DNA of 64,000 nt from Acidobacteriota bacterium. Lineage in GTDB: Bacteria > Acidobacteriota > UBA890 > WLXD01. Where the stretch lies: positions 310,001 through 374,000 of the forward strand of contig WLXD01000001.1 of the NCBI GenBank assembly GCA_012103255.1. Reading direction: 5' to 3'. Below the pieces are notes generated by a model. The model ran no database searches. It was not told where the DNA came from and saw only the letters and a program-made list of their open reading frames with translations. Positions 1 to 64,000 of this stretch are shown piece by piece (position 1 is the stretch's first letter; the number at the start of each line of letters is the position of its first letter). The position numbers and the translations under genes were made by a program.

Positions 1-1255
1 CGTGTAGGTGGATGTCGGTCGGCGCGAGGCCCAGCGGCAGCCCGGTCAGACCACCGATGCCGAACATCGGCAGGAACGCCAGCGCAAACAGCATCGGCGT
101 GTTGAAGCGGATCGAGCCGCCCCACAGCGAGATCAGCAAGGCCGTGAGGATGACCACCGATGGGATCGAGATGATCATCGTGGTGGTCTGGAAGAATGCG
201 CTGATGACCGTACCCATGCCCGTCATGAACATGTGGTGCGCCCACACGACGAAGGACATGAAGCCGAGGAAGATGCCGGAGTACACGAGCGCCTTGTAGC
301 CCCAGAGCGGCTTGCGCGTGTTGTTGGCGATCACCTCGGCGACGATGCCGAACGCGGGCAGAATCAGAACGTAGACCTCGGGATGGGCGAGGAACCAGAA
401 CAGGTGCTGCCAGAGAAGCACCGAGCCCCCGCCCGCATATTCCAGAATCTCACCGGAGACGTACAACCCGCTCGGCATGAAGAAACTGGTGCCAGCGACG
501 CGATCCATCAACTGCATCACGCCCGCTGCTTCCAGCGGCGGGAAGGCGAGCACTAGCAGGAACGACGTCACCAGCTGCGCCCAGATGAAGTAGGGCAGTC
601 GCATCCAGGTCATGCCCGGAGCGCGCAACTGGAAGATCGTCACGATGATGTTCATCGAGCCGAGCAGCGACGATGTGATCAGGAAGATCATCCCGATCAG
701 CCATGCGGTCTGCCCGGACGTGGCGATAATCGACAGCGGCGCGTAAGAGGTCCAGCCAGAATTCGCTGCACCGCCAGGCATGAAGAAGCTGGCCAGCATC
801 ACGATGCCGCCGACGAAGTACACCCAGTAGCTCATCATGTTGAGCTTCGGGAACGCCATGTCGGGCGCGCCGATCTGCAGCGGCACGACGTAGTTGCCGA
901 ACGCACCGACGATCATCGGAACGACCGCCAGGAAGACCATGATGGTGCCGTGCATGGCGCCAAGCTGGTTATAAAACTCGGGCAGCATGATGCCGCCTGG
1001 TGCGTTCGCGTCGCCAAGCCAACCGCCGATCAGTGGGATCGGCGCGCCCGGCGAGGCCAGTTGCCAGCGCATGAGGATCATTAGGCAGAAGCCGAACATC
1101 AAGAAGCAGAGCGCTGTCAGGCCGTACTGGATCCCGATGACCTTGTGGTCGACCGAGAAGATGTACTTCCGGATGAAGCCCTCTTCGTGGTGTTCGTCGT
1201 GCCCGTGATCCGCGTGTCCGTGGTCGTCCACGGAATGTTCCTCAGAACCGCTCAT
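1..1255 (-). CDS. ctaD: Cytochrome c oxidase subunit I (partial, C-terminus beyond window)
   Basis: Haem-copper oxidase subunit I, the inner-membrane catalytic subunit that reduces oxygen and pumps protons. About 418 residues are visible and the reading frame is open at the window edge. Diagnostic sites: a low-spin haem ligand in AMHGT (H102), the CuB His-Tyr pair in HPEVY (H291, Y295) and the CuB His pair WAHH (H340/H341). The N-terminus is His-rich (residues 7-23), a plausible metal-binding tail. The ATG at 1255 is preceded by GAGGTG about ten bases upstream, which supports this start. The rest of the oxidase operon should lie to the left of the window. Confidence 0.95.
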   Translation of the reverse strand, partial: MSGSEEHSVDDHGHADHGHDEHHEEGFIRKYIFSVDHKVIGIQYGLTALCFLMFGFCLMILMRWQLASPGAPIPLIGGWLGDANAPGGIMLPEFYNQLGAMHGTIMVFLAVVPMIVGAFGNYVVPLQIGAPDMAFPKLNMMSYWVYFVGGIVMLASFFMPGGAANSGWTSYAPLSIIATSGQTAWLIGMIFLITSSLLGSMNIIVTIFQLRAPGMTWMRLPYFIWAQLVTSFLLVLAFPPLEAAGVMQLMDRVAGTSFFMPSGLYVSGEILEYAGGGSVLLWQHLFWFLAHPEVYVLILPAFGIVAEVIANNTRKPLWGYKALVYSGIFLGFMSFVVWAHHMFMTGMGTVISAFFQTTTMIISIPSVVILTALLISLWGGSIRFNTPMLFALAFLPMFGIGGLTGLPLGLAPTDIHLH

Positions 1256-1307
1256 GTAGGGATTGCACCTCGGCGTACAGACCAATGTCGAGATTTTGGG
1301 CGCACGG

Positions 1308-1337
1308 AGCATACGACGGCGACCGCAACGCAGGCAA
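1308..1337 (-). promoter_or_regulatory. Possible promoter of ctaD
   Basis: On the minus strand TTGCCT (1332-1337) and TATGCT (1308-1313) are separated by 18 bases, giving a leader of roughly 45 bases before the ctaD ATG. It is a sigma-70-like match by eye only. Confidence 0.35.
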
Positions 1338-1421
1338 TCGGCTACGCCGAATGAACCTGCCCCGATTGTAGGGTTGCGTCAGGCCACGCGTGCACACCGT
1401 TGGGAAGCAGCGGCGGCGAAG

Positions 1422-1985
1422 TCAGTCCGATGACGCCGCGCGCGCAACGGCGAGTGCGTCCGCGAACCAGAGCAACTCGTCAAGAAAACGGTCGCCGCGG
1501 TCGTTGAATGCGGGGTCGGTCGCGGCACCATCGGCGTCGAATGTCTTGTCGATATGAGGGACGGTCATACTCGCCGGAATCGGCACTGCGCCGAGGTTGA
1601 GCATCACGAGACGCAACGCCTGCAGCACTTGGCCGCCGCCGAATGCGCCGACCGAGTGCGCCACGATCCCGAGAGGCTTGCGTTTCCATTCGGCACCGAG
1701 TGCGTCGATCATGTTCTTCAGCGCTGCCGGATAGCCCTTGTTGTATTCGGGCGTGGCGATGATCACCGCGTCCGCTCGATCGATGGCGGCGCCGAACTCC
1801 ACCAGCGCCGAAGGCGGGTTCTCGAGCAGGCGGAGCCGCTCTTCGAGCACTGGCAAAGCCATCTCACGCGGATCGAACAGCTGGGTTTCTACCCCGCGGG
1901 ACTCGAGCCTGTTGTGGAGGAACCGCGCAAGACGAGGCGTGTTCCGACCCTGACGCAAACTGCCGATCACTATAGGTACGTACAT
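1422..1985 (-). CDS. NADPH-dependent FMN reductase family protein
   Basis: Flavodoxin-fold FMN/quinone/chromate reductase-type protein of 187 residues, predicted cytoplasmic. The N-terminal strand and phosphate loop read IVIGSLRQGRN, and the flavin-contact motif PEYNKGYPAALKN is typical of the SsuE/ChrR/azoreductase superfamily. I chose the ATG at 1985, which puts the first beta strand right after the start. A TTG at 2021, just after the upstream peptidase stop, would add 12 residues with no family counterpart. It lies 36 bases behind the M20 peptidase gene and is probably co-transcribed. The physiological substrate cannot be read from the sequence. Confidence 0.85.
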   Translation of the reverse strand: MYVPIVIGSLRQGRNTPRLARFLHNRLESRGVETQLFDPREMALPVLEERLRLLENPPSALVEFGAAIDRADAVIIATPEYNKGYPAALKNMIDALGAEWKRKPLGIVAHSVGAFGGGQVLQALRLVMLNLGAVPIPASMTVPHIDKTFDADGAATDPAFNDRGDRFLDELLWFADALAVARAASSD

Positions 1986-2021
1986 GCGACCGATGGTGGG
2001 CGAGCCGGGGCAACCGCGCAA

Positions 2022-3212
2022 CTACTTGTCGACGAGCTCGGGGTGGAGGATCAGGCCTGCGAGGAGTGCGGTGCGCTGAGCCATATGTGAAAGATCGACG
2101 TGTTCATTCGGCGAATGTGCTCCATCACCAACGGCGCCGAGTCCATCCAGCGTGGGCGTGAACTGGTTGGTGATGTTGCCGTCGGAGCCGCCTCCCGCGC
2201 GGCCGTGCCCAAGTTCGAATCCCATGGAGGCCGCGAGACTGTCCGCGGCGGCCCACAAGCGTTGGCCGCCCTCGGTGAACTCCATGGGGCGACGTCCCTC
2301 CTGAAACTCGACCTCGATTCGGGCATCAGGGTTCTGAGTCTCCAGCGCCGCGAACGCCTGCCGTATGCGCTCGCCGTGGTCGTGCGTTGGGACGCGGACG
2401 TCAACAGCCGCCGAACACTGGGCAGCGACGACATTCGGTCGACTTCCGCCCTCAACGGTTCCCACATTTACCGTGACGCCGCTCTCCGGATCGTTGAGCG
2501 CATGTAGCTGTTGGACGATGTGAGACATCTCCAGGACGGCACTGATGCCCTCTTCGGGATTCAGGCCGGCATGCGCCGGACGGCCGTGGACCGTCACCTG
2601 GTATTGCGCGACGCCCTTGCGCGCCGACTTCAGGCGGCCGTCCGGTGCCAACGACGGTTCGGCGACAAGGGCGCGGTCGGCCAGGGCCGCGAGTCGTTCG
2701 AGCGTGCGATAGGTGTCGTGCGTTCCGACTTCCTCGTCAGAGTTGATCAGAACGACGGGGCGGACGGTCGGCTCGTAGCCCAACTCGCGCAGACAACGAA
2801 GCGCGAAGAGCGTCTGAGTGAGTCCGGCCTTCATGTCGAACACGCCGGGGCCATATAGAAGGTCACCCTCGCGCCGAAGCGGCATGGTCTCCAGCGTTCC
2901 ATGGGGCCAGACGGTGTCGCAGTGCCCGATCAGCAACTGCACCGGCCGAGGCACGGCGGACGGCCAGCGTGCAATCAAGGTGCCGCCGCTTCTGCGTCCG
3001 CCGAATCGTCGGCAGGTCATGCCGAGTTCCGCGAAAGCTCTCTCGAGCATATCCAGCGCCGGCTGCTGAGCCGCACGATCGGGCGACGGGGTCTCGATGC
3101 GCACGAGCGATTCGAGGAAAGCCTCCGCCTGCGGCTGCAAGGAACGCGCGCGATCCACCAGCTGCGTCGCGTCCACTGCACCGGACGGCTGTTTCTGGTG
3201 TACGCCACTCAT
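2022..3212 (-). CDS. M20 family metallopeptidase (carboxypeptidase G2-like)
   Basis: Predicted di-zinc hydrolase of 396 residues in the M20 group (ArgE/DapE/CPG2), which removes acyl or glutamyl groups from amino acids or small peptides. Metal-binding motifs are in order: HCDTV, GVFDMKAG, the catalytic acid in NSDEEVG, then GGGSDGN and a late His in GAHSPNEH. The lid/dimerisation domain is present between them (around HGRPAHAG). The ATG at 3212 has AGGAG six bases upstream; an in-frame ATG at 3239 lacks such a site. No signal peptide is evident. The closest subtype appears to be glutamate carboxypeptidase, but substrate is inference. Confidence 0.88.
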   Translation of the reverse strand: MSGVHQKQPSGAVDATQLVDRARSLQPQAEAFLESLVRIETPSPDRAAQQPALDMLERAFAELGMTCRRFGGRRSGGTLIARWPSAVPRPVQLLIGHCDTVWPHGTLETMPLRREGDLLYGPGVFDMKAGLTQTLFALRCLRELGYEPTVRPVVLINSDEEVGTHDTYRTLERLAALADRALVAEPSLAPDGRLKSARKGVAQYQVTVHGRPAHAGLNPEEGISAVLEMSHIVQQLHALNDPESGVTVNVGTVEGGSRPNVVAAQCSAAVDVRVPTHDHGERIRQAFAALETQNPDARIEVEFQEGRRPMEFTEGGQRLWAAADSLAASMGFELGHGRAGGGSDGNITNQFTPTLDGLGAVGDGAHSPNEHVDLSHMAQRTALLAGLILHPELVDK

Positions 3213-3352
3213 CGTTCGCTCCTGTGCGGGAAACGTCATCTCTTTTGTCTATTCGCGGGCCAAGGCCCTATCATCCCCCAAAGGCCGACTCCCCGAGGCT
3301 GACTCGCAACACCCGAGAACGCGACCGCGCGTTCCAAGGAGATGAGGACCGC

Positions 3353-3739
3353 ATGAGCGCCGAATCGCACGCCGGACGAGACAGGCTGCTCTATCGGATT
3401 TTCACCGGCCTTCTTGCGGCTCAGATGTTGCTGAGCGCGGGGATCTACCTCTTCAACAACGAGATGGCACGAGACGCCTTCACGAACCTCGGCTATCCGA
3501 CGCACATCATTTACCCCTTGGCAGCAGCGAAGCTCCTCGGGCTTGTCGCGGTGGTGAGCAACTGGTCGCGTCCACTGAAGGACATGGCCTACGCAGGATT
3601 CTTCTTCAACCTCGTTCTCGCGGTGATGGCGCACCTGAGCATCGGCGACGGCGTGGAAACATCAGCGGCCGCCCTCGCGCTAGTCTGGCTGTCTGGATCG
3701 GTTTGGTTCGACCGCAAACTGCACTCGAGGCCGGCCTGA
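3353..3739 (+). CDS. DoxX-like family membrane protein
   Basis: Small integral membrane protein of 128 residues with four hydrophobic helices (roughly 17-35, 50-70, 75-97, 100-118). The spacing and the segment ending HLSIGDG match the DoxX-like family. AAGGAGATGAGG lies just before the ATG at 3353. It is divergent from the M20 peptidase gene. Members are membrane proteins of poorly defined role; no function is assigned beyond family. Confidence 0.7.
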   Translation: MSAESHAGRDRLLYRIFTGLLAAQMLLSAGIYLFNNEMARDAFTNLGYPTHIIYPLAAAKLLGLVAVVSNWSRPLKDMAYAGFFFNLVLAVMAHLSIGDGVETSAAALALVWLSGSVWFDRKLHSRPA

Positions 3740-3772
3740 TGCATGCTGACCGAGGGGTCGGAGACGATGCCC

Positions 3773-3832
3773 TTCCGGTCACGAATGGCTTTTGCTATGC
3801 TCCGTTAACCATTAGGCTTTGCCAGTAGCCTA
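3773..3832 (+). promoter_or_regulatory. Possible promoter and leader hairpin of the LysM protein gene
   Basis: TTCCGG (3773-3778) and TATGCT (3796-3801) are 17 bases apart. Just downstream TAGGCT (3813-3818) and AGCCTA (3827-3832) form a perfect 6-bp stem with an 8-base loop in the predicted leader. The promoter match is moderate. Confidence 0.35.
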
Positions 3833-3884
3833 CTGACGTGTCCACGCTCTCGCTCTGAGAACCCGCCCGCCAGGACGACTCCAA

Positions 3885-4625
3885 GTGCTCAAGAAGTCAG
3901 TGATCACTTTGTCTGCCGCCGCGACCCTGGTGGTCGCGCTGCCGCTTGAGGCTCAGAGCCTTCGCGGAAGTTCGGCGTCGATGGATCGTCAGAACGCCCA
4001 GGCACGGGCTCACGACTTTACCTTCCTGCGCGACGGGCGCCACGTCACCACTTTCGTGAACTCCGGCTTACTTGTGCGACTCCCGGGCAACTCGAACTAC
4101 GAACTGAACGCGGTGTCGTATCCCTACGCCCGCCCGGAAGTGAAGCTATTCGTAGAGCGTCTTTCCGCGCAGTTTCGCGGAGCGTGCGGCGAGAAGCTGG
4201 TAGTCACGAGTCTCACGCGGCCGCAGAACGGCCAGCCGCGCAACGCCTCTTCGCGGTCGGTGCATCCGACTGGGATGGCGCTCGATATCCGCCGGCACAA
4301 CACGCCCGCGTGCCGGAGCTGGCTGGAACGCGTGCTGCTATCGCTCGAGGGCAGCCAGGTGCTCGAAGTCAGCCTCGAACACCGCCCGCCGCACTACCAC
4401 ATCGCCCTTTTCCCGGACCCGTATCGCTCCTACGTGACCCGTCTGGGCGCCAGCACAACGGTCGAGCGCGCCGCCCCGGGCACCTATGTGGTGTCGCGTG
4501 GCGAGACGCTATGGCGCATCGCCAGGAAACACGGCACCACGCCCGCCGCGATCCAGCGCGCAAACGATCTGCGCGACACGACGATCTACCCGGGCCAGGA
4601 ACTGCGCATCCCCGCGACTCGCTGA
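3885..4625 (+). CDS. Secreted M15/MepA-like (DUF5715) protein with C-terminal LysM
   Basis: Exported protein of 246 residues with signal peptide 1-24 (cleavage after LEAQ). The middle domain carries SVHPTGMALDI (H127, D134) and PHYHIAL (H170, H172), the His/Asp/His-x-His pattern of the hedgehog/DD-peptidase fold (M15, MepA). Residues about 198-245 are a LysM peptidoglycan-binding repeat (YVVSRGETLWRIAR). A periplasmic peptidoglycan-acting zinc protein is a reasonable inference; activity is unproven for DUF5715. The start is GTG with AGGA upstream. Confidence 0.75.
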   Translation: MLKKSVITLSAAATLVVALPLEAQSLRGSSASMDRQNAQARAHDFTFLRDGRHVTTFVNSGLLVRLPGNSNYELNAVSYPYARPEVKLFVERLSAQFRGACGEKLVVTSLTRPQNGQPRNASSRSVHPTGMALDIRRHNTPACRSWLERVLLSLEGSQVLEVSLEHRPPHYHIALFPDPYRSYVTRLGASTTVERAAPGTYVVSRGETLWRIARKHGTTPAAIQRANDLRDTTIYPGQELRIPATR

Positions 4626-4644
4626 CCCGGCTCGCCAGAGTCAG

Positions 4645-6798
4645 CTAGCGACGCCGGCGACCTCCGCCACTGCGACCACGCATCGATGTCTCGCGTCGGG
4701 CGCCCGAGCTCCGCGACTGCAGCGACCGGTTCAGGCCTCCTCGATCGAGCTGACTCCGAGTGGATGTGCTCGCGCGGTTGGCGGCCGAGTTCTGCCACTG
4801 TCCGTTCTGTCGAGTTTGCCACTGGTCGCCGGTACGCCGCGCAACGTTGCCGTTGCGATCCGCAAAGACATGGTTGGCGCGGGCGGTCGACGGTCGGGCG
4901 CGCTGCATGTCACGACTCAACGTACTGCGGTCTGCGTTGCGAGCTCGCGTTTCCGGACGGTTGTACAGGTTGCCCTCGGACCGCATGGTGTTCATCCGGT
5001 CGTTGCCCACTCGGTTCGCGACGTTCGTCCGGTTACCCACATTGACGTTGTTGCCGATGTTGATGTCACCCGTATTGATCACCACAGGCCGGCGATACCC
5101 GCCACCGTACCAACCACCGCAACACGGGCGCGCGCCCCAGCCGGTGCTGAAGCCGATGCCAAACGAGAAGAACCCGTTGCTCCAACTCAGACCGAAGTTC
5201 CAGCCCGTCCACGGGTTATAGCCGACATGGAATCCCCAGGTGGGAGTGCGCGGGTAGTAGTAGCCCGGCCGGTAGTACGGCGGGTAGTACCAACCGGTGC
5301 CGCAGATCGGCACGCCGTAATACGGAAACGACCACATGTAGCCCGGCGTGTAGCCGACGTAGACGACCTCCGGTGTTGAGTCGTACACGTGCACATGGGT
5401 CGTGTTGTAGACCGGCGAACTCGCCGGGATCTCCTGGATCTGATCTTCGGGAATCGAATCCGCCACCGACCACGGACCCGTGGCCGACGCCGAGGTGAAC
5501 CACACTCCGTTGTCCGCCGCGTAGTAGCGACCGTCGATGAGCAGCACCTGCGCCGACGTGTTCACGGCGTAGGCAACACTCGTGCCTTCGATGCCCTCGA
5601 ATTCGGGATCGCCGGCGTACTCGACCTGCAGGGAAGCTTCACTGCGCTTGATCGCGGTCACTTCGGGGAGCTGGCTGTCGAGCAAGGCGTCCTGCGCCTC
5701 CTCGGTGCCGGCTACGGATGTCCGCACACCGCCAAGATCGGAGTCAGCAGGGATTTCGGCGAATGCGTCCGGCAGGCTATCGCCGCGAACAAACTCCCAC
5801 GGACCGTCTTGCGAACTCGACCGGTACCAGCGGCCGGACAGCAGGATAAACATCTCGTTGGCCGAGATCAGACGCAGCCACGGCGTCTCGGTGTTGACGA
5901 CGTAGAGCAGGTCGCCGGTGGAAAGTGCGCTCCACTCCGGCTCGCCATCCGTCGCGATGAGCTCCGTTGGCTGCGTGGCCACGACGATCCCGGGCGGCGA
6001 GCTCGGGCCGCCTTCGGCCTCGGGGGCACCCTCCATCATCTGGGCGAGGTCAGCGGGCGGAGCAGCGATGGGCTCATACGGACCCATCACGTTTCCCGCT
6101 TGATACCAGAACTGACCGCTGCTCAAGTAGGTCGGTCCGCCCTTACGACGAACCACCGCTAGAGGTGTGTTGAGGGCTCGTTCGTAGTCGCTGTTGTCGA
6201 TCTCTTCGAACAACGGCTCGCCATCAAACAGCAGCAGCACCGCGAGCTCGTCGCGAAACACGACGTCGGGTGCGTCGTTCTTGATCAGGTCGAGGCTGGC
6301 AAGTTCTTGCTGCGCATCGGCAAGACTCGAAGACAGCCGTACTCGCGAAATCTCGATACCCGCGTTCTGAACTCGTTGCTTCACGAACTCGCTGAAGCGC
6401 TCCTCTCCCGCGTCGGTCGAATCGGGCCAGCTGACGCGGGTGACCTCTGCCGTGCGAACGCGGAAAGAGTCGTCATCGCTTCCGCGTGCAAGTGTTGCCT
6501 CGAAGAAGAAGGCGCCGAACGCGGGTTCGCTGTCGTTCATTTCGAGCTGGAACGCCGCCCGCCCATGCAGAACGTTGCCCTCGAGCTTTTCCGGCTGCGG
6601 CTGATAGACCACAAGTTCGCCTTCGTCGGTCACGATCTCCTGCGGCCAGGTCGCGTCATCCTGCAACAACGCAACCGCCACCTCACCAGGCGACGGCGCG
6701 ACCGCCGCAGACGGCTGAGCGATAGCGAGTACCGAGAGCAGTGCGAGAAGTAACAGAGCGGGCTGGCGCGAGGAAGCGGCGCTGATACGTCGGAGCAT
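4645..6798 (-). CDS. Large secreted protein of the 'carbohydrate-binding family V/XII' type
   Basis: Exported protein of 717 residues with signal peptide 1-32. Residues about 330-440 contain two WYY-type segments (GRWYRSSSQDGPW, GRYYAADNGVW) in which an aromatic pair is followed by a GPW turn. Residues 480-580 are Tyr/Gly/Pro-rich, and the tail (580-717) is rich in Asn, Arg and Gly and strongly basic. Database entries of this architecture are commonly called carbohydrate-binding family V/XII, but I know of no tested function. The overall picture is an envelope or extracellular protein with a low-complexity C-terminus. It is divergent from the zincin gene. Confidence 0.55.
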   Translation of the reverse strand: MLRRISAASSRQPALLLLALLSVLAIAQPSAAVAPSPGEVAVALLQDDATWPQEIVTDEGELVVYQPQPEKLEGNVLHGRAAFQLEMNDSEPAFGAFFFEATLARGSDDDSFRVRTAEVTRVSWPDSTDAGEERFSEFVKQRVQNAGIEISRVRLSSSLADAQQELASLDLIKNDAPDVVFRDELAVLLLFDGEPLFEEIDNSDYERALNTPLAVVRRKGGPTYLSSGQFWYQAGNVMGPYEPIAAPPADLAQMMEGAPEAEGGPSSPPGIVVATQPTELIATDGEPEWSALSTGDLLYVVNTETPWLRLISANEMFILLSGRWYRSSSQDGPWEFVRGDSLPDAFAEIPADSDLGGVRTSVAGTEEAQDALLDSQLPEVTAIKRSEASLQVEYAGDPEFEGIEGTSVAYAVNTSAQVLLIDGRYYAADNGVWFTSASATGPWSVADSIPEDQIQEIPASSPVYNTTHVHVYDSTPEVVYVGYTPGYMWSFPYYGVPICGTGWYYPPYYRPGYYYPRTPTWGFHVGYNPWTGWNFGLSWSNGFFSFGIGFSTGWGARPCCGGWYGGGYRRPVVINTGDINIGNNVNVGNRTNVANRVGNDRMNTMRSEGNLYNRPETRARNADRSTLSRDMQRARPSTARANHVFADRNGNVARRTGDQWQTRQNGQWQNSAANRASTSTRSQLDRGGLNRSLQSRSSGARRETSMRGRSGGGRRRR

Positions 6799-6916
6799 GA
6801 GTCATTCCGGTTTGCCGGGTGCAGCTGCGGAGCGCGCCCGTCGAGGAGCAATTTCCGGGTCTCTCGCAAGCCTAGCCGGCCGCGCCTCCACGCGCGATGC
6901 AGGTTTTCTTGCAACC

Positions 6917-6950
6917 TTGCGGAACTATAGGGCGTCTCACTATAGTGACA
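6917..6950 (+). promoter_or_regulatory. Promoter with palindrome over the -10, upstream of zincin-padR-ADOP1
   Basis: TTGCGG (6917-6922) and TATAGT (6941-6946) are 18 bases apart. The -10 lies inside the perfect 10-base palindrome CACTATAGTG (6939-6948), and a second CTATAG is at 6925-6930. This is a good candidate binding site for the PadR repressor encoded 1 kb downstream in the same run of genes, though that link is inferred. Confidence 0.45.
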
Positions 6951-7006
6951 GACCATTCTTGAGGAGCGCGTTGGCGACTCCTGACCTTCCCCGGGTGCTC
7001 GAATCG

Positions 7007-7930
7007 ATGCGAATACGCGCCACCTCTTGGCCCGGCATGGCGCTCGTGGCCGGGCTCGTCGCGGTCCCGGGCGCGCAGGCGAGGCCGACGAGTCTTCCGG
7101 CCGGTACCCAGAGCACACCCCTGGTTGTCGTCGACTGGGACGCCACCGATGCGGCCGACGAGGCCCACGCCGCGGAGAAGATGGCGGAGAAGCTCGTTCC
7201 CGCAATCGAGCAGGAGCTGTTTCAGCGTCGTATCGAATCCCCGCGACCGATCCGCATCACGCTCCACGGTGACTTCTACGGGGGCAATCCGCCCCAAGCC
7301 CGCGTTCCACACGTCGACGCCGCCGGCACCGTCCATCTCTATCGCTACGGCCCCACGCACCTTCACGCGATGGCACACGAACTCGTTCACGCCGTGCTTC
7401 GGCGCGAGAACGTGCCGTACGGCCGCTTCGACGAGGAAGGCCTCGCTGCCTGGGTCTCCCATGTCGTGCGCCCGTCCAACGCCGGCTTCCCGACGTATGG
7501 ACAGGATCCCGCTGTTGTCTCCGGGCACTGGCTCGTGAGCGGTCTCGCGATTCCGATGAACCAGATCCGCGACGATTTCCGCGGCCTCAACCTACGGTGT
7601 TCGTTCCAGACCTATTCGCTTCGCAACGCGTTCTTCATCGATCTCGGCGAGCAGCAAGGCAACGATGCGATGCGACGCTTCCTGCAGACGATGAGGTCGC
7701 CGTCGGCGTTCTCGGACACTTTCGGCTCAACCCTCATCGAACTGGAACGCGAGTGGCTAGCCCGCGTGGAACGTCGTTACGAACGAACACCCAATGCCGC
7801 CGACCTCCGGCGCGAGTACCGGGCCCTGCCCGCTCTCGACGACGTCAACGCATGCGCGCCCGGCCGCGACTTCGGCGATGCGAGTCCGACCACCGATCGA
7901 CCCGACGGGGCCTCGCCCCGTTTCCCTTGA
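7007..7930 (+). CDS. Predicted secreted zinc metalloprotease (zincin)
   Basis: 307 residues from the ATG at 7007, with signal peptide 1-25 (ending PGAQA). HELVH (124-128) followed by an acidic FDEEGLAAW segment (E143/E144) fits a gluzincin-type HExxH plus downstream Glu. The family is not one I can name. An in-frame TTG at 6971 has GAGGAG four bases upstream and would lengthen the n-region by 12 residues; I prefer 7007 because it gives a normal signal peptide. It ends 20 bases before padR and shares its predicted promoter, so it may be controlled together with the ADOP permease. Confidence 0.6.
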   Translation: MRIRATSWPGMALVAGLVAVPGAQARPTSLPAGTQSTPLVVVDWDATDAADEAHAAEKMAEKLVPAIEQELFQRRIESPRPIRITLHGDFYGGNPPQARVPHVDAAGTVHLYRYGPTHLHAMAHELVHAVLRRENVPYGRFDEEGLAAWVSHVVRPSNAGFPTYGQDPAVVSGHWLVSGLAIPMNQIRDDFRGLNLRCSFQTYSLRNAFFIDLGEQQGNDAMRRFLQTMRSPSAFSDTFGSTLIELEREWLARVERRYERTPNAADLRREYRALPALDDVNACAPGRDFGDASPTTDRPDGASPRFP

Positions 7931-7950
7931 CAGCTCTGGTGACCCCGACG

Positions 7951-8307
7951 ATGAACCGACCGACCGACGAATTCCTGCCGCTTACCCACGTCGTCTACCA
8001 CATCCTCCTGTCTCTTTCGGCCGAGGCACGGCACGGCTACGGCATCATCAAGGACGTCGGCGAACGGACGACCGGCCACCTCGAACTCGAGGCCGGAACG
8101 CTCTACGCCGCGATCCGGCGCCTGCGCCACGATGAGTTGCTTGAGGAACGCCCTGCTCCTGAAGGCACAGATGCGCGGCGCCGCTACTACGCGCTCACCG
8201 CGTTCGGACGTGAAGTTCTGCAGGCGGAGTCAGAACGGCTCGAAGAACTCGTTGCTCTGGCCCGCGACGCCATGATCCTGCCGAGCACGCCGAGCGCCGG
8301 TGCCTGA
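7951..8307 (+). CDS. PadR family transcriptional regulator
   Basis: 118-residue winged-helix regulator. The PadR signature is clear: HGYGIIKDV in the first helix-turn-helix and LEAGTLYAAIRRL in the recognition helix, with a short C-terminal dimerisation helix. The adjacent ADOP1 begins one base past its stop. PadR/ADOP pairs are characteristic of Acidobacteriota. The upstream palindrome at 6939-6948 is the most likely operator. Confidence 0.9.
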   Translation: MNRPTDEFLPLTHVVYHILLSLSAEARHGYGIIKDVGERTTGHLELEAGTLYAAIRRLRHDELLEERPAPEGTDARRRYYALTAFGREVLQAESERLEELVALARDAMILPSTPSAGA

Positions 8308-8308
8308 A

Positions 8309-11062
8309 ATGAAGAGCCGCGAACTCCGCCTGTTCCGGGCGCTCATGTGGCTGCTGCCGGCGCGCTTCCGCGCCGAGTACGGCGACGAGATGTGTCGCGT
8401 CGCCGGCGAGCAATGGCAGGTCGTGCGACCCATCTCCGGTCGTCTTGGAGCATTCCGTTTCTGGACGCGCCAGAGCTTCGCGCTCGTCCGCGCCGGCTGG
8501 GATGCCCGCCCTGGCGGGCCGGCCGGAATCCAGGGCATGGCCACCAACCCGCTCACGACTTTCAAACGCAAACGAACCCCTACTAAACGTCGACTCGACG
8601 GGAGAGATGCCATGGACGGCTGGCTCCAGGACATTCGCTACTCGGTGCGCAGCCTGATCAAGCGCCCCGGCTTCACCGTCATCACCGTGGCCACGTTGGC
8701 TCTCGGCATCGGTGCTTCCACGGCCATCTTCAGCGCGGTGCACGCCGTGATCTTCCGCGGCCTGCCGTATGGCGAACCGGACCGCATCGTCACTCTCTTC
8801 CACGAGGACACGGTGACCGGCGAGCGCGGCGAGGGCTTTTCGGCAGGCAACGCGTTCGATCTCGGAGAGTCGTCGCAGCACCTGACGGCCGCGGCGATCG
8901 CCGACCCCTTCTCGCTCGATCTCCAGGTCGACGGGCGGGCCGAGAGCCTGCGCACCTGGCAGGTGTCCGAGGGGTTCTTCAGGGCCGCGCGCGTCGAGCC
9001 TCTGTACGGGCGCACGTTCACGGTGGACGAGTATCAGACCGGCAGCGAACCAGTCGTGCTCCTCGGCTACTCGAGCTGGCAGAACCGTTTCGGCGGAGAG
9101 GCCAACATCGTCGGTGACGCGTTGCTGCTCGACGGCGCGCCGCGCACGGTGGTGGGCGTGCTGCCGCCGGAGTTCAAGCTGCCGGACGAAGCCGAACTGT
9201 GGATCCCGCGCCCCGTCCAACCGTGGGACGCCAATGCGCGAGCAGCCGACTACATGTTCGGCGTTGCACGCCTGGCCGAAGGCAGCACGCTGGCCGAAGC
9301 ACAGGCCGAGGCCGCACAGATCGCCGGTGGGCTCGAAGAGGCCTTTCCCCAGCCAATGGGTGAGACCACCTTTCGGCTCATGCCGCTGAATGAGTACTTC
9401 TTCGGCGACGTACAGGCGCCGCTTCTCGTCCTCATGGGGGCCGTCGGCTTCGTTCTGTTGATCGCCTGCGCCAACGTGGCCGGCCTCATGCTCGCTCGCG
9501 GCAGTGAGCGCTCGCGGGAGTTCGCGTTGCGCGGCGCCATCGGCGCAAGCGCAGGCCGCTTGATGCGGCAGGTCACGGTCGACTCACTTCTGCTCGCGAC
9601 GCTGGGCTGTGTTGCTGGCATCGGACTCACACTCATCGGCATCCGGACGATCCGTGGACTCGCGCCCGCCACGCTCCCCCGCATCGACGAGATCGGGATC
9701 GATGGCACGGTGCTCGCGTTTGCCGTTGCGGTCGCGGGAATCAGCGCGGTGCTCTCTGGCCTGGCGCCGTCGCTGCGCTTCTCCAAACCCGATCTGCGGG
9801 ATTCGCTGAACGAGGGCGCGCGCGGTTCAACCGGAGGCCCGGGTGGCCGAACGCTGCGCGGCAGCATTGTGGTAGCCGAGGTCGCACTGGCGATGGTGCT
9901 CCTCGTGGGCGCTGGCTTGCTGACCCGCAGCTTCAACACGCTGATGGACCAGAATCTGGGGTTCGATGCCACCAACCGGCTGGCGCTCCAATTGTTCGCT
10001 TACGGCTACGGACAGAATGGCGGCATGACGCGCGGTGAGTTCGTCAACCAGACCATCGACGAGATGGAGGCCATCCCGGGTGTCCGCAAGGTCGCACTGA
10101 CGACAAGCATTCCCGGAGCCAACGACGAGGGCGCGCTGGCGGCGATCGATATCGACCTGCCGTTCGCGATCGTCAATCGGGTCCCGCCCCCAGCGGGCAG
10201 CGAACCCGAGGCCAACGTGACACTCGTGTCTGACAGCTACCTCGACGTTCTCGGTGTCGAACTCGTCACGGGTCGTACCTTCGGCCTCGCCGACAACAGC
10301 GATGCGCCGCCCGTGACTCTGATCAACGAGGCGTTCGCTCGACGCCACTTCCCGGCAGACGACCCCGTCGGCGAGAAAGTGGTCGTCGCTCTTGGCGGCA
10401 ACGCGCCTACCGAACACGAGATCGTCGGCGTCGTTGGCGACGTGCTTCCCGCCGGGCATGCGTCGACGCCACGGCCCGAAATGCTGTTCTCCTTCCGCCA
10501 GTACGGCGGGCTCGGCTTCGCCGGCAACCTCACGTTCGTCGTCGCCAGCAACATCGACGCTGCTCAGATCACCAACCCCGCCAAGGAGGCCGTCTGGCGC
10601 ATCAACCCGAACCAGTCAGTCTGGGGCGCGGCCACGCTGGACTCCCTGCTCGGCGCGTGGTTGGAACAACGCCGTTTCAACCTCGTCCTGCTCGGCTCGT
10701 TTGCAGTGCTCGCGCTGTTCCTCGCCGGCATCGGCATCTACGGACTGATCAGCTTCTCCGTGGAGCAGCGCATCGGCGAGATGGGCATCCGACGTGCCCT
10801 CGGCGGCCAGTCCGGCAACATCGTCCGCATGGTGCTCGGCGAAGCCTGGCTCCTCGCCGCAGTCGGCGTCGTGATCGGCCTCGGCGGCGCCTTCGCGCTC
10901 ACCCGCTTCATCCAGGGCATGCTCTTCGGCGTGGAACCCACCGACCCGATGACCTTCATCGGCCTGGGCGGCATGGTCCTGTTCGTCGCCGCGTTGGCGG
11001 CCGTGGTCCCGGCCTACCGAGCGACGCGTGTGGATCCGATCGTGGCGTTGCGGAGCGACTGA
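8309..11062 (+). CDS. ADOP-type MacB/FtsX permease (ADOP1)
   Basis: Inner-membrane protein of about 917 residues: N-terminal ADOP helix region (RLFRALMWLLPARFR), a TM helix near residue 125, MacB periplasmic core domain, FtsX permease unit (around 370-470), a second MacB-like core, and a C-terminal FtsX unit ending DPIVALRSD. This duplicated layout without a fused ATPase defines acidobacterial duplicated orphan permeases. An ABC ATPase would have to come from elsewhere; none is encoded nearby. A GTG at 8300 overlapping the padR stop is an alternative start. Substrate is unknown. Confidence 0.9.
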   Translation: MKSRELRLFRALMWLLPARFRAEYGDEMCRVAGEQWQVVRPISGRLGAFRFWTRQSFALVRAGWDARPGGPAGIQGMATNPLTTFKRKRTPTKRRLDGRDAMDGWLQDIRYSVRSLIKRPGFTVITVATLALGIGASTAIFSAVHAVIFRGLPYGEPDRIVTLFHEDTVTGERGEGFSAGNAFDLGESSQHLTAAAIADPFSLDLQVDGRAESLRTWQVSEGFFRAARVEPLYGRTFTVDEYQTGSEPVVLLGYSSWQNRFGGEANIVGDALLLDGAPRTVVGVLPPEFKLPDEAELWIPRPVQPWDANARAADYMFGVARLAEGSTLAEAQAEAAQIAGGLEEAFPQPMGETTFRLMPLNEYFFGDVQAPLLVLMGAVGFVLLIACANVAGLMLARGSERSREFALRGAIGASAGRLMRQVTVDSLLLATLGCVAGIGLTLIGIRTIRGLAPATLPRIDEIGIDGTVLAFAVAVAGISAVLSGLAPSLRFSKPDLRDSLNEGARGSTGGPGGRTLRGSIVVAEVALAMVLLVGAGLLTRSFNTLMDQNLGFDATNRLALQLFAYGYGQNGGMTRGEFVNQTIDEMEAIPGVRKVALTTSIPGANDEGALAAIDIDLPFAIVNRVPPPAGSEPEANVTLVSDSYLDVLGVELVTGRTFGLADNSDAPPVTLINEAFARRHFPADDPVGEKVVVALGGNAPTEHEIVGVVGDVLPAGHASTPRPEMLFSFRQYGGLGFAGNLTFVVASNIDAAQITNPAKEAVWRINPNQSVWGAATLDSLLGAWLEQRRFNLVLLGSFAVLALFLAGIGIYGLISFSVEQRIGEMGIRRALGGQSGNIVRMVLGEAWLLAAVGVVIGLGGAFALTRFIQGMLFGVEPTDPMTFIGLGGMVLFVAALAAVVPAYRATRVDPIVALRSD

Positions 11063-11094
11063 GAAGGACGGGGGAACCGAGCATGCCGAATGAC

Positions 11095-11139
11095 GGCTTC
11101 ACACGTTGGAAGTCGGAGGTTCGGTTCCTCCCGCGCCCA
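11095..11139 (+). pseudogene. 3' half of a tRNA-Val(CAC) gene
   Basis: The 45 bases read as the 3' half of a valine tRNA: anticodon loop TTCACAC with CAC anticodon, variable loop, a 5-bp T stem (GGAGG/CCTCC) with T loop TTCGGTT, acceptor 3' strand CGCGCCC and discriminator A. No matching 5' half (acceptor GGGCGCG, D arm) lies upstream, and A58 of the T loop is G. It is therefore a fragment, not a working gene. Such 3' fragments are usual at the distal end of elements integrated at tRNA genes. Confidence 0.6.
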
Positions 11140-11160
11140 CTCCCTTTTAGCGCCGGGCGA

Positions 11161-11652
11161 TCACTCCGCGGAGTCGAGGTGCTCAAGGTCGTCGAGATCC
11201 TTCGGGCGTCCCGCTGCCCTCTTGTTCTTGATCAGCGCCTCGACGCCCAAGTACGGGATGGGCGTTCGCTGCTCGCCATCCACCATTACGGCGGGGACGC
11301 GACCGGCCCAGGCCTCGTTGAAGTCGACTCCAGCGACCGAGGTCATGATGTCGATGCGATTCGGCGGCATGCCGAACTGCACGATCAAGTCCACCGCGGT
11401 CAACTCCGCCGGCGACGCGATGCCTGGCACGTCGCCTTCCCAGAACTTCTCCAAGGCCGAATAGAGCCGCCGGGCGTTGTCCGGATCGTTGGCAATGAAG
11501 AAGTCGACGTCACCCGTGAGTCGGACGTACCCGTGGAAAATCACGGCCTCGCCGCCGACAACGACGTACTTCACCTCGAACTCGTGAAGGTGCCGGACGA
11601 AGTTGCGCGTGTCAGCCGAGAAATGTGCGGCGTCTACTTCGATCGGTGCCAA
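11161..11652 (-). CDS. Nucleotidyltransferase-fold protein (AbiEii/DUF6036-like, possible toxin)
   Basis: 163 residues. Motif VVGGEAVIFHG followed by LTGDVDFFI gives the GG...hD-h-D signature of DNA polymerase beta-type nucleotidyltransferases (D48, D50). It resembles the AbiEii/MNT-like enzymes found in type IV-style toxin-antitoxin and HEPN/MNT systems. The start overlaps the end of the 56-residue gene at 11634-11804 by 19 bases, so the two form a coupled pair. A tRNA-Val fragment lies 21 bases past its stop. A toxin role is inference from fold and arrangement. Confidence 0.75.
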   Translation of the reverse strand: MAPIEVDAAHFSADTRNFVRHLHEFEVKYVVVGGEAVIFHGYVRLTGDVDFFIANDPDNARRLYSALEKFWEGDVPGIASPAELTAVDLIVQFGMPPNRIDIMTSVAGVDFNEAWAGRVPAVMVDGEQRTPIPYLGVEALIKNKRAAGRPKDLDDLEHLDSAE

Positions 11653-11804
11653 TCGCGGACATCCCGGGTGGCGCCAGAATAGGCACGGCGTTTGAGTTCG
11701 CGGGCGGCTCGCTGACGTTCACGCGGTGTCATCCGGCGCTGCTGCTCGATGTCCCAGCGCCTCGCCTCAGCGTGATCGCGCGCCTTGTGAACGATGCGTT
11801 TCAT
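11634..11804 (-). CDS. Small conserved-looking protein, partner of the nucleotidyltransferase
   Basis: 56 residues, highly charged: starts MKRIVHKARD, contains RRWDIEQQRRMTPRERQ and ends VRDWHRSK. This pattern (basic start, WDIEQQ, MTPxxR, then a VRDxHR tail) is one I recognise as a recurring small ORF directly upstream of such nucleotidyltransferases. Its stop overlaps the nucleotidyltransferase start. On the minus strand TACAAT lies six bases before the ATG, consistent with a leaderless transcript. A role as antitoxin or adaptor is plausible and untested. Confidence 0.65.
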   Translation of the reverse strand: MKRIVHKARDHAEARRWDIEQQRRMTPRERQRAARELKRRAYSGATRDVRDWHRSK

Positions 11805-11810
11805 GCACCC

Positions 11811-11816
11811 ATTGTA
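11811..11816 (-). promoter_or_regulatory. -10-like box next to the ATG of the small ORF
   Basis: TACAAT on the minus strand ends six bases before the ATG at 11804. No strong -35 is visible. If used, transcription would start at or next to the ATG (leaderless mRNA). Confidence 0.35.
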
Positions 11817-11887
11817 CCTCGCGATGCGGCCGACGGAACGGTAGAAGTCGGAGGCTCTTTGAGTTCGCGCGCGATGTCTGCACGATA

Positions 11888-11913
11888 TATAGTTATCTAT
11901 ATGGCTAACTATA
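11888..11913 (+). promoter_or_regulatory. ArsR-type operator spanning the start codon
   Basis: A perfect inverted repeat, TATAGTTA (11888-11895) and TAACTATA (11906-11913), has a 10-base spacer that contains the ATG of the arsR-like gene at 11901. TATAGT within the left arm sits where a -10 would be for a leaderless transcript. The location strongly suggests autoregulation by the encoded winged-helix protein. Confidence 0.6.
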
Positions 11914-12239
11914 CGGTGTCGCTGGATAGCGTCTTCCGGGCGCTTTCCGATCCAACACGCCGAGCCGTTGTTCAGCGGCTCGTGGCCGAGCCGACCAGCG
12001 TGAAGACGCTGGCCGAGCCGTTCGACATGGCGCTGCCGTCGTTCATGAAGCACCTGGCGGTTCTGGAAGATTGCGGGCTGATTGCTTCGACGAAGTCGGG
12101 GCGCGTGCGGACGTGCCGTCTGCAGCCTCGGCGACTGGCGGTCGTGGACGACTGGGTGCAGGCGCAGCTGCGGGACTGGGAAGGCGTGATGCAGCGACTC
12201 GCCGACCACGTCGAGTCGACCGAGCGACCGAACACATGA
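11901..12239 (+). CDS. ArsR/SmtB-family helix-turn-helix regulator
   Basis: 112-residue winged-helix repressor: ALSDPTRRAVVQRL, then LPSFMKHLAVLEDCGLI (recognition helix) and a wing with KSGRVRTCRLQP. No cysteine metal site typical of ArsR/CadC is visible, so it belongs to the metal-independent group that is usually paired with an SRPBCC (AHSA1) gene. That partner follows 45 bases downstream. No Shine-Dalgarno sequence precedes the ATG; the operator covers it instead. Confidence 0.85.
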   Translation: MANYTVSLDSVFRALSDPTRRAVVQRLVAEPTSVKTLAEPFDMALPSFMKHLAVLEDCGLIASTKSGRVRTCRLQPRRLAVVDDWVQAQLRDWEGVMQRLADHVESTERPNT

Positions 12240-12284
12240 GGTCGGGCGGCCGGCCTCTCCCTTGAACAGATGTGGAGACTTCCA

Positions 12285-12932
12285 ATGACTGATCCCGTGC
12301 ATGAAACCCTTGGTGCTGTGGCCCGGTCGGCGACGGCGCGTGAGGAGAACGGTCGGATGGCCTTCGAGATCGTCGCCGCCCGCGAGTACAACACCGGCGC
12401 AGCCGATCTCTGGGACGCTCTCACCAACCCTGTGCGGCTCGAGCAGTGGTTTCTGCCCGTGACAGGTGAACTGCAAGAGGGCGGCAACTTTCAGTTTGAA
12501 GGCAACGCCGGTGGCGAGATCCGTGAGTGCGCGGCACCGGCGAGCCTGGTCGTTACGTGGGGTATGGGTGAGGACACCAGCTTGGTGAGTCTCAAGCTCG
12601 AAGAAGTAGCCGCAGATTGCACGCGACTCACGCTCGAGCACACCGGCAAGGTCGCGCCCGAATTCTGGGAGCAGTACGGGCCGGGCGCGGTCGGCATCGG
12701 CTGGGACATGGCCTTGTTCGGCGCTGCGGAGCACTTGTTGCCCGAGCCGGCGGTTACGCGGGCCAATGCCGAAACCTGGATGATGTCGGACGAGGGCAAG
12801 AGCTTCTCGCGCGAGAGCGGTGCGGCCTGGGGGGAGGCAGCGATCGCTGGCGGCGACGAGCCGGCTGCGGCAGAACGCGCGGCCGCCACCGTGATCGGGT
12901 TCTACACCGGAGAGACGGCGCCGGACGCCTGA
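12285..12932 (+). CDS. SRPBCC domain (AHSA1-like) protein
   Basis: 215 residues of the START/Bet v1-type SRPBCC fold. Typical features: an N-terminal strand EIVAAREYNT, the motif LWDALTNPVRLEQWFLP, and a central VVTWGMGEDTSLVSLKLEE. Such proteins bind hydrophobic ligands in a helix-grip pocket and are often encoded next to ArsR-like repressors. GGAG lies upstream of the ATG at 12285. Its last 31 bases overlap the convergent glycosyltransferase gene. The ligand is unknown. Confidence 0.85.
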   Translation: MTDPVHETLGAVARSATAREENGRMAFEIVAAREYNTGAADLWDALTNPVRLEQWFLPVTGELQEGGNFQFEGNAGGEIRECAAPASLVVTWGMGEDTSLVSLKLEEVAADCTRLTLEHTGKVAPEFWEQYGPGAVGIGWDMALFGAAEHLLPEPAVTRANAETWMMSDEGKSFSRESGAAWGEAAIAGGDEPAAAERAAATVIGFYTGETAPDA

Positions 12933-14014
12933 TCGTCGTAGGCGGCCACCGCGGCCGGCCAACCGAAACGGTCGCGTAGGCTGGCGGCGACTTTCCTCGC
13001 GAGTTCCCGGGTCGGGTCCGGATCTGCCAGCCAGGTTGCGAGCCGTGTGAGCGCGTCGTCGTGATCGGCGTAGAGGCACTCGGCGGCGAAATCCTCTCCG
13101 AGGATCTCCGGGTAGCTGAGTCGGTGAGGCAGGAGCGGAGCCGCTCCGGCACAAGCAGCCTCGACGACGCTGATGCCGAAGAACTCGTGGTTGGCGGTCG
13201 AGAGCACTACGCGGGCCTGGCCCAACAGCGCGACGTAGTCGGCGCGCGGCAGGAATCCCTGATGAACAACCCGATCGCCAAGGGTCGTGATGCCGGCCTC
13301 GAGCGCCTCGGGCACACGGCCATCACGTTCACCGCAGAGCGCGACCCGGAAGTCGACGCCGCGGTCGGCGAGTTCAAGGAGGAGCGCCATCAACGCGTCC
13401 GGATTCTTGTCGTATTCCCAGCGCTGATTCCACAGCACAAGCGGCGGCCGCGCCCCGCCGGGCATCGGCAGGTCGGCGAGTTCGATGCCCACCGGAAGGA
13501 CAGTGGTCCGCGACTGGATGTCGTCCACGATCTCGGGCGCCAACGCCTCGGGAAATCTGCGCAAGAAGTCCGGGAGTGCCTCGAACCAGGCGGTGCGGTG
13601 GTAGTCGGAGTTGAAAGCGATCACATCCGCGGCGGCCATGGCCTTCAGGTTGATCAGGCCGCACTGCCGCACGCGCTCGACCTGGCCCGGGGTATCGTCG
13701 GACAGGAGCGTGGACACGGGATACGTGAGCTGGTTCTCGTGCATGTAGAGAATCGCTGGGATGTCCGAGAGCCGCCGCCGGGCCAGGCCCAGGAAACTGG
13801 CCAAGTCGAACATGTCGGTCGCGACGACAACGTCGGGGCGTGGGCGATCTTCGAACTGCCGCGCAATCTCGAGGGCCGCGCCTTCCATGCGCCAGCGCCA
13901 GAAGCGTGGTTCGAGCGTGACCAGGTCAACGTCGTGAGCGGAGTGGCGCGCAAGGCCCTCGGCCCAGGCGCGATGGCTACCGCCATGGAAGGGAGAGAGC
14001 AGCGCGACGTTCAT
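12902..14014 (-). CDS. tRNA-queuosine alpha-mannosyltransferase family (DUF3524/GTDC1-like) glycosyltransferase
   Basis: 370-residue GT-B glycosyltransferase. The N-terminal domain carries LSPFHGGSHRAW and MHENQLTYP (92-99), hallmarks of the DUF3524 family that includes vertebrate GTDC1/QTMAN, which mannosylates queuosine in tRNA-Asp. The C-terminal donor domain has ANHEFFGISVVEAACAG. Bacterial members are presumed to act on queuosine-modified tRNA, but this is by homology only and no queuosine gene lies in this window. The start ATG at 14014 has no clear ribosome-binding site. Confidence 0.75.
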   Translation of the reverse strand: MNVALLSPFHGGSHRAWAEGLARHSAHDVDLVTLEPRFWRWRMEGAALEIARQFEDRPRPDVVVATDMFDLASFLGLARRRLSDIPAILYMHENQLTYPVSTLLSDDTPGQVERVRQCGLINLKAMAAADVIAFNSDYHRTAWFEALPDFLRRFPEALAPEIVDDIQSRTTVLPVGIELADLPMPGGARPPLVLWNQRWEYDKNPDALMALLLELADRGVDFRVALCGERDGRVPEALEAGITTLGDRVVHQGFLPRADYVALLGQARVVLSTANHEFFGISVVEAACAGAAPLLPHRLSYPEILGEDFAAECLYADHDDALTRLATWLADPDPTRELARKVAASLRDRFGWPAAVAAYDDQASGAVSPV

Positions 14015-14046
14015 GCGCGACGAGTTACCGGGTGCCGCGTCGTCGG

Positions 14047-15111
14047 TCACTCGGCGGGGACGTGAGTCAGACCGCGGGCGCCTTTCAGCTTGCGATCGGC
14101 CTTGCCGGTGGTCGTGCAGTCCGCTGCGAGCGTCAGTAGCGCGCGGTCCTTGGTCACGACGTTGGCTCCGTCCATCACCGCCGCAGTGCCGTCGGCGTTG
14201 AGGAAGACACCCGTGCCGAAGGTCATCGGAAATGGCGGCAAGCAGCGCTGCTCGAATTTCTTGCCCTTGAAACGCACAAGCTCGCCCACATTCACAACCC
14301 AATGCCAGCCGCTGTCGGAGATCGCGTAGGCCGTGGCCTGCACGCCGGGCTTGGTCCAGACCGGCTTCACCCGAGTGAGGTTCTTGCCCTCGACCAGGTA
14401 CACCGCGTCCCAGCGTGCTTCGGTCACGGGCGACACGAGAGGCCCCCCGCTGCCGTCAACGATATGGATGACGCCTTTTTTCGTTCTGGCCAGGAGCTTC
14501 GGATTGACGAGGGCCTTGCCCGTGGCGATCTGGATCAGTTCGCCGGTCTCCAGGCCGTAGCGCCACACAGCACCGTCGGTGGGCGAGCTACTCCCGAGCT
14601 CCTCGCCCTGGTCCGCAATGACCAGGCCGCCGGCTCGGTCAAAGAGAACGTCCGAGGCGAATTCGAAGTCGCCGCCATCGGGTCCGGGTACCGGCGTGGT
14701 CTTGCCTGCGGCCGGGTCCCACAACACAACCTGGTTCACCGCGGCAATCGCCATCAGTCCGAGCCCAGGGTGATAGTCGACTCCGCGCGGCTCCAGCGAG
14801 CCGCCCTTCACCTTGCTGCTAACCACCTTGCCCGTGCCCGCCTTCACTTGGAGCACCTTGTTGTTCGCGGTCGACGCGGTGAGGCTGTCCCCCGGAGTCA
14901 GGGTGAGACGTCGCCTTGCCGCGGTCTGGCGCGGCGCCACCGGGCCAAACGCCTCGGCCGCCCGCCGTGCCCGACCCATCTCGCGATCAATCAGCTCCGC
15001 ATTGGCGATAGCCCGATCCACGGACGTCGCAGCCCGCGAGTTGGCGGGACTCGGCGTCAGCAAGAGGACGAGCACAAGAGTCGCCCAGGGCAGGTGTCGA
15101 CGGGTGAGCAT
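14047..15111 (-). CDS. Secreted hypothetical protein, probable beta-propeller
   Basis: 354 residues from the ATG at 15111, with signal peptide 1-25 (RRHLPWATLVLVLLL...). The mature part repeats short beta blades with patterns such as GVDYHPGLGLMAIA, DVLFDRAGGLVIADQG and GVIHIVDGSGGP, resembling NHL/SMP-30-type propellers. No catalytic residues stand out. An in-frame ATG at 15153 would add 14 residues; TATGAT (15165-15170, minus strand) lies just upstream of that start. Function not recognised. Confidence 0.6.
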   Translation of the reverse strand: MLTRRHLPWATLVLVLLLTPSPANSRAATSVDRAIANAELIDREMGRARRAAEAFGPVAPRQTAARRRLTLTPGDSLTASTANNKVLQVKAGTGKVVSSKVKGGSLEPRGVDYHPGLGLMAIAAVNQVVLWDPAAGKTTPVPGPDGGDFEFASDVLFDRAGGLVIADQGEELGSSSPTDGAVWRYGLETGELIQIATGKALVNPKLLARTKKGVIHIVDGSGGPLVSPVTEARWDAVYLVEGKNLTRVKPVWTKPGVQATAYAISDSGWHWVVNVGELVRFKGKKFEQRCLPPFPMTFGTGVFLNADGTAAVMDGANVVTKDRALLTLAADCTTTGKADRKLKGARGLTHVPAE

Positions 15112-15186
15112 CAGCGCAAGGATGTCGGGAGGGACGGGAGTCGGAAATGTCATCAGACTCGGGAATCATAGCCGCGAAACGCGCGA

Positions 15187-15215
15187 TTGACCGGCCCACG
15201 GGCCGGGCTTACAGT
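15187..15215 (+). promoter_or_regulatory. Promoter of the tRNA cluster
   Basis: TTGACC (15187-15192), a 17-base spacer and TACAGT (15210-15215) predict a transcript start about six bases before tRNA-His. A GC-rich palindrome, CCGGCCC-AC-GGGCCGG (15191-15206), occupies most of the spacer. Confidence 0.65.
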
Positions 15216-15227
15216 GTCTCTTCCGGT

Positions 15228-15301
15228 GGTGATCGTAGTTCAATCGGTAGAGCACCTGACTGTGACTCAGGAAGTTGCGGGTTCAAGTCCCGTCGGTCAC
15301 C
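15228..15301 (+). tRNA. tRNA-His(GTG)
   Basis: Complete cloverleaf: acceptor GTGATCG/CGGTCAC, anticodon loop with GTG, T loop TTCAAGT, and an extra G at -1 (15228) opposite C73, the histidine identity element. The 3' CCA is not encoded. Confidence 0.95.
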
Positions 15302-15309
15302 CCTCCCAA

Positions 15310-15384
15310 GCGTCCGTAGCTCAGCCAGGATAGAGCGTCAGCCTCCGGAGCTGAAAGTCGCAGGTTCGAATCCTGCCGGGCGCA
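15310..15384 (+). tRNA. tRNA-Arg(CCG)
   Basis: Acceptor GCGTCCG pairs with CGGGCGC. Anticodon stem TCAGC/GCTGA holds loop CTCCGGA with CCG at 15345-15347; T arm GCAGG-TTCGAAT-CCTGC. Discriminator A84, CCA not encoded. Confidence 0.95.
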
Positions 15385-15388
15385 TCAA

Positions 15389-15424
15389 GGAGCCCCTGTT
15401 TGGGTAACCTCGGGGGTCTCTTTG
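15389..15424 (+). terminator. Hairpin between tRNA-Arg and tRNA-Lys
   Basis: GAGCCCC (15390-15396) pairs with GGGGTCTC downstream apart from one bulged T, and a short TTT follows. It could be a weak terminator or a processing hairpin within the tRNA transcript. Confidence 0.35.
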
Positions 15425-15425
15425 C

Positions 15426-15498
15426 GGGCCGCTAGCTCAACTGGCAGAGCAACGGACTCTTAATCCGTAGGTTCTAGGTTCGATCCCTAGGCGGCTCA
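15426..15498 (+). tRNA. tRNA-Lys(CTT)
   Basis: Acceptor GGGCCGC/GCGGCTC, anticodon stem ACGGA/TCCGT with loop CTCTTAA (CTT), T arm CTAGG-TTCGATC-CCTAG, discriminator A. CCA not encoded. A T5 run follows directly at 15500-15504. Confidence 0.95.
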
Positions 15499-15511
15499 CT
15501 TTTTCGCGCGC

Positions 15512-15533
15512 GGCCGGCCAACAATGGCCGGCC
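15512..15533. terminator. Strong hairpin after tRNA-Lys
   Basis: Perfect 9-bp inverted repeat GGCCGGCCA-ACAA-TGGCCGGCC. No T run follows on the plus strand, so termination is only a possibility; it may also separate or protect the tRNA ends. Confidence 0.35.
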
Positions 15534-15557
15534 TGCCGCGAAGTTCCCGGACGCCTT

Positions 15558-15640
15558 GCGAAAGTGGCGGAATTGGCAGACGCGCTGGCCTTAGGAGCCA
15601 GTGGGCTTAGCCCGTGGGGGTTCGAGTCCCCCCTTTCGCA
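15558..15640 (+). tRNA. tRNA-Leu(TAG)
   Basis: Class II tRNA with a long variable arm. Acceptor GCGAAAG/CTTTCGC, anticodon stem CTGGC/GCCAG with loop CTTAGGA (TAG), variable arm TGGGCTTAGCCCG, T arm GGGGG-TTCGAGT-CCCCC. CCA not encoded. Confidence 0.95.
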
Positions 15641-15693
15641 CCTTCGCATTTCCACCCCATTTGAGCGCGTCCTCCCGCAGCCGGAAAAGAACG

Positions 15694-17031
15694 ATGAGCG
15701 AACAGACCACGAACCAGGTAGAGCACTCCCAGGATGGCGTGCGGCACACACTCCGTATCGTTGTGCCCGCGGCCGACATGAGCGAGCGCGTCGACGCCGC
15801 GACACAGGCGTACCGTTCACGCGCCAAGCTAGCCGGCTTCCGTCCAGGCAAGGCGCCCCTGTCGATGGTGCGTCAGCAATTCGGCGCGGACATCCGCAAG
15901 CACGTGCTCGATCACATGCTTCCCGAGGTTCTGTCCTCGGAGCTCGAGACACTCGAACTTCGGCCACTCGACTCGCCCGAGCTCGCCGACGTCCAGTTCG
16001 AACCCGGCAACGATCTCGAGTTCACGGTGAACTTCGACACCGCTCCGGAAGTCGAGGTGACGAACCTCGACCTATCGGCAACACGCCCCGCCATCGAAGT
16101 CACGGACGAGATGGTCGTGGAGGCGCTCGAACAGCTCCGCGAGCGCGGTGGCCAGCTGGTGGCTGTCGAGGATGCGCCTGCGGCAATGGAGATGTTCGGC
16201 CGCTGCGAGATGGAACTGCTGCCGAAGGACGGTAAGGGCAAGAAGCTGGCCGAAGAGGACCGTTTCGTGCGCATCGGACATGAGCAGGCGATTCCGGCGC
16301 TCAACGAAGAACTCGTTGGCATGCGCGAGGGTGAGTCCACCGAATTCACCACTACGCTCGGCGAGCAGTACCCCAACGCGATTCTCGCCGGCAAGGAAGT
16401 TCTCTGCCGCGTCACGCTCGCTGAACTCAAGCAACGCACGCTGCCCGAGGTGGACGATGAGTTCGCCAAAGACCTCGGCGCTGAGGACCTCGCGGAGCTG
16501 CGCGGCAAAGTCGCGGCCGACATCCAGGCCAATCTCGAGAACAACGCCGATCGCGACGTGCAGACACAGTTGCTCAAGGGTCTGCGTGATGGAAACCCTG
16601 TAGACGTGCCCGATTCGCTGATCGAGCGTCGCCTCGACGAGATGTCACGTCGCTTCGCGAATGACCTTGCGCAGCAGGGCATCGACCCGCGCAACGCACT
16701 CGACTGGCAGGCGTTCCGAAAGGAACAGCGCACCGCCGCCGCAGACTCGATCGCGGAGGAGATGCTGCTCGACCATTACGCCGTCGACCAGGAAATCGAG
16801 GTCGATGACGACACCGTCGAGGAAGAAATCCGCACACAAATGGAACAAAGCGAGGGTGGAAACGGGCGGTCTGTTGCGTCCTTCACTCAGCAGATGCGGA
16901 AGGACGGGTCCTTCGATGGTTTGCGCGTAACCATGCGCCGACGTTTGGCTTTGGAACGCCTCCAGGGCCATGCTACGATCGACATCGATAGCGGCGAAAC
17001 GCCCAATGTTTCCGGGCCCGAAGGGGAATAG
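15694..17031 (+). CDS. tig: Trigger factor
   Basis: Ribosome-associated folding chaperone of 445 residues. The N-terminal ribosome-binding tail has GFRPGKAP, which docks on L23 at the tunnel exit. The central FKBP-like PPIase domain spans about 160-245, and the helical C-terminal arms about 250-420. The usual neighbours clpP and clpX follow. A T7 run after the stop suggests tig can be transcribed separately from clpP. Confidence 0.95.
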
Positions 17032-17061
17032 CCGGACTGGCTGACCGCCGCCCGTTTTTTT
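17013..17061 (+). terminator. Possible terminator after tig
   Basis: CGGGC (17013-17017) can pair with GCCCG (17050-17054), enclosing a small AGCC/GGCT hairpin, and a T7 run follows at 17055-17061. The stem is interrupted, but a T7 run is notable at this GC content. Confidence 0.4.
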
Positions 17062-17126
17062 GTTGCGATGGCACGTGGCGGGACCTGTTCGCGTCATCCA
17101 CTCCCGACAGCACGAGGAGTTCGCGC

Positions 17127-17708
17127 ATGGCACTGGTTCCGATGGTCGTCGAGCAGAGCGCGCGAGGCGAACGCGCCTACGACATCTACTCGCGGTTGCT
17201 CAAAGACCACATCATCTTCATCGGCTCGCCGATCGATGACGTCATCGCGAACCTGGTCATCGCCCAGTTGCTTTTCCTCGAGGCTGAGGATCCGGAGCGC
17301 GACATCTCGCTCTACATCAACAGCCCCGGTGGCTCTGTAACCGACGGCCTCGCGATCCTCGACACGATGCAGTTCATCCGGCCCGATGTGTCAACGATCT
17401 GCCTCGGCCAGGCGATGAGCATGGGTGCCGTATTGCTTGCAGCCGGTACGCCCGGCAAGCGCTTCGCGCTGCCCAACTCGCGGATCATGATCCACCAGCC
17501 CTCGGGCGGGTTTCAGGGCACCGCGGCAGATATCGAGATTCATGCGCGCGAGATTCTGCGCATGCGGAAGCAACTCAACGGCATGCTGGCCGGCTGGACT
17601 GGTCAGAGCGTGGAGCGTGTTGCGGACGACTCCGACCGCGACTTCGTGCAGACCGCCGAAGAAGCCGTCGCATATGGTTTGATTGACAAGGTCATCGCGT
17701 CCCGCTGA
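17127..17708 (+). CDS. clpP: ATP-dependent Clp protease proteolytic subunit
   Basis: 193 residues, normal length. The catalytic triad is complete: S98 in GQAMSMGA, H123 in MIHQPSGG and D172. It forms the double heptamer degraded-substrate chamber that docks to ClpX, encoded 12 bases downstream. AGGAG precedes the ATG. Confidence 0.97.
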
Positions 17709-17720
17709 GGGGATCTTCTT

Positions 17721-18965
<1,245 letters not shown>

Positions 18966-18974
18966 CGCCGGTTC

Positions 18975-20051
18975 TCACCGGGCGCAAACTTCGGCGAGCC
19001 ACGTAGCCGCGGCACGCATCTGCGCGTCCAGGTCGTCCACCGCGGCGTAATCCACCGTCACATCCGGCTGGACCTCGCGCGGATACGCCGTACCTTCGCG
19101 ATCCACGTCCAGACCAACGGCGATCACGAGGTTCACCCCGTCGTCCATGCGGAAACCGTTGGTCGACGTGGAATACCCGGCGGTCGGGACCCCGAAGAAG
19201 CGGGTATCAGCCCGCCCCTTGAACGCGATCGCCAAGGCCTCACCGGAGCTCCCGGTTCCCCCATCGATCAGCACGGCAACCGGCGGCGCGGTTTCGAGGC
19301 GATAGGCCGGACCGGCCAGGCGTGCACCAACAAAGCCGTTCTCTCCTTCGGTTCCTGACACGCCGTCGCGGTAAAACCAGTTCCCCGCTGGCTTCCCGCC
19401 AACTTCAAAAGACCCCACAACGCCTTCGCCGAGGACGGGGCCGACGCCGACCAGCATCGGCCACATGTTGCCGCCACCGTTGCCGCGAAGATCCACGACC
19501 CAGCCGCAGACGCCCGACTCTTCGACGGCGCGGACCTGATCCTGCAATGTCTGCGCAAAGCGTGTCGAAGCGGCGGGCGAGCCGCCGAACGATGGGATGA
19601 TCACGTGTCCCAGACGCATGTCGGCGAAATTCAAACTTGCGACCGCCGGCTCGCGCCGCTCAGCGAACGGAGACCGGGTCCCGACGTTGGCCGTGGCTTC
19701 GGGCTCGCGCCAGTCCGGGAGTCCTCGTGCTTCGCGACCGTCAGCCTCCGCGTCCAGAGCGGCGGCGCTGAACTGCACGAACGTGTGTGACAGCTCGCCA
19801 AACGCTTGCCGGAGAGCTGCGTAGGTATCAGATGGTGCTTGCGCGCCGGCGGCCGCATCGAAAGCACGCCGGTAGAGTCCCTGCCAATCAACCTCGTCGG
19901 CCAGGTAGTAGTTCGACTGCGCGGTGCCAAGCGCGCGGGCCAGATACGCCGCGGCCCGAGGGCCGAGCGTCGCTTCCTGGGGAGGGACCGCGGCAACACT
20001 GGTGAGCATGGCAACCACGAGGGCAAGACGAAGACAGAGACTTGAGTTCAT
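18975..20051 (-). CDS. S41 family (tail-specific) serine protease, secreted
   Basis: 358 residues with signal peptide about 1-21. The S41 core is recognisable: VVDLRGNGGGNMWPM and TGSSGEALAIAFKG, the nucleophile Ser of the SSGE motif followed by the Lys-containing helix. No PDZ domain is obvious, so it resembles the interphotoreceptor-retinoid-binding/tricorn-like branch rather than CtpA. It is convergent with clpX (9 bases apart) and divergent from padR2. Confidence 0.82.
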   Translation of the reverse strand: MNSSLCLRLALVVAMLTSVAAVPPQEATLGPRAAAYLARALGTAQSNYYLADEVDWQGLYRRAFDAAAGAQAPSDTYAALRQAFGELSHTFVQFSAAALDAEADGREARGLPDWREPEATANVGTRSPFAERREPAVASLNFADMRLGHVIIPSFGGSPAASTRFAQTLQDQVRAVEESGVCGWVVDLRGNGGGNMWPMLVGVGPVLGEGVVGSFEVGGKPAGNWFYRDGVSGTEGENGFVGARLAGPAYRLETAPPVAVLIDGGTGSSGEALAIAFKGRADTRFFGVPTAGYSTSTNGFRMDDGVNLVIAVGLDVDREGTAYPREVQPDVTVDYAAVDDLDAQMRAAATWLAEVCAR

Positions 20052-20062
20052 TTGTGCTCGCG

Positions 20063-20121
20063 TTGTGCGTGGGGGCTGCAGTAGGCATAATGCCTAGACA
20101 GACAAAATATAGACTGTCTAG
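20063..20121 (+). promoter_or_regulatory. padR2 promoter with two inverted repeats
   Basis: TTGTGC (20063-20068), 17-base spacer, CATAAT (20086-20091). The palindrome TAGGCAT-A-ATGCCTA (20082-20096) covers the -10, and CTAGACAG (20094-20101) repeats inverted as CTGTCTAG (20114-20121) across the predicted start of transcription. Both fit operators for the PadR encoded next at 20130. Confidence 0.55.
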
Positions 20122-20129
20122 GACACGCG

Positions 20130-20480
20130 ATGCCAGCACCCAAGCCGGACCTGTTGCGTGGCACGCTCGACCTTCTCGTGTTGGAGGTACTCCGGGCCGG
20201 CCCGCTTCACGGTTATGCGATCGGACAACAGATCCAGCGTCTGAGCGACGATCTGCTCCGTGTGGAGCAGGGGTCGCTGTATCCGGCTCTGTACCGCATG
20301 CACCGCCGTGGCTGGCTACGGTCGCGATGGGGCACTGCGAGCAGCGGGCGGCGGGCGCGCATCTATTCGCTGACCGGGGTCGGAAAGCGACGTCTAGCGA
20401 GCGAGTCAGCTGCCTGGCGCGACTACGCCGAAGGCGTGCAACGAGTTCTCGAACAGCTTTCCGAGCACGGTGACTCATGA
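20130..20480 (+). CDS. PadR family regulator, acidobacterial type
   Basis: 116 residues. KPDLLRGTLDLLVLEVL, LHGYAIGQQIQRLSDDLLRVEQGSLYPALYRM (cut here as a description of the winged helix) identify the acidobacterial PadR subfamily, which pairs with ADOP permeases. Its stop overlaps the ADOP2 start by ATGA. It probably represses its own operon through the inverted repeats upstream. Confidence 0.92.
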   Translation: MPAPKPDLLRGTLDLLVLEVLRAGPLHGYAIGQQIQRLSDDLLRVEQGSLYPALYRMHRRGWLRSRWGTASSGRRARIYSLTGVGKRRLASESAAWRDYAEGVQRVLEQLSEHGDS

Positions 20481-23110
20481 TCGACCGCTGCGTTGCCTGG
20501 TGGCGACGGAATGTCCGCGGGCGAGGACTCGCCCGCTCGATTCAGGAGGAGATGGACGGCCACCTCGAGGAGGAGACTGACCGACTCGTCGCCGCAGGCA
20601 GATCCCAAGCGAGCGCGGAACGTGAAGCGCGGCGGCGGTTCGGCGATCTCGCACGGTATCGACGCGCCGGCCACATCGCATACGGGATCGACGCCGCCGC
20701 GCGCCCGCGCCAGCACGTGTTCGAAGCGCTCTGGCGCGACGTCACGCATTCGGCGCGTTCGCTGGTCCAACGCCCCAGCTGGACGGCCCTTGCGGTGGCA
20801 ACGCTGGCGCTTGGGATCAGCGGCAACACCGCTCTTTTTGGGGTACTCAACGCCGCGTTGTTGCGACCCCTGCCGTATCCGGACGCTGAGGGCGTGCTGT
20901 TCCTCTGGAGCGGAGAAGACCCGGCAAACGTCGCGCCGAACTCCTATCCCGATGTCGCCGACTGGCGCGCCCAAGCCACCACGTTCGAGAAGCTGGCACC
21001 CTACAACATCGCGCTCCGAAGCTTCACCGACGGCACCGAACCGGAGCGGATCCTGGGCGCCATCGTTGATGCCGGTTTCTTCGACATCCTCGGCGTGCGG
21101 CCCCAGCTCGGGAGAACGTTCACGGCGGCCGAGCGTCTCGAGGGCGCCGAGCCCGTGATCATTCTCGACCACTACCTGTGGCAACGGCGCTACGGGGCCG
21201 ACCCCGACATCGTGGGCCGAACCATCAACGACGGAGCCTTCCGTGTGGTCGGGGTGATGCCGCCCGAATTCGACCACCCGGAGCCCCACTGGGACGACGA
21301 ACGGACCTCGTACTGGCTGCCGCTCGTGGGCTCGCGGTTCACCGATCGCACGCGCGGCTTCCTCCGCACGATCGGGCGTCTGCGCGAGAACGCGACGATG
21401 GCCGAGGCGCAGGCTGAACTCACAACGATCGCATCGCGCGTCCGCGCGCAGCATCCACAAGACGCCACCCCAGGCGTGTGGGTCCGTCCGCTACGCGAGG
21501 AGTTTGCTGGCGCAGCGCGCAGGCCGCTCCTGATGCTCGCCTTGGCCGCGGGGTTCGTGCTCTTGATAGCGTGCGCCAACGTCGCGCACTTGCTTCTCAC
21601 CCGGACACTCGAGCGCAAGAACGAGTTCGCGGTGCGCCTCGCGCTGGGCGCTTCGCGCGGCGGGCTACTGCGCCTGCAGCTGGTCGAAGGTCTACTGCTC
21701 GCAACAGCCGGTGCCATCGTCGGGCTCGTGGCCACATCGCCTCTGGCCGAGTTCCTATCCGCTTTGGGTCCGACGACGATGCCCGGTTTCGAAGCCGCTA
21801 CGCTGGATCGTTCCGTCCTCTTGTTCGCGGCGCTGGCCACCGGACTCACAGGCGTCGTCACAAGCCTATTGCCGTGGGCGTCGGGCCTGAACTCCATGGC
21901 ACCACCCGGCGGCCAGACTCGTTCTTCGGCTGGGAGATTAAATCGACGCTCGCGCCACCTCCTCATCGTCGGTGAGGTAGTGCTTGCCATTCCCCTACTC
22001 GTTGGAGCGGCCATGTTGATGCAGTCTCTGATGCAACTTGGCGCCCAGGATCTTGGATTCCGGCAGGACGGCGTGCTCACTCTGCGGCTTACGGTCCCCG
22101 CTCGCGGCGACGAAGCCCGCGCATTCTTCGAGGAGGTGGTCGACGGCCTACGCGCGCTGCCCCAGGTGAGCAATGTCGGATCCGTCTCGTCGCTACCTCT
22201 CGATGGACTGAACTACACCGGCGGGACATTCGTCTCCGATACCGGCAACGCGACAGACGCGAACCCGGTAGGCGCAGCAACGCGGTGGGCGAGCAACGAC
22301 TACTTCGCCGCGCTCGAGATCCCCCTGCTGGCGGGCCGGTGGCCCGAGGACGAGCCAAACAGCGACGGCGTTGTCGTCAGCGCGGGATTCGCTAGCTCGA
22401 TGTGGGGCAGCACGGATATCGTCGGCCAACGTCTCCGCGCTGCGCGGCGCGAACCCGACGACGAGGTGCACTGGCGCACCGTGGTCGGCGTCGTTGGCGA
22501 CGTCAACGAGCGCGGCCCCGAGTTCGAGCCGGATGTGTTTGTTTTCCTGCCTGCTGCAACGGCTGCATGGGACTCCATGGGCCTCGTGCTCCGCACCCAG
22601 GGTCCGCGCACCCAAGTCGCCGCAGATGTCCGCGCGGCGGTCGGCCGAGTCGCGCCGCAGATCCCGATCACGAGCTTCGCCTGGATGGAGGATCGACTCG
22701 ACGGTCGCCTTTCGAGCCGCCGCTTCCGTGCGCTGCTCCTCGGAGGATTCGCCGCCCTCGGCCTAACCCTGGCCGCGATAGGAGTGTTCGGGGTTGTCTC
22801 GCATTCGGTACGGAGTCGAGATCATGAACTCGGCATCCGCATGGCGCTGGGCGCGATGACTCGGGACGTGACGATGCTCGTGATCCGGGAGTTGGCCGGC
22901 GTGGTGGGGGTCGGGGTCACGATTGGGCTTGCCGTGGCGATCTCGGCGCAACGCGTGCTCGGCCATCTCGTGGCGGGGCTTGAAACGTTGCCAGCGGGCA
23001 CGGCGTTTGCCGCCGCGGCCTTCCTAGCGGGAGTCGCGTTGGTAGCGGGCTACCTGCCTGCCCGCCGCGCCGCCCGAGTAGACCCACTCATCGCGCTCCG
23101 GCGAGGCTAG
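20477..23110 (+). CDS. ADOP-type MacB/FtsX permease (ADOP2)
   Basis: 877-residue inner-membrane protein. The start matches the ADOP N-terminal helix ([18 protein letters not shown]), then a TM helix, MacB core, FtsX unit (around 345-440), second core and a final FtsX unit ending DPLIALRRG. No ATPase is fused or adjacent. Translation is coupled to padR2 by the 4-base overlap. Like ADOP1 its substrate is unknown; the two are paralogues with different regulators. Confidence 0.92.
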
Positions 23111-23279
23111 CCGCGCGGCTTCAGACGTGATTTGCGGGCCTGCGCGGCTTCCGTGTACTCTTTACTCAGCGGGCGAAGGGGGGCGAGCAAGCCTGATCCA
23201 GTTGCCCCCAGCGGGCCCGTTTTTCCACTCCCGCCACCACCCACCGGCAGATCACGCCGGGGACGCGAAGGGACGCGCT

Positions 23280-25946
<2,667 letters not shown>

Positions 25947-26025
25947 TCGGCCGCCGCTTCTACCCAACTACAACCCGACTCCCCGCTCCCGGCGCGTGCC
26001 GTCCTGGCGACGCCGCGCCCAGACC

Positions 26026-26664
26026 ATGGCGTTTCTCGTCGTGCATATTCACGAAGTCACCGTTGGCCACACGACATCCCGTCCGGGCGACTTCCCGGAC
26101 GAGGCCGTACCCGAGATCGCCTTTCTCGGGCGCTCCAACGTGGGCAAGTCGAGTTTGATCAACTCGCTTACGCGGCGGAAGAAGCTGGCACGCACCAGCA
26201 AGGCCCCGGGGCGCACGCGGCTGATTCACTGGTACCGCCTGCAGATCGAACCGCGTCCCTGCTTCTTCGTCGATCTCCCGGGGTATGGCTACGCGAAGGT
26301 CTCGCGGAAAGTGCGCGAAGAGCAATGGGCACCACTCATCGAGCGCTTCTTGCAGCAGTCGCCGAACCTGTTGCTGGGCATCCAGTTGCTCGACATCCGC
26401 CGCGACGGGCCGACGCCACTCGACGAGCAGATGATCGAATGGGCGCGCGCGTCCGAAGTGCCGTCACTCTACGTGCTCACCAAAGCGGACAAGCTGTCGC
26501 GCGGCAAACAGGCTCGGGCGCGGCAGGCGTTCACACGCGCGCTGGGTCCGTCCGAACGCGGCAAGCTCATCGCCTACTCCGCGACCACCGGCCAAGGCCG
26601 CGACGAACTTTGGCAAGCCATCCAGGACGTTCTCAGCGATGCCGCGGAGAATAGCGCCGCATGA
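26026..26664 (+). CDS. engB: Ribosome biogenesis GTPase EngB/YsxC
   Basis: 212 residues. G1 [13 protein letters not shown]3 DLPGYGYA and G4 TKAD are all present. EngB is an essential GTPase for large-subunit assembly. The ATG at 26026 gives a standard N-terminus. Its stop overlaps rho by ATGA, so the two are translationally coupled. Confidence 0.94.
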
Positions 26665-27962
26665 TGGACGACACCGTCGCAACCGCCGAAGCACCGGCCC
26701 CGCCGGAGTCCGCTCACGACGCCGCTATGCTCAACTCGGCCACGATGCCGCAGCTGCTGAGCGTGGCGCGCGACCTCGAGATCAACGCGGGCTCCGACTA
26801 CAGTCGACAGGGTCTGATCCGCCAGGTCCTCGCCTCTCTGGAGCAGGAGATACCCGCGCACGGCGTGCTGGAAGTTGTACGCGACGGCTACGGCTTCCTG
26901 CGCGGACCGGAGACCAGTTATCTCCCGAGCGACGACGACATCTATGTGTCGCCCGCCCTGGTCAGAGAGCATGGCCTCCGCAGCGGCGACACGGTGCACG
27001 GAACGATTCGCCCGCCGCGGTCGAACGGTGAGCGTTACTTCGCCATGGAGTCCGTGGAACTCGTGAATCATCAGGCCACGGGGACCGCCCCGGCCGACGC
27101 GTTCTATGGGCAGACGCCGAAGCATCCGGAACGGCGGTTCGTGCTCGAGCATGCGGAGGGCGATATCTCGACGCGGGTGCTCGACATGCTGTGCCCCATC
27201 GGCAAGGGCCAGCGTGCACTCATCGTGTCGCCACCTCGCGCGGGCAAGACGGTACTGATGCAGAGCATCGCGCACGCGATCACGGCCAACCATCCCGAAG
27301 CCATCTTGCTGGTTCTGCTCGTGGACGAGCGTCCCGAAGAGGTCACGGAGATGACCAAGTCCGTGCGCGGCGAGGTCGTTGCTTCAACGTTCGACGAGCC
27401 GGCGACGCGGCATGTGAAAGTGGCCGACCTGGTGATCAACAAAGCTCGTCGCCTGGCCGAGGCTGGCAACGATGTCGTGATCCTTCTGGACTCCATCACG
27501 CGACTGGCGCGCGCCCACAACACCGTGTGCCCGCAGTCGGGCCGGATCATGTCGGGTGGTGTGGACGCCAAGGCGTTGCACAAGCCCAAGCAGTTTTTCG
27601 GGTCGGCACGGAAACTGGAAGGCAGTGGGTCCCTGACCATCATCGCGACGGCGCTGGTCGAGACCGGGAGCCGGATGGATGAGGTGATTTTCGAGGAATT
27701 CAAGGGCACCGGCAACGCAGAAGTCGTACTCGATCGACGGCTTGCGGAGCGCCGGGTATGGCCTGCTGTCGATCTTCAGCGCTCGGGTACCCGCAAAGAA
27801 GAGTTGCTGCTGAGCCCTGACGACCTGCACCGCATCTGGCTGCTACGAAAGATCCTGATGCCCATGGACCTCGAAGAGGGAATGGGCCTACTGCTGCAGC
27901 GTCTGGGCGAGGCTCCGACCAACAGCGAGTTCCTCGATTCCATGAAGATCGTGGACGAGTAA
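26661..27962 (+). CDS. rho: Transcription termination factor Rho
   Basis: 433 residues. N-terminal Rho domain, cold-shock-like RNA-binding fold ([20 protein letters not shown]), P loop PPRAGKT, and the Q/R loops with SGGVDAKAL and [18 protein letters not shown]. The N-terminal helical part is short and acidic, without the long insertions seen in some phyla. It forms the hexameric RNA translocase. Confidence 0.97.
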
Positions 27963-28033
27963 GAGCGAACGTCAAAAACACGATCTCCGTGCTACTCTTT
28001 ACCGGTTGCCCAGTCGGGCACGCCCCCCCTCTC

Positions 28034-28053
28034 ATCGGCTCTTCGTAGCCGAT
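28034..28053 (+). promoter_or_regulatory. Hairpin in the leader of rpmE
   Basis: Perfect 7-bp stem ATCGGCT/AGCCGAT with loop CTTCGT, 28 bases before the L31 start and followed by CTTTG. It could be a rho-distal terminator or an L31 autoregulatory leader; L31 leaders are known in several phyla. Confidence 0.4.
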
Positions 28054-28081
28054 CTTTGCACCCGCGAGGAAGGACCTACCT

Positions 28082-28384
28082 ATGAAGGAAGGAATCCACC
28101 CGGAATACCATCCGGTTGTCTTCGTAGACGGGTCAGCCGATTTCGAGTTGGTGACCCGCTCCACCAAGACGAGCAGCGAGACTCGTGACATCGATGGTGT
28201 CGAGCATTACGTGCTCCGAGTCGAAATCTCTTCGGCGTCGCACCCGTTCTTCACTGGCCAGCAGCGCTTCATTGACACCGCCGGCCGCGTCGAAAGGTTC
28301 CAGCGCAAGTACGAGAAGTTCTACAAGAAGGACGGCTCGGACGCGGAACCCGAGGCTGAAGCCGACTCGTCGGACGAGAGCTAG
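28082..28384 (+). CDS. 50S ribosomal protein L31, zinc-free (type B-like)
   Basis: 100 residues. [13 protein letters not shown], then TRSTKTS and [15 protein letters not shown] match L31. The CxxC zinc pairs of type A are absent, which is the hallmark of the type B (rpmE2) form. A 20-residue acidic tail follows the domain. It sits between rho and prfA, the usual rpmE site. GAGGAAGGA precedes the ATG. Confidence 0.93.
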
Positions 28385-28460
28385 CGCCAGATCGCTTCCC
28401 GCGCCCTGTGTCCTAGTGCGTCTTGACGAGGAGGCAGCGACCGAGCGTCGCTGAGCGATC

Positions 28461-29558
<1,098 letters not shown>

Positions 29559-29562
29559 CGCC

Positions 29563-30462
29563 GTGCCCGCGCCGTCCCACGTGACGATCGCTCACGCGTT
29601 GCGCGAGGCCGAGACCCAGTTGTCAGCGGAGGGAATCGACGCGCCCCGGGTTCAGGCGATGGCGCTCCTCGAATCCGTTCTTGACCTCGATCGTGCGGCG
29701 GTACTGGCGCGGCTCCGCGACCCGATACTTGCCGAATCTCTGCTCCGGTTCCGCGAGCTCGTGGTGCGTCGATCAGCCAACGAGCCGCTGCAATACTTGC
29801 TCGGCCGGGCGCATTTCCTCGACTACGACCTCGAGGTTGGGCCAGGCGTGTTCATCCCGCGACCCGAGACAGAGCAACTCGTCGAGACGGCGGTTAGGAC
29901 GTGGTCTCCATCCGATCCGTGGGCCCTCGACCTGTGCTGCGGCAGTGGTGCGGTGGCCATCGGACTGGCGCGCGCCCGACGCGACGCGCGCGTGCTCGCG
30001 GTCGACCTGGCGCCGGCGCCTCGCTCGACGACGCGACGAAACACCATTGCGCTCGACGTGAGCGAACGAGTTACGGTGCTCGGATCGGACCTTCTGACCG
30101 CGCTGGCACCGCGCGGTGCCGGGTGGCCCGGGTTGGGCGCGATCGTTTGCAACCCGCCCTACGCGGCCGAAGGCGAAGTGGTGCAACCGGAGGTTCTCAA
30201 CCACGAGCCTCTCTCGGCGATCCTGGCAGGCGACTCGGGCACTGCGATCTACGCCACGGTGATTCCCGCGGCAGCGGAACTGCTCGCGCCGGGCCGACCG
30301 CTCCTGTTCGAGCTCGGATACGGTCGAGAGGGAGCCGTCCGGGAGCTCCTCGACCGAGATGGCCGCTGGAGCAACATCACCGTGGATCCCGACTTCCAGG
30401 ATATTCCGCGCGTACTCACCGCCTGGCGTGCCGATGAAACCGGCGCCCCCTCCTCCAACTAG
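29563..30462 (+). CDS. prmC: Release factor glutamine methyltransferase
   Basis: 299 residues. SAM-binding DLCCGSGAVAIGLA and the catalytic NPPY motif identify the N5-glutamine methyltransferase PrmC. The N-terminal helical domain carries EPLQYLLGRAHFLD. The start is probably GTG at 29563 (GTG 29581 is an alternative). Frames reaching further left run into prfA and are not used. Confidence 0.93.
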   Translation: MPAPSHVTIAHALREAETQLSAEGIDAPRVQAMALLESVLDLDRAAVLARLRDPILAESLLRFRELVVRRSANEPLQYLLGRAHFLDYDLEVGPGVFIPRPETEQLVETAVRTWSPSDPWALDLCCGSGAVAIGLARARRDARVLAVDLAPAPRSTTRRNTIALDVSERVTVLGSDLLTALAPRGAGWPGLGAIVCNPPYAAEGEVVQPEVLNHEPLSAILAGDSGTAIYATVIPAAAELLAPGRPLLFELGYGREGAVRELLDRDGRWSNITVDPDFQDIPRVLTAWRADETGAPSSN

Positions 30463-30471
30463 AATCGACGC

Positions 30472-31725
30472 ATGGAGAAACTACGGATCGAAGGCGGGCG
30501 GACGCTCGCTGGCGAAGTGGCCATCGGGGGCGCCAAGAACGCCGCGCTACCGGCGCTGGCTGCAACCCTGCTCACCGATGGCGAGGTCACACTCACGAAC
30601 GTCCCCGCGGTGCGCGACGTCGACACCACCTGCCGGCTGCTGGAGCAGCTCGGTGTGGAGGTCAGCCGTCCAGCGCCCGGAGTGGTCGTGACACGCGGCC
30701 AGGGACCGACGGGATCTGAGGCTGCGTACGATCTGGTGAAAACCATGCGGGCCAGCTTCCTCGTACTCGGCCCGCTACTCGCTCGCACGGGCAGAGCTCG
30801 CGTGTCGCTGCCCGGTGGCTGCGCCATCGGAGCGCGTCCCGTTGATCGCCACCTGGCTGCGATGGAGGCGCTCGGCGCAAAACTCGAGCTGCACGACGGC
30901 TACGTCGAGGCCACTTGCGACCGGCTCTGCGGCGCCGAGATCGCTTTCGACGTTCCCACGGTCGGTGGTACCGAGAACTGCATGATGGCCGCCACGCTCG
31001 CTCGCGGTAGCACCACGCTGAGGAACTCTGCCCGCGAGCCTGAGATCGTCGACCTTGCTGAATTGCTGATCACCCTCGGAGCAAAGATCGAGGGCGCTGG
31101 CACCGATACGATCACTATCGAAGGTGTCGATGAACTCGGTGGCGGGAGCCACGCGATCATTCCGGATCGGATCGAGGCCGGAACTTACCTGGTCGCGGGC
31201 GCGCTGCTCGGCGATGACCTGACCCTGACGCACTGCGTGACCGAGCATCTGCAAACCGTCGTCGATCGTGTGGCCGCGACCGGTGTGCAGATCGACGCCA
31301 GCGCGGACCGCCTCACCATCCGCCGCGCCGAACTCCACCCCGTAGACGTTCGCACCCAGCCCTACCCCGGGTTCCCCACCGACATGCAGGCGCAGTTCAT
31401 GCTGTTGATGACGCAAGCCGCGGGCAGCGCGGTGATCCGCGAAACCGTGTTCGAGAACCGCTTCATGCACGTGCCGGAGCTTCATCGGATGGGCGCAGAC
31501 ATCACGATCGACGGCCGCAACGCGGTAGTCCGCGGTCCCACCGCGCTGAGTTCTGCGCACGTGATGGCCACCGACCTACGTGCGTCGGCGTCGCTCGTGC
31601 TCGCCGGACTCATCGCGGAAGGCGAAACCGTGATCGACCGCCTGTACCATCTGGATCGCGGCTACGAGAATCTCGAGGCGAAGCTCGCCGCGGTCGGCGC
31701 GCACGTCGAACGCTTCCGGGAGTAG
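30472..31725 (+). CDS. murA: UDP-N-acetylglucosamine 1-carboxyvinyltransferase
   Basis: 417 residues. MurA transfers enolpyruvate from PEP to UDP-GlcNAc, the first committed step of peptidoglycan synthesis. The motif GGAKNAALP starts the enzyme; catalytic Cys117 lies in LPGGCAIG, so fosfomycin sensitivity is expected at this residue. It follows prmC by nine bases. Confidence 0.97.
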
Positions 31726-31732
31726 GGCGGCG

Positions 31733-32080
31733 ATGTCTGACAACTGCTTGTTCTGCAAGATCGCAGCCGGCGATATCCCCGCCAAGATCGTCTTCGAGGA
31801 CGACCGCGCCATCGCCTTCGAGGACATCAGCCCGCAGGCCCCGCTGCATGTTCTCGTCGTGCCGCGGAAGCACATCGCCACCTTGAATGACCTCCAGCCC
31901 GAAGACACCGAATTAGCAGGCCATCTCGTCCAGGTTGCCGCCAAGATCGCGGCGGACCGCGGACATGACAACAGCGGCTATCGCACAGTCTTCAACTGCA
32001 ACGCCGACGGCGGCCAGACGGTGTTCCATATTCACTTGCACCTGCTCGCCGGCCGCAGCCTGACCTGGCCGCCAGGCTAG
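31733..32080 (+). CDS. HIT family (HINT-type) nucleotide hydrolase
   Basis: 115 residues. The C-terminal histidine triad reads HIHLHLLAG, with N-terminal CLFCKIAAGDIP. HINT proteins hydrolyse aminoacyl-adenylates and nucleoside phosphoramidates. It sits seven bases after murA. Confidence 0.94.
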   Translation: MSDNCLFCKIAAGDIPAKIVFEDDRAIAFEDISPQAPLHVLVVPRKHIATLNDLQPEDTELAGHLVQVAAKIAADRGHDNSGYRTVFNCNADGGQTVFHIHLHLLAGRSLTWPPG

Positions 32081-32084
32081 TCCG

Positions 32085-32810
32085 GTGGCCGACCGTCGTC
32101 GTTTCGCCACGACGCGCTGGAGCCTTGTGCTGGCAGCCGGTCGACCGGAACAACCAGAAGCTGCGCGGGCGCTCGAAGAGCTATGCGCGCAGTACTGGCA
32201 CCCGGTGTACGCGTACGCCCGCCGACGGGGCAACAGCGCGGAGGACGCTCGCGACCTCACGCAGGGGTTCTTCGCCGACATGCTCGAGAAGGGGAGCCTG
32301 GTTCGCGCAGACCCACAACGGGGTCGTTTTCGCACCTTCCTCCTCGCCGCCATGAAGAACCACGTCGCGGGTCAGTGGCGGCGCGGACAGGCGCTGAAAC
32401 GTGGCGGCGGCTTCGAGTTGCTTCAACTCGACTTTGATTCCGGGGAAATCAGCTACCAGGCCACTTCCGCGAACGAACTCAGCCCGGAGGCCGCGTACGA
32501 CAGGCGCTGGGCTCTGGACATCTTGGATCAGGCGCTCAAGGAACTCCGCGACGAGTACCGCCAGACGGGCAACGAGGACGTCTTCGACGCTCTCGCGCCG
32601 AGTGTGGCGGCCGACCCCGGCGCGCTGCCCTACGCCGATCTGGCCAAACAGCTGGAGCGTAGCCAGGGCGCTCTCCGGACCGCGGCCTCGCGACTGCGCG
32701 CCCGGTGGCGGGAACGTGTTGTGCGCCTGGTGACTGAAACGGTTGATACGCCGGCCGACCTCGAAGATGAACTCCGGGCTCTAATCGACGCACTCGACGG
32801 CAGCCTGTAA
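32085..32810 (+). CDS. Sigma-70-like ECF factor of the kinase-associated type
   Basis: 241 residues. Starts with the FATTRWSLVLAAG motif of ECF sigma factors commonly found beside Ser/Thr kinases in Planctomycetes and Acidobacteriota. Region 2 is LCAQYWHPVYAYARRRG ... ARDLTQGFF, and region 4 is the C-terminal helix-turn-helix (LERSQGALRTAASRLRARW). The start is GTG, five bases after the HIT gene. A kinase is encoded 1.2 kb downstream in the same direction. Confidence 0.8.
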   Translation: MADRRRFATTRWSLVLAAGRPEQPEAARALEELCAQYWHPVYAYARRRGNSAEDARDLTQGFFADMLEKGSLVRADPQRGRFRTFLLAAMKNHVAGQWRRGQALKRGGGFELLQLDFDSGEISYQATSANELSPEAAYDRRWALDILDQALKELRDEYRQTGNEDVFDALAPSVAADPGALPYADLAKQLERSQGALRTAASRLRARWRERVVRLVTETVDTPADLEDELRALIDALDGSL

Positions 32811-32903
32811 CAGCGGCGACCGCTCTGCATAGAACCGGGTAGAGATTCATCTGCTCCGGTCGCGGCTCGATCCGGGAACGGCAGCAGGCCACCCGGAGTC
32901 CTC

Positions 32904-34052
32904 ATGCAGAACGCCGACCGATTGGTCTTCCTCGACAACCTCAGGACATTTCTGGTCTTCCTGGTCATCGTCATTCACGCCGGTGCCGTGTACGAAAGTA
33001 GCGGTATCTTCGGACTCTTCTGGATCGTCGACGATCCGAGTACCAGCGATCTCCCGGGGCTCGTGAACCTCGTTCTCGACATCTTCGTGATGGCGACGAT
33101 CTTCTTCATTTCCGGCTATGTGACACCGGGATCGGTGGATCGACACGGTACGAAACGCTACCTCGTGGCCCGTATGCGACGGATCCTCATACCGTGGGCA
33201 CTCGCGGCCGCCACGTTGATACCGCTCTACAAGGTCGTCTTCCTCTACTCCCGCGGAATGCCGCAGGAGCACTGGACGTCGTACTTCCACTTCACCAACG
33301 GCTTCGTTTCGATGAACTGGCTCTGGTACCTGCCGGTTCTGTTCGTCTTCGACTGCCTCTACGTGGTTCTGCGCCACGCAGGAGTGTCCCTCGGGGGTCT
33401 CCGGGTTCGAAACGCCGTTGGCATCGTCCTGGTAGTCGGATTCGCGTACAGCTGGACGATGAGCCTGACCGAGTCGACCGGCTGGACCAAGACAGCACTC
33501 ATCGACTTCCAGAACGAGCGTCTCCTCATCTACTTTCTCTACTTCGCACTCGGCGCGCTTTGTTACCGGCAGCGCGCCTTCGACGGGGCGCCAAGTCGCT
33601 GGGGTTTCGCCATCGCCTCCGCAACAGCCTGGGTTCCCGTAGTTCTGTACGGAGCGCTGGTGATCAATCTGCTTCTCGATACGGGTAGCTACGTGGTCTC
33701 GGCGCGTGGAGACGTCGTCATGCTTTGGATTGCGTTTCATCTGGCGCTCGGGAGCCTGGTGTTCCTGAGTCTCGATATCGCCCGGCGATGGTTCGATCGT
33801 CCCCGGCCGCTTGGGAAGCTTCTCGCCCCGCACGCGTACGGCGTCTATGTCGTGCACATGGCGGTGCTGGCAGGGCCCGCGGTGTTGTTGTTGAACACGG
33901 CAATCCCAGCGATCCTCAAGTACTCTCTGCTGGTCGTGGTCACCTACACGGGCAGCGTCGTCGTATCCCTGCTGCTACGGCGATTTGCCAGCCGTCTCCC
34001 GGCGCGCCCAACGCCACGGATGGCTACGGCGTCGCCTGATCACGGGGCATAG
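32904..34052 (+). CDS. Acyltransferase family 3 membrane protein
   Basis: 382 residues with about ten TM helices. The first one begins RLVFLDNLRTFLVFLVIVIHAG, with the conserved His of the OafA/MdoC acyltransferase family, and RMRRILIPWA follows helix 3. It likely acetylates or succinylates a sugar or lipid at the membrane. No SGNH domain is fused. The kinase gene begins five bases after the stop. Confidence 0.85.
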   Translation: MQNADRLVFLDNLRTFLVFLVIVIHAGAVYESSGIFGLFWIVDDPSTSDLPGLVNLVLDIFVMATIFFISGYVTPGSVDRHGTKRYLVARMRRILIPWALAAATLIPLYKVVFLYSRGMPQEHWTSYFHFTNGFVSMNWLWYLPVLFVFDCLYVVLRHAGVSLGGLRVRNAVGIVLVVGFAYSWTMSLTESTGWTKTALIDFQNERLLIYFLYFALGALCYRQRAFDGAPSRWGFAIASATAWVPVVLYGALVINLLLDTGSYVVSARGDVVMLWIAFHLALGSLVFLSLDIARRWFDRPRPLGKLLAPHAYGVYVVHMAVLAGPAVLLLNTAIPAILKYSLLVVVTYTGSVVVSLLLRRFASRLPARPTPRMATASPDHGA

Positions 34053-34056
34053 AGCG

Positions 34057-35538
34057 ATGGACGATCTAGAGCTCGGAGACACCAGCGAGAGTCGTCAGTC
34101 GGAGTGCCCGAATTGCGAGGCAGCAATTCCTCCAGATGCGCCGGCGGGCCTTTGCCCTCAATGCGCACTACGCGCCGGGCTGGCTGAGACACGCGGCGCA
34201 GACGCCGACCGTGGCCCGCGGCCGGGGATCGACGTTGTGGACCTGGCGGCACGGCTGCCCGAGCTGGAAGGGTTCACGTGTATCGGCCGCGGCGGCATGG
34301 GCGCCGTGTTCCGGGCTCGCCACACTCGACTGAATCGCGATGTCGCGGTCAAGGTCCTCGACCCCAGTCTCCGGGCGTCGACTTCGTTCGCAGCACGTTT
34401 CGAGCGCGAAGCTCAGGCGATGGCACAGCTGGCGCACCCGAACATCGTGTCCGTTCACGACTTCGGACACCGGGACGATCTGCACTACCTGGTGATGGAG
34501 TTCGTTGACGGCGTGACCTTGCGCCAGACCATCGACTCCGGTGGCATGCGCCCTGCGGAGGCTCTCGCCGTGATCCCGCGCATCTGCGAAGCCCTCCAGT
34601 ACGCCCATGACCGCGGCGTAGTGCACCGAGACATCAAGCCAGAGAACATCCTGATCAGTCGGTCGGGAAAGGTGAAGATCGTCGACTTCGGGCTTGCCAA
34701 GCTGGTTGCCGGCGACGTGAACGTTCGTCTGACCGGCTCGCGGCAGGTCATGGGCACGCCCAGCTACATGGCACCGGAGCAGATCGAACATCCAGACACC
34801 GTCGACTCGCGGGCCGACATCTTCGCGCTCGGAGTCGTCTTCTATGAGTTGCTCACTGGCGAGCTCCCGATCGGGCGTTTCCCGCCACCTTCTCGCCATG
34901 CCTCGGTTGATGGCCGTCTCGACGAGGTGGTGCTGCGCGCCCTCGAGAAGGAACCGGAACTCAGGTACCAGCACGCAAGCGAGATGCAGGCTGACGTGGA
35001 GTGCGTCTCCGACGCAGAACCCGATACGACGCGACCGGCACCAGCACCCGCCTCGCCGGCGACGGAGAGCGTGGCCCGCTCCGACTTTGAATACCGGTCA
35101 CGGGCCACGGCGCTCGGGATTCCACTGGTTCACATCGCGTCGAGCCGCGACCCGGAGGGAAAGCGGATGCGCGTGGCCTCCGGCGTGATCGCGATCGGTG
35201 ACATCGCCATCGGGGTCGTTGCCATCGGTGCGTTCGGTTTTGGCGGCATCGTGATTTCGCCGCTGGCTATCGGCCTCATGAGTTTCGGTGGTGCGGTATT
35301 CGGTGCTCTGACTGCTCTCGGTGGTGTGGCCTTTGGTGGCTTCGCGGTGGGCGGCTTCGCAGCAGGGCTGTTCGGCGCGCGCGGCGCCGCTGCCTTTAGC
35401 GCGTGGGATAGAACATCCGAGGCAGTTGCACAGGTCACGGTCTATGGCTGGCTCGCGATGACGATCGGCTTCACGATCGCCACGGTCGCTGCTGGCTATG
35501 CGTGGATTTCCGCAACCCGCGCACGCTCCGAGGATTAG
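34057..35538 (+). CDS. Serine/threonine protein kinase with N-terminal zinc ribbon and C-terminal repeats
   Basis: 493 residues. A CxxC-x12-CxxC zinc ribbon (C17, C20, C33, C36) precedes a complete Hanks kinase: GRGGMGAVF, K99, HRDIKPEN (D192) and DFG (D210). A Pro/Ala linker follows, then residues about 378-450 form repeats of the AIGxxAxG type (for instance GVIAIGDIAIGVVAIGAFGF), and the protein ends in a TM helix near 462-485. The repeats could be a membrane-embedded or beta-helical sensor. Confidence 0.88.
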   Translation: MDDLELGDTSESRQSECPNCEAAIPPDAPAGLCPQCALRAGLAETRGADADRGPRPGIDVVDLAARLPELEGFTCIGRGGMGAVFRARHTRLNRDVAVKVLDPSLRASTSFAARFEREAQAMAQLAHPNIVSVHDFGHRDDLHYLVMEFVDGVTLRQTIDSGGMRPAEALAVIPRICEALQYAHDRGVVHRDIKPENILISRSGKVKIVDFGLAKLVAGDVNVRLTGSRQVMGTPSYMAPEQIEHPDTVDSRADIFALGVVFYELLTGELPIGRFPPPSRHASVDGRLDEVVLRALEKEPELRYQHASEMQADVECVSDAEPDTTRPAPAPASPATESVARSDFEYRSRATALGIPLVHIASSRDPEGKRMRVASGVIAIGDIAIGVVAIGAFGFGGIVISPLAIGLMSFGGAVFGALTALGGVAFGGFAVGGFAAGLFGARGAAAFSAWDRTSEAVAQVTVYGWLAMTIGFTIATVAAGYAWISATRARSED

Positions 35539-35616
35539 TCCCTTCCAAGCGGGGTGCTCGGGCTGTGAGTACACTCTGCGGAGGTAGCCCTCGACAACAA
35601 ACATTGGTGGTACCAG

Positions 35617-36363
35617 GTGATCCGAACCGAGACAGCAGATGGCGTCCGTATCGTTCGCATGGAGTTCGGCGCCGCCAATGCGCTCGGACCCACCTCGATC
35701 GCCGCTCTCGTAGCCGAGCTGAAACGTGAGCAGGTTCCTACGGTGCTCACTGGTGAGGGCTCCGTCTTCTCGGCCGGTCTGAACCTCGTGGAACTCGAAC
35801 CGCTCGACCGCGAGACGTTTCCGAAGTTCGTTGAGGACTTCACGGTGCTCATGACCCTTGCGCTCACCGCCCGCTATCCGCTGATCGCCGCCGTGAACGG
35901 ACACGCCGTGGCGGGTGGCTGCGTGCTCGCGATGGCCTGCGATCACCGGATCGGAGTCGACGGAGCGTTCAAGATCGGCATGAACGAGATGGCTATTGGC
36001 CTGACGCTGCCGGCCATCGTTACCGAGATCCTCCGCGGCAAGCTCACGCCAGACAAGGCGCGCACGGTGATTCTCGGCGGAGCGCTCTACGCTCCAAGCG
36101 ATGCCGTGAATGAGGGGCTCCTCGACGAGGTCGAGCCTGATGCGGAATCCGCGCTCAACCGCGCAGTGGCCTTCGCGGGGAGTCTCGCCCAGGCGCCCGC
36201 AGAGTTCGCCTCGATGAAGGGAAGCCTCGTTGCCCCGATCACGGAGCGACTCCAGCACACGCGCGAACCTATGGACATCCGATTTGTCGAGTCCTGGTTC
36301 CGCGAACCTGCGCTATCGCTCCGCCGAAACATCGTCGCCAAGCTCACGAGCAAGGGCGACTGA
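35617..36363 (+). CDS. Enoyl-CoA hydratase/isomerase (crotonase) family protein
   Basis: 248 residues. Crotonase fold with oxyanion-hole segments GSVFSAGLNL and NGHAVAGGCVLAMACDHRIG, and an acidic residue in GMNEMAIG. The start is GTG at 35617; an ATG at 35659 would remove the first strand. The 3' end overlaps the convergent comF-like gene by 51 bases. The substrate is not determinable. Confidence 0.85.
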   Translation: MIRTETADGVRIVRMEFGAANALGPTSIAALVAELKREQVPTVLTGEGSVFSAGLNLVELEPLDRETFPKFVEDFTVLMTLALTARYPLIAAVNGHAVAGGCVLAMACDHRIGVDGAFKIGMNEMAIGLTLPAIVTEILRGKLTPDKARTVILGGALYAPSDAVNEGLLDEVEPDAESALNRAVAFAGSLAQAPAEFASMKGSLVAPITERLQHTREPMDIRFVESWFREPALSLRRNIVAKLTSKGD

Positions 36364-37026
36364 GCCGGGCAGCACCGCGGCGACCGCGGCCAGCGTGACC
36401 GCACGCACCCCGACTCTGAGCAAGGCGTCACGAGCCGCCTTCAGCGTGGCACCGGTGGTAGCGACATCGTCAACGACGACCACTCGCGCTCCGGCCAGGG
36501 CTTCACGATACCGCCAGCGCACCGCGAAGGCGTTGCGGACATTCGCACCGCGCGCTTCGCTGCCCAGGCCAACCTGAGATGTCGTCGGTCGGCGACGGCG
36601 CAGAACACGGCGTGCCCTGAACCCGGGTCTTGCACGCGCCGCGACAAGCGCCAGCGCTGCAGCCTGGTCGTGGCCTCGCACCCAGCGCCGCCGCCAGTGC
36701 AGGGGGACCGGCACTAGCCAGACCCGGCCGGCGGGGACATTGCCGAGGGCGAATCCCAACGCTTCGCCGAGCGGCCTCGCGAGCGGCGTGTTGCCGCGGA
36801 ACTTGAGTTCGTGGAGGGCGTGACGAACGGCGCCAGAGAACACGTGTGGCGTCGTCACCCGCACGTCGCCGATCAGGTGGGTTTCGGCGGCGCGGAATGT
36901 GAGCCGAGCGTCGCAGGGCTCGCAAAACATCGCGTGTCGCGCACCCGGATCCGTCGCTTCTCCGCAAAGGGCACACCTGAGCGGCAGCAGGCGACAGAGA
37001 CCACGGGCTGCGTATTGAGTCCACAT
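36313..37026 (-). CDS. ComF family phosphoribosyltransferase
   Basis: 237 residues. N-terminal Cys-rich zinc part (CALCGEATD ... CEPC), and a C-terminal PRTase motif VVVVDDVATTGATL. ComF proteins assist DNA uptake and recombination steps of transformation. DprA is encoded in the same window at 47.6 kb. Confidence 0.88.
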   Translation of the reverse strand: MWTQYAARGLCRLLPLRCALCGEATDPGARHAMFCEPCDARLTFRAAETHLIGDVRVTTPHVFSGAVRHALHELKFRGNTPLARPLGEALGFALGNVPAGRVWLVPVPLHWRRRWVRGHDQAAALALVAARARPGFRARRVLRRRRPTTSQVGLGSEARGANVRNAFAVRWRYREALAGARVVVVDDVATTGATLKAARDALLRVGVRAVTLAAVAAVLPGSVALARELGDDVSAER

Positions 37027-37089
37027 GGGTGGACTCTGACGGCCACCGCGCCCCGGATGTCTCTCGGTTGTCCAGGTTGAGCGGCCGGC

Positions 37090-37452
37090 CTACGCGTTGC
37101 GCCGGGCGAGCTCTTCCTTCTCTTTCTGGCACGCGATGCAGAGGGGCGCCCAGGGAAGCGCCTTCAATCGCGCCTCCGAGATCTTCTCGCCACACTCTTC
37201 ACATTCGCCGTAGGAACCGTCTTCGAGGCGAGCAAGCCCCTCATCGATCCCGGCCAACTCGGCACGGTCATGCTCCGACAGGCTGTAGTTGAACTCCTGG
37301 TTCCAGAGTTCGGTCGCTGTATCGGCCAGGTCCAGCGGGCCGTCGTCGTCACCACGACGCACTTCCGCCTGGTCCTGCTTGAGCGCCTTCACCAGCTCGC
37401 GTCGCCGTTCGAGCAACTGCTTCTGGATCTTCTTCTTCTGGGCAGCTCTCAT
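37090..37452 (-). CDS. DksA/TraR family zinc-finger protein
   Basis: 120 residues: coiled-coil hairpin with an acidic turn (DLADTATELWNQEF), then the C4 zinc finger CEECGEKI ... CIAC. Such proteins enter the RNA polymerase secondary channel and modulate initiation. GAGAAG precedes the ATG. Confidence 0.88.
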   Translation of the reverse strand: MRAAQKKKIQKQLLERRRELVKALKQDQAEVRRGDDDGPLDLADTATELWNQEFNYSLSEHDRAELAGIDEGLARLEDGSYGECEECGEKISEARLKALPWAPLCIACQKEKEELARRNA

Positions 37453-37480
37453 CGTCTTCTCACAGTATTCAAAATCTTCT

Positions 37481-37960
37481 TCAACGGTCGTACGGATGAC
37501 CGTGGATTATCGTCAAAGCGCGGTAGACCTGTTCGACTAGCACCAAGCGCGCCATGTCGTGGGGCAGCGTGAAACTCGACATCCCCAGGAGCCGGTCTGC
37601 TCGTTTTTGGACCGCATAGGATAATCCATCGGGCCCGCCCACCACAAACACCGGTGTGCGACCGTCATCCTGCAGCTGACGGCGCACCAGTTTGGCGAAA
37701 TCCCCAGTGTTGAGGGGCTTTCCGGCGGGGTGGAGCGCGCAGAGCCAGAACGGATCCAGATCCTTGAGTCGCTTGAGAATGCCCTCACCCTCGCGCTCAA
37801 CCCGATGTTCTTGCGAGTAGCGGCCACTGCGCGGCTCTTCCGGCGTGATGACAACACGACACTTCTGGTAGCGACCGATGCGTCCGAGATAGTCGTCCAT
37901 CCCGTCGCGGGCGTAGGCCGCCGATGTCTTGCCGGGCCAGCAGAACGCGAGGTCGGTCAC
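37481..37960 (-). CDS. rlmH: 23S rRNA pseudouridine1915 N3-methyltransferase
   Basis: 159 residues of the SPOUT (trefoil-knot) class. VVGGPDGLSYAV and the C-terminal LPHDMARLVLVEQVYRA are diagnostic. It methylates m3-pseudouridine 1915 in helix 69. The start is GTG, overlapping the end of rsfS by GTGA. Confidence 0.95.
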   Translation of the reverse strand: MTDLAFCWPGKTSAAYARDGMDDYLGRIGRYQKCRVVITPEEPRSGRYSQEHRVEREGEGILKRLKDLDPFWLCALHPAGKPLNTGDFAKLVRRQLQDDGRTPVFVVGGPDGLSYAVQKRADRLLGMSSFTLPHDMARLVLVEQVYRALTIIHGHPYDR

Positions 37961-38424
37961 GCTTCGGGTGCGATCTCGTCAGGCGCTGCTTCCACGGGCT
38001 CAGGCTCAGCCACGGGCGGCTCCGGGGCAGCCGGCTCGGCACTCCACTCGAGCAACGGCGCGTCGCGCCAGAGTCGCTCGAGCTGATAGAAGCCGCGGGC
38101 CTCTTCGGTGAAGACATGTACGAGGAGGTCGAAGTAGTCCAGCAGGACCCAGGCCCCTTCCGCGCGGCCCTCGATGAGCGTCGGCTTGGCGCCTTGTGCA
38201 CGTCGATTCTTCTCCACCGCATCGACCAGCGCTCGGACGTGCGGGTTGCTGCGTCCGCTGGCCACCAACATGAAATCGGTGAACCCGGACACCTCGCGCA
38301 TGTCGAGTATGACGATCGACTCGGCCTTGCCCTCGTCCAGCACCTTGGCGATCTCCCGAATGATTTCCGGGATCTCCATCGTCGGCGGCGGGCCGCTGCT
38401 GTCTGCTACTTCCGTTTCGACCAT
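37957..38424 (-). CDS. rsfS: Ribosome silencing factor RsfS
   Basis: 155 residues. IVILDMREVSGFTDFMLVASG and GAWVLLDYFDLLVHVF are characteristic of RsfS, which binds L14 and blocks subunit joining in starvation. A Pro/Glu/Ala-rich tail of about 27 residues extends past the domain. The ATG at 38424 overlaps the nadD stop as TGATG. Confidence 0.94.
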   Translation of the reverse strand: MVETEVADSSGPPPTMEIPEIIREIAKVLDEGKAESIVILDMREVSGFTDFMLVASGRSNPHVRALVDAVEKNRRAQGAKPTLIEGRAEGAWVLLDYFDLLVHVFTEEARGFYQLERLWRDAPLLEWSAEPAAPEPPVAEPEPVEAAPDEIAPEA

Positions 38425-39104
38425 CACGAGGCGACCTCAGCGGCGGCCTCGCGATAAAGGCCGTGCGACTGTATGTAGCGCTCGACCTCGGGCGTCACGC
38501 GATACCGAATTCCAAGATCCTTGCGCACGCGCCCGCGCAGCTCGGTGGAAGACAGCGCGAAATAGACAGCGTCCGAAAGGTAGATCTGTAGCGCGCTACC
38601 AAGTTGAGCAGGTGCTTGGCCGCCACTCACGTCCACGACTCGGTCGCGGCAGGACTCCGGCAACACGTCGCGGAGTTGCTCGGGGTTGCTCCCCGGACGC
38701 GACACGACGATGAAGTGACAGCTGTCCAGGAGCTCTTCGGGCTGGTGCCACGAGTCAATCTGCAGGAGGGAGTCGAGCCCAGCGACGAAGAACAGGTCGA
38801 CGTCTGGACCATAGTCCGCCGCAAGCGTCTTCACCGTATCGATGCTGTAGCTCTTGCCCGGCCGATTGACTTCGATCGGCACCGGGGTGAAGGCAGGATT
38901 GTGCAGCGTGGCCGCAACCACCATCGCGTACCGGTGCGTGGCCGTCGTCAGATCTTCGCGGTCCTTGTGTGGCGGCTGATTACTCGGCACAAACAGCACC
39001 TCGTCCAGCTCGAACTGCTCGCGGATAGTCTCCGCGAGGAGCAAGTGTCCCAGGTGGGGCGGATCGAACGTTCCGCCAAAGATGCCTACACGCTTCGATG
39101 CCAC
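38424..39104 (-). CDS. nadD: Nicotinate-nucleotide adenylyltransferase
   Basis: 226 residues. FGGTFDPPHLGHL is the nucleotidyltransferase HxGH motif and SSTELR the second conserved site. It makes nicotinic acid adenine dinucleotide in NAD synthesis. GTG start with GGAGG upstream. obgE is 45 bases upstream. Confidence 0.95.
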   Translation of the reverse strand: MASKRVGIFGGTFDPPHLGHLLLAETIREQFELDEVLFVPSNQPPHKDREDLTTATHRYAMVVAATLHNPAFTPVPIEVNRPGKSYSIDTVKTLAADYGPDVDLFFVAGLDSLLQIDSWHQPEELLDSCHFIVVSRPGSNPEQLRDVLPESCRDRVVDVSGGQAPAQLGSALQIYLSDAVYFALSSTELRGRVRKDLGIRYRVTPEVERYIQSHGLYREAAAEVAS

Positions 39105-39149
39105 GAAAGAACCTCCGTCGTTGCCAACAATCGCCGCCGAGCGGCGCCC

Positions 39150-40157
39150 CTAGGATACCTCTGCCGCTTCACGACCACGCGCGCGGATCCACTCCACGAC
39201 AGGGCCCAGACCCTGATCATCCATCGCCGACACCTCCGCGTAGTCGATGCCTTCTTCCTCGGCGGTTGCTCTGAGAACCGCAAGGCGCTCTGCGTCGGGA
39301 TCAAGATCAACTTTGTTGGCCACCAGAATGCGCGGCCGCTCAAGTAATTCGGACTCGTACGCCTCGAGTTCGCGGCAGACTTCGCGATAGTGATCGATGG
39401 GCTCGCCCTCCAGAGTGGCCGCGTCCACCATGACCACCAACGCCTGGGTGCGCTCGATGTGCCGAAGGAAGGTAAGCCCCAACCCTTCGCCTCGGTGCGC
39501 TCCCTCGATCAAACCGGGTACATCCGCCATCACCGCGCGCTCGTACTCGCCGAGATCGAGCACGCCGAGATTCGGACTGATCGTCGTGAACGGATACGGC
39601 GCGACCTTGCCCTTGGAGCCGGTGAGCGTTCGCAGCAGCGTGGTCTTGCCTGCGTTGGGTCTCCCCACGAGGCCGATCGCGGCGATCAGTTTCAGCTCGA
39701 AGCGAAGGTTCTTCTCCTCACCCGGCAGCCCGGGCTGCGCGTGGCGCGGTGCCTGCCGGGTCGGCGTGGCGAAGCGCGCGTTGCCGCGGCCACCGATGCC
39801 GCCCACCACGGGAACTAGCTTCTCGCCTGGCTGTCCGAGGTCGGCGAGCTGCTCGTCGGTGTCCGCGTCGTACACGAGGGTGCCGGGTGGCACTGGAACC
39901 TCAACGTCGCCGCCGTTGCGCCCGTGACGCTTGTTGCTCTCGCCGGGATTCCCGTGTTCGGCCTTGAACAGCTGGTTGTCGCGGAAGTCGCCCAGATGAT
40001 TGATCGCGCGATCGCAGACGATTCGTACGCTGCCGCCATCGCCGCCGTCCCCGCCATCGGGTCCACCGAAGGGTACGTACTTCTCGCGGCGAAACGACAC
40101 AGAGCCGCGACCACCGTTGCCGGATTGCACACGGATTCTGACGATGTCGCGGAACAT
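39150..40157 (-). CDS. obgE: Obg family GTPase
   Basis: 335 residues. Glycine-rich Obg domain (GGDGGDGGSV) and G domain with GRPNAGKTTLL, DVPGLIEGA and ANKVDLD. It functions in ribosome maturation and stringent control. It follows rpmA in the conserved rplU-rpmA-obgE order. Confidence 0.96.
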   Translation of the reverse strand: MFRDIVRIRVQSGNGGRGSVSFRREKYVPFGGPDGGDGGDGGSVRIVCDRAINHLGDFRDNQLFKAEHGNPGESNKRHGRNGGDVEVPVPPGTLVYDADTDEQLADLGQPGEKLVPVVGGIGGRGNARFATPTRQAPRHAQPGLPGEEKNLRFELKLIAAIGLVGRPNAGKTTLLRTLTGSKGKVAPYPFTTISPNLGVLDLGEYERAVMADVPGLIEGAHRGEGLGLTFLRHIERTQALVVMVDAATLEGEPIDHYREVCRELEAYESELLERPRILVANKVDLDPDAERLAVLRATAEEEGIDYAEVSAMDDQGLGPVVEWIRARGREAAEVS

Positions 40158-40192
40158 CAGATCAAGCGTCCGCCAGCGGGACGCTCAGGCGT

Positions 40193-40450
40193 CTAGGCTT
40201 CCGGAAGGATCGAGACGAACTTGCCCTTCCGGCCGCGATCGCGAAACGACACGAAGCCGTCGATCTTGGCGAAGAGGGTGTCGTCCTTGCCCAGGCCAAC
40301 GTTCTCGCCCGGCTTCAGGCGCGTGCCGCGCTGCCGCACGATGATCGACCCGCCGGTGACGAACTCGCCGCCGTAGGCTTTGACGCCCAGGCGCTGCGCG
40401 TTGCTGTCACGTCCGTTGCGGCTGCTTCCCTGACCTTTCTTATGTGCCAT
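40193..40450 (-). CDS. rpmA: 50S ribosomal protein L27
   Basis: 85 residues starting [15 protein letters not shown], the peptidyl-transferase-proximal tail. It has no N-terminal extension of the Firmicutes type, so no prepeptide processing is needed. Confidence 0.97.
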
Positions 40451-40453
40451 GGG

Positions 40454-40816
40454 TTACTCCTCTTCGTCCGCGGCGGCCGGAGTCGCCTTCTTGGCGGCCT
40501 TCGCCTTCGGCGCAACGATCTCGTCGATCTGCAGCGCGGTGAACGTCTGACGGTGTCCGATGCGCCGGCGGTAGCCTTTGCGGCGCTTCTTCTTGAAAGC
40601 GATGACCTTGGCGCCGCGGTCGGAGTCGACCACAGTCGCGTTGACCTTCGCGCCCTTGACGGTGGGCGTACCGACGTGGACGGCGTCCTCGGTGGTAACC
40701 ATCGCGGCGTCCATGGAGACCTTGCTGCCGACCTCGTCGTCCAGCTTCTCCACGCGCACGATGTCACCCTCGGAAACGCGGTACTGCTTACCACCGGTTT
40801 CGATAACGGCGTACAT
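40454..40816 (-). CDS. rplU: 50S ribosomal protein L21
   Basis: 120 residues, starting YAVIETGGKQYRV, with KKRRKGYRRRIGHRQ near the centre and an Ala/Lys-rich acidic tail. Three bases separate it from rpmA. Its leader holds two stable hairpins. Confidence 0.97.
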   Translation of the reverse strand: MYAVIETGGKQYRVSEGDIVRVEKLDDEVGSKVSMDAAMVTTEDAVHVGTPTVKGAKVNATVVDSDRGAKVIAFKKKRRKGYRRRIGHRQTFTALQIDEIVAPKAKAAKKATPAAADEEE

Positions 40817-40850
40817 GGATCGTGTTCCAGTTCAAAGTGGGGCGGGCAAC

Positions 40851-40915
40851 GCGCACATCCGCTATCGCGGGTGCGCGGAGAGCGCTTCTTCGGATATCCC
40901 GAGAAGTCGAAGCGC
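40851..40915 (-). promoter_or_regulatory. Two leader hairpins upstream of rplU
   Basis: Hairpin 1 (40882-40915): GCGCTTC pairs with GAAGCGC around an inner CGG/CCG stem. Hairpin 2 (40851-40876): GCGCAC/GTGCGC with inner CCGC-GATA-GCGG and a two-base bulge. They lie in the predicted 100-base leader of the rplU-rpmA-obgE transcript and may bind L21 or another regulator. Confidence 0.5.
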
Positions 40916-40923
40916 AGTCGCTT

Positions 40924-40953
40924 ATTGTAGGGGGAGGGTTGGGGACCGGGCAA
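40924..40953 (-). promoter_or_regulatory. Promoter of rplU-rpmA-obgE
   Basis: On the minus strand TTGCCC (40948-40953) and TACAAT (40924-40929) are 18 bases apart. The implied start leaves a leader of about 100 bases before the rplU ATG. Confidence 0.5.
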
Positions 40954-41065
40954 GCCACCTCAACACGAGTCCACGCTTTCTACCCAGCCGGCGCGCCAAT
41001 TGAAACCCTGGCCGTGTTTGCCGCGTCTAATGAGATATACGCCCCCAAAGCTCACAGGTGTGCCC

Positions 41066-41833
41066 ATGCGCAAAGGTCTTCTCGCCGCTGCCGCCGTCGC
41101 AGCGCTCGTCGTCTCGTCCCCCGTTCTCGCGCAGCGCTGCGAACATTCGCGCGACCTTGATCTGTCGACGGGTGCCGGCGGCGCCGATCTGGCGGTGATC
41201 ATCGCTGAGGCCGGTGACCTGCGGGTCGAGGGCGGAAGCGGTAGCGAAATTGTCATCAGCGGCCGCGTATGTGCATCCACGCAAGATCGACTCGACGCGA
41301 CGACCGTCACACTCGATACGCGCGGCGACCGCGTAGAGATCGAGACCGAAATGCCCGACTCGAACTGGAGCTGGTTAGGCAGCAACTACGCCTACATCGA
41401 CCTCGTTGTACGCGTGCCAGAGAACCTCGCGGTACGCATCGAAGATGGCTCCGGCAACATGACCGTGAGCAACGTTGCCGCCGCCACGATTGATGATGGC
41501 TCGGGGAACATCGATATTCGCAACGTCCGCGGTGAACTTTCCGTCGACGACGGCTCCGGCAACATCGATATCGTCGGCGCCGGCGAGGTCTGGGTAGACG
41601 ACGGTTCCGGCAACATCGATGTGCGCGACGCGGGCGAGGTCACGATCGACGACGACGGCTCGGGGAACATCGACATCGAGAACGTATCGGGCTCCGTGCT
41701 CGTCGGCTCGGACGGCTCCGGCAGCATCTATGTATCGTCGGTCCAGGGCGACTTCACGGTTCGTAGAGACGGCTCGGGCGGCATCCGACACAACGACGTG
41801 AGCGGCACAGTCGACATCCCGCGGAAGCGCTAG
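41066..41833 (+). CDS. Secreted DUF4097-like repeat protein
   Basis: 255 residues with signal peptide 1-22. From about residue 122 onward seven units carry DGSGN or a close variant (DGSGS, DGSGG) roughly every 18-20 residues, each followed by IDI/IDV-type strands, giving a regular right-handed beta-helix or solenoid. DUF4097 'putative adhesins' have this look. No catalytic residue is evident. ATG at 41066; it is divergent from rplU. Confidence 0.65.
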   Translation: MRKGLLAAAAVAALVVSSPVLAQRCEHSRDLDLSTGAGGADLAVIIAEAGDLRVEGGSGSEIVISGRVCASTQDRLDATTVTLDTRGDRVEIETEMPDSNWSWLGSNYAYIDLVVRVPENLAVRIEDGSGNMTVSNVAAATIDDGSGNIDIRNVRGELSVDDGSGNIDIVGAGEVWVDDGSGNIDVRDAGEVTIDDDGSGNIDIENVSGSVLVGSDGSGSIYVSSVQGDFTVRRDGSGGIRHNDVSGTVDIPRKR

Positions 41834-41844
41834 AGGCCACGGGC

Positions 41845-42489
41845 CTAGCGCGACGACAAGATGTGGACGCGCTCGCGGTCGAGGAGATCGCGAGCCTGCT
41901 CTGCCACCTCAGTCTGGCCAAGCCGGCGAGCTTCGGTTTCGGCGACATGGAGCAAGAGCCGGCCGCGGGTGCGGAAGCTACGGGCGGCCGCGTCTGAATA
42001 GGCCGGCGGTTGCTGCGGCTCGTAGGCCACGAGATATTCCCACCCGATCGAGAGGCGAATTTCGTTGGCGACGTCGGTGTCTGGTCGCCTCGCGAGGTAG
42101 CGCTCGTACGTACGCGCGAGGTGAATCGCGAGGCGAGCGTTGCCCTCGTGCTCCCAGTAGAAATCCTCGAGCCGGACCCGCAGCCAGTCAAACTCGTCGT
42201 GCCGCGGACTATCAGGGACTTCTTCGAAGTAGCGCTTCAGCACCGCGAGTGTCGGCTCCGGTGTCTTCTCGTTGCGCCAGGCATTCCAGTCGATCAGAGC
42301 CTCAAGTACCGCGGCTCGAGCAGCAAAGTCTGTCGCCTGGGCCAGAAAGTCCTCGCCTTCCTCGATCCATCCGTCGAGTTGCTGGTCTGTCCAGTGCCCG
42401 AACTCGATTGCGGCCGCCTGGCCGAGTGCGGCCGGCAGCTCCTGCGCGAAGGCTACGGGGCTAGTAACTAGGAAAGCAGCGAAGGCCAC
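41845..42489 (-). CDS. Secreted hypothetical protein
   Basis: 214 residues, helical, with a hydrophobic start ending SPVAFA. No known domain is recognised; the region FDWLRVRLEDFYWEHEGNARLAIHLARTYE suggests TPR-like helices. The only standard start, GTG at 42489, gives a signal peptide lacking basic residues. A CTG at 42504, after TAGGA, would add VARR before it. It lies 19 bases behind the coiled-coil gene. Confidence 0.55.
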   Translation of the reverse strand: MAFAAFLVTSPVAFAQELPAALGQAAAIEFGHWTDQQLDGWIEEGEDFLAQATDFAARAAVLEALIDWNAWRNEKTPEPTLAVLKRYFEEVPDSPRHDEFDWLRVRLEDFYWEHEGNARLAIHLARTYERYLARRPDTDVANEIRLSIGWEYLVAYEPQQPPAYSDAAARSFRTRGRLLLHVAETEARRLGQTEVAEQARDLLDRERVHILSSR

Positions 42490-42508
42490 TCGCCGCGCGA
42501 CCAGCGTC

Positions 42509-43279
42509 CTACCCCTCGTCGCCGGGCCGGAGCGTCAGTTTTTCGAGCGTCCGGCCTCGCGTTTCGAGTTCGCCCATGCGCCGGGCCATCTCGTCGAGGC
42601 GAGCCTGCATCTGTTGTAGATCCAGGCGTGCGTTGGTGAGCTCCACGACTAGATTGTGCGCGAGCTGCAGCGAGCGCTCGTGGCGCTCCTCGAGAGTGCC
42701 GCGCGTGATCGACATGTGCCCGGCGGCCCAGTCGGCGGTGCGATCGATGCGACTGTCGAGGTTGTCTTTCAGCACATCGAAGCTGCGTTCGAGTCGCTGC
42801 TCGAGCGCGGCGAGGTCGCGTTCGGTAGTGGCCACCATTTCGCGTGAATAGTCCTGTTGTTGAACCAGGACGTCTTCGAGATTGGTCGTGCTGTGAAACA
42901 CCGTGCGGGCAATGCGCCTCAGCACACCCAGGAGCCGTCCCTTCAGGCCGCCGCTACCGGTCTCCCAGAGAGAGGCCATGTCGGGTGCAGCTCGTTGGGA
43001 ACCCAGTTCCTCGCTGCGGTCGCGCGATGGTGCGGATGCCGAATGAGCTTCTGGAATCGACGGCGCCTCGACCAGTCGGCCGCGCACATCCGCCAGCTCT
43101 TCAGTCAGGCCACGCGGCAGATCTTCGCGCCGCAGCCTCGGGCGCAGCGGCGTATCCCGTAGCCGCGCCAGATCCTCGTCGCTGAAGCGCGTCCCGCGCT
43201 TCGACTCGATGGCCGCCTCGACGCGCGCCTCGAGCGCAGCGACGTCGATGTCCGAACCTTCGATACGAAACTTCCCCAC
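42509..43279 (-). CDS. Hypothetical coiled-coil protein
   Basis: 256 residues. The N-terminus reads KFRIEGSDIDVAALEARVEAAIESK, a short conserved-looking head, followed by an unstructured central part and a long helical, coiled-coil C-terminal half (about 125-250). No TM segment. GGAGGAGG precedes the GTG start. Function not recognised. Confidence 0.55.
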   Translation of the reverse strand: MGKFRIEGSDIDVAALEARVEAAIESKRGTRFSDEDLARLRDTPLRPRLRREDLPRGLTEELADVRGRLVEAPSIPEAHSASAPSRDRSEELGSQRAAPDMASLWETGSGGLKGRLLGVLRRIARTVFHSTTNLEDVLVQQQDYSREMVATTERDLAALEQRLERSFDVLKDNLDSRIDRTADWAAGHMSITRGTLEERHERSLQLAHNLVVELTNARLDLQQMQARLDEMARRMGELETRGRTLEKLTLRPGDEG

Positions 43280-43324
43280 GAATCCTCCTCCGGGCGTTGC
43301 TTCGGAGTATACGCCGCAATCTGC

Positions 43325-43364
43325 AAACGAAAACGGGCCCGGGGTGCGATGCCCCGGGCCCGTT
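43325..43364 (-). terminator. Bidirectional hairpin terminator
   Basis: Perfect 13-bp stem AACGGGCCCGGGG / CCCCGGGCCCGTT with a 7-base loop. On the minus strand TTTTCGTTT follows, giving a good rho-independent terminator for the large gene at 43388-46312. Confidence 0.8.
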
Positions 43365-43387
43365 CGTTTCGCGCTACGCAGAAGTCG

Positions 43388-46312
43388 CTAGAACAGAGGT
43401 CCGATGTAGAACTGGAACCGCGGGTTGCCTTCCAGCGTCTGGAAGTCCGTGCGCTGCGCCCAGAAGAACCACAACGGCAGGCCAACGAAGTTCACACCCA
43501 CGCCAACACCGAACGATGCCAGTGCGTCTTCCAGGCTGCCGTCGAGCGTGAAGTTGAAGTCGTCACCCTTGAACCAGGCAGCCCCAACATCGGCAAACAC
43601 CAGGCCGCGGATGTTGCGGATCGCGAAGTCTCCGGCGCGTGCCTCGAAGATCAGCGGGAACCGGTACTCGAGATTCACGAGTGCCGCGCGATTGCCCGAG
43701 AACCGGAGGTAGTCGTAGCCACGCAGCTGGTTCAGCCCGCCAATGAAGAACACCGACGGATGGTCGCCGAAACTTCCCGCGCCCCACGCGCGGAACGCGA
43801 GTTGGCTGTCCTTGCTGACCTGGATGTACTGCCGGAAGTCGACGGTCACGTCATAGAAGTTGATCGTTCCGGTGCCGGGCGGGGCCGCCTCGACTCCAAG
43901 ACTCAGGCGCCGGCCGGCGTAGGGTCCGTATTCCTTGAACCGCGCCTTGTCGCCGATCAGCTTCACTCCGACCTTTCCGTAGTTGCCGCTATGGAACTGC
44001 TCGGAAAAGCGCACGAGCTCGCCGCTCGAACTCTCGAGGATGAACCCGGACGGGACGTACTCGCGACGGTAGTAGCCAAGCGAGAACTCGGCACGCCAGT
44101 CGCGGGTGAACGGATAATCGGCGAACACTTCGCCGCCATCCAGCTCGAAGCTCGAGTTGCGGTTGATCCCACCGTTGAGGTCCTGGGTGAAGAAGAACGA
44201 GCGCTGACTGGTGAGGAGCGCACCCCAGTTCCAGCGACTGGACTGATTGCGATACACACCCGTGTAGTTACGCTGGCTCTCCACAGAACCCAGAATCGCC
44301 TGGATCTGCTGGGTGCCCATCAAGTTCTGGAACTCGATGTAGGTGTTGGTGAGCACCGTTCCGCCGAACGATCCGACGCTGTAGCCACCCGCAATCTGAA
44401 TCGCCGAGATATGCCAACCGCCGCCGGCCGACTGGGTCTTGTTCTGGTCGGTAAGTTCGACGCTGGCGAGTGCCGCAGCCTCGTCTTCGATGCGGTCGAT
44501 CTCTACGTCTTCGATCGCTTCGTCCACGGCCACGAACGTCTCGACAGGCTCAGGCAGGTCCATCGCGTAGAGGTCGTAGAAGCCGTCGCTGAAACTGCTA
44601 AACAGCAGTTCGCCGGTTTCCTCGACTTCGTGCGGGAAGAACGCACCGTGCAGGATGTTCGTGTAGCGACTCACGGTCTCGGTCGCGAGCTCCATCGAGT
44701 ACAGGTTGTGCTCGCCGGTGCGGTCCGACACGAAGTAGACCTTCGAACCGTCCTTGGAGAACGACGGCTGCGTGTCGCCGTACAACCCAAAGGTGAGCTG
44801 GACACGCTGCTGCGGACGCGACAGGTCGATCCTGAACAGTTTCTTGTGGCCGAGCACGTGCGACGCGAAGATGATGCTCTGCCCGTCCGGTGACCACACC
44901 GGTGCGTAGTCGTAGAAGTCGTCCTGGGTCAGATTGGACAGCGTCTCGGTGGTCGGATCGAACAGGTAGATGTCGCGGATGCCGTTTTCATGTGCGGCGA
45001 AAACGACCCGGTTGTCGGGGCCGACATTGGGCGACAATGCCTGATCCAGCTCGGTCTTGAACTTGGTCCGCACGTTGCCGGTTTCAGTCTCCACCACGAA
45101 CAAGGTTCGCGTCGGCGGCGTTCGTGCGAAGAACGCCAGCAGCGAGCCGTCGTTCGAATAGGTCAGGTCGTTGCCCGCCTGGAAGCCGACGGTCACCCCT
45201 TGACCGATGATGTATTCGAACTGACCGTGCAGTCCGCCCGTGAGATTCCGGCGCGTGTCGCCGGTCTCGATGTCGAACGAGTAGATGTCGACCTGCTGGG
45301 TTTTGCTGTTGATCGACACCGCGGCGAACTCGTCGCCACGCGGCGAAACGACCGGGCTAAAGGCAGGTTGGCGATCCTCGAAGGCCACGTTGCTGAAGAT
45401 GCCGCGGGCAAAGTCGGGGGCTTCGCTCTTATCCAGCACGTTCGGCAGGTAGCGGTCCCGGAGCCACTCACGGAAGTCCGTGTTGAACTCGTTCGGCGTG
45501 ATGTTGAAGGCCCGCTCGAGGTCACGCTCGATGTCCTGGCCCAGGTCACGGCGAATCTCGGAAAGGAAGATGCGGACGCCTTCCGTGCCGTATTCCTCTT
45601 CGATGTACGCCCACACGACCTCGCCAAGAACGTAGCTATTGAAGAACGAGTCGAAGTAGCTCATTTGGATGAGCGTCGGGATGTCGTCCGCCAGGACCTT
45701 GTCCCGGAGCATCATCTCGTCAAGCGTGGTCAGGTTGTCCGCCATGTACTCGGCGAAGCCTTCCATCACCCAGCCAGGGGGCTGCGCTCTCAGCGCGCCG
45801 CTCAGGCGGTTACCAAAGAAGTAGTCGAACTCGAAGAGGTGCGCCACCTCGTGAACCATCAGCAGGTGGAGCTGGTCCGGCGGGTCATCGACCGGCAACA
45901 CGAGTCGGTTCTGCGTGGGCTCGGCGAACGCTGCGACACCTTCCGGCAGGAAGAACGGCAGCACGTGAGTCTGCTGAAAGTCCTGGTGGGTCTGGTAGAA
46001 GATGATTGGCATCCGCTCGGAGAGCTGATGGTTCATCGTCCGCGAGATCTTCGCGTAGGCGGCCTCGGCAAACGCCACGACCTCGTCGAGGTGTTGCTCC
46101 TCTTCCGGGTAGTAGTAGACGTCGAAGTGCGGCGCCGAGTACTTCCAGAAGTCGAACGACTCGTACGTGACCTTGTTCTGGCCGAAGTACGACGAGTACG
46201 GCGTGTTGTTGAACTGAGCGTGGGCCTCAGGCGCGACGCCGGCCACGATCACCGTGGTCAGCAAGAGCGCGCACGTGAGAATCCGGTCGCGGGTCTGGGA
46301 TGGGCTTCGCAT
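43388..46312 (-). CDS. Peptidase / WD40-like propeller / Omp85-type barrel fusion
   Basis: 974 residues with signal peptide 1-32. Part 1 (about 33-300) is a gluzincin-like peptidase with HEVAH (154-158) and a downstream E in WVMEGFAEYM. Part 2 (about 310-620) carries PD40/TolB-type propeller blades such as PVWSPDGQSIIFAS and PSFSKDGSKVYFVSD. Part 3 (about 660-974) is an Omp85/surface-antigen-like beta barrel ending in Phe (YIGPLF), the outer-membrane signature. It is an outer-membrane protein with periplasmic or surface-exposed soluble domains; peptidase activity is inferred. Confidence 0.8.
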   Translation of the reverse strand: MRSPSQTRDRILTCALLLTTVIVAGVAPEAHAQFNNTPYSSYFGQNKVTYESFDFWKYSAPHFDVYYYPEEEQHLDEVVAFAEAAYAKISRTMNHQLSERMPIIFYQTHQDFQQTHVLPFFLPEGVAAFAEPTQNRLVLPVDDPPDQLHLLMVHEVAHLFEFDYFFGNRLSGALRAQPPGWVMEGFAEYMADNLTTLDEMMLRDKVLADDIPTLIQMSYFDSFFNSYVLGEVVWAYIEEEYGTEGVRIFLSEIRRDLGQDIERDLERAFNITPNEFNTDFREWLRDRYLPNVLDKSEAPDFARGIFSNVAFEDRQPAFSPVVSPRGDEFAAVSINSKTQQVDIYSFDIETGDTRRNLTGGLHGQFEYIIGQGVTVGFQAGNDLTYSNDGSLLAFFARTPPTRTLFVVETETGNVRTKFKTELDQALSPNVGPDNRVVFAAHENGIRDIYLFDPTTETLSNLTQDDFYDYAPVWSPDGQSIIFASHVLGHKKLFRIDLSRPQQRVQLTFGLYGDTQPSFSKDGSKVYFVSDRTGEHNLYSMELATETVSRYTNILHGAFFPHEVEETGELLFSSFSDGFYDLYAMDLPEPVETFVAVDEAIEDVEIDRIEDEAAALASVELTDQNKTQSAGGGWHISAIQIAGGYSVGSFGGTVLTNTYIEFQNLMGTQQIQAILGSVESQRNYTGVYRNQSSRWNWGALLTSQRSFFFTQDLNGGINRNSSFELDGGEVFADYPFTRDWRAEFSLGYYRREYVPSGFILESSSGELVRFSEQFHSGNYGKVGVKLIGDKARFKEYGPYAGRRLSLGVEAAPPGTGTINFYDVTVDFRQYIQVSKDSQLAFRAWGAGSFGDHPSVFFIGGLNQLRGYDYLRFSGNRAALVNLEYRFPLIFEARAGDFAIRNIRGLVFADVGAAWFKGDDFNFTLDGSLEDALASFGVGVGVNFVGLPLWFFWAQRTDFQTLEGNPRFQFYIGPLF

Positions 46313-46331
46313 GGTGTGGGTACTCCCTGGC

Positions 46332-47387
46332 TCAGTAGATCAGGTAGCGACTCTGCTCTGAGCGACGGGGGGTGATGGTCTCGAGTAGTTGGGGCAGCAT
46401 GCGTTCAAGGGTCTCGAAGACGGCCTCCTGGTTCGAAACGCCTTCCTCGACGGGGTAGGAAGCCTCGGACTCAAGCGTCTGCTCCACGAGCCGTTCGCCG
46501 TCTTCTCCGCGGAGGACGACAACGTCGAACGTGATCTTGTAAGTCACGACGTCCTGGAACCGGGCGACTTCACGAATCTGGCCGTCTGGCGAGCGAATCC
46601 GTTCGCGCACCATCTGTGACTCCTGTTCGGTGCTCAACCCGATGGTGCCGGTGAGCACCAGGTCCGCCTCGGACGATGCCGCACGCTCGACCCAGTAGTC
46701 GGCGTTGTCGAAGACTTCTTCGCCGCGCGATGCGGGATCCATGGGCGCTTCGAGTTGATCCTGCGTCTCGTAGAAAGTTCGCTGCGTGATCCGCCGCCGG
46801 AAGTAACGCACCGCGAAGTCGTTGATATTCGACTCTGTCTCCTCGGCCGGAACGAAGTTCCCAACCAGGAGGCGGTTGTAGCCAGCGAGATTCGGGCCTT
46901 GATCGGGCACCGATACGATGATCTCCAGGACGCCGACTGCGGCCGTCTGGCCCTCGGGAAACTCGTCCAGAGGCATGTCGATCAACTTGTCGTCATCCAT
47001 CGAACCGCTCGAGATCCGCTCCCAGATCGGCGCGAACTGGCGATTGTTGCGATCGACGTAGAAGTGCTCGGCCGGCGTCGCCGCGACCAGCGCCTTGTCG
47101 TAGTAGTCCTTCGCGGCCTCGAACTCCCCGTCTCGCTCGTGCTGAACGGCGAGGTTGTTCAGCGCACGCGCGTTCATCTCGGCGATGGCAAGAGCTTTCA
47201 GCCAGCGGAACTGCGCTTCCTCCCAGTAACCCTGGTCGGCAGCGAACACGCCTTCCTGCGCCTGGTTCTTGCCACGCTCGACCGGCGCGGTGGCACATCC
47301 AGCCGCGACAAACAGGAGCACGAGAATCAAGGTGACGGGCCGGCTCACGGCCGACCGGAGCACCTGCTGAGAGAACTCAGAAGACAT
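46332..47387 (-). CDS. TPR-containing lipoprotein
   Basis: 351 residues with lipobox FVAAGC (Cys31). A TPR-like segment follows (ALNNLAVQHERDGEFEAAKDYYDKAL). The C-terminal half is beta-rich with no recognised domain. It is 19 bases upstream of the fusion protein gene on the same strand and probably works with it at the envelope. ATG at 47387 chosen because it begins the signal peptide. Confidence 0.7.
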   Translation of the reverse strand: MSSEFSQQVLRSAVSRPVTLILVLLFVAAGCATAPVERGKNQAQEGVFAADQGYWEEAQFRWLKALAIAEMNARALNNLAVQHERDGEFEAAKDYYDKALVAATPAEHFYVDRNNRQFAPIWERISSGSMDDDKLIDMPLDEFPEGQTAAVGVLEIIVSVPDQGPNLAGYNRLLVGNFVPAEETESNINDFAVRYFRRRITQRTFYETQDQLEAPMDPASRGEEVFDNADYWVERAASSEADLVLTGTIGLSTEQESQMVRERIRSPDGQIREVARFQDVVTYKITFDVVVLRGEDGERLVEQTLESEASYPVEEGVSNQEAVFETLERMLPQLLETITPRRSEQSRYLIY

Positions 47388-47534
47388 AGGCCTCCGACTC
47401 GTGTCGATCGGAAGAGGACGTTCGACGCGAGGGCCTGCGCCCTGACACGCCGCGGGGACCGGGGTTGCTGTCACCTCTGAGGCGACTCGGTCGAGTCTAC
47501 AGATCGCGCAGTCCGCGCTGCAAGCGTGAGCCCA

Positions 47535-47551
47535 GCGCCATCATGTGGCGC
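47535..47551 (+). promoter_or_regulatory. Leader hairpin upstream of dprA
   Basis: GCGCCA and TGGCGC form a perfect 6-bp stem with a 5-base loop in the region between the lipoprotein gene and dprA. Role unknown. Confidence 0.25.
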
Positions 47552-47609
47552 ACAACAAGACCTCGTGTCCATCTACAGCAACTCAAGGAGCCCTCCAACT
47601 CTCGCACCG

Positions 47610-48521
47610 ATGGAAGTCCCGAGCACTGAGCACCGCATACTCCGGCCTCGCGACCCGGATTATCCAGATCTGCTGCGGGCAATCCGCGACGTGCCCGAGA
47701 CCCTCTATGTCGCAGGGTGCGTGGAACAAACGCCGCGGGTCGCTCTGGTGGGCTCCAGGGCGTGTACTCGATACGGGCGCGAAGTGGCCTATGAACTGGC
47801 CGCCGCCCTGGCGCGCCGTGGCGTGAGCGTGGTGTCGGGGCTGGCTCGGGGTATCGACGCGGCGGCCCACGAAGGCGCGCTCTCGGTCGATGGCCACACG
47901 GTCGCCGTGCTACCGGGCGGCGTCGATCCTGTCTATCCCGCGCGTCATCGCAGCCTCAGCGTTCGCATTCGTCGCCGCGGAGCGTTGGTAGCCGAACGCG
48001 AACTCGGTTCTGGCATTGCCCCGTGGCATTTCCCTCGCCGCAATCGAATCATCGCCGGCCTCAGCGAGGTGATCGTCGTGGTTGAGGCTGCAGCCCGGAG
48101 CGGAGCGAGAATCACGGCGGACCTCGGACTCGCCGAGGGGCGTGACGTTCTGGTCGTCCCCGGCCCCATCACGTCTCGCACCAGCGTCGGCTGCCACCAA
48201 CTCATCGCAGCCGGAGCGTTCCCGATCACCGGCGTCGATGACATCCTCGATCACCTCGGTGAGACCCTGGTCCCGCCGGATTCGCGTGCGTCAACGAGCC
48301 CTCCTGAGGCCGAAGAATTGGCGCCCAGCGAGCGCCAACTGTTCGATGCACTCGCCACTGGAGATGCCCGTTCGCTTGACGAACTGGCCGTTACCCTCGA
48401 TCTTCCGGTAGGCGTGCTGTTGGTGGCAGCGACCGGTCTGGAGATCCGCGGGCTGGCTTTGCTACTACCGGGCAACCGGATCGAGGCGCGCCATGGACAC
48501 GATGGGCGCTGGCCGGAATAA
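47610..48521 (+). CDS. dprA: DNA-processing protein DprA
   Basis: 303 residues from ATG at 47610. Rossmann-like core: VALVGSRACTRYG, VSGLARGIDAAAHEGAL, VAVLPGGVDPVYP, then a C-terminal winged-helix region. It loads RecA on incoming DNA in transformation. Compared with DprA of about 360 residues, the N-terminal SAM-like domain is shortened. GTG at 47526 is an alternative start. Confidence 0.9.
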   Translation: MEVPSTEHRILRPRDPDYPDLLRAIRDVPETLYVAGCVEQTPRVALVGSRACTRYGREVAYELAAALARRGVSVVSGLARGIDAAAHEGALSVDGHTVAVLPGGVDPVYPARHRSLSVRIRRRGALVAERELGSGIAPWHFPRRNRIIAGLSEVIVVVEAAARSGARITADLGLAEGRDVLVVPGPITSRTSVGCHQLIAAGAFPITGVDDILDHLGETLVPPDSRASTSPPEAEELAPSERQLFDALATGDARSLDELAVTLDLPVGVLLVAATGLEIRGLALLLPGNRIEARHGHDGRWPE

Positions 48522-48579
48522 AGGCGCAGTCTCCTGCTACACTCAGCCGCCGCCCCAACCTAAACGCTGAAAACTCACC

Positions 48580-51264
48580 ATGCCGAAACGCCTCGTTATC
48601 GTTGAGTCGCCAACCAAGGCGCGCACTCTCTCGCAATATCTCGGTGACGACTTCATCGTCGAATCGAGTGTCGGCCACGTGCGCGACCTGCCATCCAACG
48701 CCTCAGAGGTGCCCAAGGCTTACCGCGGTACCGATGTCGGCCGGCTGGGGGTGGACGTCGAACAGGACTTCGCTCCCCTCTATGTAGTGCAAACCGCGAA
48801 GAAGTCCACCATCACCGCGCTTCGCGCGGCGCTCAAGGAGTCCGACGAGCTCCTGCTCGCGACTGATGAAGATCGCGAGGGTGAAGCGATCAGCCAGCAT
48901 CTCGTCGAGGTGCTCAAGCCGAAGGTTCCCGTGAAGCGGATGGTCTTCCACGAGATCACCCGTGCGGCGATCCTCGAGTCGCTGGAGCAGACCCGCGAGA
49001 TCGACACGAACCTCGTCGAGGCACAGGAAGCACGTCGAATCATCGACCGCCTCTACGGCTATCTGGTTTCGCCCGTCCTGTGGCGCAAGGTTGCGTCGGG
49101 TCTCTCGGCCGGCCGTGTGCAGAGTGTGGCCGTGCGAATCCTGGTCGAGCGCGAGAAAGCTCGAATCCGATTCGTGGCCGCCGAGTACTGGGATCTGGTG
49201 GCGCAGTTCTCGACGAAGTCCGGCGAGACGTTCGAGGCGAAGCTCCACACACTCGATGGCCGTCGCCTGGCCACGAGCGGCAGTTTCGATCCGGACACCG
49301 GACAGCTGACTGACCCGGCGATCCGCCTGCTCAGTGGAGAGGAAGCCGGCACACTGGCCGACTCGTTGCGACCACAGGACTTCAAGGTCGCGTCGGTAGA
49401 AGAGAAGCCGCGCAAACAGCGCCCCAAGCGGCCGTTCACCACGTCGACGCTGCAGCAGGACGCCAACCGCAAGCTGGGCTTCCAGGCTCGACGGACGATG
49501 CGCGCAGCGCTGGTGCTCTACGAGAACGGGTTCATCACCTACATGCGTACAGATGCCGTGACGCTATCGAAAGAAGCCGTGGCGATGACGCGGGCGAGCA
49601 TCGAGGCGAAGTACGGCAAGGAGTATCTGCCGGACGAGCCGCGTCACTACTCCACAAAGGTGAAGAACGCGCAGGAAGCTCACGAGGCCATCCGGCCTGC
49701 AGGCAGCAGCATTCGCAGCGTCGACGAGGTCCGGAGCGCGACGGGGGCAGACGCGGCCAAGCTCTATGACCTCATCTGGAAGCGCACGATGGCTTGTCAG
49801 ATGCGCGACGCAAAGCTGCGCCAGCTCGCCATCACGGTTACCAATGCGGGCGCGCCCGACGCCGAGTTTCGGGCGAGCGGCCAGACCGTCGACTTCCCGG
49901 GTTACCTGCGCGCCTATGTGGAGGGCCGCCCCGACAAGGGCGATGCGGAGCGAGTACTCCCGGCGGTAACCGTCGACGAGGCCCTTACCCCTCTCATCGA
50001 CACCGAAGAGCACATCACCAAGCCGCCGCGACGCCTCACGGAGGCCGGCCTGATCCAGGAGCTCGAGAAATCGGGCATTGGACGGCCCAGCACCTACGCC
50101 TCGATCATCAGCACGATCGAGCGACGTGAGTACACGTTCCGCAAGGGCAACTCGCTCGTGCCGACGTTCACCGCTTTCGCTGTGGTGAATCTCATGGAGA
50201 GTCACCTGACTCACCTGATCGACACCGATTTCACTGCGCAGATGGAGAACCGTCTCGACCGGATCTCACGCGGCGAACGCGAACCACTGCCGTACTTGCG
50301 CGAGTTCTACTTCGGCAACGGCATGCCCGGCCTGAAGCCACTGCTCGAAGCGAAAGTCGACGAGATCGATCCGCGCGAGGTCTGCAGCCTGCCGTTGGGT
50401 CAGGACGAGGAAGGCCGGGACATCATCATCCGCGTCGGCCGCTACGGTCCCTTCCTGCAACGCGGGGAAACCACAGCGAACATACCGGACGGAACGTGCC
50501 CGGACGAAGTAACGATCGAGCGGGCCAGCGAACTGATCGCCCACTCGGAGAAGGCTGATGAGCCGTTGGGCAACGACCCGGACACCGACCTGCCGGTGTA
50601 CATGAAAGTCGGCCGCTACGGTCCCTACGTGCAGCTTGGCGACCCTGATCCCGAGGACAAGAAGAAGAAGCCGAAGATGGCCTCGTTGCTCAAAGGGATG
50701 AATCCCGCGGAGATCTCGCTGGACGTAGCCGTGCAGTTGCTGCAGTTCCCGAAGGTCATCGGTCAGGACGCCGACGGCAACGACATCACCGCGGCGAACG
50801 GTCGTTACGGGCCCTACATCAAGCGCGGCGACGACACCCGAAGCCTGACGGCCGACGACGACCTGCTCACGTTCACGGTCACCCGAGCCCTGGAACTGCT
50901 CGCGCAGGAAAAGAAGGGCTTCCGGCGCACGCCGACGCAGTTGAAGATCTATGAGAACGTCGAGCAGCTTGAGGGCGGCGAGATCAAGATGCTCGACGGC
51001 CGCTACGGGCCCTACGTCACCGACGGCGACGTGAACGCGTCGGTGCCGAAAGCGATGGCCGATCCGACCGCGCTGACCCTCGAGGAGGCGCTGGAACTGC
51101 TAGAGAAGCGCCGGGCTGCCGCGCCACGCCGCAAGAAGAAAAAGGCCAAGAAGAAAAAGGCCAAGCGGAAGACGAAGAAGAAGGCAGCCAAGAAAAAGAC
51201 GACCAAGAAGAAGGCTGCGAAGAAAAAGGTCGCCAAGAAAAAGGCCCCCAAGAGCGGCGAGTAG
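48580..51264 (+). CDS. topA: DNA topoisomerase I, zinc-finger-less with Lys-rich tail
   Basis: 894 residues. Toprim domain (VIVESPTKARTL, LATDEDREGEAIS), active-site Tyr near residue 321 in FITYMRTD. Instead of zinc fingers, the C-terminus holds four RYGPYxxx repeats (for example RYGPFLQ, RYGPYVQ, RYGPYIK, RYGPYVT) and then a tail of about 45 residues made almost entirely of Lys and Ala. This layout is known in Actinobacteria and related groups and increases processivity and DNA binding. Confidence 0.96.
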   Translation: MPKRLVIVESPTKARTLSQYLGDDFIVESSVGHVRDLPSNASEVPKAYRGTDVGRLGVDVEQDFAPLYVVQTAKKSTITALRAALKESDELLLATDEDREGEAISQHLVEVLKPKVPVKRMVFHEITRAAILESLEQTREIDTNLVEAQEARRIIDRLYGYLVSPVLWRKVASGLSAGRVQSVAVRILVEREKARIRFVAAEYWDLVAQFSTKSGETFEAKLHTLDGRRLATSGSFDPDTGQLTDPAIRLLSGEEAGTLADSLRPQDFKVASVEEKPRKQRPKRPFTTSTLQQDANRKLGFQARRTMRAALVLYENGFITYMRTDAVTLSKEAVAMTRASIEAKYGKEYLPDEPRHYSTKVKNAQEAHEAIRPAGSSIRSVDEVRSATGADAAKLYDLIWKRTMACQMRDAKLRQLAITVTNAGAPDAEFRASGQTVDFPGYLRAYVEGRPDKGDAERVLPAVTVDEALTPLIDTEEHITKPPRRLTEAGLIQELEKSGIGRPSTYASIISTIERREYTFRKGNSLVPTFTAFAVVNLMESHLTHLIDTDFTAQMENRLDRISRGEREPLPYLREFYFGNGMPGLKPLLEAKVDEIDPREVCSLPLGQDEEGRDIIIRVGRYGPFLQRGETTANIPDGTCPDEVTIERASELIAHSEKADEPLGNDPDTDLPVYMKVGRYGPYVQLGDPDPEDKKKKPKMASLLKGMNPAEISLDVAVQLLQFPKVIGQDADGNDITAANGRYGPYIKRGDDTRSLTADDDLLTFTVTRALELLAQEKKGFRRTPTQLKIYENVEQLEGGEIKMLDGRYGPYVTDGDVNASVPKAMADPTALTLEEALELLEKRRAAAPRRKKKKAKKKKAKRKTKKKAAKKKTTKKKAAKKKVAKKKAPKSGE

Positions 51265-51289
51265 CGCGCCGCGGCTGAAACCGCCGCGC
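51264..51289 (+). terminator. Hairpin after topA
   Basis: GCGCG-CC-GCGG pairs with CCGC-CGCGC around CTGAAA, with a small bulge, and TCTTCT follows. A moderate rho-independent terminator. Confidence 0.5.
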
Positions 51290-51441
51290 GTCTTCTGGCA
51301 AACAAAACGAGTGTGGCTCCGCTCCGTCAACAGGCCGTGACGGGCTAGCATGAGTCCAGCCCTTGTGCCCGCCGTGGCGGGTAACCCATCGACGGTCCGA
51401 CCGGCGCACGCCGAAACGCGCAGTGCCGGGGAGTTCTGACA

Positions 51442-52056
51442 ATGCTCAACAAGTTCCGCCCCGCCCTGTTGATCCTGGCGATCGGAGCCGTCGCGTTCTC
51501 GCTCGGCTACGTGGTTTTCCCGCACTCGGAAGATATTCCGGGCGATATCCACGGCAGTGCCGCCGCCGGCAACGTGTCACTCGATCCGTCGGTATCCGCG
51601 CCCGATTTCGTGGTTCAGACACTCGATGGCGCCGATGTGAGCTCCGACGAGTACGAAGGCAAGATCATGGTGGTGGATTTCTGGGCGACGTGGTGTGGAC
51701 CGTGCCTGACCGAAATTCCCCATTACAACGAACTGCACGCAGACTACGCCGACAAGGGCGTTGAGATGCTGGGCGTGACCTTCCAGTCCGGTAGCGCCGA
51801 ACAGGTCGCTGACTGGATCGCACGACCCATCAAGATCGGCACGATGGAGTTCAAGTTGGACTACCCGATCGTGATGGGGAACCGCGACATAGAGGTCTCC
51901 TGGGGGCCGGTCTACGGTTTCCCCATGACGTATCTGGTCGACTCGAACTGGAAGATCCGCAAGAAGTGGATGGGTGCTATTCCCAGCAAGACCGCACAAC
52001 TTCGCGTCTTGATCGACCAGCTGCTCGAAGAACAAGCCGAGCGCGAAGCCAACTGA
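51442..52056 (+). CDS. TlpA/ResA-like thiol-disulfide protein
   Basis: 204 residues, N-terminal TM anchor (about 8-25) and periplasmic thioredoxin fold with WCGPC, cis-Pro region YGFPMTYLVD. It probably reduces periplasmic disulfides, for example of apocytochromes. It stands where trmFO often lies between topA and xer genes in other phyla. Confidence 0.9.
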   Translation: MLNKFRPALLILAIGAVAFSLGYVVFPHSEDIPGDIHGSAAAGNVSLDPSVSAPDFVVQTLDGADVSSDEYEGKIMVVDFWATWCGPCLTEIPHYNELHADYADKGVEMLGVTFQSGSAEQVADWIARPIKIGTMEFKLDYPIVMGNRDIEVSWGPVYGFPMTYLVDSNWKIRKKWMGAIPSKTAQLRVLIDQLLEEQAEREAN

Positions 52057-53057
52057 GCGCGCGCCTGCTCGGCGTCGACACTTTCCTCGAGGCGAAACGC
52101 CTTGAAGAGGATGCCTCGGATCACACGCTGCGGGCCTACCGGAGTGACCTCGACCAGTTCGCAGCGTTTCTGGCTGCCTATCTGGACGGTGAGGAGACAG
52201 ATTACCGCGGCAATCGGCAACGGCCCGGTGGGTCGGCTCCGGCGATACCGGCCGAGTCGCTGACATCCGAGGCGGTGCGGGCCTGGAGTGCCCGAATGCA
52301 CGAGGCCCAGCTGTCGTCGGTCACTGTCGGTCGCAAACTCGCCGCCGTGCGTTCATTCGGCAATTTCCTGTGTCGCGAAGGCGAACTGCAAATCAATCCG
52401 GCCCGTCAGGTTCGCAACCCCAAGACGGAGCAGCGCCTACCCCGGTTCCTGACCGAGTCCGACGTCGACGCCCTGCTTGGTTTCGTGGACGATAGCCCCG
52501 TGGGCCATCGTGACCGAGCGCTGCTCGAATTGCTTTACGCCACCGGCCTCCGGGCCAGCGAGATCACCGGCCTCGATCTGGACGCGATACGTCCGGACGC
52601 CATGCTCCGGGTTCTCGGCAAGGGCTCGAAAGAGCGCTTGGTGCCTTTCGGGCAGCGCGCGCGCCAAGCACTCGACACCTGGCTTCGCGTTCGCACGACG
52701 TGGCTGGGAGGGGACGCGCCGCACGGCCGCAAGCTGGAGGCCGAGAAGGCGGCGGACGCACGCGCAGCGGTGTTCCTCAGCGAACGCGGTGCCCGCCTTT
52801 CGACTGACGGACTGCGCAGGATCCTCGACCGGAGATTGCGAGAGAGCCCCATCGCCAAGCGGGTAACGCCGCACGCGCTCCGCCATTCGTTCGCCACCCA
52901 TTTGCTGAACTCGGGTGCGGACCTGCGCGCGATCCAGGAACTCCTGGGTCACGAATCACTGGCCACCACGCAGCGCTACACCCATCTGTCGACGCGGCGC
53001 CTTCAAGACATCTACCGCTCCTCACATCCGCGGGCCCGTCGCAACAAGGACGAATAG
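51966..53057 (+). CDS. Tyrosine recombinase of the XerC/XerD family
   Basis: N-terminal SAM-like core-binding domain (DASDHTLRAYRSDLDQF) and catalytic domain with R (TGLRASEI), K (GKGSKERLVPF), HxxR (HALRHSFATHLL), H (GHESLATTQRYTHLS) and the nucleophile Tyr in RYTH. About 334 residues are typical. The only standard start is ATG at 51966, inside the upstream gene, giving 363 residues. A CTG at 52053 overlapping the upstream stop would give the usual length. It probably resolves chromosome dimers. Confidence 0.88.
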   Translation: MDGCYSQQDRTTSRLDRPAARRTSRARSQLSARLLGVDTFLEAKRLEEDASDHTLRAYRSDLDQFAAFLAAYLDGEETDYRGNRQRPGGSAPAIPAESLTSEAVRAWSARMHEAQLSSVTVGRKLAAVRSFGNFLCREGELQINPARQVRNPKTEQRLPRFLTESDVDALLGFVDDSPVGHRDRALLELLYATGLRASEITGLDLDAIRPDAMLRVLGKGSKERLVPFGQRARQALDTWLRVRTTWLGGDAPHGRKLEAEKAADARAAVFLSERGARLSTDGLRRILDRRLRESPIAKRVTPHALRHSFATHLLNSGADLRAIQELLGHESLATTQRYTHLSTRRLQDIYRSSHPRARRNKDE

Positions 53058-53087
53058 CGCCGTCGTATGCCAGCAGGGTCACCTTGC

Positions 53088-53093
53088 TACAAT
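53088..53093 (+). promoter_or_regulatory. -10-like box adjoining the hslV ATG
   Basis: TACAAT ends six bases before the ATG at 53100. No good -35 is seen. If used it would give leaderless hslV mRNA; it may also be chance. Confidence 0.3.
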
Positions 53094-53099
53094 CGGCCC

Positions 53100-53645
53100 A
53101 TGTCCAGCCGATTTCACGGCACCACCGTCTGCTGCGTCCGACGCGACAACCAGGTCGCGCTCGCGGGTGACGGCCAGGTCACACTCGGAAACACCGTCAT
53201 GAAGGCCGGTGCGCGTAAGGTGCGCCGTATGTACGGCGACCGGGTATTGGCCGGCTTCGCTGGCTCCTCTGCGGACGGCTTGGCGCTGTTCACGCGCTTC
53301 GAGGGCAAACTCGAGACCTTCAACGGAAACCTCCATCGTGCGGCTGTCGAACTCGCCTCCGACTGGCGCACCGACAAGACGATGCGGCACCTCGAGGCAT
53401 TCCTGATCGTGGCCAACGAAGAGGCTTCGATGGTGGTTTCCGGGAACGGCGACGTCATCGAGCCCGACGACGGTGTTCTGGTGATCGGTTCCGGTGGGCC
53501 TATCGCCTTATCGGCGGCGCGCACTCTGCTCCGTCACACCGACATGGACGCTGCCACGATCGCTCGTGAAGCACTGGGCATGGCCGCCGAGATCGACATC
53601 TACACGAACCACGAAATCCGGGTAGAAACACTCCCCGCCACCTGA
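53100..53645 (+). CDS. hslV: ATP-dependent protease subunit HslV
   Basis: 181 residues. Proteasome-beta-like. A 7-residue propeptide (MSSRFHG) precedes the predicted N-terminal nucleophile Thr in [17 protein letters not shown] and the G-rich [12 protein letters not shown] are conserved. It forms the two-ring core docked by HslU. Confidence 0.95.
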
Positions 53646-53667
53646 GTTGTAGGACACGCCCTTCGTT

Positions 53668-55059
53668 ATGGCCATCACCTTGCCTGAACGGTTCGACAAC
53701 GCGCCCAACGCCGACAAGCTCACGCCCCGCGAGATCGTCGATCTCCTCGACGACTTCATCGTTGGGCAGGCCGCGGCAAAGCGCGCCGTGGCGATCGCGA
53801 TCCGCAACCGTCATCGACGGTTGGCCCTGCCGGCCGACCTCGTCGACGAGGTTGCCCCAAAGAACATCCTCATGATCGGCCCCACCGGCGTCGGCAAGAC
53901 AGAGATCTCTCGCCGGCTCTCCAAGCTCACCGGATCACCGTTCCTCAAGGTGGAAGCGACCAAGTTCACCGAGGTCGGATACGTGGGCCGCGATGTCGAG
54001 TCAATGATCCGCGACCTCGTGGATATCGCCACTGACCTGGTGCGCCAGGAGCACGCAACGCGCGTTGACGCCAAGGCTCAGTCGCAGGCGGAGGAGCTCC
54101 TCCTCGACGTGTTGCTCCCGCAGCGCCCGCCGCGTGGCGAGACACCGGAAGAACGCGAAGCTGACAACGCCTCGCAGGCTGCTACGCGCGACAAGCTGCG
54201 TAGCCAGCTTCGCGCCGGCAAGCTCGATGAGCGCACCGTCGAGGTCGAGGTCGATGACAACTCGTCACCCTCCTTCCAGGTGTTCACCGGCCAGGGGGCG
54301 GACACCATGGACGTGAGCATGAAGGACATGCTCCCGGGCATGCTGGGCGGCGGCAGGAAGAAGCGGCGGCGGATGAGCGTTCCCGAAGCGCTTGAGCATC
54401 TCGGCCGTGAGGCCGCCGCGACCCTGATCGACGAGGACGAAGTTCGTCGCGAAGCCGTGGACCGCGCCGAGGCTTCGGGCATCATCTTCCTCGACGAGAT
54501 CGACAAGGTGGCCGGGCGACAGGGCGCGCAGGGCCCCGACGTGTCCCGCGAAGGTGTACAGCGCGACATTCTGCCGATCGTCGAGGGCACCGTCGTGAAA
54601 ACACGCAGCGGCATGGTCCGGACCGACCACATCCTGTTCCTGGCAGCCGGAGCGTTCCACCTCTCCAAACCCAGCGACCTCATCCCCGAGCTACAGGGTC
54701 GGTTCCCGCTGCGTGTGGAACTCGACGCTCTCACCGAAAACGATCTGTTCAGGATTCTGACCGAGCCCGCGAATTCCCTGGTCCGGCAGTACACGGCCCT
54801 GATGGCCACTGAAGGCGTCACGCTTACCTTCACGGACGGCTCACTCCGGGCGATTGCCGAACTCGCGGCGACCGTGAACGAGCGCACGGAGAACATCGGC
54901 GCCCGTCGTTTGCATACGATGATCGAGAAAGTGCTGGAGCCGCTGTCATTCGACGCCCCGGAGCGGAAGGGTGACAAGGTCGAGATCGACGAGGAGTTCG
55001 TGCGCGAGGCCCTGGCCGACCTGGTAGCCGATCAAGACCTCTCGAAGTACATCCTGTGA
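53668..55059 (+). CDS. hslU: ATP-dependent protease ATPase subunit HslU
   Basis: 463 residues. Walker A GPTGVGKT (71-78), Walker [12 protein letters not shown], intermediate I-domain, and the C-terminal LSKYIL tail that inserts in HslV. The stop overlaps the following lipoprotein start by GTGA. Confidence 0.96.
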
Positions 55060-56840
55060 ACGTTCGTCGTCTCGTCATCGCTATTCTGGCGCTCACCGCG
55101 ATTGCCTGCGGCTCGCGCGGAGACCCGCGCCCACCGCTCCGTCTGCTGCCACCGGAACCGCCGCAACTCACGGTGGCGCAGCGCGGCACAGAGGCCGTCA
55201 TCCGGTTCGAACTCATGTCTCCCACCGTCACCAGTACGGATGGCGAACTCGTGGACGTCGATCGCGTCGAGATCCTGCGGATGGATCAGCGATATCCGGC
55301 ACTGACCTCCCAGGTGCTACTGCTTGGACTGGATCGCGAACGTCGCGAGCGTCGCGACGCGGCCCGCGAAGCCGTGACAACCGCAGAGGAGTCCGCGTTG
55401 CGGCGGCAACGCGATGCGGAACTCGCGGCAGCCATCGCAGCGGCTGTCGCCGCGGGTGAAGATCCTCCCGAAATGGAGCCAGACGTGGATCCCGCGGCAG
55501 ACGATCCGGAAACCGACGCCGAGGATGTCGAACCGCTCACCGAGGAAGAACTCGCGCTGAGTCGCGTACCCAGCACGGTGCGTAGTGCCTGGCGCGAGGC
55601 CGAAGTCTTCCCCGGCACCATCCTCGAGGCCGCGCAGGATCTCGAGATCGCCGTCGATGACCTGTGGACGTACCTGGGAATGCCCACCGCGATTGTGGAT
55701 GTTGATCGAACTCCGCGCCTGCCGGACCCCGTGGTGGTTCTCGACGGGTCGCAGATTGTCGCTGCGAGCCGCGACTACGACAAGGAGGTAGAACGCGGCA
55801 CATTCCGTGATTTTGCCGAAGTCGTCGCGGCGATTCCCATGTCGGAGATCCACGAATACGTTCAGGGCGGGCTGGTTCAGTTCACGCTTCCGCTGGACCC
55901 GCCAAGCACGGACGGCATCCGGACCCGGCACTTCTTCGCGGTGCGTGCGGTCACCACGCGGGATCGCGAGAGTGAGATCGGTCGCATCGTGACCCTCGCG
56001 CCCGTCCCCGTGCCTGAGCCTCCGGTCTCTTTGGTAGCCGAGACCCTGATCGAGGGTCTACAGCTCACCTGGGAGCCACCGGCTACGGACGTCGTGGGCG
56101 CCACTGTCGACCCGGACGACCTAGAGTACACCGTCTATCGAACTCCGATGGGGAGTCCTGGTGGGCCCGAGTTGCTCACGCTTGTGGCGCTCGATGAGCC
56201 CGAGTACCTCGACACGACGCTGGCCTGGAACAGCGTGTACGTGTACGAGGTGCGCGCGGCGCGCCGCGTGCCGTCTCTCATCGACGAGTCCACCGCGCCG
56301 ATCGGCCCGCCGGTGCTGATCCCGGCGGAGGGCGAGATCGTACCGCCGCCTGAGACCATGGTCGGGGTTCGCAAGGAGAGCCTTGCGGCCGCCAGCCCAG
56401 AGTTGCGGATCGAGGATATCTTCGCGCCATCCGGCGTCTTCAATCTCACCGGCGTGCGGGCGGGCACCCGCGTGACGTTGCGATGGGATCCCGGGTTCGA
56501 AACGGATCTCCGTGGCTACAGGGTCTACAAGCATGCCGCACCGCCGCCAGGCATCCCTGGACCGGCACCCGGATTGGTCTATCCGGATCTGATCCAGACC
56601 GACGACACCGACAGCGAAGATCCCGACGCCGACACTCGTGCCGGCCGCAGGCAGCTACGTAATCGACTCGCGGACGCCGGTTGGGAGATGATCACGCCGG
56701 TCCCCATAACCGAGGCACGCTTCATCGACCCGCTGGTCGACGCCGAGCAAGTCTGGGTCTACGTCGTAGAAGCCGTCGACACGAGCGGCAACGCCAGCCT
56801 TCCGGCTTCAACCATTGTTTCTACAGAGGAGGGGTCTTGA
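55056..56840 (+). CDS. Lipoprotein with fibronectin type III-like domains
   Basis: 594 residues. Lipobox LTAIACGS (Cys18). Contains an Arg/Ala-rich coiled segment (about 90-130), an acidic stretch (about 135-165), and at least two Fn3-like beta domains, e.g. GLQLTWEPP and [21 protein letters not shown]. Probably an outer-membrane or periplasmic structural lipoprotein. It is coupled to hslU upstream and to the dapF-like gene downstream. Function not recognised. Confidence 0.7.
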
Positions 56841-57895
56841 GCGCCGCTGCCCGCAAAAGCCTTGCGTTCGTGAAGTACTCCGGCGCCGGCAATGACTTCA
56901 TCATCGTCGACTCGCGTGCGGAGCCCGCGTTCCGGGATGGTTCTGCCGCCGCACGCGCGCTATGCCGCCGCGGCGTCGCCGTAGGTGCCGACGGCCTGGT
57001 TCTCCTCACGTGCGGCGACGATGCCGGGCTCGAAGACGGTGTTCACGGCCGCATGCAGCTATGGAACGCAGACGGCTCCGCCGCAGAATTCTCGGGCAAC
57101 GGTGCTCGCTGCGCGGTGCGCTACCTCAGCGACGAGGGTCTCGCTGGCAACGAGGTTCGACTGCTGACGGACATGGGCACGGTCGACGGGCGCGTAGACG
57201 GCCGACAAGTTGCTGTAACCGTCCCCGGCGGCGGCGCCGTGTGGCCTCAGCGGCGCTTGCGGGTCGAGGGCCGCGACCTCATCGGCACCTATGTAACCGC
57301 CGGAGTGCCGTTCTTCGTGGTTCTGCACGACGATCCCGACGATCTACCCGTGCGGTTCCTCGGTCGCGCCATCCGCAATCACGCAGACCTGAAGCCGGCC
57401 GGTGCCAACGTCGATTTTGTGCGCATCGATGACGAGCAGGAACTCTATTTCCGAGTCTACGAACGGGGCGTCGAGGACGAGACCCTGAGTTCGGGTACGG
57501 GCAGCATCGCGGCCGCGCTGGCGGCAGCGGCCGCCGACCGTGTGGCATCGCCGGTTGCGTGCCGGGCTGCCGGTGGTACGTTGATGGTGCGGTTCACGCC
57601 GGTCCCGGCTGCGCCTCCAACTCCGGATGAATCGCAAGCTGAACCGGTGCCGGCAGAGGAACCGCCTCCGCCACCGGACGAGGACGCCGGCGACGCCAAG
57701 ACCGAGGCCATCGAGACGCCGGAGGACGCCGACACCGAGAACGCCGATGTGTCTGCCGAAGGCGATGCCGAAGAACCGCAACTCCCCAAAGTCGCGGAAG
57801 GTCCCGCGCTCGAATACGTCGAGATCGAGGTCGAAGGGGATTCGCGCCGTGTCATGGAAGGAACCGCATCGGCCGATGCATTCCGGTTGCGCTAG
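56837..57895 (+). CDS. DapF-family protein with both catalytic Cys replaced by Ser
   Basis: 352 residues with a TTG start preceded by GAGGAGGGG. The DapF fold is clear: KYSGAGNDFIIVD, NADGSAAEFSGNG, TYVTAGVPF, ANVDFVRI, SSGTGSIAA. In diaminopimelate epimerase the two catalytic cysteines sit in CGNG and CGTG; here both are Ser (S86 and S219). Near the C-terminus about 72 residues rich in Pro, Glu and Asp are inserted inside the last beta hairpin, so the protein is longer than the usual 275 residues. It may be inactive, altered in reaction, or a divergent epimerase. Confidence 0.8.
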   Translation: MSAAARKSLAFVKYSGAGNDFIIVDSRAEPAFRDGSAAARALCRRGVAVGADGLVLLTCGDDAGLEDGVHGRMQLWNADGSAAEFSGNGARCAVRYLSDEGLAGNEVRLLTDMGTVDGRVDGRQVAVTVPGGGAVWPQRRLRVEGRDLIGTYVTAGVPFFVVLHDDPDDLPVRFLGRAIRNHADLKPAGANVDFVRIDDEQELYFRVYERGVEDETLSSGTGSIAAALAAAAADRVASPVACRAAGGTLMVRFTPVPAAPPTPDESQAEPVPAEEPPPPPDEDAGDAKTEAIETPEDADTENADVSAEGDAEEPQLPKVAEGPALEYVEIEVEGDSRRVMEGTASADAFRLR

Positions 57896-57898
57896 TCG

Positions 57899-58471
57899 CT
57901 ACGGCTGATCCGCCCGGTCACGGTTCCGGAACAGTGCGCGCTCGATCGGTATCGCGGCGAGCGTACCCAGCGTGGCGGCCTGTACGTTCAGGCGCACGTC
58001 ATTCCAGTCGAAGTAGCGCCTCTCCCAGAGCGCGCCCTGGAGCACCTCGTCGACGTACCCCAGGCCCGAAGTGCCGACGAGTGCCGCGATACCGGCGGTG
58101 CCGGTCGACAAGCCTTGGGCGCGACCAGCACAGTAGATGAGGCCCGCCAAGAGCCCGTACTCAACGTAGTGCAGCCGCTCCTGTGGGACCTCAAGTATCG
58201 CGCTGCCCACGGCGTATCCAGCCATCACACCGACGAGAATCCAGCGGTCGCCACTGTCCGCACGCTGCCACACTCGCCACGCCAACGCCGCCAGACCGAG
58301 TCCCGCCGCGAGTGAGGCACCGAGCATGATCGCTTCGAAGACCTGGAGGCCCCAACGCTCCTTGAGAGCGTCCACAAGGAATCCCAGGCGGGACTGCACG
58401 GCGAAGAGGACGACCGTATAGACCACAACGACCGTCCACCAGAGTCGCGCGCGCCGCGGCTGTTGCGTCAC
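57899..58471 (-). CDS. VanZ-like membrane protein
   Basis: 190 residues with four to five TM helices. ERLHYVEYGLLAGLI, GYVDEVLQ and FDWNDVRLN match VanZ-like proteins. VanZ confers low-level teicoplanin resistance, but most homologues are of unknown role. It overlaps the symporter gene by four bases and is convergent with the dapF-like gene. Confidence 0.8.
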   Translation of the reverse strand: MTQQPRRARLWWTVVVVYTVVLFAVQSRLGFLVDALKERWGLQVFEAIMLGASLAAGLGLAALAWRVWQRADSGDRWILVGVMAGYAVGSAILEVPQERLHYVEYGLLAGLIYCAGRAQGLSTGTAGIAALVGTSGLGYVDEVLQGALWERRYFDWNDVRLNVQAATLGTLAAIPIERALFRNRDRADQP

Positions 58472-59961
58472 GGCGACTCGTCACGATAGACGAAGTCTTC
58501 GAGTGCTCCGTGAATCCGCTCGATCGTGTCGGCCTCCGGGGCGGCTGTGATCAGAGTGACGATCCACGCTGCTGCCCAGTTGGCCGCCAGAGACCAGATG
58601 CCACCGTGAAGGCCGAGCGGATGCGGACTCGCAACCGTCGTCACGTACAGGGTCGCCAGCCCGACGCCAACGCCGGCCAGCACGCCCGATCGCGACAGCG
58701 GTCGTCGCGACGGGAAGCACACGGCGCAGATCCCGGGCAGGAGTTGCATCGCTCCCGCCGCCGACATGGTCACGACGACGACGAGAAACTCGGAAGAAGT
58801 CACGGACAGGACGAATGCAACGAGTAGCAATGCCACCACGATCAGCCGGCCCACGCCCACCACCCGGGCCGCGTCCGCATCGGGGTTGATGTAGCGCTGA
58901 TACACATCGCGAGTCAAGACGGTCATGTTGGAGTGCAATATCGAGTCGAGTGTGGACATGGCCGCCGCCGTAGCACCGGCCAGGATCAACCCGGTGAGCC
59001 AGGCCGGCGCAAACTCAAACAGCAGCACCGGGAAGATCTGATCCGGCACTTCGAGGCCAGGCCGCACAAGCGCTCCCGCAAGGCCCACGAAGGCCGCCGG
59101 CACGTAGAGCGATGCGAGATAAATCGGTGTTGTGGCGCCGAGCAGCTTGAGCGTGCGCGCGGAATCGGCGGAGAAATAGCGGATCAGCATGTGTGGCTGG
59201 AGCACAACTCCGAACGACAGCACCATCGTCATTCCGAACCACATGCCAGGCCCGAAGAAGCCCTCGGGACCCGGAAGTGTAAGCAGGTCTGGACGCTCAG
59301 CGGCAACCCGCCGCCAGAGCTCGAGGGGACTGCCGAACAATCGGATCGTGAGCACGAGTGCACCGACCCAGACGGCGACATACATCCAGACGCCCTGCAG
59401 AACGTCCGTCCAGTACACGGCGCGCAATCCGCCGGCCATCAAGTAGAACGCCGCCACGACCAGCAACACAGCTGTCCCAAGCGCGAAAGGGATGCGATCG
59501 CCGGAAGCCACGGAAAGGATGTAGCCGAGGCCCTGCGCCTGCACCTGAACGTAGAGAAGCGTGAACACCACCGAGACGAGCGCGGCAACAACTCGCACCG
59601 CCTCGCTCTGATAGAAGTCGCCGAGCAGGTCGGCTGGGGTTACGTAGCCAAATCGTTTGCCTACGAACCAGATGCGAACCCCGAGCGTGTACGTAATCGC
59701 TCCCACGAGAATCGTCCAGCATCCCGCCACCCAGAATCCGACGCCATGCGTATAGAAGAAGCCACCGGAACCCAGGAACGCGAACGCCGAATGGTAGGTG
59801 GCGACGACGGTCAGATAGAGAACCACTGGACCGGCCTTCCGGCCGTACAGCATGAAGTCTTCGGCGTCGCTGGAGAGTCGCCGGTTCGCCACGACGCCAA
59901 TGACGAGCGTCACGATCAGGTACAGAAAGATCAGTGCCGTGGCTACGACCCAAGGTTCCAT
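58468..59961 (-). CDS. Sodium:solute symporter (SSS) family transporter
   Basis: 497 residues with about 13 TM helices. Sodium-symporter features: SGGFFYTHGVGFW, GYVTPADLLGDFY and the late AGATAAAMSTLDSILHS. GAGGAGGG precedes the ATG at 59961. DUF3311 is directly upstream, a pairing seen with monocarboxylate-type symporters. Substrate is inferred only as organic solute. Confidence 0.88.
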   Translation of the reverse strand: MEPWVVATALIFLYLIVTLVIGVVANRRLSSDAEDFMLYGRKAGPVVLYLTVVATYHSAFAFLGSGGFFYTHGVGFWVAGCWTILVGAITYTLGVRIWFVGKRFGYVTPADLLGDFYQSEAVRVVAALVSVVFTLLYVQVQAQGLGYILSVASGDRIPFALGTAVLLVVAAFYLMAGGLRAVYWTDVLQGVWMYVAVWVGALVLTIRLFGSPLELWRRVAAERPDLLTLPGPEGFFGPGMWFGMTMVLSFGVVLQPHMLIRYFSADSARTLKLLGATTPIYLASLYVPAAFVGLAGALVRPGLEVPDQIFPVLLFEFAPAWLTGLILAGATAAAMSTLDSILHSNMTVLTRDVYQRYINPDADAARVVGVGRLIVVALLLVAFVLSVTSSEFLVVVVTMSAAGAMQLLPGICAVCFPSRRPLSRSGVLAGVGVGLATLYVTTVASPHPLGLHGGIWSLAANWAAAWIVTLITAAPEADTIERIHGALEDFVYRDESP

Positions 59962-59971
59962 CAGACCCTCC

Positions 59972-60196
59972 TCACAGCCGCCACCGCCAGACCACGAGCA
60001 GCACACCGATCAGCCAGAGATAAACGACGGAAAGGTAGGCGTACAGGAACGGCATGCCGAGAATCCACGGCGAGATGCGGTTCGCAAACGCGAATACAAC
60101 CGGTGGCTGAGCGAGCACCAGGCCGCCCACAAACGCGACCAACGCGAACCAACCGCGCGCCGTTCGGGGTCGCCAGTGCGACCGTGGCGAGCTCAC
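59972..60196 (-). CDS. DUF3311 small membrane protein
   Basis: 74 residues with two TM helices (about 12-31 and 42-70). It starts with GTG at 60196, overlapping the stop of the upstream gene by GTGA. DUF3311 proteins typically precede SSS symporters as small accessory subunits; role unproven. Confidence 0.75.
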   Translation of the reverse strand: MSSPRSHWRPRTARGWFALVAFVGGLVLAQPPVVFAFANRISPWILGMPFLYAYLSVVYLWLIGVLLVVWRWRL

Positions 60197-61950
60197 CGTC
60201 CCTCCGCTGCGGCCACGCCACATATCGAGGGACCGATCGGCTCGGGTTCGGGCTGACGTGTCCAGGCGATGAGCAAACCCTCCTCGTCGAATGACGCCGT
60301 TCGATCCACCCATGTCCAAACGGTCAGACCTGTTTCCGCTGTCTCGATGGGATCGCCCCATGCCAGCCGGACCTCGCGCTCGGTCATGTCCACCTCGACG
60401 TCGCCCGCGAGGATCTTCTCGAGGCGATCGTCTGAGACGTCGCCTGCCCTGCCCATGATGCGCGTGACCTGTTCGTACGATCGCTCCGTCACAACAACAC
60501 GGGCCGGGGTGTGTCGAGGTGCCGGCTCATACGTGATCGCGCGTGCGCGCCGGATAATCAGGGGCGCGGGCTCGAGCGTTCCATCCCATTCGACAGGCAC
60601 TAGCGTTGCGCTATCAATTACCGCGCTCGCCGCTTCGGTAACTGCGATGCTGAGATCGTTCGGAAGAACTCGCACGACGATCTCTTCCGCGTCTTCCGGA
60701 ACCGTCACGAGCAACTCGACTGGCGTTGACATGGCCCCCACCTGAACGCTGGTGAATTCCCGCAGCGTACCGGCTTCCACGTCGATGCCGACGGTGGCGG
60801 TAGGCGATCCGGCAACGAGCGAAGCGCGCGCCCGCAAAGCGATTCTGACCTGGCGCCCGCGCAGCTGCCGGGTGACGGCCGAGGGCAAAGTCTGTTCCAG
60901 ATAGACGGCCTGGCGGCGACTGTTGTCCGCCAACGCCACGCCGCTGGTGACGCCGACGGGAAGCACGCGGCGCGGCGCCTGCATCGATGGAAGCACCGTC
61001 GGCCATGCGCGTGGCGTCAGGTCGTAGTAGCCCAGGTATCGCTCAGTATCCGGGCGCGAAGCGCTGTCGAGGCGAACGGGGGGCGCCGGTGCCGCGGCGA
61101 CGGTCCCGACGACCTCACCCCGAGGCCCCAGCCCTCCGACCAATCGCCAGCAAGCGATGCTGGGGCCGGTCGGCTCGGGAGGCGCCTCGTCATCAAACAC
61201 CAGGCCCGGGTTCGCGAGGAGCCCCACGTTGTCACCCATCGTGAGCACAGGGTCCGTGAGTTTCCACGCGCGCCCGTCGTGGCGAAAGACGAGCCCGGTG
61301 CGAGCCGCCACAAACACACTGCCGTAGACCGGCGTCTCCGGGAATGGCCCGAGAGCCTCCTGACCTCCGAGCAGCTGGATAAGTTCGTCGGCCACCGCCT
61401 CTTCAACGACCCGACCCGGGAACCCGAGAACCCGGCCAAACTGACCGATGGCCGCTGCGTCGATCGCGACGCTCTGAGTCCACCAATCGGCTTCGACCTC
61501 GATGGGCATCCGCATCGAAGAAATCTGCGCGGTCGCAACCTCGGTCGTCGCGGCGGTCACGACACTTGCTTCCGGAGTCGGTAGAAAGGTCAGCGCGGCG
61601 ATCTCGCCAGCCTGACCACGCACCTCGGCCGGCGACGCGGCCACGCCGTACCAATCTTCAGTGCGTACCCAGCTATCGCCATCCCCCACAGCACTCCAGT
61701 CGCGCCCGAACGTGTCTGTGGAAGGCCCGAGGTAGTCGAAAACAGCGCCGCGACGGAATTGAAGAACTTCCTCCGAACCGACGTCCGCCTCGCGATGCAG
61801 AACCCCACGCTCGAGCGCCACGGCCAGCAGGTGTGGCTCGGAGCGACGCACGGGTCCAGGAGGATCGGAAGCTTGCGGCGATCCCGCACTGGCCGACAAG
61901 ACGACGGCGAGCGTCGTGAGGGCGAGCAACCGACGCGGAGACGGCCTCAC
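60193..61950 (-). CDS. Secreted hypothetical protein with SH3-like and BamE-like segments
   Basis: 585 residues. The GTG at 61950 overlaps the UPF0173 stop and gives a good signal peptide (RRLLALTTLAVVLSASAG). The first part (about 55-110) resembles a bacterial SH3 domain (READVGSEEVLQFRRGAVFDYLG). The C-terminal 70 residues have the pattern of SmpA/BamE-type domains (EREVRLAWGDPIETAE). The middle is not recognised. The family assignment is weak. Confidence 0.55.
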   Translation of the reverse strand: MRPSPRRLLALTTLAVVLSASAGSPQASDPPGPVRRSEPHLLAVALERGVLHREADVGSEEVLQFRRGAVFDYLGPSTDTFGRDWSAVGDGDSWVRTEDWYGVAASPAEVRGQAGEIAALTFLPTPEASVVTAATTEVATAQISSMRMPIEVEADWWTQSVAIDAAAIGQFGRVLGFPGRVVEEAVADELIQLLGGQEALGPFPETPVYGSVFVAARTGLVFRHDGRAWKLTDPVLTMGDNVGLLANPGLVFDDEAPPEPTGPSIACWRLVGGLGPRGEVVGTVAAAPAPPVRLDSASRPDTERYLGYYDLTPRAWPTVLPSMQAPRRVLPVGVTSGVALADNSRRQAVYLEQTLPSAVTRQLRGRQVRIALRARASLVAGSPTATVGIDVEAGTLREFTSVQVGAMSTPVELLVTVPEDAEEIVVRVLPNDLSIAVTEAASAVIDSATLVPVEWDGTLEPAPLIIRRARAITYEPAPRHTPARVVVTERSYEQVTRIMGRAGDVSDDRLEKILAGDVEVDMTEREVRLAWGDPIETAETGLTVWTWVDRTASFDEEGLLIAWTRQPEPEPIGPSICGVAAAEGR

Positions 61951-62690
61951 CGCAGCGAATCTCCCGGGGACATCGCTACGATCTCGACGTCCAGATCTCG
62001 TCGCAGGCACTCGGCCGCGAGTGCCTCGGGGGTTCCGCTGAGAAGCGGCCACGTTCCGTAGTGCATCGGTACGACGCGTCGCACGTTCAACAGTTCACAG
62101 GCCAGTGCCGCCTCGCGCGGACCCATGGTGAATCGGTCGCCGATTGGCAGGAGGGCAATTGTGGGCTCGTAGAGCTCGGCGATCAGACGCATGTCGCTGA
62201 ACACGCACGTATCACCAGCGTGGTAAACGCGCCTCCCGTCCTCGAAACCAAGGATGAGGCCGGCGGCCTCACCGGCAACGAGGTCGCCTTCCGGGCCAGG
62301 GATGGAACTCGAGTGTTGCGCGTGAACCATCGTGACGTCGATGTCGTGCAGTCGCACGGTGCCGCCCTTGTTCATCGCGATGAGCTTGTCTTCGGGTACC
62401 CCCGAGCGCTGCAACCAACCGGCAACTTCAACCATCGCAGCGGTCAACGGGGCGTGGCGCGTGCAGATCGAAACGGCGTCGGCCACATGGTCCTCATGCC
62501 CATGCGTAATCGCCACGCAATCAAGCCGCTCCAGCGTCCGATATTCAGGCGGGCAACTGGGGTTGCTATCCACGAAGGGGTCCACGAGCAATTGCGTGCC
62601 CGACGGCGCGGACATCAAGAACGTCGCGTGACCCAGCCAGGTGATCTCAGTGCCGTTCGGGCTCGCCGTAGAAGCCATGTTCGTCTCCAT
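61947..62690 (-). CDS. UPF0173 metallo-beta-lactamase fold hydrolase
   Basis: 247 residues. The MBL motif HGHEDH, downstream HYGTW and D/H ligands, and WLGHATFLM at the start are typical of UPF0173 (YtkL) predicted metal-dependent hydrolases. The start is ATG at 62690, or 62678. The leader upstream has mutually exclusive hairpins. Confidence 0.85.
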   Translation of the reverse strand: METNMASTASPNGTEITWLGHATFLMSAPSGTQLLVDPFVDSNPSCPPEYRTLERLDCVAITHGHEDHVADAVSICTRHAPLTAAMVEVAGWLQRSGVPEDKLIAMNKGGTVRLHDIDVTMVHAQHSSSIPGPEGDLVAGEAAGLILGFEDGRRVYHAGDTCVFSDMRLIAELYEPTIALLPIGDRFTMGPREAALACELLNVRRVVPMHYGTWPLLSGTPEALAAECLRRDLDVEIVAMSPGDSLR

Positions 62691-62730
62691 GGGCAGCCTG
62701 GTGTGCGTGATCAGCGGCGCGCCGCTGCCC
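62691..62730 (-). promoter_or_regulatory. Competing hairpins in the leader of the UPF0173 gene
   Basis: GGGCAGC (62691-62697), immediately next to the ATG, pairs with GCTGCCC (62724-62730). A perfect 16-base palindrome (62712-62727) overlaps that arm, so both cannot form together. No Shine-Dalgarno sequence is visible. Confidence 0.35.
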
Positions 62731-62744
62731 AGTACGAGTTGATT

Positions 62745-63632
62745 CTATGGATCTGACGGTCCGTTTGTCGTGCCGGACCGAGTCTCCACGTTGGCAACGA
62801 CCTCGACCTGGCCCCCGGTCTCGTCCACCAGCACCGCGCCGGGCGCGGCTGCCGCGCGGGACAACAGCGCGAGTGCGATCGACCCTCCCGAGGACATCCC
62901 CGCAGCGCTGCTTATCCGGCCCACCGGCGAGTCGCCGTCCAGCAAATCCCCGCCGACATCGAGCCGATGGTCCGCCCGCACCGTGGCAAGGAGGCGATTT
63001 ACTTGACCACGATAGTGAATCCGCGCCACCGTTTCCTGTCCCAGGTAGCACCCTTTCTCGAAGTCCACCGCATCCACGAGTCCAAGCTCCTGCGGGAACT
63101 CTGCGCCCGTGATCTCGGCATCATGCGCGGGCTCGCAAGCCATCACGCGCGCCACCCGCCAGGCTTCGCCGTCGACTTCCGCTGCGCCGGCAGCAACCAG
63201 ACCGTCGCGAACCGCTTCGGGCGCAGGGCACGCGATCTGGGCGAGATCCCCGTCGCAGGCCACGACCGAATCGTCGGGAAGCTCTGTTCTGGAGATCAGG
63301 TCGTCGAGCTTCGGGCCACGAAGGCCTACGACAGCGGCCTCACTCACCTCGAACGCGACGTCAGCGCCGAGCACGTAGCGTTGCAGGGTCGTCACAACGG
63401 TTTCGATCGCCCGTTTGTTAGCAAAGCTGACGATCGCGTCACCGGTCGCCGTCATCTTCATCAGGGCCTGAACGCGGCCCTTGGTGTCGAGCAGGAGACA
63501 CTGCCGGGAGGTGCCGCGCCCCAGTGTCGCCACGTCGGCTGTCAGGAGGCGATGCAGGAAGTTGAGTCGATCCTCGCCAGAAATCCGGAGCACGCCAGTA
63601 TCGCGCTGGCAGTGCGCGATAGGTGCCGTCAT
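62745..63632 (-). CDS. ygfZ: Folate-binding YgfZ/GcvT-like protein
   Basis: 295 residues. The YgfZ signature KGCYLGQE and the N-terminal LNFLHRLLTADV are present. YgfZ assists Fe-S cluster assembly with folate. The start overlaps the stop of the gene to the right by ATGA. Confidence 0.9.
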   Translation of the reverse strand: MTAPIAHCQRDTGVLRISGEDRLNFLHRLLTADVATLGRGTSRQCLLLDTKGRVQALMKMTATGDAIVSFANKRAIETVVTTLQRYVLGADVAFEVSEAAVVGLRGPKLDDLISRTELPDDSVVACDGDLAQIACPAPEAVRDGLVAAGAAEVDGEAWRVARVMACEPAHDAEITGAEFPQELGLVDAVDFEKGCYLGQETVARIHYRGQVNRLLATVRADHRLDVGGDLLDGDSPVGRISSAAGMSSGGSIALALLSRAAAAPGAVLVDETGGQVEVVANVETRSGTTNGPSDP

Positions 63633-64000
63633 GGACCGTCGATCGGCGCCGGGCCCAGGACGATCTCGATCGTGTCGCCGATTGCCACCGGGCCGACACT
63701 CCCCTGCAGATCGCCAGGCTGAACCGTGAAAGCGTCGCCATCCTGGTCGACTCGAATCGTCACGTCCATGCCGTCCACCAACGGGGTGCCTGGAATCATC
63801 GAGTCGGCCGATGTCACGACGAAATCGGTCGGCAATTCCACAGGCAGCCGCTTTACCGCCAGGGGCGGCCCGCCCGCGCGGCCGGCCACGCGCACGATCA
63901 CGTACAGCACGCCGTCAGGGGCGCTCGCGATTTCGTCGCCAAGTCGCACGCTGCCGGTGAACCCTGGATCAGCCACAACCCGATTGGCGCGCTCCTCGGC
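63629..64000 (-). CDS. CcmI/CcmH-like cytochrome c biogenesis protein C-terminus (partial)
   Basis: The frame is open to the window edge; about 123 residues are seen. GVLYVIVRVAG ... PPLAVKRLPV ... FVVTSADSMIPG ... VQPGDLQG matches the C-terminal domain of CcmH/CcmI-like (NrfG) proteins. The TPR portion would lie to the right. ATG/TGA overlap with ygfZ. Confidence 0.75.
   Translation of the reverse strand, partial: AEERANRVVADPGFTGSVRLGDEIASAPDGVLYVIVRVAGRAGGPPLAVKRLPVELPTDFVVTSADSMIPGTPLVDGMDVTIRVDQDGDAFTVQPGDLQGSVGPVAIGDTIEIVLGPAPIDGP

Follow-up and report, generated by a model that had tools for sequence, protein, structure and literature searches.

A conserved overlapping gene pair of a small helical protein and a DUF6036-type nucleotidyltransferase as a candidate MenAT1-like toxin-antitoxin module in an Acidobacteriota genome

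Two small overlapping genes on the minus strand of the window (the whole stretch of 64,000 nucleotides that was analysed) raise the question of whether they form a functional pair and, if so, which of the two proteins acts on the other. The first gene (11634..11804) begins with ATG and encodes a basic protein of 56 aa, the proposed antitoxin; the second (11161..11652) begins with TTG and encodes a DUF6036-type nucleotidyltransferase (NTase) of 163 aa, the proposed toxin, and the two frames share 19 bp (11634..11652), through which they are presumably translationally coupled. The TTG lies inside the end of the small frame and is the sole start codon before the conserved N-terminus of the NTase, while most relatives of the NTase start with ATG or GTG and overlap the small gene by 1-4 bp, some of them by more. 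A first-pass annotation of the locus had described a 56-residue basic protein overlapping an NTase by 19 bases, and both ORFs are indeed found there, on the minus strand.

It might be supposed that the small ORF is a chance, non-functional frame upstream of a lone NTase, given that it is short and that the minus-strand frame of the window stays open far upstream (a mechanical ORF of 506 aa). However, this reading appears already refuted by conservation, and its probability is close to nil, for three reasons: first, the small ORF is conserved across phyla with its start at the matching position. Second, purifying selection seems to act on both genes: a comparison of two close relatives gives a pN/pS of 0.16 for the NTase gene and, with the overlap left out, of about 0.2 for the small gene, each over few sites. 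Third, an iterated profile specific to the small protein recognises a relative at 98 of 125 NTase loci, a few of which are the same place fetched twice, and it finds no match in 3880 shuffled ORFs and four in 2657 other ORFs, all four at loci from which no small gene had been extracted before.

The homologues of the small protein share the consensus EAExWDIEQQIRMTPEERQxIAKxLKERxYGxNPPDVR. The pattern WDIEQQ..MTP..VRD, which had been reported as recurring, is present but occurs once in the window protein, and the recurrence is between homologues. Helices are predicted at residues 11-24, 27-41 and 49-55 with moderate confidence (pLDDT 76). Neither Pfam nor NCBIfam nor PADLOC gives a significant match to the protein, its relatives give only single matches at chance level in Pfam and NCBIfam, and the PDB does not cover the family either; the proposed antitoxin family is without a name in any database searched. 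Two hits were set aside as chance: a match of the small protein to Tox-GHH of Pfam (E 0.018, below the cut-off) and one of the small-family profile to kanamycin nucleotidyltransferase, at the N-terminus of that enzyme (E 0.012).

The family of the NTase is clearer. The window protein scores above the Pfam cut-off for DUF6036 (PF19502; 31.7 bits against a cut-off of 23.6, E 1.6e-7) and also for DUF2204 (E 5e-6), whereas its match to AbiEii stays below it (12.5 bits against 22.5, E 0.14) and PADLOC returns a weak AbiEii match alone (E 0.015). Among 12 homologues, all 12 match DUF6036 and half match AbiEii, weakly and at best with 1.3e-4. The earlier label of an AbiEii/DUF6036-like protein therefore stands in its second half; its first half is partly right, given that an AbiEi-type antitoxin is absent. 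Modelled with AF2, the NTase folds with high confidence (pLDDT 93.4), and its best match among solved structures in the PDB by Foldseek is MenT1 of the MenAT1 complex (8an5_B; E 8.7e-5, probability 1.00, TM 0.63), followed by TM1012; the TM-scores against MenT1 are moderate, at about 0.6, and the relatives of the fold include antibiotic nucleotidyltransferases as well as TM1012. In a sequence-profile search of the PDB, MenT1 (8an4, 1.8e-4) is the sole match below 0.01.

The active site of MenT1 consists of T39, D41, K137 and D152 (PMC10435456). In the close clade of the window NTase the conserved active-site residues are G33, R44, T46, D48, D50, D101, K144, R149, D152 and D155, and across 88 distinct intact pairs T46, K144 and D155 are conserved at 100% and D48 and D50 at 98%. 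It is likely that T46, D48, K144 and D155 are the equivalents of the four MenT1 residues, with D152 as the alternative to D155; the equivalence of T46 and D48 comes from a profile alignment to MenT1 and that of K144 and D155 from the order of motifs, and the four positions, counting either aspartate, are conserved at 94-100% in the 88 pairs.

MenAT1 of M. tuberculosis (Rv0078B-Rv0078A; PDB 8AN4, 8AN5 and 8RR5) consists of a 68-aa antitoxin encoded upstream of an NTase toxin (PMC10435456, PMC11375011), and the window pair resembles it in the gene for a small helical protein upstream (56 aa here), in the absence of a DNA-binding domain from that protein, and in an NTase fold with the same active-site residues, including the position of the threonine phosphoacceptor. 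There are also differences: the NTase here is about 20% identical to MenT1 over the fold and has 163 rather than 196 aa, MenT1 belongs to DUF1814/AbiEii and the window protein to DUF6036, and the small-family profile does not match MenA1 up to E = 10. Membership of the MenAT1 type thus fails on the antitoxin, and the pair is a variant rather than MenAT1 itself. The first-pass annotation knew of no characterised function for the pair; this needs softening, MenAT1 being a characterised analogue.

Do the two genes belong together? A search for homologous pairs, which that annotation had suggested, found co-occurrence and linkage clearly conserved across phyla. Searched from both proteins, 297 genomes of the phylum Acidobacteriota contain a match to the small protein in 19 cases, that of the window included; the motifs of the family are present in 12 of these matches, which are counted as confident, and the weaker ones are distant relatives or chance. 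Ten of the 12 confident small genes lie directly before an intact NTase; of the other two, the one in G110 precedes a frameshifted NTase and the one in G064 has no NTase after it. A homologue of the NTase is present in 140 of the 297 genomes. Within this sample the close NTase clade (44-55% identity) has the small gene just upstream in every case, and most of the distant NTases (30-46% identity) also follow a small upstream gene, whose product shares the half 'D..YW.S.TPEERL..v..LR' with the window protein and usually ends in R-L-Q-R-V-x-R-V, not P-D-V-R. Homologous overlapping pairs in the same order occur in Acidobacteriota/Aminicenantes, Calditrichota, Balneolaceae and Verrucomicrobia, and a scan of species genomes with the small-protein profile added loci in Aminicenantes, Calditrichota, Balneolaceae, Verrucomicrobia, Spirochaetia and Gemmatimonadetes. 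Over the 88 pairs, the evolutionary distances of the small proteins and those of the NTases are correlated: the Mantel r is 0.66, it stays at 0.63 once the close clade is removed, and the permutations reach 0.13-0.14 at most. This shows that the two proteins travel together; such a correlation can also arise from joint inheritance without binding. Within genus and family the distribution is patchy, with several NTase copies in some genomes, and the bicistronic linkage of two small genes with a patchy, mobile distribution is what is generally found for toxin-antitoxin (TA) modules.

The direction in which the pair decays bears on the roles of its two members. The small gene is intact beside a frameshifted NTase at two loci (L021, L024), beside a deleted NTase at one (L030) and without any NTase at two more (L029, L013). 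Set against these five loci, no intact NTase of the close clade was found without the small gene; the five orphans come mostly from searches that started from the small gene and are biased in that respect, while the count that starts from the NTase (the 140 of 297 genomes) is unbiased. This one-way loss of the NTase fits the NTase as toxin and the small protein as antitoxin, and in genomic terms the predicted toxin gene of the close clade is not kept without its antitoxin gene, as expected of a TA module.

It is possible to turn the roles around, with the small protein as toxin and the NTase as an antitoxin that nucleotidylates it, as MntA does to HepT, an arrangement known from many small NTases that act as antitoxins to a neighbouring helical partner (HEPN/MNT, PMC7641770). 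However, this is improbable: the loss runs in the opposite direction, small genes outlasting the intact NTase; the NTase fits the MenT1 toxin fold and carries the motifs R-x-T-x-D-x-D and K...D; and the small protein has no HEPN domain, given that neither the window protein nor its relatives match HEPN and that neither an invariant His nor a HEPN-type catalytic motif is among the conserved positions. HEPN/MNT (HepT/MntA) modules likewise consist of two small genes, one of them for a minimal nucleotidyltransferase, but here there is no HEPN partner, the NTase is of the MenT and not the MntA type, the predicted polarity is reversed, and the one-way loss itself argues against an arrangement with the NTase as antitoxin.

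Taken as a whole, the pair is best explained as a MenAT1-like two-gene TA module, a reading to which a probability of roughly two in three is given. The TA-like character, already proposed in the first-pass annotation, is supported by the MenT1-like fold, the active site and the one-way loss of the NTase. By analogy with MenT1, the second gene would encode a small toxin of the polymerase-beta type that adds nucleotides to RNA, most likely to the 3' acceptor end of tRNA, and so stops translation. The small helical antitoxin, encoded by the first gene and presumably made first because the frames overlap, would bind the NTase. MenA1 is helical, binds MenT1, keeps it from adding CMP to tRNA ends and makes it phosphorylate itself at T39 (PMC10435456, PMC11375011); by the same route, binding of the antitoxin here may reposition the invariant T46 such that the NTase phosphorylates itself at this residue and becomes inactive. 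Toxicity of the NTase, its tRNA substrate, direct binding and auto-phosphorylation are predictions of this reading.

Other known systems share some of these features. AbiE (AbiEi/AbiEii, a type IV TA system acting in abortive infection) and MenAT3 also have the NTase toxin second in a bicistronic pair, with NTase motifs in common and weak AbiEii profile matches, but the winged-helix antitoxin AbiEi (COG5340) is replaced here by a first gene for a 56-aa protein, and the NTase is much smaller than the AbiEii model of PADLOC (296 positions). The Pfam entries DUF6036 and DUF2204 cover the same NTase family and TM1012 (2EWR, 2FCL, 4HX0) has the same fold, yet these entries have neither a function nor a named small partner, and such a partner is described here. 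A literature search returned nothing on DUF6036 and nothing relevant on DUF2204, and the comprehensive TA survey of 2009 covers MNT-HEPN and does not name AbiEii, DUF1814 or COG5340. Nearly all known NTase toxins belong to MenT or AbiE, and the present family, common in Acidobacteriota and found in several other phyla, extends the MenAT1-like architecture to a small partner without a database family. If the reading is confirmed, DUF6036 would gain a function, a much deeper alignment would be at hand to test the silencing of an NTase by a tiny helical protein, and the generality of antitoxin-induced auto-phosphorylation at an invariant threonine could be put to the test.

In another reading the pair is regulatory and non-toxic, the NTase modifying a specific cellular target with the small protein as its activator, adaptor or substrate, possibly with a tie to surface polysaccharide synthesis. 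In its favour, the module has rmlC on one side and rmlD on the other in Aminicenantes genomes, glycosyltransferase genes adjoin another locus, and an NTase family present in 140 of 297 genomes is very common for the phylum. Several of the genes next to the module on the chromosomes of relatives belong to polysaccharide synthesis or metabolism and not to defence, which speaks against the TA reading. Nevertheless, this is considered unlikely: the slot between rmlC and rmlD is filled by different subfamilies of the module (L022 against L034 and L035), which looks like an exchange of mobile modules, the distribution is patchy in genus and family with multiple NTase copies in some genomes, and decaying TA modules explain the orphan small genes and the broken NTases more readily. 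At L022, L034 and L035 the module occupies the same rmlC-rmlD junction, around positions 4000-4600 of each locus.

In the window, the MenAT1-like pair is flanked on one side by an FtsX/MacB-type permease gene (8300-11062, plus strand) and on the other by genes for an ArsR-type regulator (11901-12239, plus strand) and an AHSA1/SRPBCC protein (12270-12932, plus strand). The 3' part of tRNA-Val(CAC), reaching from D-arm to acceptor end, is duplicated at 11087..11143 (plus strand); this copy ends 17 bp from the stop codon of the NTase and is 95.7% identical over 47 nt to the intact tRNA-Val (G000:C4:316454-316527). A degenerate second copy (11838..11857, plus strand; 18 of 20 identical to tRNA-Val) lies in the same orientation 735 bp from the first, and apart from these two copies the window has one further match of this sort, which is a genuine tRNA gene; Rfam gave nothing meaningful near the module. 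Because these tRNA-Val-derived direct repeats bracket it, the module is probably a mobile passenger. An empty site at this locus was sought by way of the ArsR gene, for which 20 relatives hold no orthologue. In two species of the genus (window 11161-12932, and L204:1662-3044 of G001) homologous AHSA1/SRPBCC genes, 75.5% identical in nt, stand next to DUF6036 modules and near tRNA-Val sequences, as if this were a recurring insertion site; the two modules belong to different subfamilies.

The genome holds about ten 3' copies of tRNA-Val(CAC), most of them in one array with the same orientation and a spacing of 0.5-5 kb; copies lie at G000:C1:718910-735972, G000:C1:1182632-1182689 and 11087-11143 of the window, and the sole intact gene is that at G000:C4:316454. 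The array looks like one of tRNA-attachment-site cassettes. All three RVT_1 reverse transcriptases (RTs) of the genome (L082, L083 and L084; G000:C1:717340-718353, 734387-735640 and 1183297-1184205) stand next to such tRNA-Val segments, in a convergent arrangement common to all three. In 247 genomes of the phylum nothing closely related to them occurs, and relatives 39-46% identical are carried by enterobacterial, Vibrio and Burkholderia plasmids, some of them beside fimbrial or IS genes. In two sister species of one genus the intact tRNA-Val(CAC) is filled in one (L204, G001:C56:66-730) and empty in the other (L205, G017:C101), the filled site having an insert of 589 bp that carries a SnoaL-like ORF and the RT upstream leader, is bounded by a duplicated 3' half of the tRNA, and contains no integrase. 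An origin of the repeats from a tRNA-primed retroelement was considered, but the comparison of filled and empty sites agrees better with site-specific insertion at the tRNA, and the related plasmid RTs adjoin fimbrial or IS genes; no mechanism is therefore claimed for the repeats. The broadest proposal would join a large unnamed TA superfamily (a TPEER-type helical antitoxin with a DUF6036 NTase), antitoxin-induced threonine auto-phosphorylation as its general off switch, and sub-kb cassettes bounded by 3'-half repeats of tRNA-Val in this lineage, within an RT-linked element family; it is distinctly unlikely to hold in full. Were the TA module confirmed, such modules would have been seen riding tRNA-targeted mini-elements.

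No relatives were found among the viral contigs of IMG/VR, with the small protein, the small-family alignment and the NTase alignment as queries, and the small protein is without a close relative in phage or plasmid records; carriage by phage is thus unsupported. Relatives of the module do occur on plasmids: those of cyanobacterial Geminocystis plasmids lie beside VapC and type I R-M genes, a setting that counts in favour of the TA reading, that of an Annamia plasmid lies beside a restriction gene, and that of an Acidisarcina plasmid has IS6 elements and a recombinase nearby. A fused DUF6036 protein of about 630 aa, longer than the window NTase, follows a different small gene on plasmids of Spirosoma and Fibrella (L211, L215), and in Fibrella it neighbours an AbiEi/AbiEii pair.

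Follow-up and report, generated by a model that had tools for sequence, protein, structure and literature searches.

What work would call for a peptidase, a propeller and an outer-membrane barrel on a single polypeptide, and on which side of the membrane would such a chain act? The question is raised by a gene at 43388..46312 on the minus strand of the window, by which we mean the whole stretch of 64,000 nucleotides of Acidobacteriota DNA that was analysed. The coding sequence (P0001) starts with an ATG preceded by AGGGAG, has no internal stop and encodes 974 amino acids, which comprise, from N to C terminus, a signal peptide, an HExxH zinc-peptidase domain, a TolB-like PD40 propeller and an Omp85-type barrel (domain borders, start sites and identities given here are approximate). 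The signal peptide is a by-eye reading of residues 1-32 (46217..46312, minus strand), which end in A-H-A and are followed by Q33, a residue kept in 8/8 class orthologues. The first-pass annotation had proposed the three-part architecture, and it holds: PD40 and Omp85 score over their Pfam cut-offs, and the HExxH set is invariant in homologues. No POTRA domain was found among the Pfam matches of the chain at E<=1. The host genome (4.8 Mb, 9 contigs) contains one full-length copy, its other matches being short propeller hits. Structure prediction for the full chain, supplied with two outside relatives (L035 and L036), returned a mean pLDDT of 33, and for the peptidase domain, supplied with the same two relatives, a mean of 38, both too low for a fold to be read.

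The peptidase domain, gluzincin-like and of the Peptidase MA kind, was placed by profile matches at residues 47-300 (45413..46174, minus strand). When the window protein was searched alone, this part had no Pfam match over cut-off; its match to Peptidase_MA_2 (PF13485), at E 5e-4 and 20.3 bits, lies below the curated cut-off of 32.4. Among the 47 members of an alignment covering the same residues (L042 was left out), 40 matched PF13485 at E<=0.1, with a best value of 2e-10, and other zinc-peptidase families matched more weakly. M48 gave no match to the chain (Pfam, E<=1) and was absent from the 24 families listed when the 47 domains were searched (E<=0.1). A PDB search with the domain profile found, with a low score (E 7e-4), 3cia, a cold-active aminopeptidase of the M1 family, in an alignment that pairs the HExxH, the downstream Glu in W-x-x-E-G and the Tyr in YxxG. 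GAMEN, a motif of M1 aminopeptidases, was not seen by eye in the domain.

The residues expected to form the active site are, on the minus strand, the HExxH motif itself (HEVAH, residues 154-158; 45839..45853), the WxxEG motif at residues 181-185 (45758..45772), in which E184 is the presumed third zinc ligand, and Y227 of the YxxG motif (45632..45634), the presumed catalytic tyrosine, which aligns with the Tyr of 3cia. H154, E155, H158, E184 and Y227 are invariant in 8/8 class orthologues, in 49/49 members of a wide set (the window, 7 class loci, 40 phylum loci and one Salinibacter plasmid protein without a barrel) and in 18/18 divergent relatives, so that the catalytic set is kept in 67/67 chains examined; the 40 phylum loci and the 18 divergent places were hand-picked from class-profile matches. 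Conservation of the HExxH in homologues was the point on which the first-pass annotation had staked its reading, and the motif has come through together with the downstream Glu and the Tyr. A decayed or chance HExxH is ruled out by the same invariance. As judged from its motifs, the catalytic set (HExxH plus downstream Glu) fits a gluzincin peptidase of the Peptidase MA clan in all 67 chains, and the fact that it was never lost argues for catalysis; the domain probably adopts a zincin fold, binds zinc and has protease activity.

The propeller (about residues 314-590; 44543..45373, minus strand) matches PD40 in Pfam at E 2e-15 and also matches the TolB profile and solved TolB structures. It is followed by the barrel (about residues 633-974; 43391..44416, minus strand), which matches the Omp85 family PF01103 over residues 722-971 (E 2.5e-13; 50.7 bits against a cut-off of 24) and ends in Phe; the terminal residue is aromatic in 48/48 Acidobacteriota chains (Phe in 45, Trp in 2 and Tyr in 1). 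Omp85 proteins share the signature [VLI]RG[YF] with a conserved Arg, which appears here as LRGY at residues 863-866 (43715..43726, minus strand). R864, E882 and R884 are invariant in the 48 chains and D908 is kept in 40/48; the surroundings of R864 vary, with LRG-Y and MRG-F forms and a minority of chains in which the RG is replaced, giving IRS or LRA. The 18 divergent chains, whose barrels were left unaligned by mafft --add and were read by motif, have VRGY or IRGY in the C-terminal region in every case (18/18). R864 and its fellow conserved barrel residues would correspond to the BamA lumen contacts, the role of R864 being carried over from BamA. By profile and signature the chain belongs to the Omp85 superfamily, and its TolB-like propeller ahead of the barrel, with no POTRA at E<=1, places it with the WD40-Omp85 kind.

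The host also has separate proteins that combine POTRA and Omp85 matches, one of them (BamA) a frame of 978 aa in which POTRA is matched five times, and a BamD match at E 6e-50, and the chain is thus an extra Omp85 machine in this cell. We rejected the possibility that it is the cell's BamA, since BamA is encoded elsewhere and the chain is without POTRA at E<=1. A full-length TolB-like protein is likewise encoded separately, with a score below the curated cut-off. The host genome (G000) gives 114 matches to the TolB propeller profile, many of them in proteins of 700-1500 aa, which amounts to a large set of PD40-propeller proteins.

Full-length matches to the chain are present in 8/9 class genomes, the exception being a genome that is 72% complete, and a class profile at E<=1e-30 matches 146/297 Acidobacteriota genomes, some of these matches being partial or of the divergent group. 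The chain is old in Acidobacteriota; 151/297 genomes have no match at this threshold, and its function is therefore not needed throughout the phylum. A scan of genome contigs with the single protein returned two close relatives only, both metagenome-assembled Acidobacteriota (isolate OFTM...). The 18 divergent chains (L122-L139), which are about 1010-1110 aa long and run peptidase-propeller-VRGY-barrel, form a sister group of their own, and in some genomes one of them is a second copy beside the main type. Beyond Acidobacteriota, the search covered a plasmid collection and viral contigs. No relative turned up when the class alignment was run against the viral contigs, and the plasmid collection yielded 20 records, the best of them a Salinibacter ruber plasmid protein with 28% identity over residues 5-579. 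This 633-aa protein of plasmid pSR116, annotated as 'basic secretory protein-like protein', has the peptidase and the propeller without a barrel; an S10 serine carboxypeptidase-like protein is encoded downstream of it (both in L072, 3995-7812).

Immediately upstream of the peptidase gene, and separated from it by 19 bp, lies a gene at 46332..47474 on the minus strand (likely start ATG at 47387) with the lipobox FVAAGC. The first-pass annotation had noted a TPR lipoprotein here, which is confirmed, and the protein is more than that: its TPR part, identified by Pfam and locus comparison, is short (47055..47288, minus strand) and is joined in the same polypeptide to a second domain, some 195 aa long (46341..46925, minus strand), that weakly resembles FlgT_M or TolB_N. 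Comparison of 48 Acidobacteriota loci, with counts anchored on an aligned residue (the L088 ORF runs far upstream of its true start), showed the two parts fused in 11 and encoded by two adjacent genes in 28, the second domain thus forming its own gene in 28/48. Among the remaining loci, one has the second domain only (at a contig edge), one has the TPR part only, with an unmatched 182-aa lipoprotein-like ORF between the TPR gene and the peptidase gene, and seven have neither, a contig end (L040) among them. The second-domain ORFs detected across the 49 loci number 40, and every one sits directly upstream of the peptidase gene. The linkage of chain and lipoprotein, which had been put forward as a check, is therefore seen in most of the 48 loci.

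In a FastTree tree of the peptidase chains, the fused cases fall into two clades, each with support 1.0, with unfused lineages between them, which implies either two or more fusion events or a single one followed by repeated splits. The six true absences of the partner form one clade (support 1.0), and L040 belongs to the first fused clade. All six genomes of this unlinked clade (6/6) keep the second domain elsewhere. Across the phylum the second domain is present in 125/297 genomes: 123 have both it and the peptidase chain, 23 the peptidase chain only (so that the domain is undetected in 23/146 genomes with the chain), 2 the domain only and 149 neither, for a Fisher p of 1.5e-56 that overstates the evidence because shared ancestry is ignored. 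Locus counts, co-occurrence and fusion clades together rule out chance adjacency of the lipoprotein and peptidase genes. The earlier suggestion that the lipoprotein likely co-acts with the chain is strengthened by the fusions of the partner's parts in two clades and by the strong co-occurrence, and the chain and the lipoproteins probably form a physical complex.

The second domain itself is less readily placed. FlgT_M (Pfam) matches 16/38 members of its alignment (A4, made without L093 and L112, whose matches were split), the best at 4e-7, and TolB_N and LpoB each match a single member (1/38 at 0.08 and 1/38 at 0.03, respectively); 'TolB_N-like' is, with so weak a match, a lead. Among solved structures no relative was convincing, the best having an E of 0.39.

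The setting of these genes suggests how the arrangement may have come about. The window pair and chain are flanked on one side by dprA (47526..48521, plus strand) and topA (48580..51264, plus strand) and on the other by rplU (40454..40816, minus strand) and obgE (39150..40157, minus strand); these names, like nadD and rsfS below, are what we take the genes to be. In 8/9 second-domain loci from genomes that are unlinked or have no peptidase chain, a pair of TPR and second-domain genes lies between topA and rplU-obgE-nadD-rsfS, with dprA beside topA in 7 of the 8, and in the window, L093 and L095 the pair and the peptidase gene occur together at the topA / rplU-obgE spot (dprA was matched in L093 and not in L095). 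The most parsimonious ancestral order is dprA/topA - TPR - second domain - peptidase chain - rplU/obgE; in one clade the gene for the peptidase chain would have left this position afterwards. Two other genes lie nearby. A secreted-looking repeat protein at 41000-41833 (plus strand), with many DDGSGNI-type repeats and LiaG/DUF2807-like, is on the strand opposite to its neighbours and is kept in the two nearest relatives, and a coiled-coil protein downstream of the peptidase chain (42509-43279, minus strand) has tblastn matches in 6/7 class loci (L037-L042; not L043) and in 0/40 phylum loci.

We propose, tentatively and with slightly less than even confidence, that the chain is an outer-membrane-anchored, periplasm-facing zinc metallopeptidase that acts with lipoprotein partners in envelope quality control. 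Its own Omp85-type barrel would anchor the metallopeptidase in the outer membrane, the peptidase and the TolB-like propeller would lie on the periplasmic side, and the chain would work with the upstream TPR lipoprotein and the second lipoprotein domain. The most likely job would be to trim or remove envelope and outer-membrane proteins that are stalled or misfolded at the membrane, with the propeller and the TPR parts choosing the clients. That the catalytic site is conserved beside a propeller and a TPR lipoprotein suggests that clients are recognised and cut at the membrane. Known TolB-like propellers are periplasmic, and taken with the layout of Omp85 proteins, in which the N-terminal domains are described as periplasmic in known cases (PMC4104836), they favour a periplasmic over a surface location. 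BepA, a zinc protease of E. coli, is described as acting on BAM, where it promotes LptD assembly or degrades stalled LptD (PMC8423444; PMC13067283), and our best reading, by analogy, likens the chain to BepA in role, not in family; together with its lipoprotein, the chain would unite functions comparable to those that BamA, BamB, BamD and BepA perform as separate proteins. The three domains, the catalytic set, the Omp85 signature and the conserved partner genes can be read from the sequence; we infer the periplasmic facing, the fold and zinc binding, the assembly of chain and lipoproteins, and the job of the chain.

It is also conceivable, if unlikely, that the chain belongs to a compact second machine for outer-membrane assembly and quality control that Acidobacteriota run beside the ordinary BAM. 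One polypeptide would then supply the BamA-like barrel, the BamB-like propeller and the BepA-like protease, the TPR lipoprotein would play the part of BamD alongside a partner resembling TolB_N, and the machine would proteolytically edit its own clients during insertion. Another reading, which we regard as doubtful, retains the anatomy and the periplasmic facing, treats the barrel as a mere anchor and has the peptidase mature or shed a single specific substrate or a handful of them, secreted or lipid-anchored. Across 47 relatives, median identity to the window chain is highest in the peptidase domain (41.7%), followed by the propeller (34.2%) and the barrel (30.9%), and the linker between propeller and barrel is barely conserved (13.5%); such a linker, a barrel less conserved than either of the other two domains and a Salinibacter homologue that does without one are what a simple anchor would predict, but the Omp85-specific residues kept in 48/48 chains exceed a plain anchor's need.

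An improbable alternative is that of a type V-like secreted enzyme, whose barrel would deliver the two N-terminal domains, peptidase and propeller, to the cell surface; such a mechanism has been proposed for PlpD, a patatin protein. The order of enzyme and then Omp85-type barrel is that of type Vd (PMC6555100; PMC4104836), but type Vd proteins have a POTRA between the two, and the combination of patatin-like enzyme and POTRA that marks them was not found in the chain (Pfam, E<=1). The conserved lipoprotein partners, and a propeller of a type that is periplasmic elsewhere, also argue against export to the surface. Quite improbable is the reading of the chain as a dedicated exporter or insertase, with the peptidase as a regulator or structural module and one client family acted on by way of the barrel. 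The Omp85 barrels known so far work as insertases or translocases, R864 and E882 are kept in 48/48 chains and a platform resembling BamA-BamB has been suggested (Heinz and Lithgow, PMC4104836), but the catalytic set was never lost in 67 chains and no gene for an outer-membrane client is linked to the peptidase chain, a lack that also counts against the quality-control reading.

With a protease as part of an Omp85 barrel, outer-membrane insertion or surveillance and proteolysis would be tied together within a single molecule; E. coli needs a separate protease that docks on BAM to make this link. The chain also provides a conserved, testable module for Acidobacteriota, a phylum whose envelope is little studied.

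How does the chain compare with systems already described? Heinz and Lithgow (2014) described ten Omp85 subfamilies, one of which, WD40-Omp85, they likened to a BamA-BamB fusion (PMC4104836); like the chain, its members have a WD40/TolB-like propeller N-terminal to an Omp85 barrel and are without POTRA. The main-section passages of that paper that were consulted, supplementary tables aside, make no mention of an HExxH peptidase or of partner genes in WD40-Omp85, and our literature search for the peptidase-propeller-Omp85 combination found nothing beyond this description. What we did not find described is the peptidase and the operon partners of a chain of WD40-Omp85 kind, the subfamily itself having been known since 2014; one of the ten subfamilies would acquire a likely enzymatic function together with two partner parts. 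PF00149 presumably stands for calcineurin-like phosphoesterases and not for peptidases with an HExxH. It is on PF00149 that the 'metalloprotease' Omp85 subfamily of the 2014 survey rests (PMC4104836).

Among enzymes, the M1 aminopeptidases (3cia) and the Peptidase MA families align with the chain at the HExxH, the Glu of W-x-x-E-G and the Tyr of YxxG; unlike M1 aminopeptidases, the chain has no GAMEN by eye, and scores are low. TolB resembles it in the propeller, which is clearly TolB-like, and weakly in the partner's FlgT_M / TolB_N-like second domain, but TolB is soluble and periplasmic whereas the chain is predicted to be barrel-anchored. The type Vd patatin autotransporters PlpD and FplA share an enzyme N-terminal to an Omp85-type barrel; they contain POTRA and a lipase and no propeller, whereas the chain has a peptidase and a propeller and no POTRA. 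BAM (BamA, BamB and BamD) together with BepA, like the system described here, combines an Omp85 barrel, a propeller, a TPR lipoprotein and a zinc peptidase. BepA belongs to M48, in contrast to the Peptidase MA kind found here, and in the Acidobacteriota system the barrel, the propeller and the peptidase, without POTRA, are one chain.
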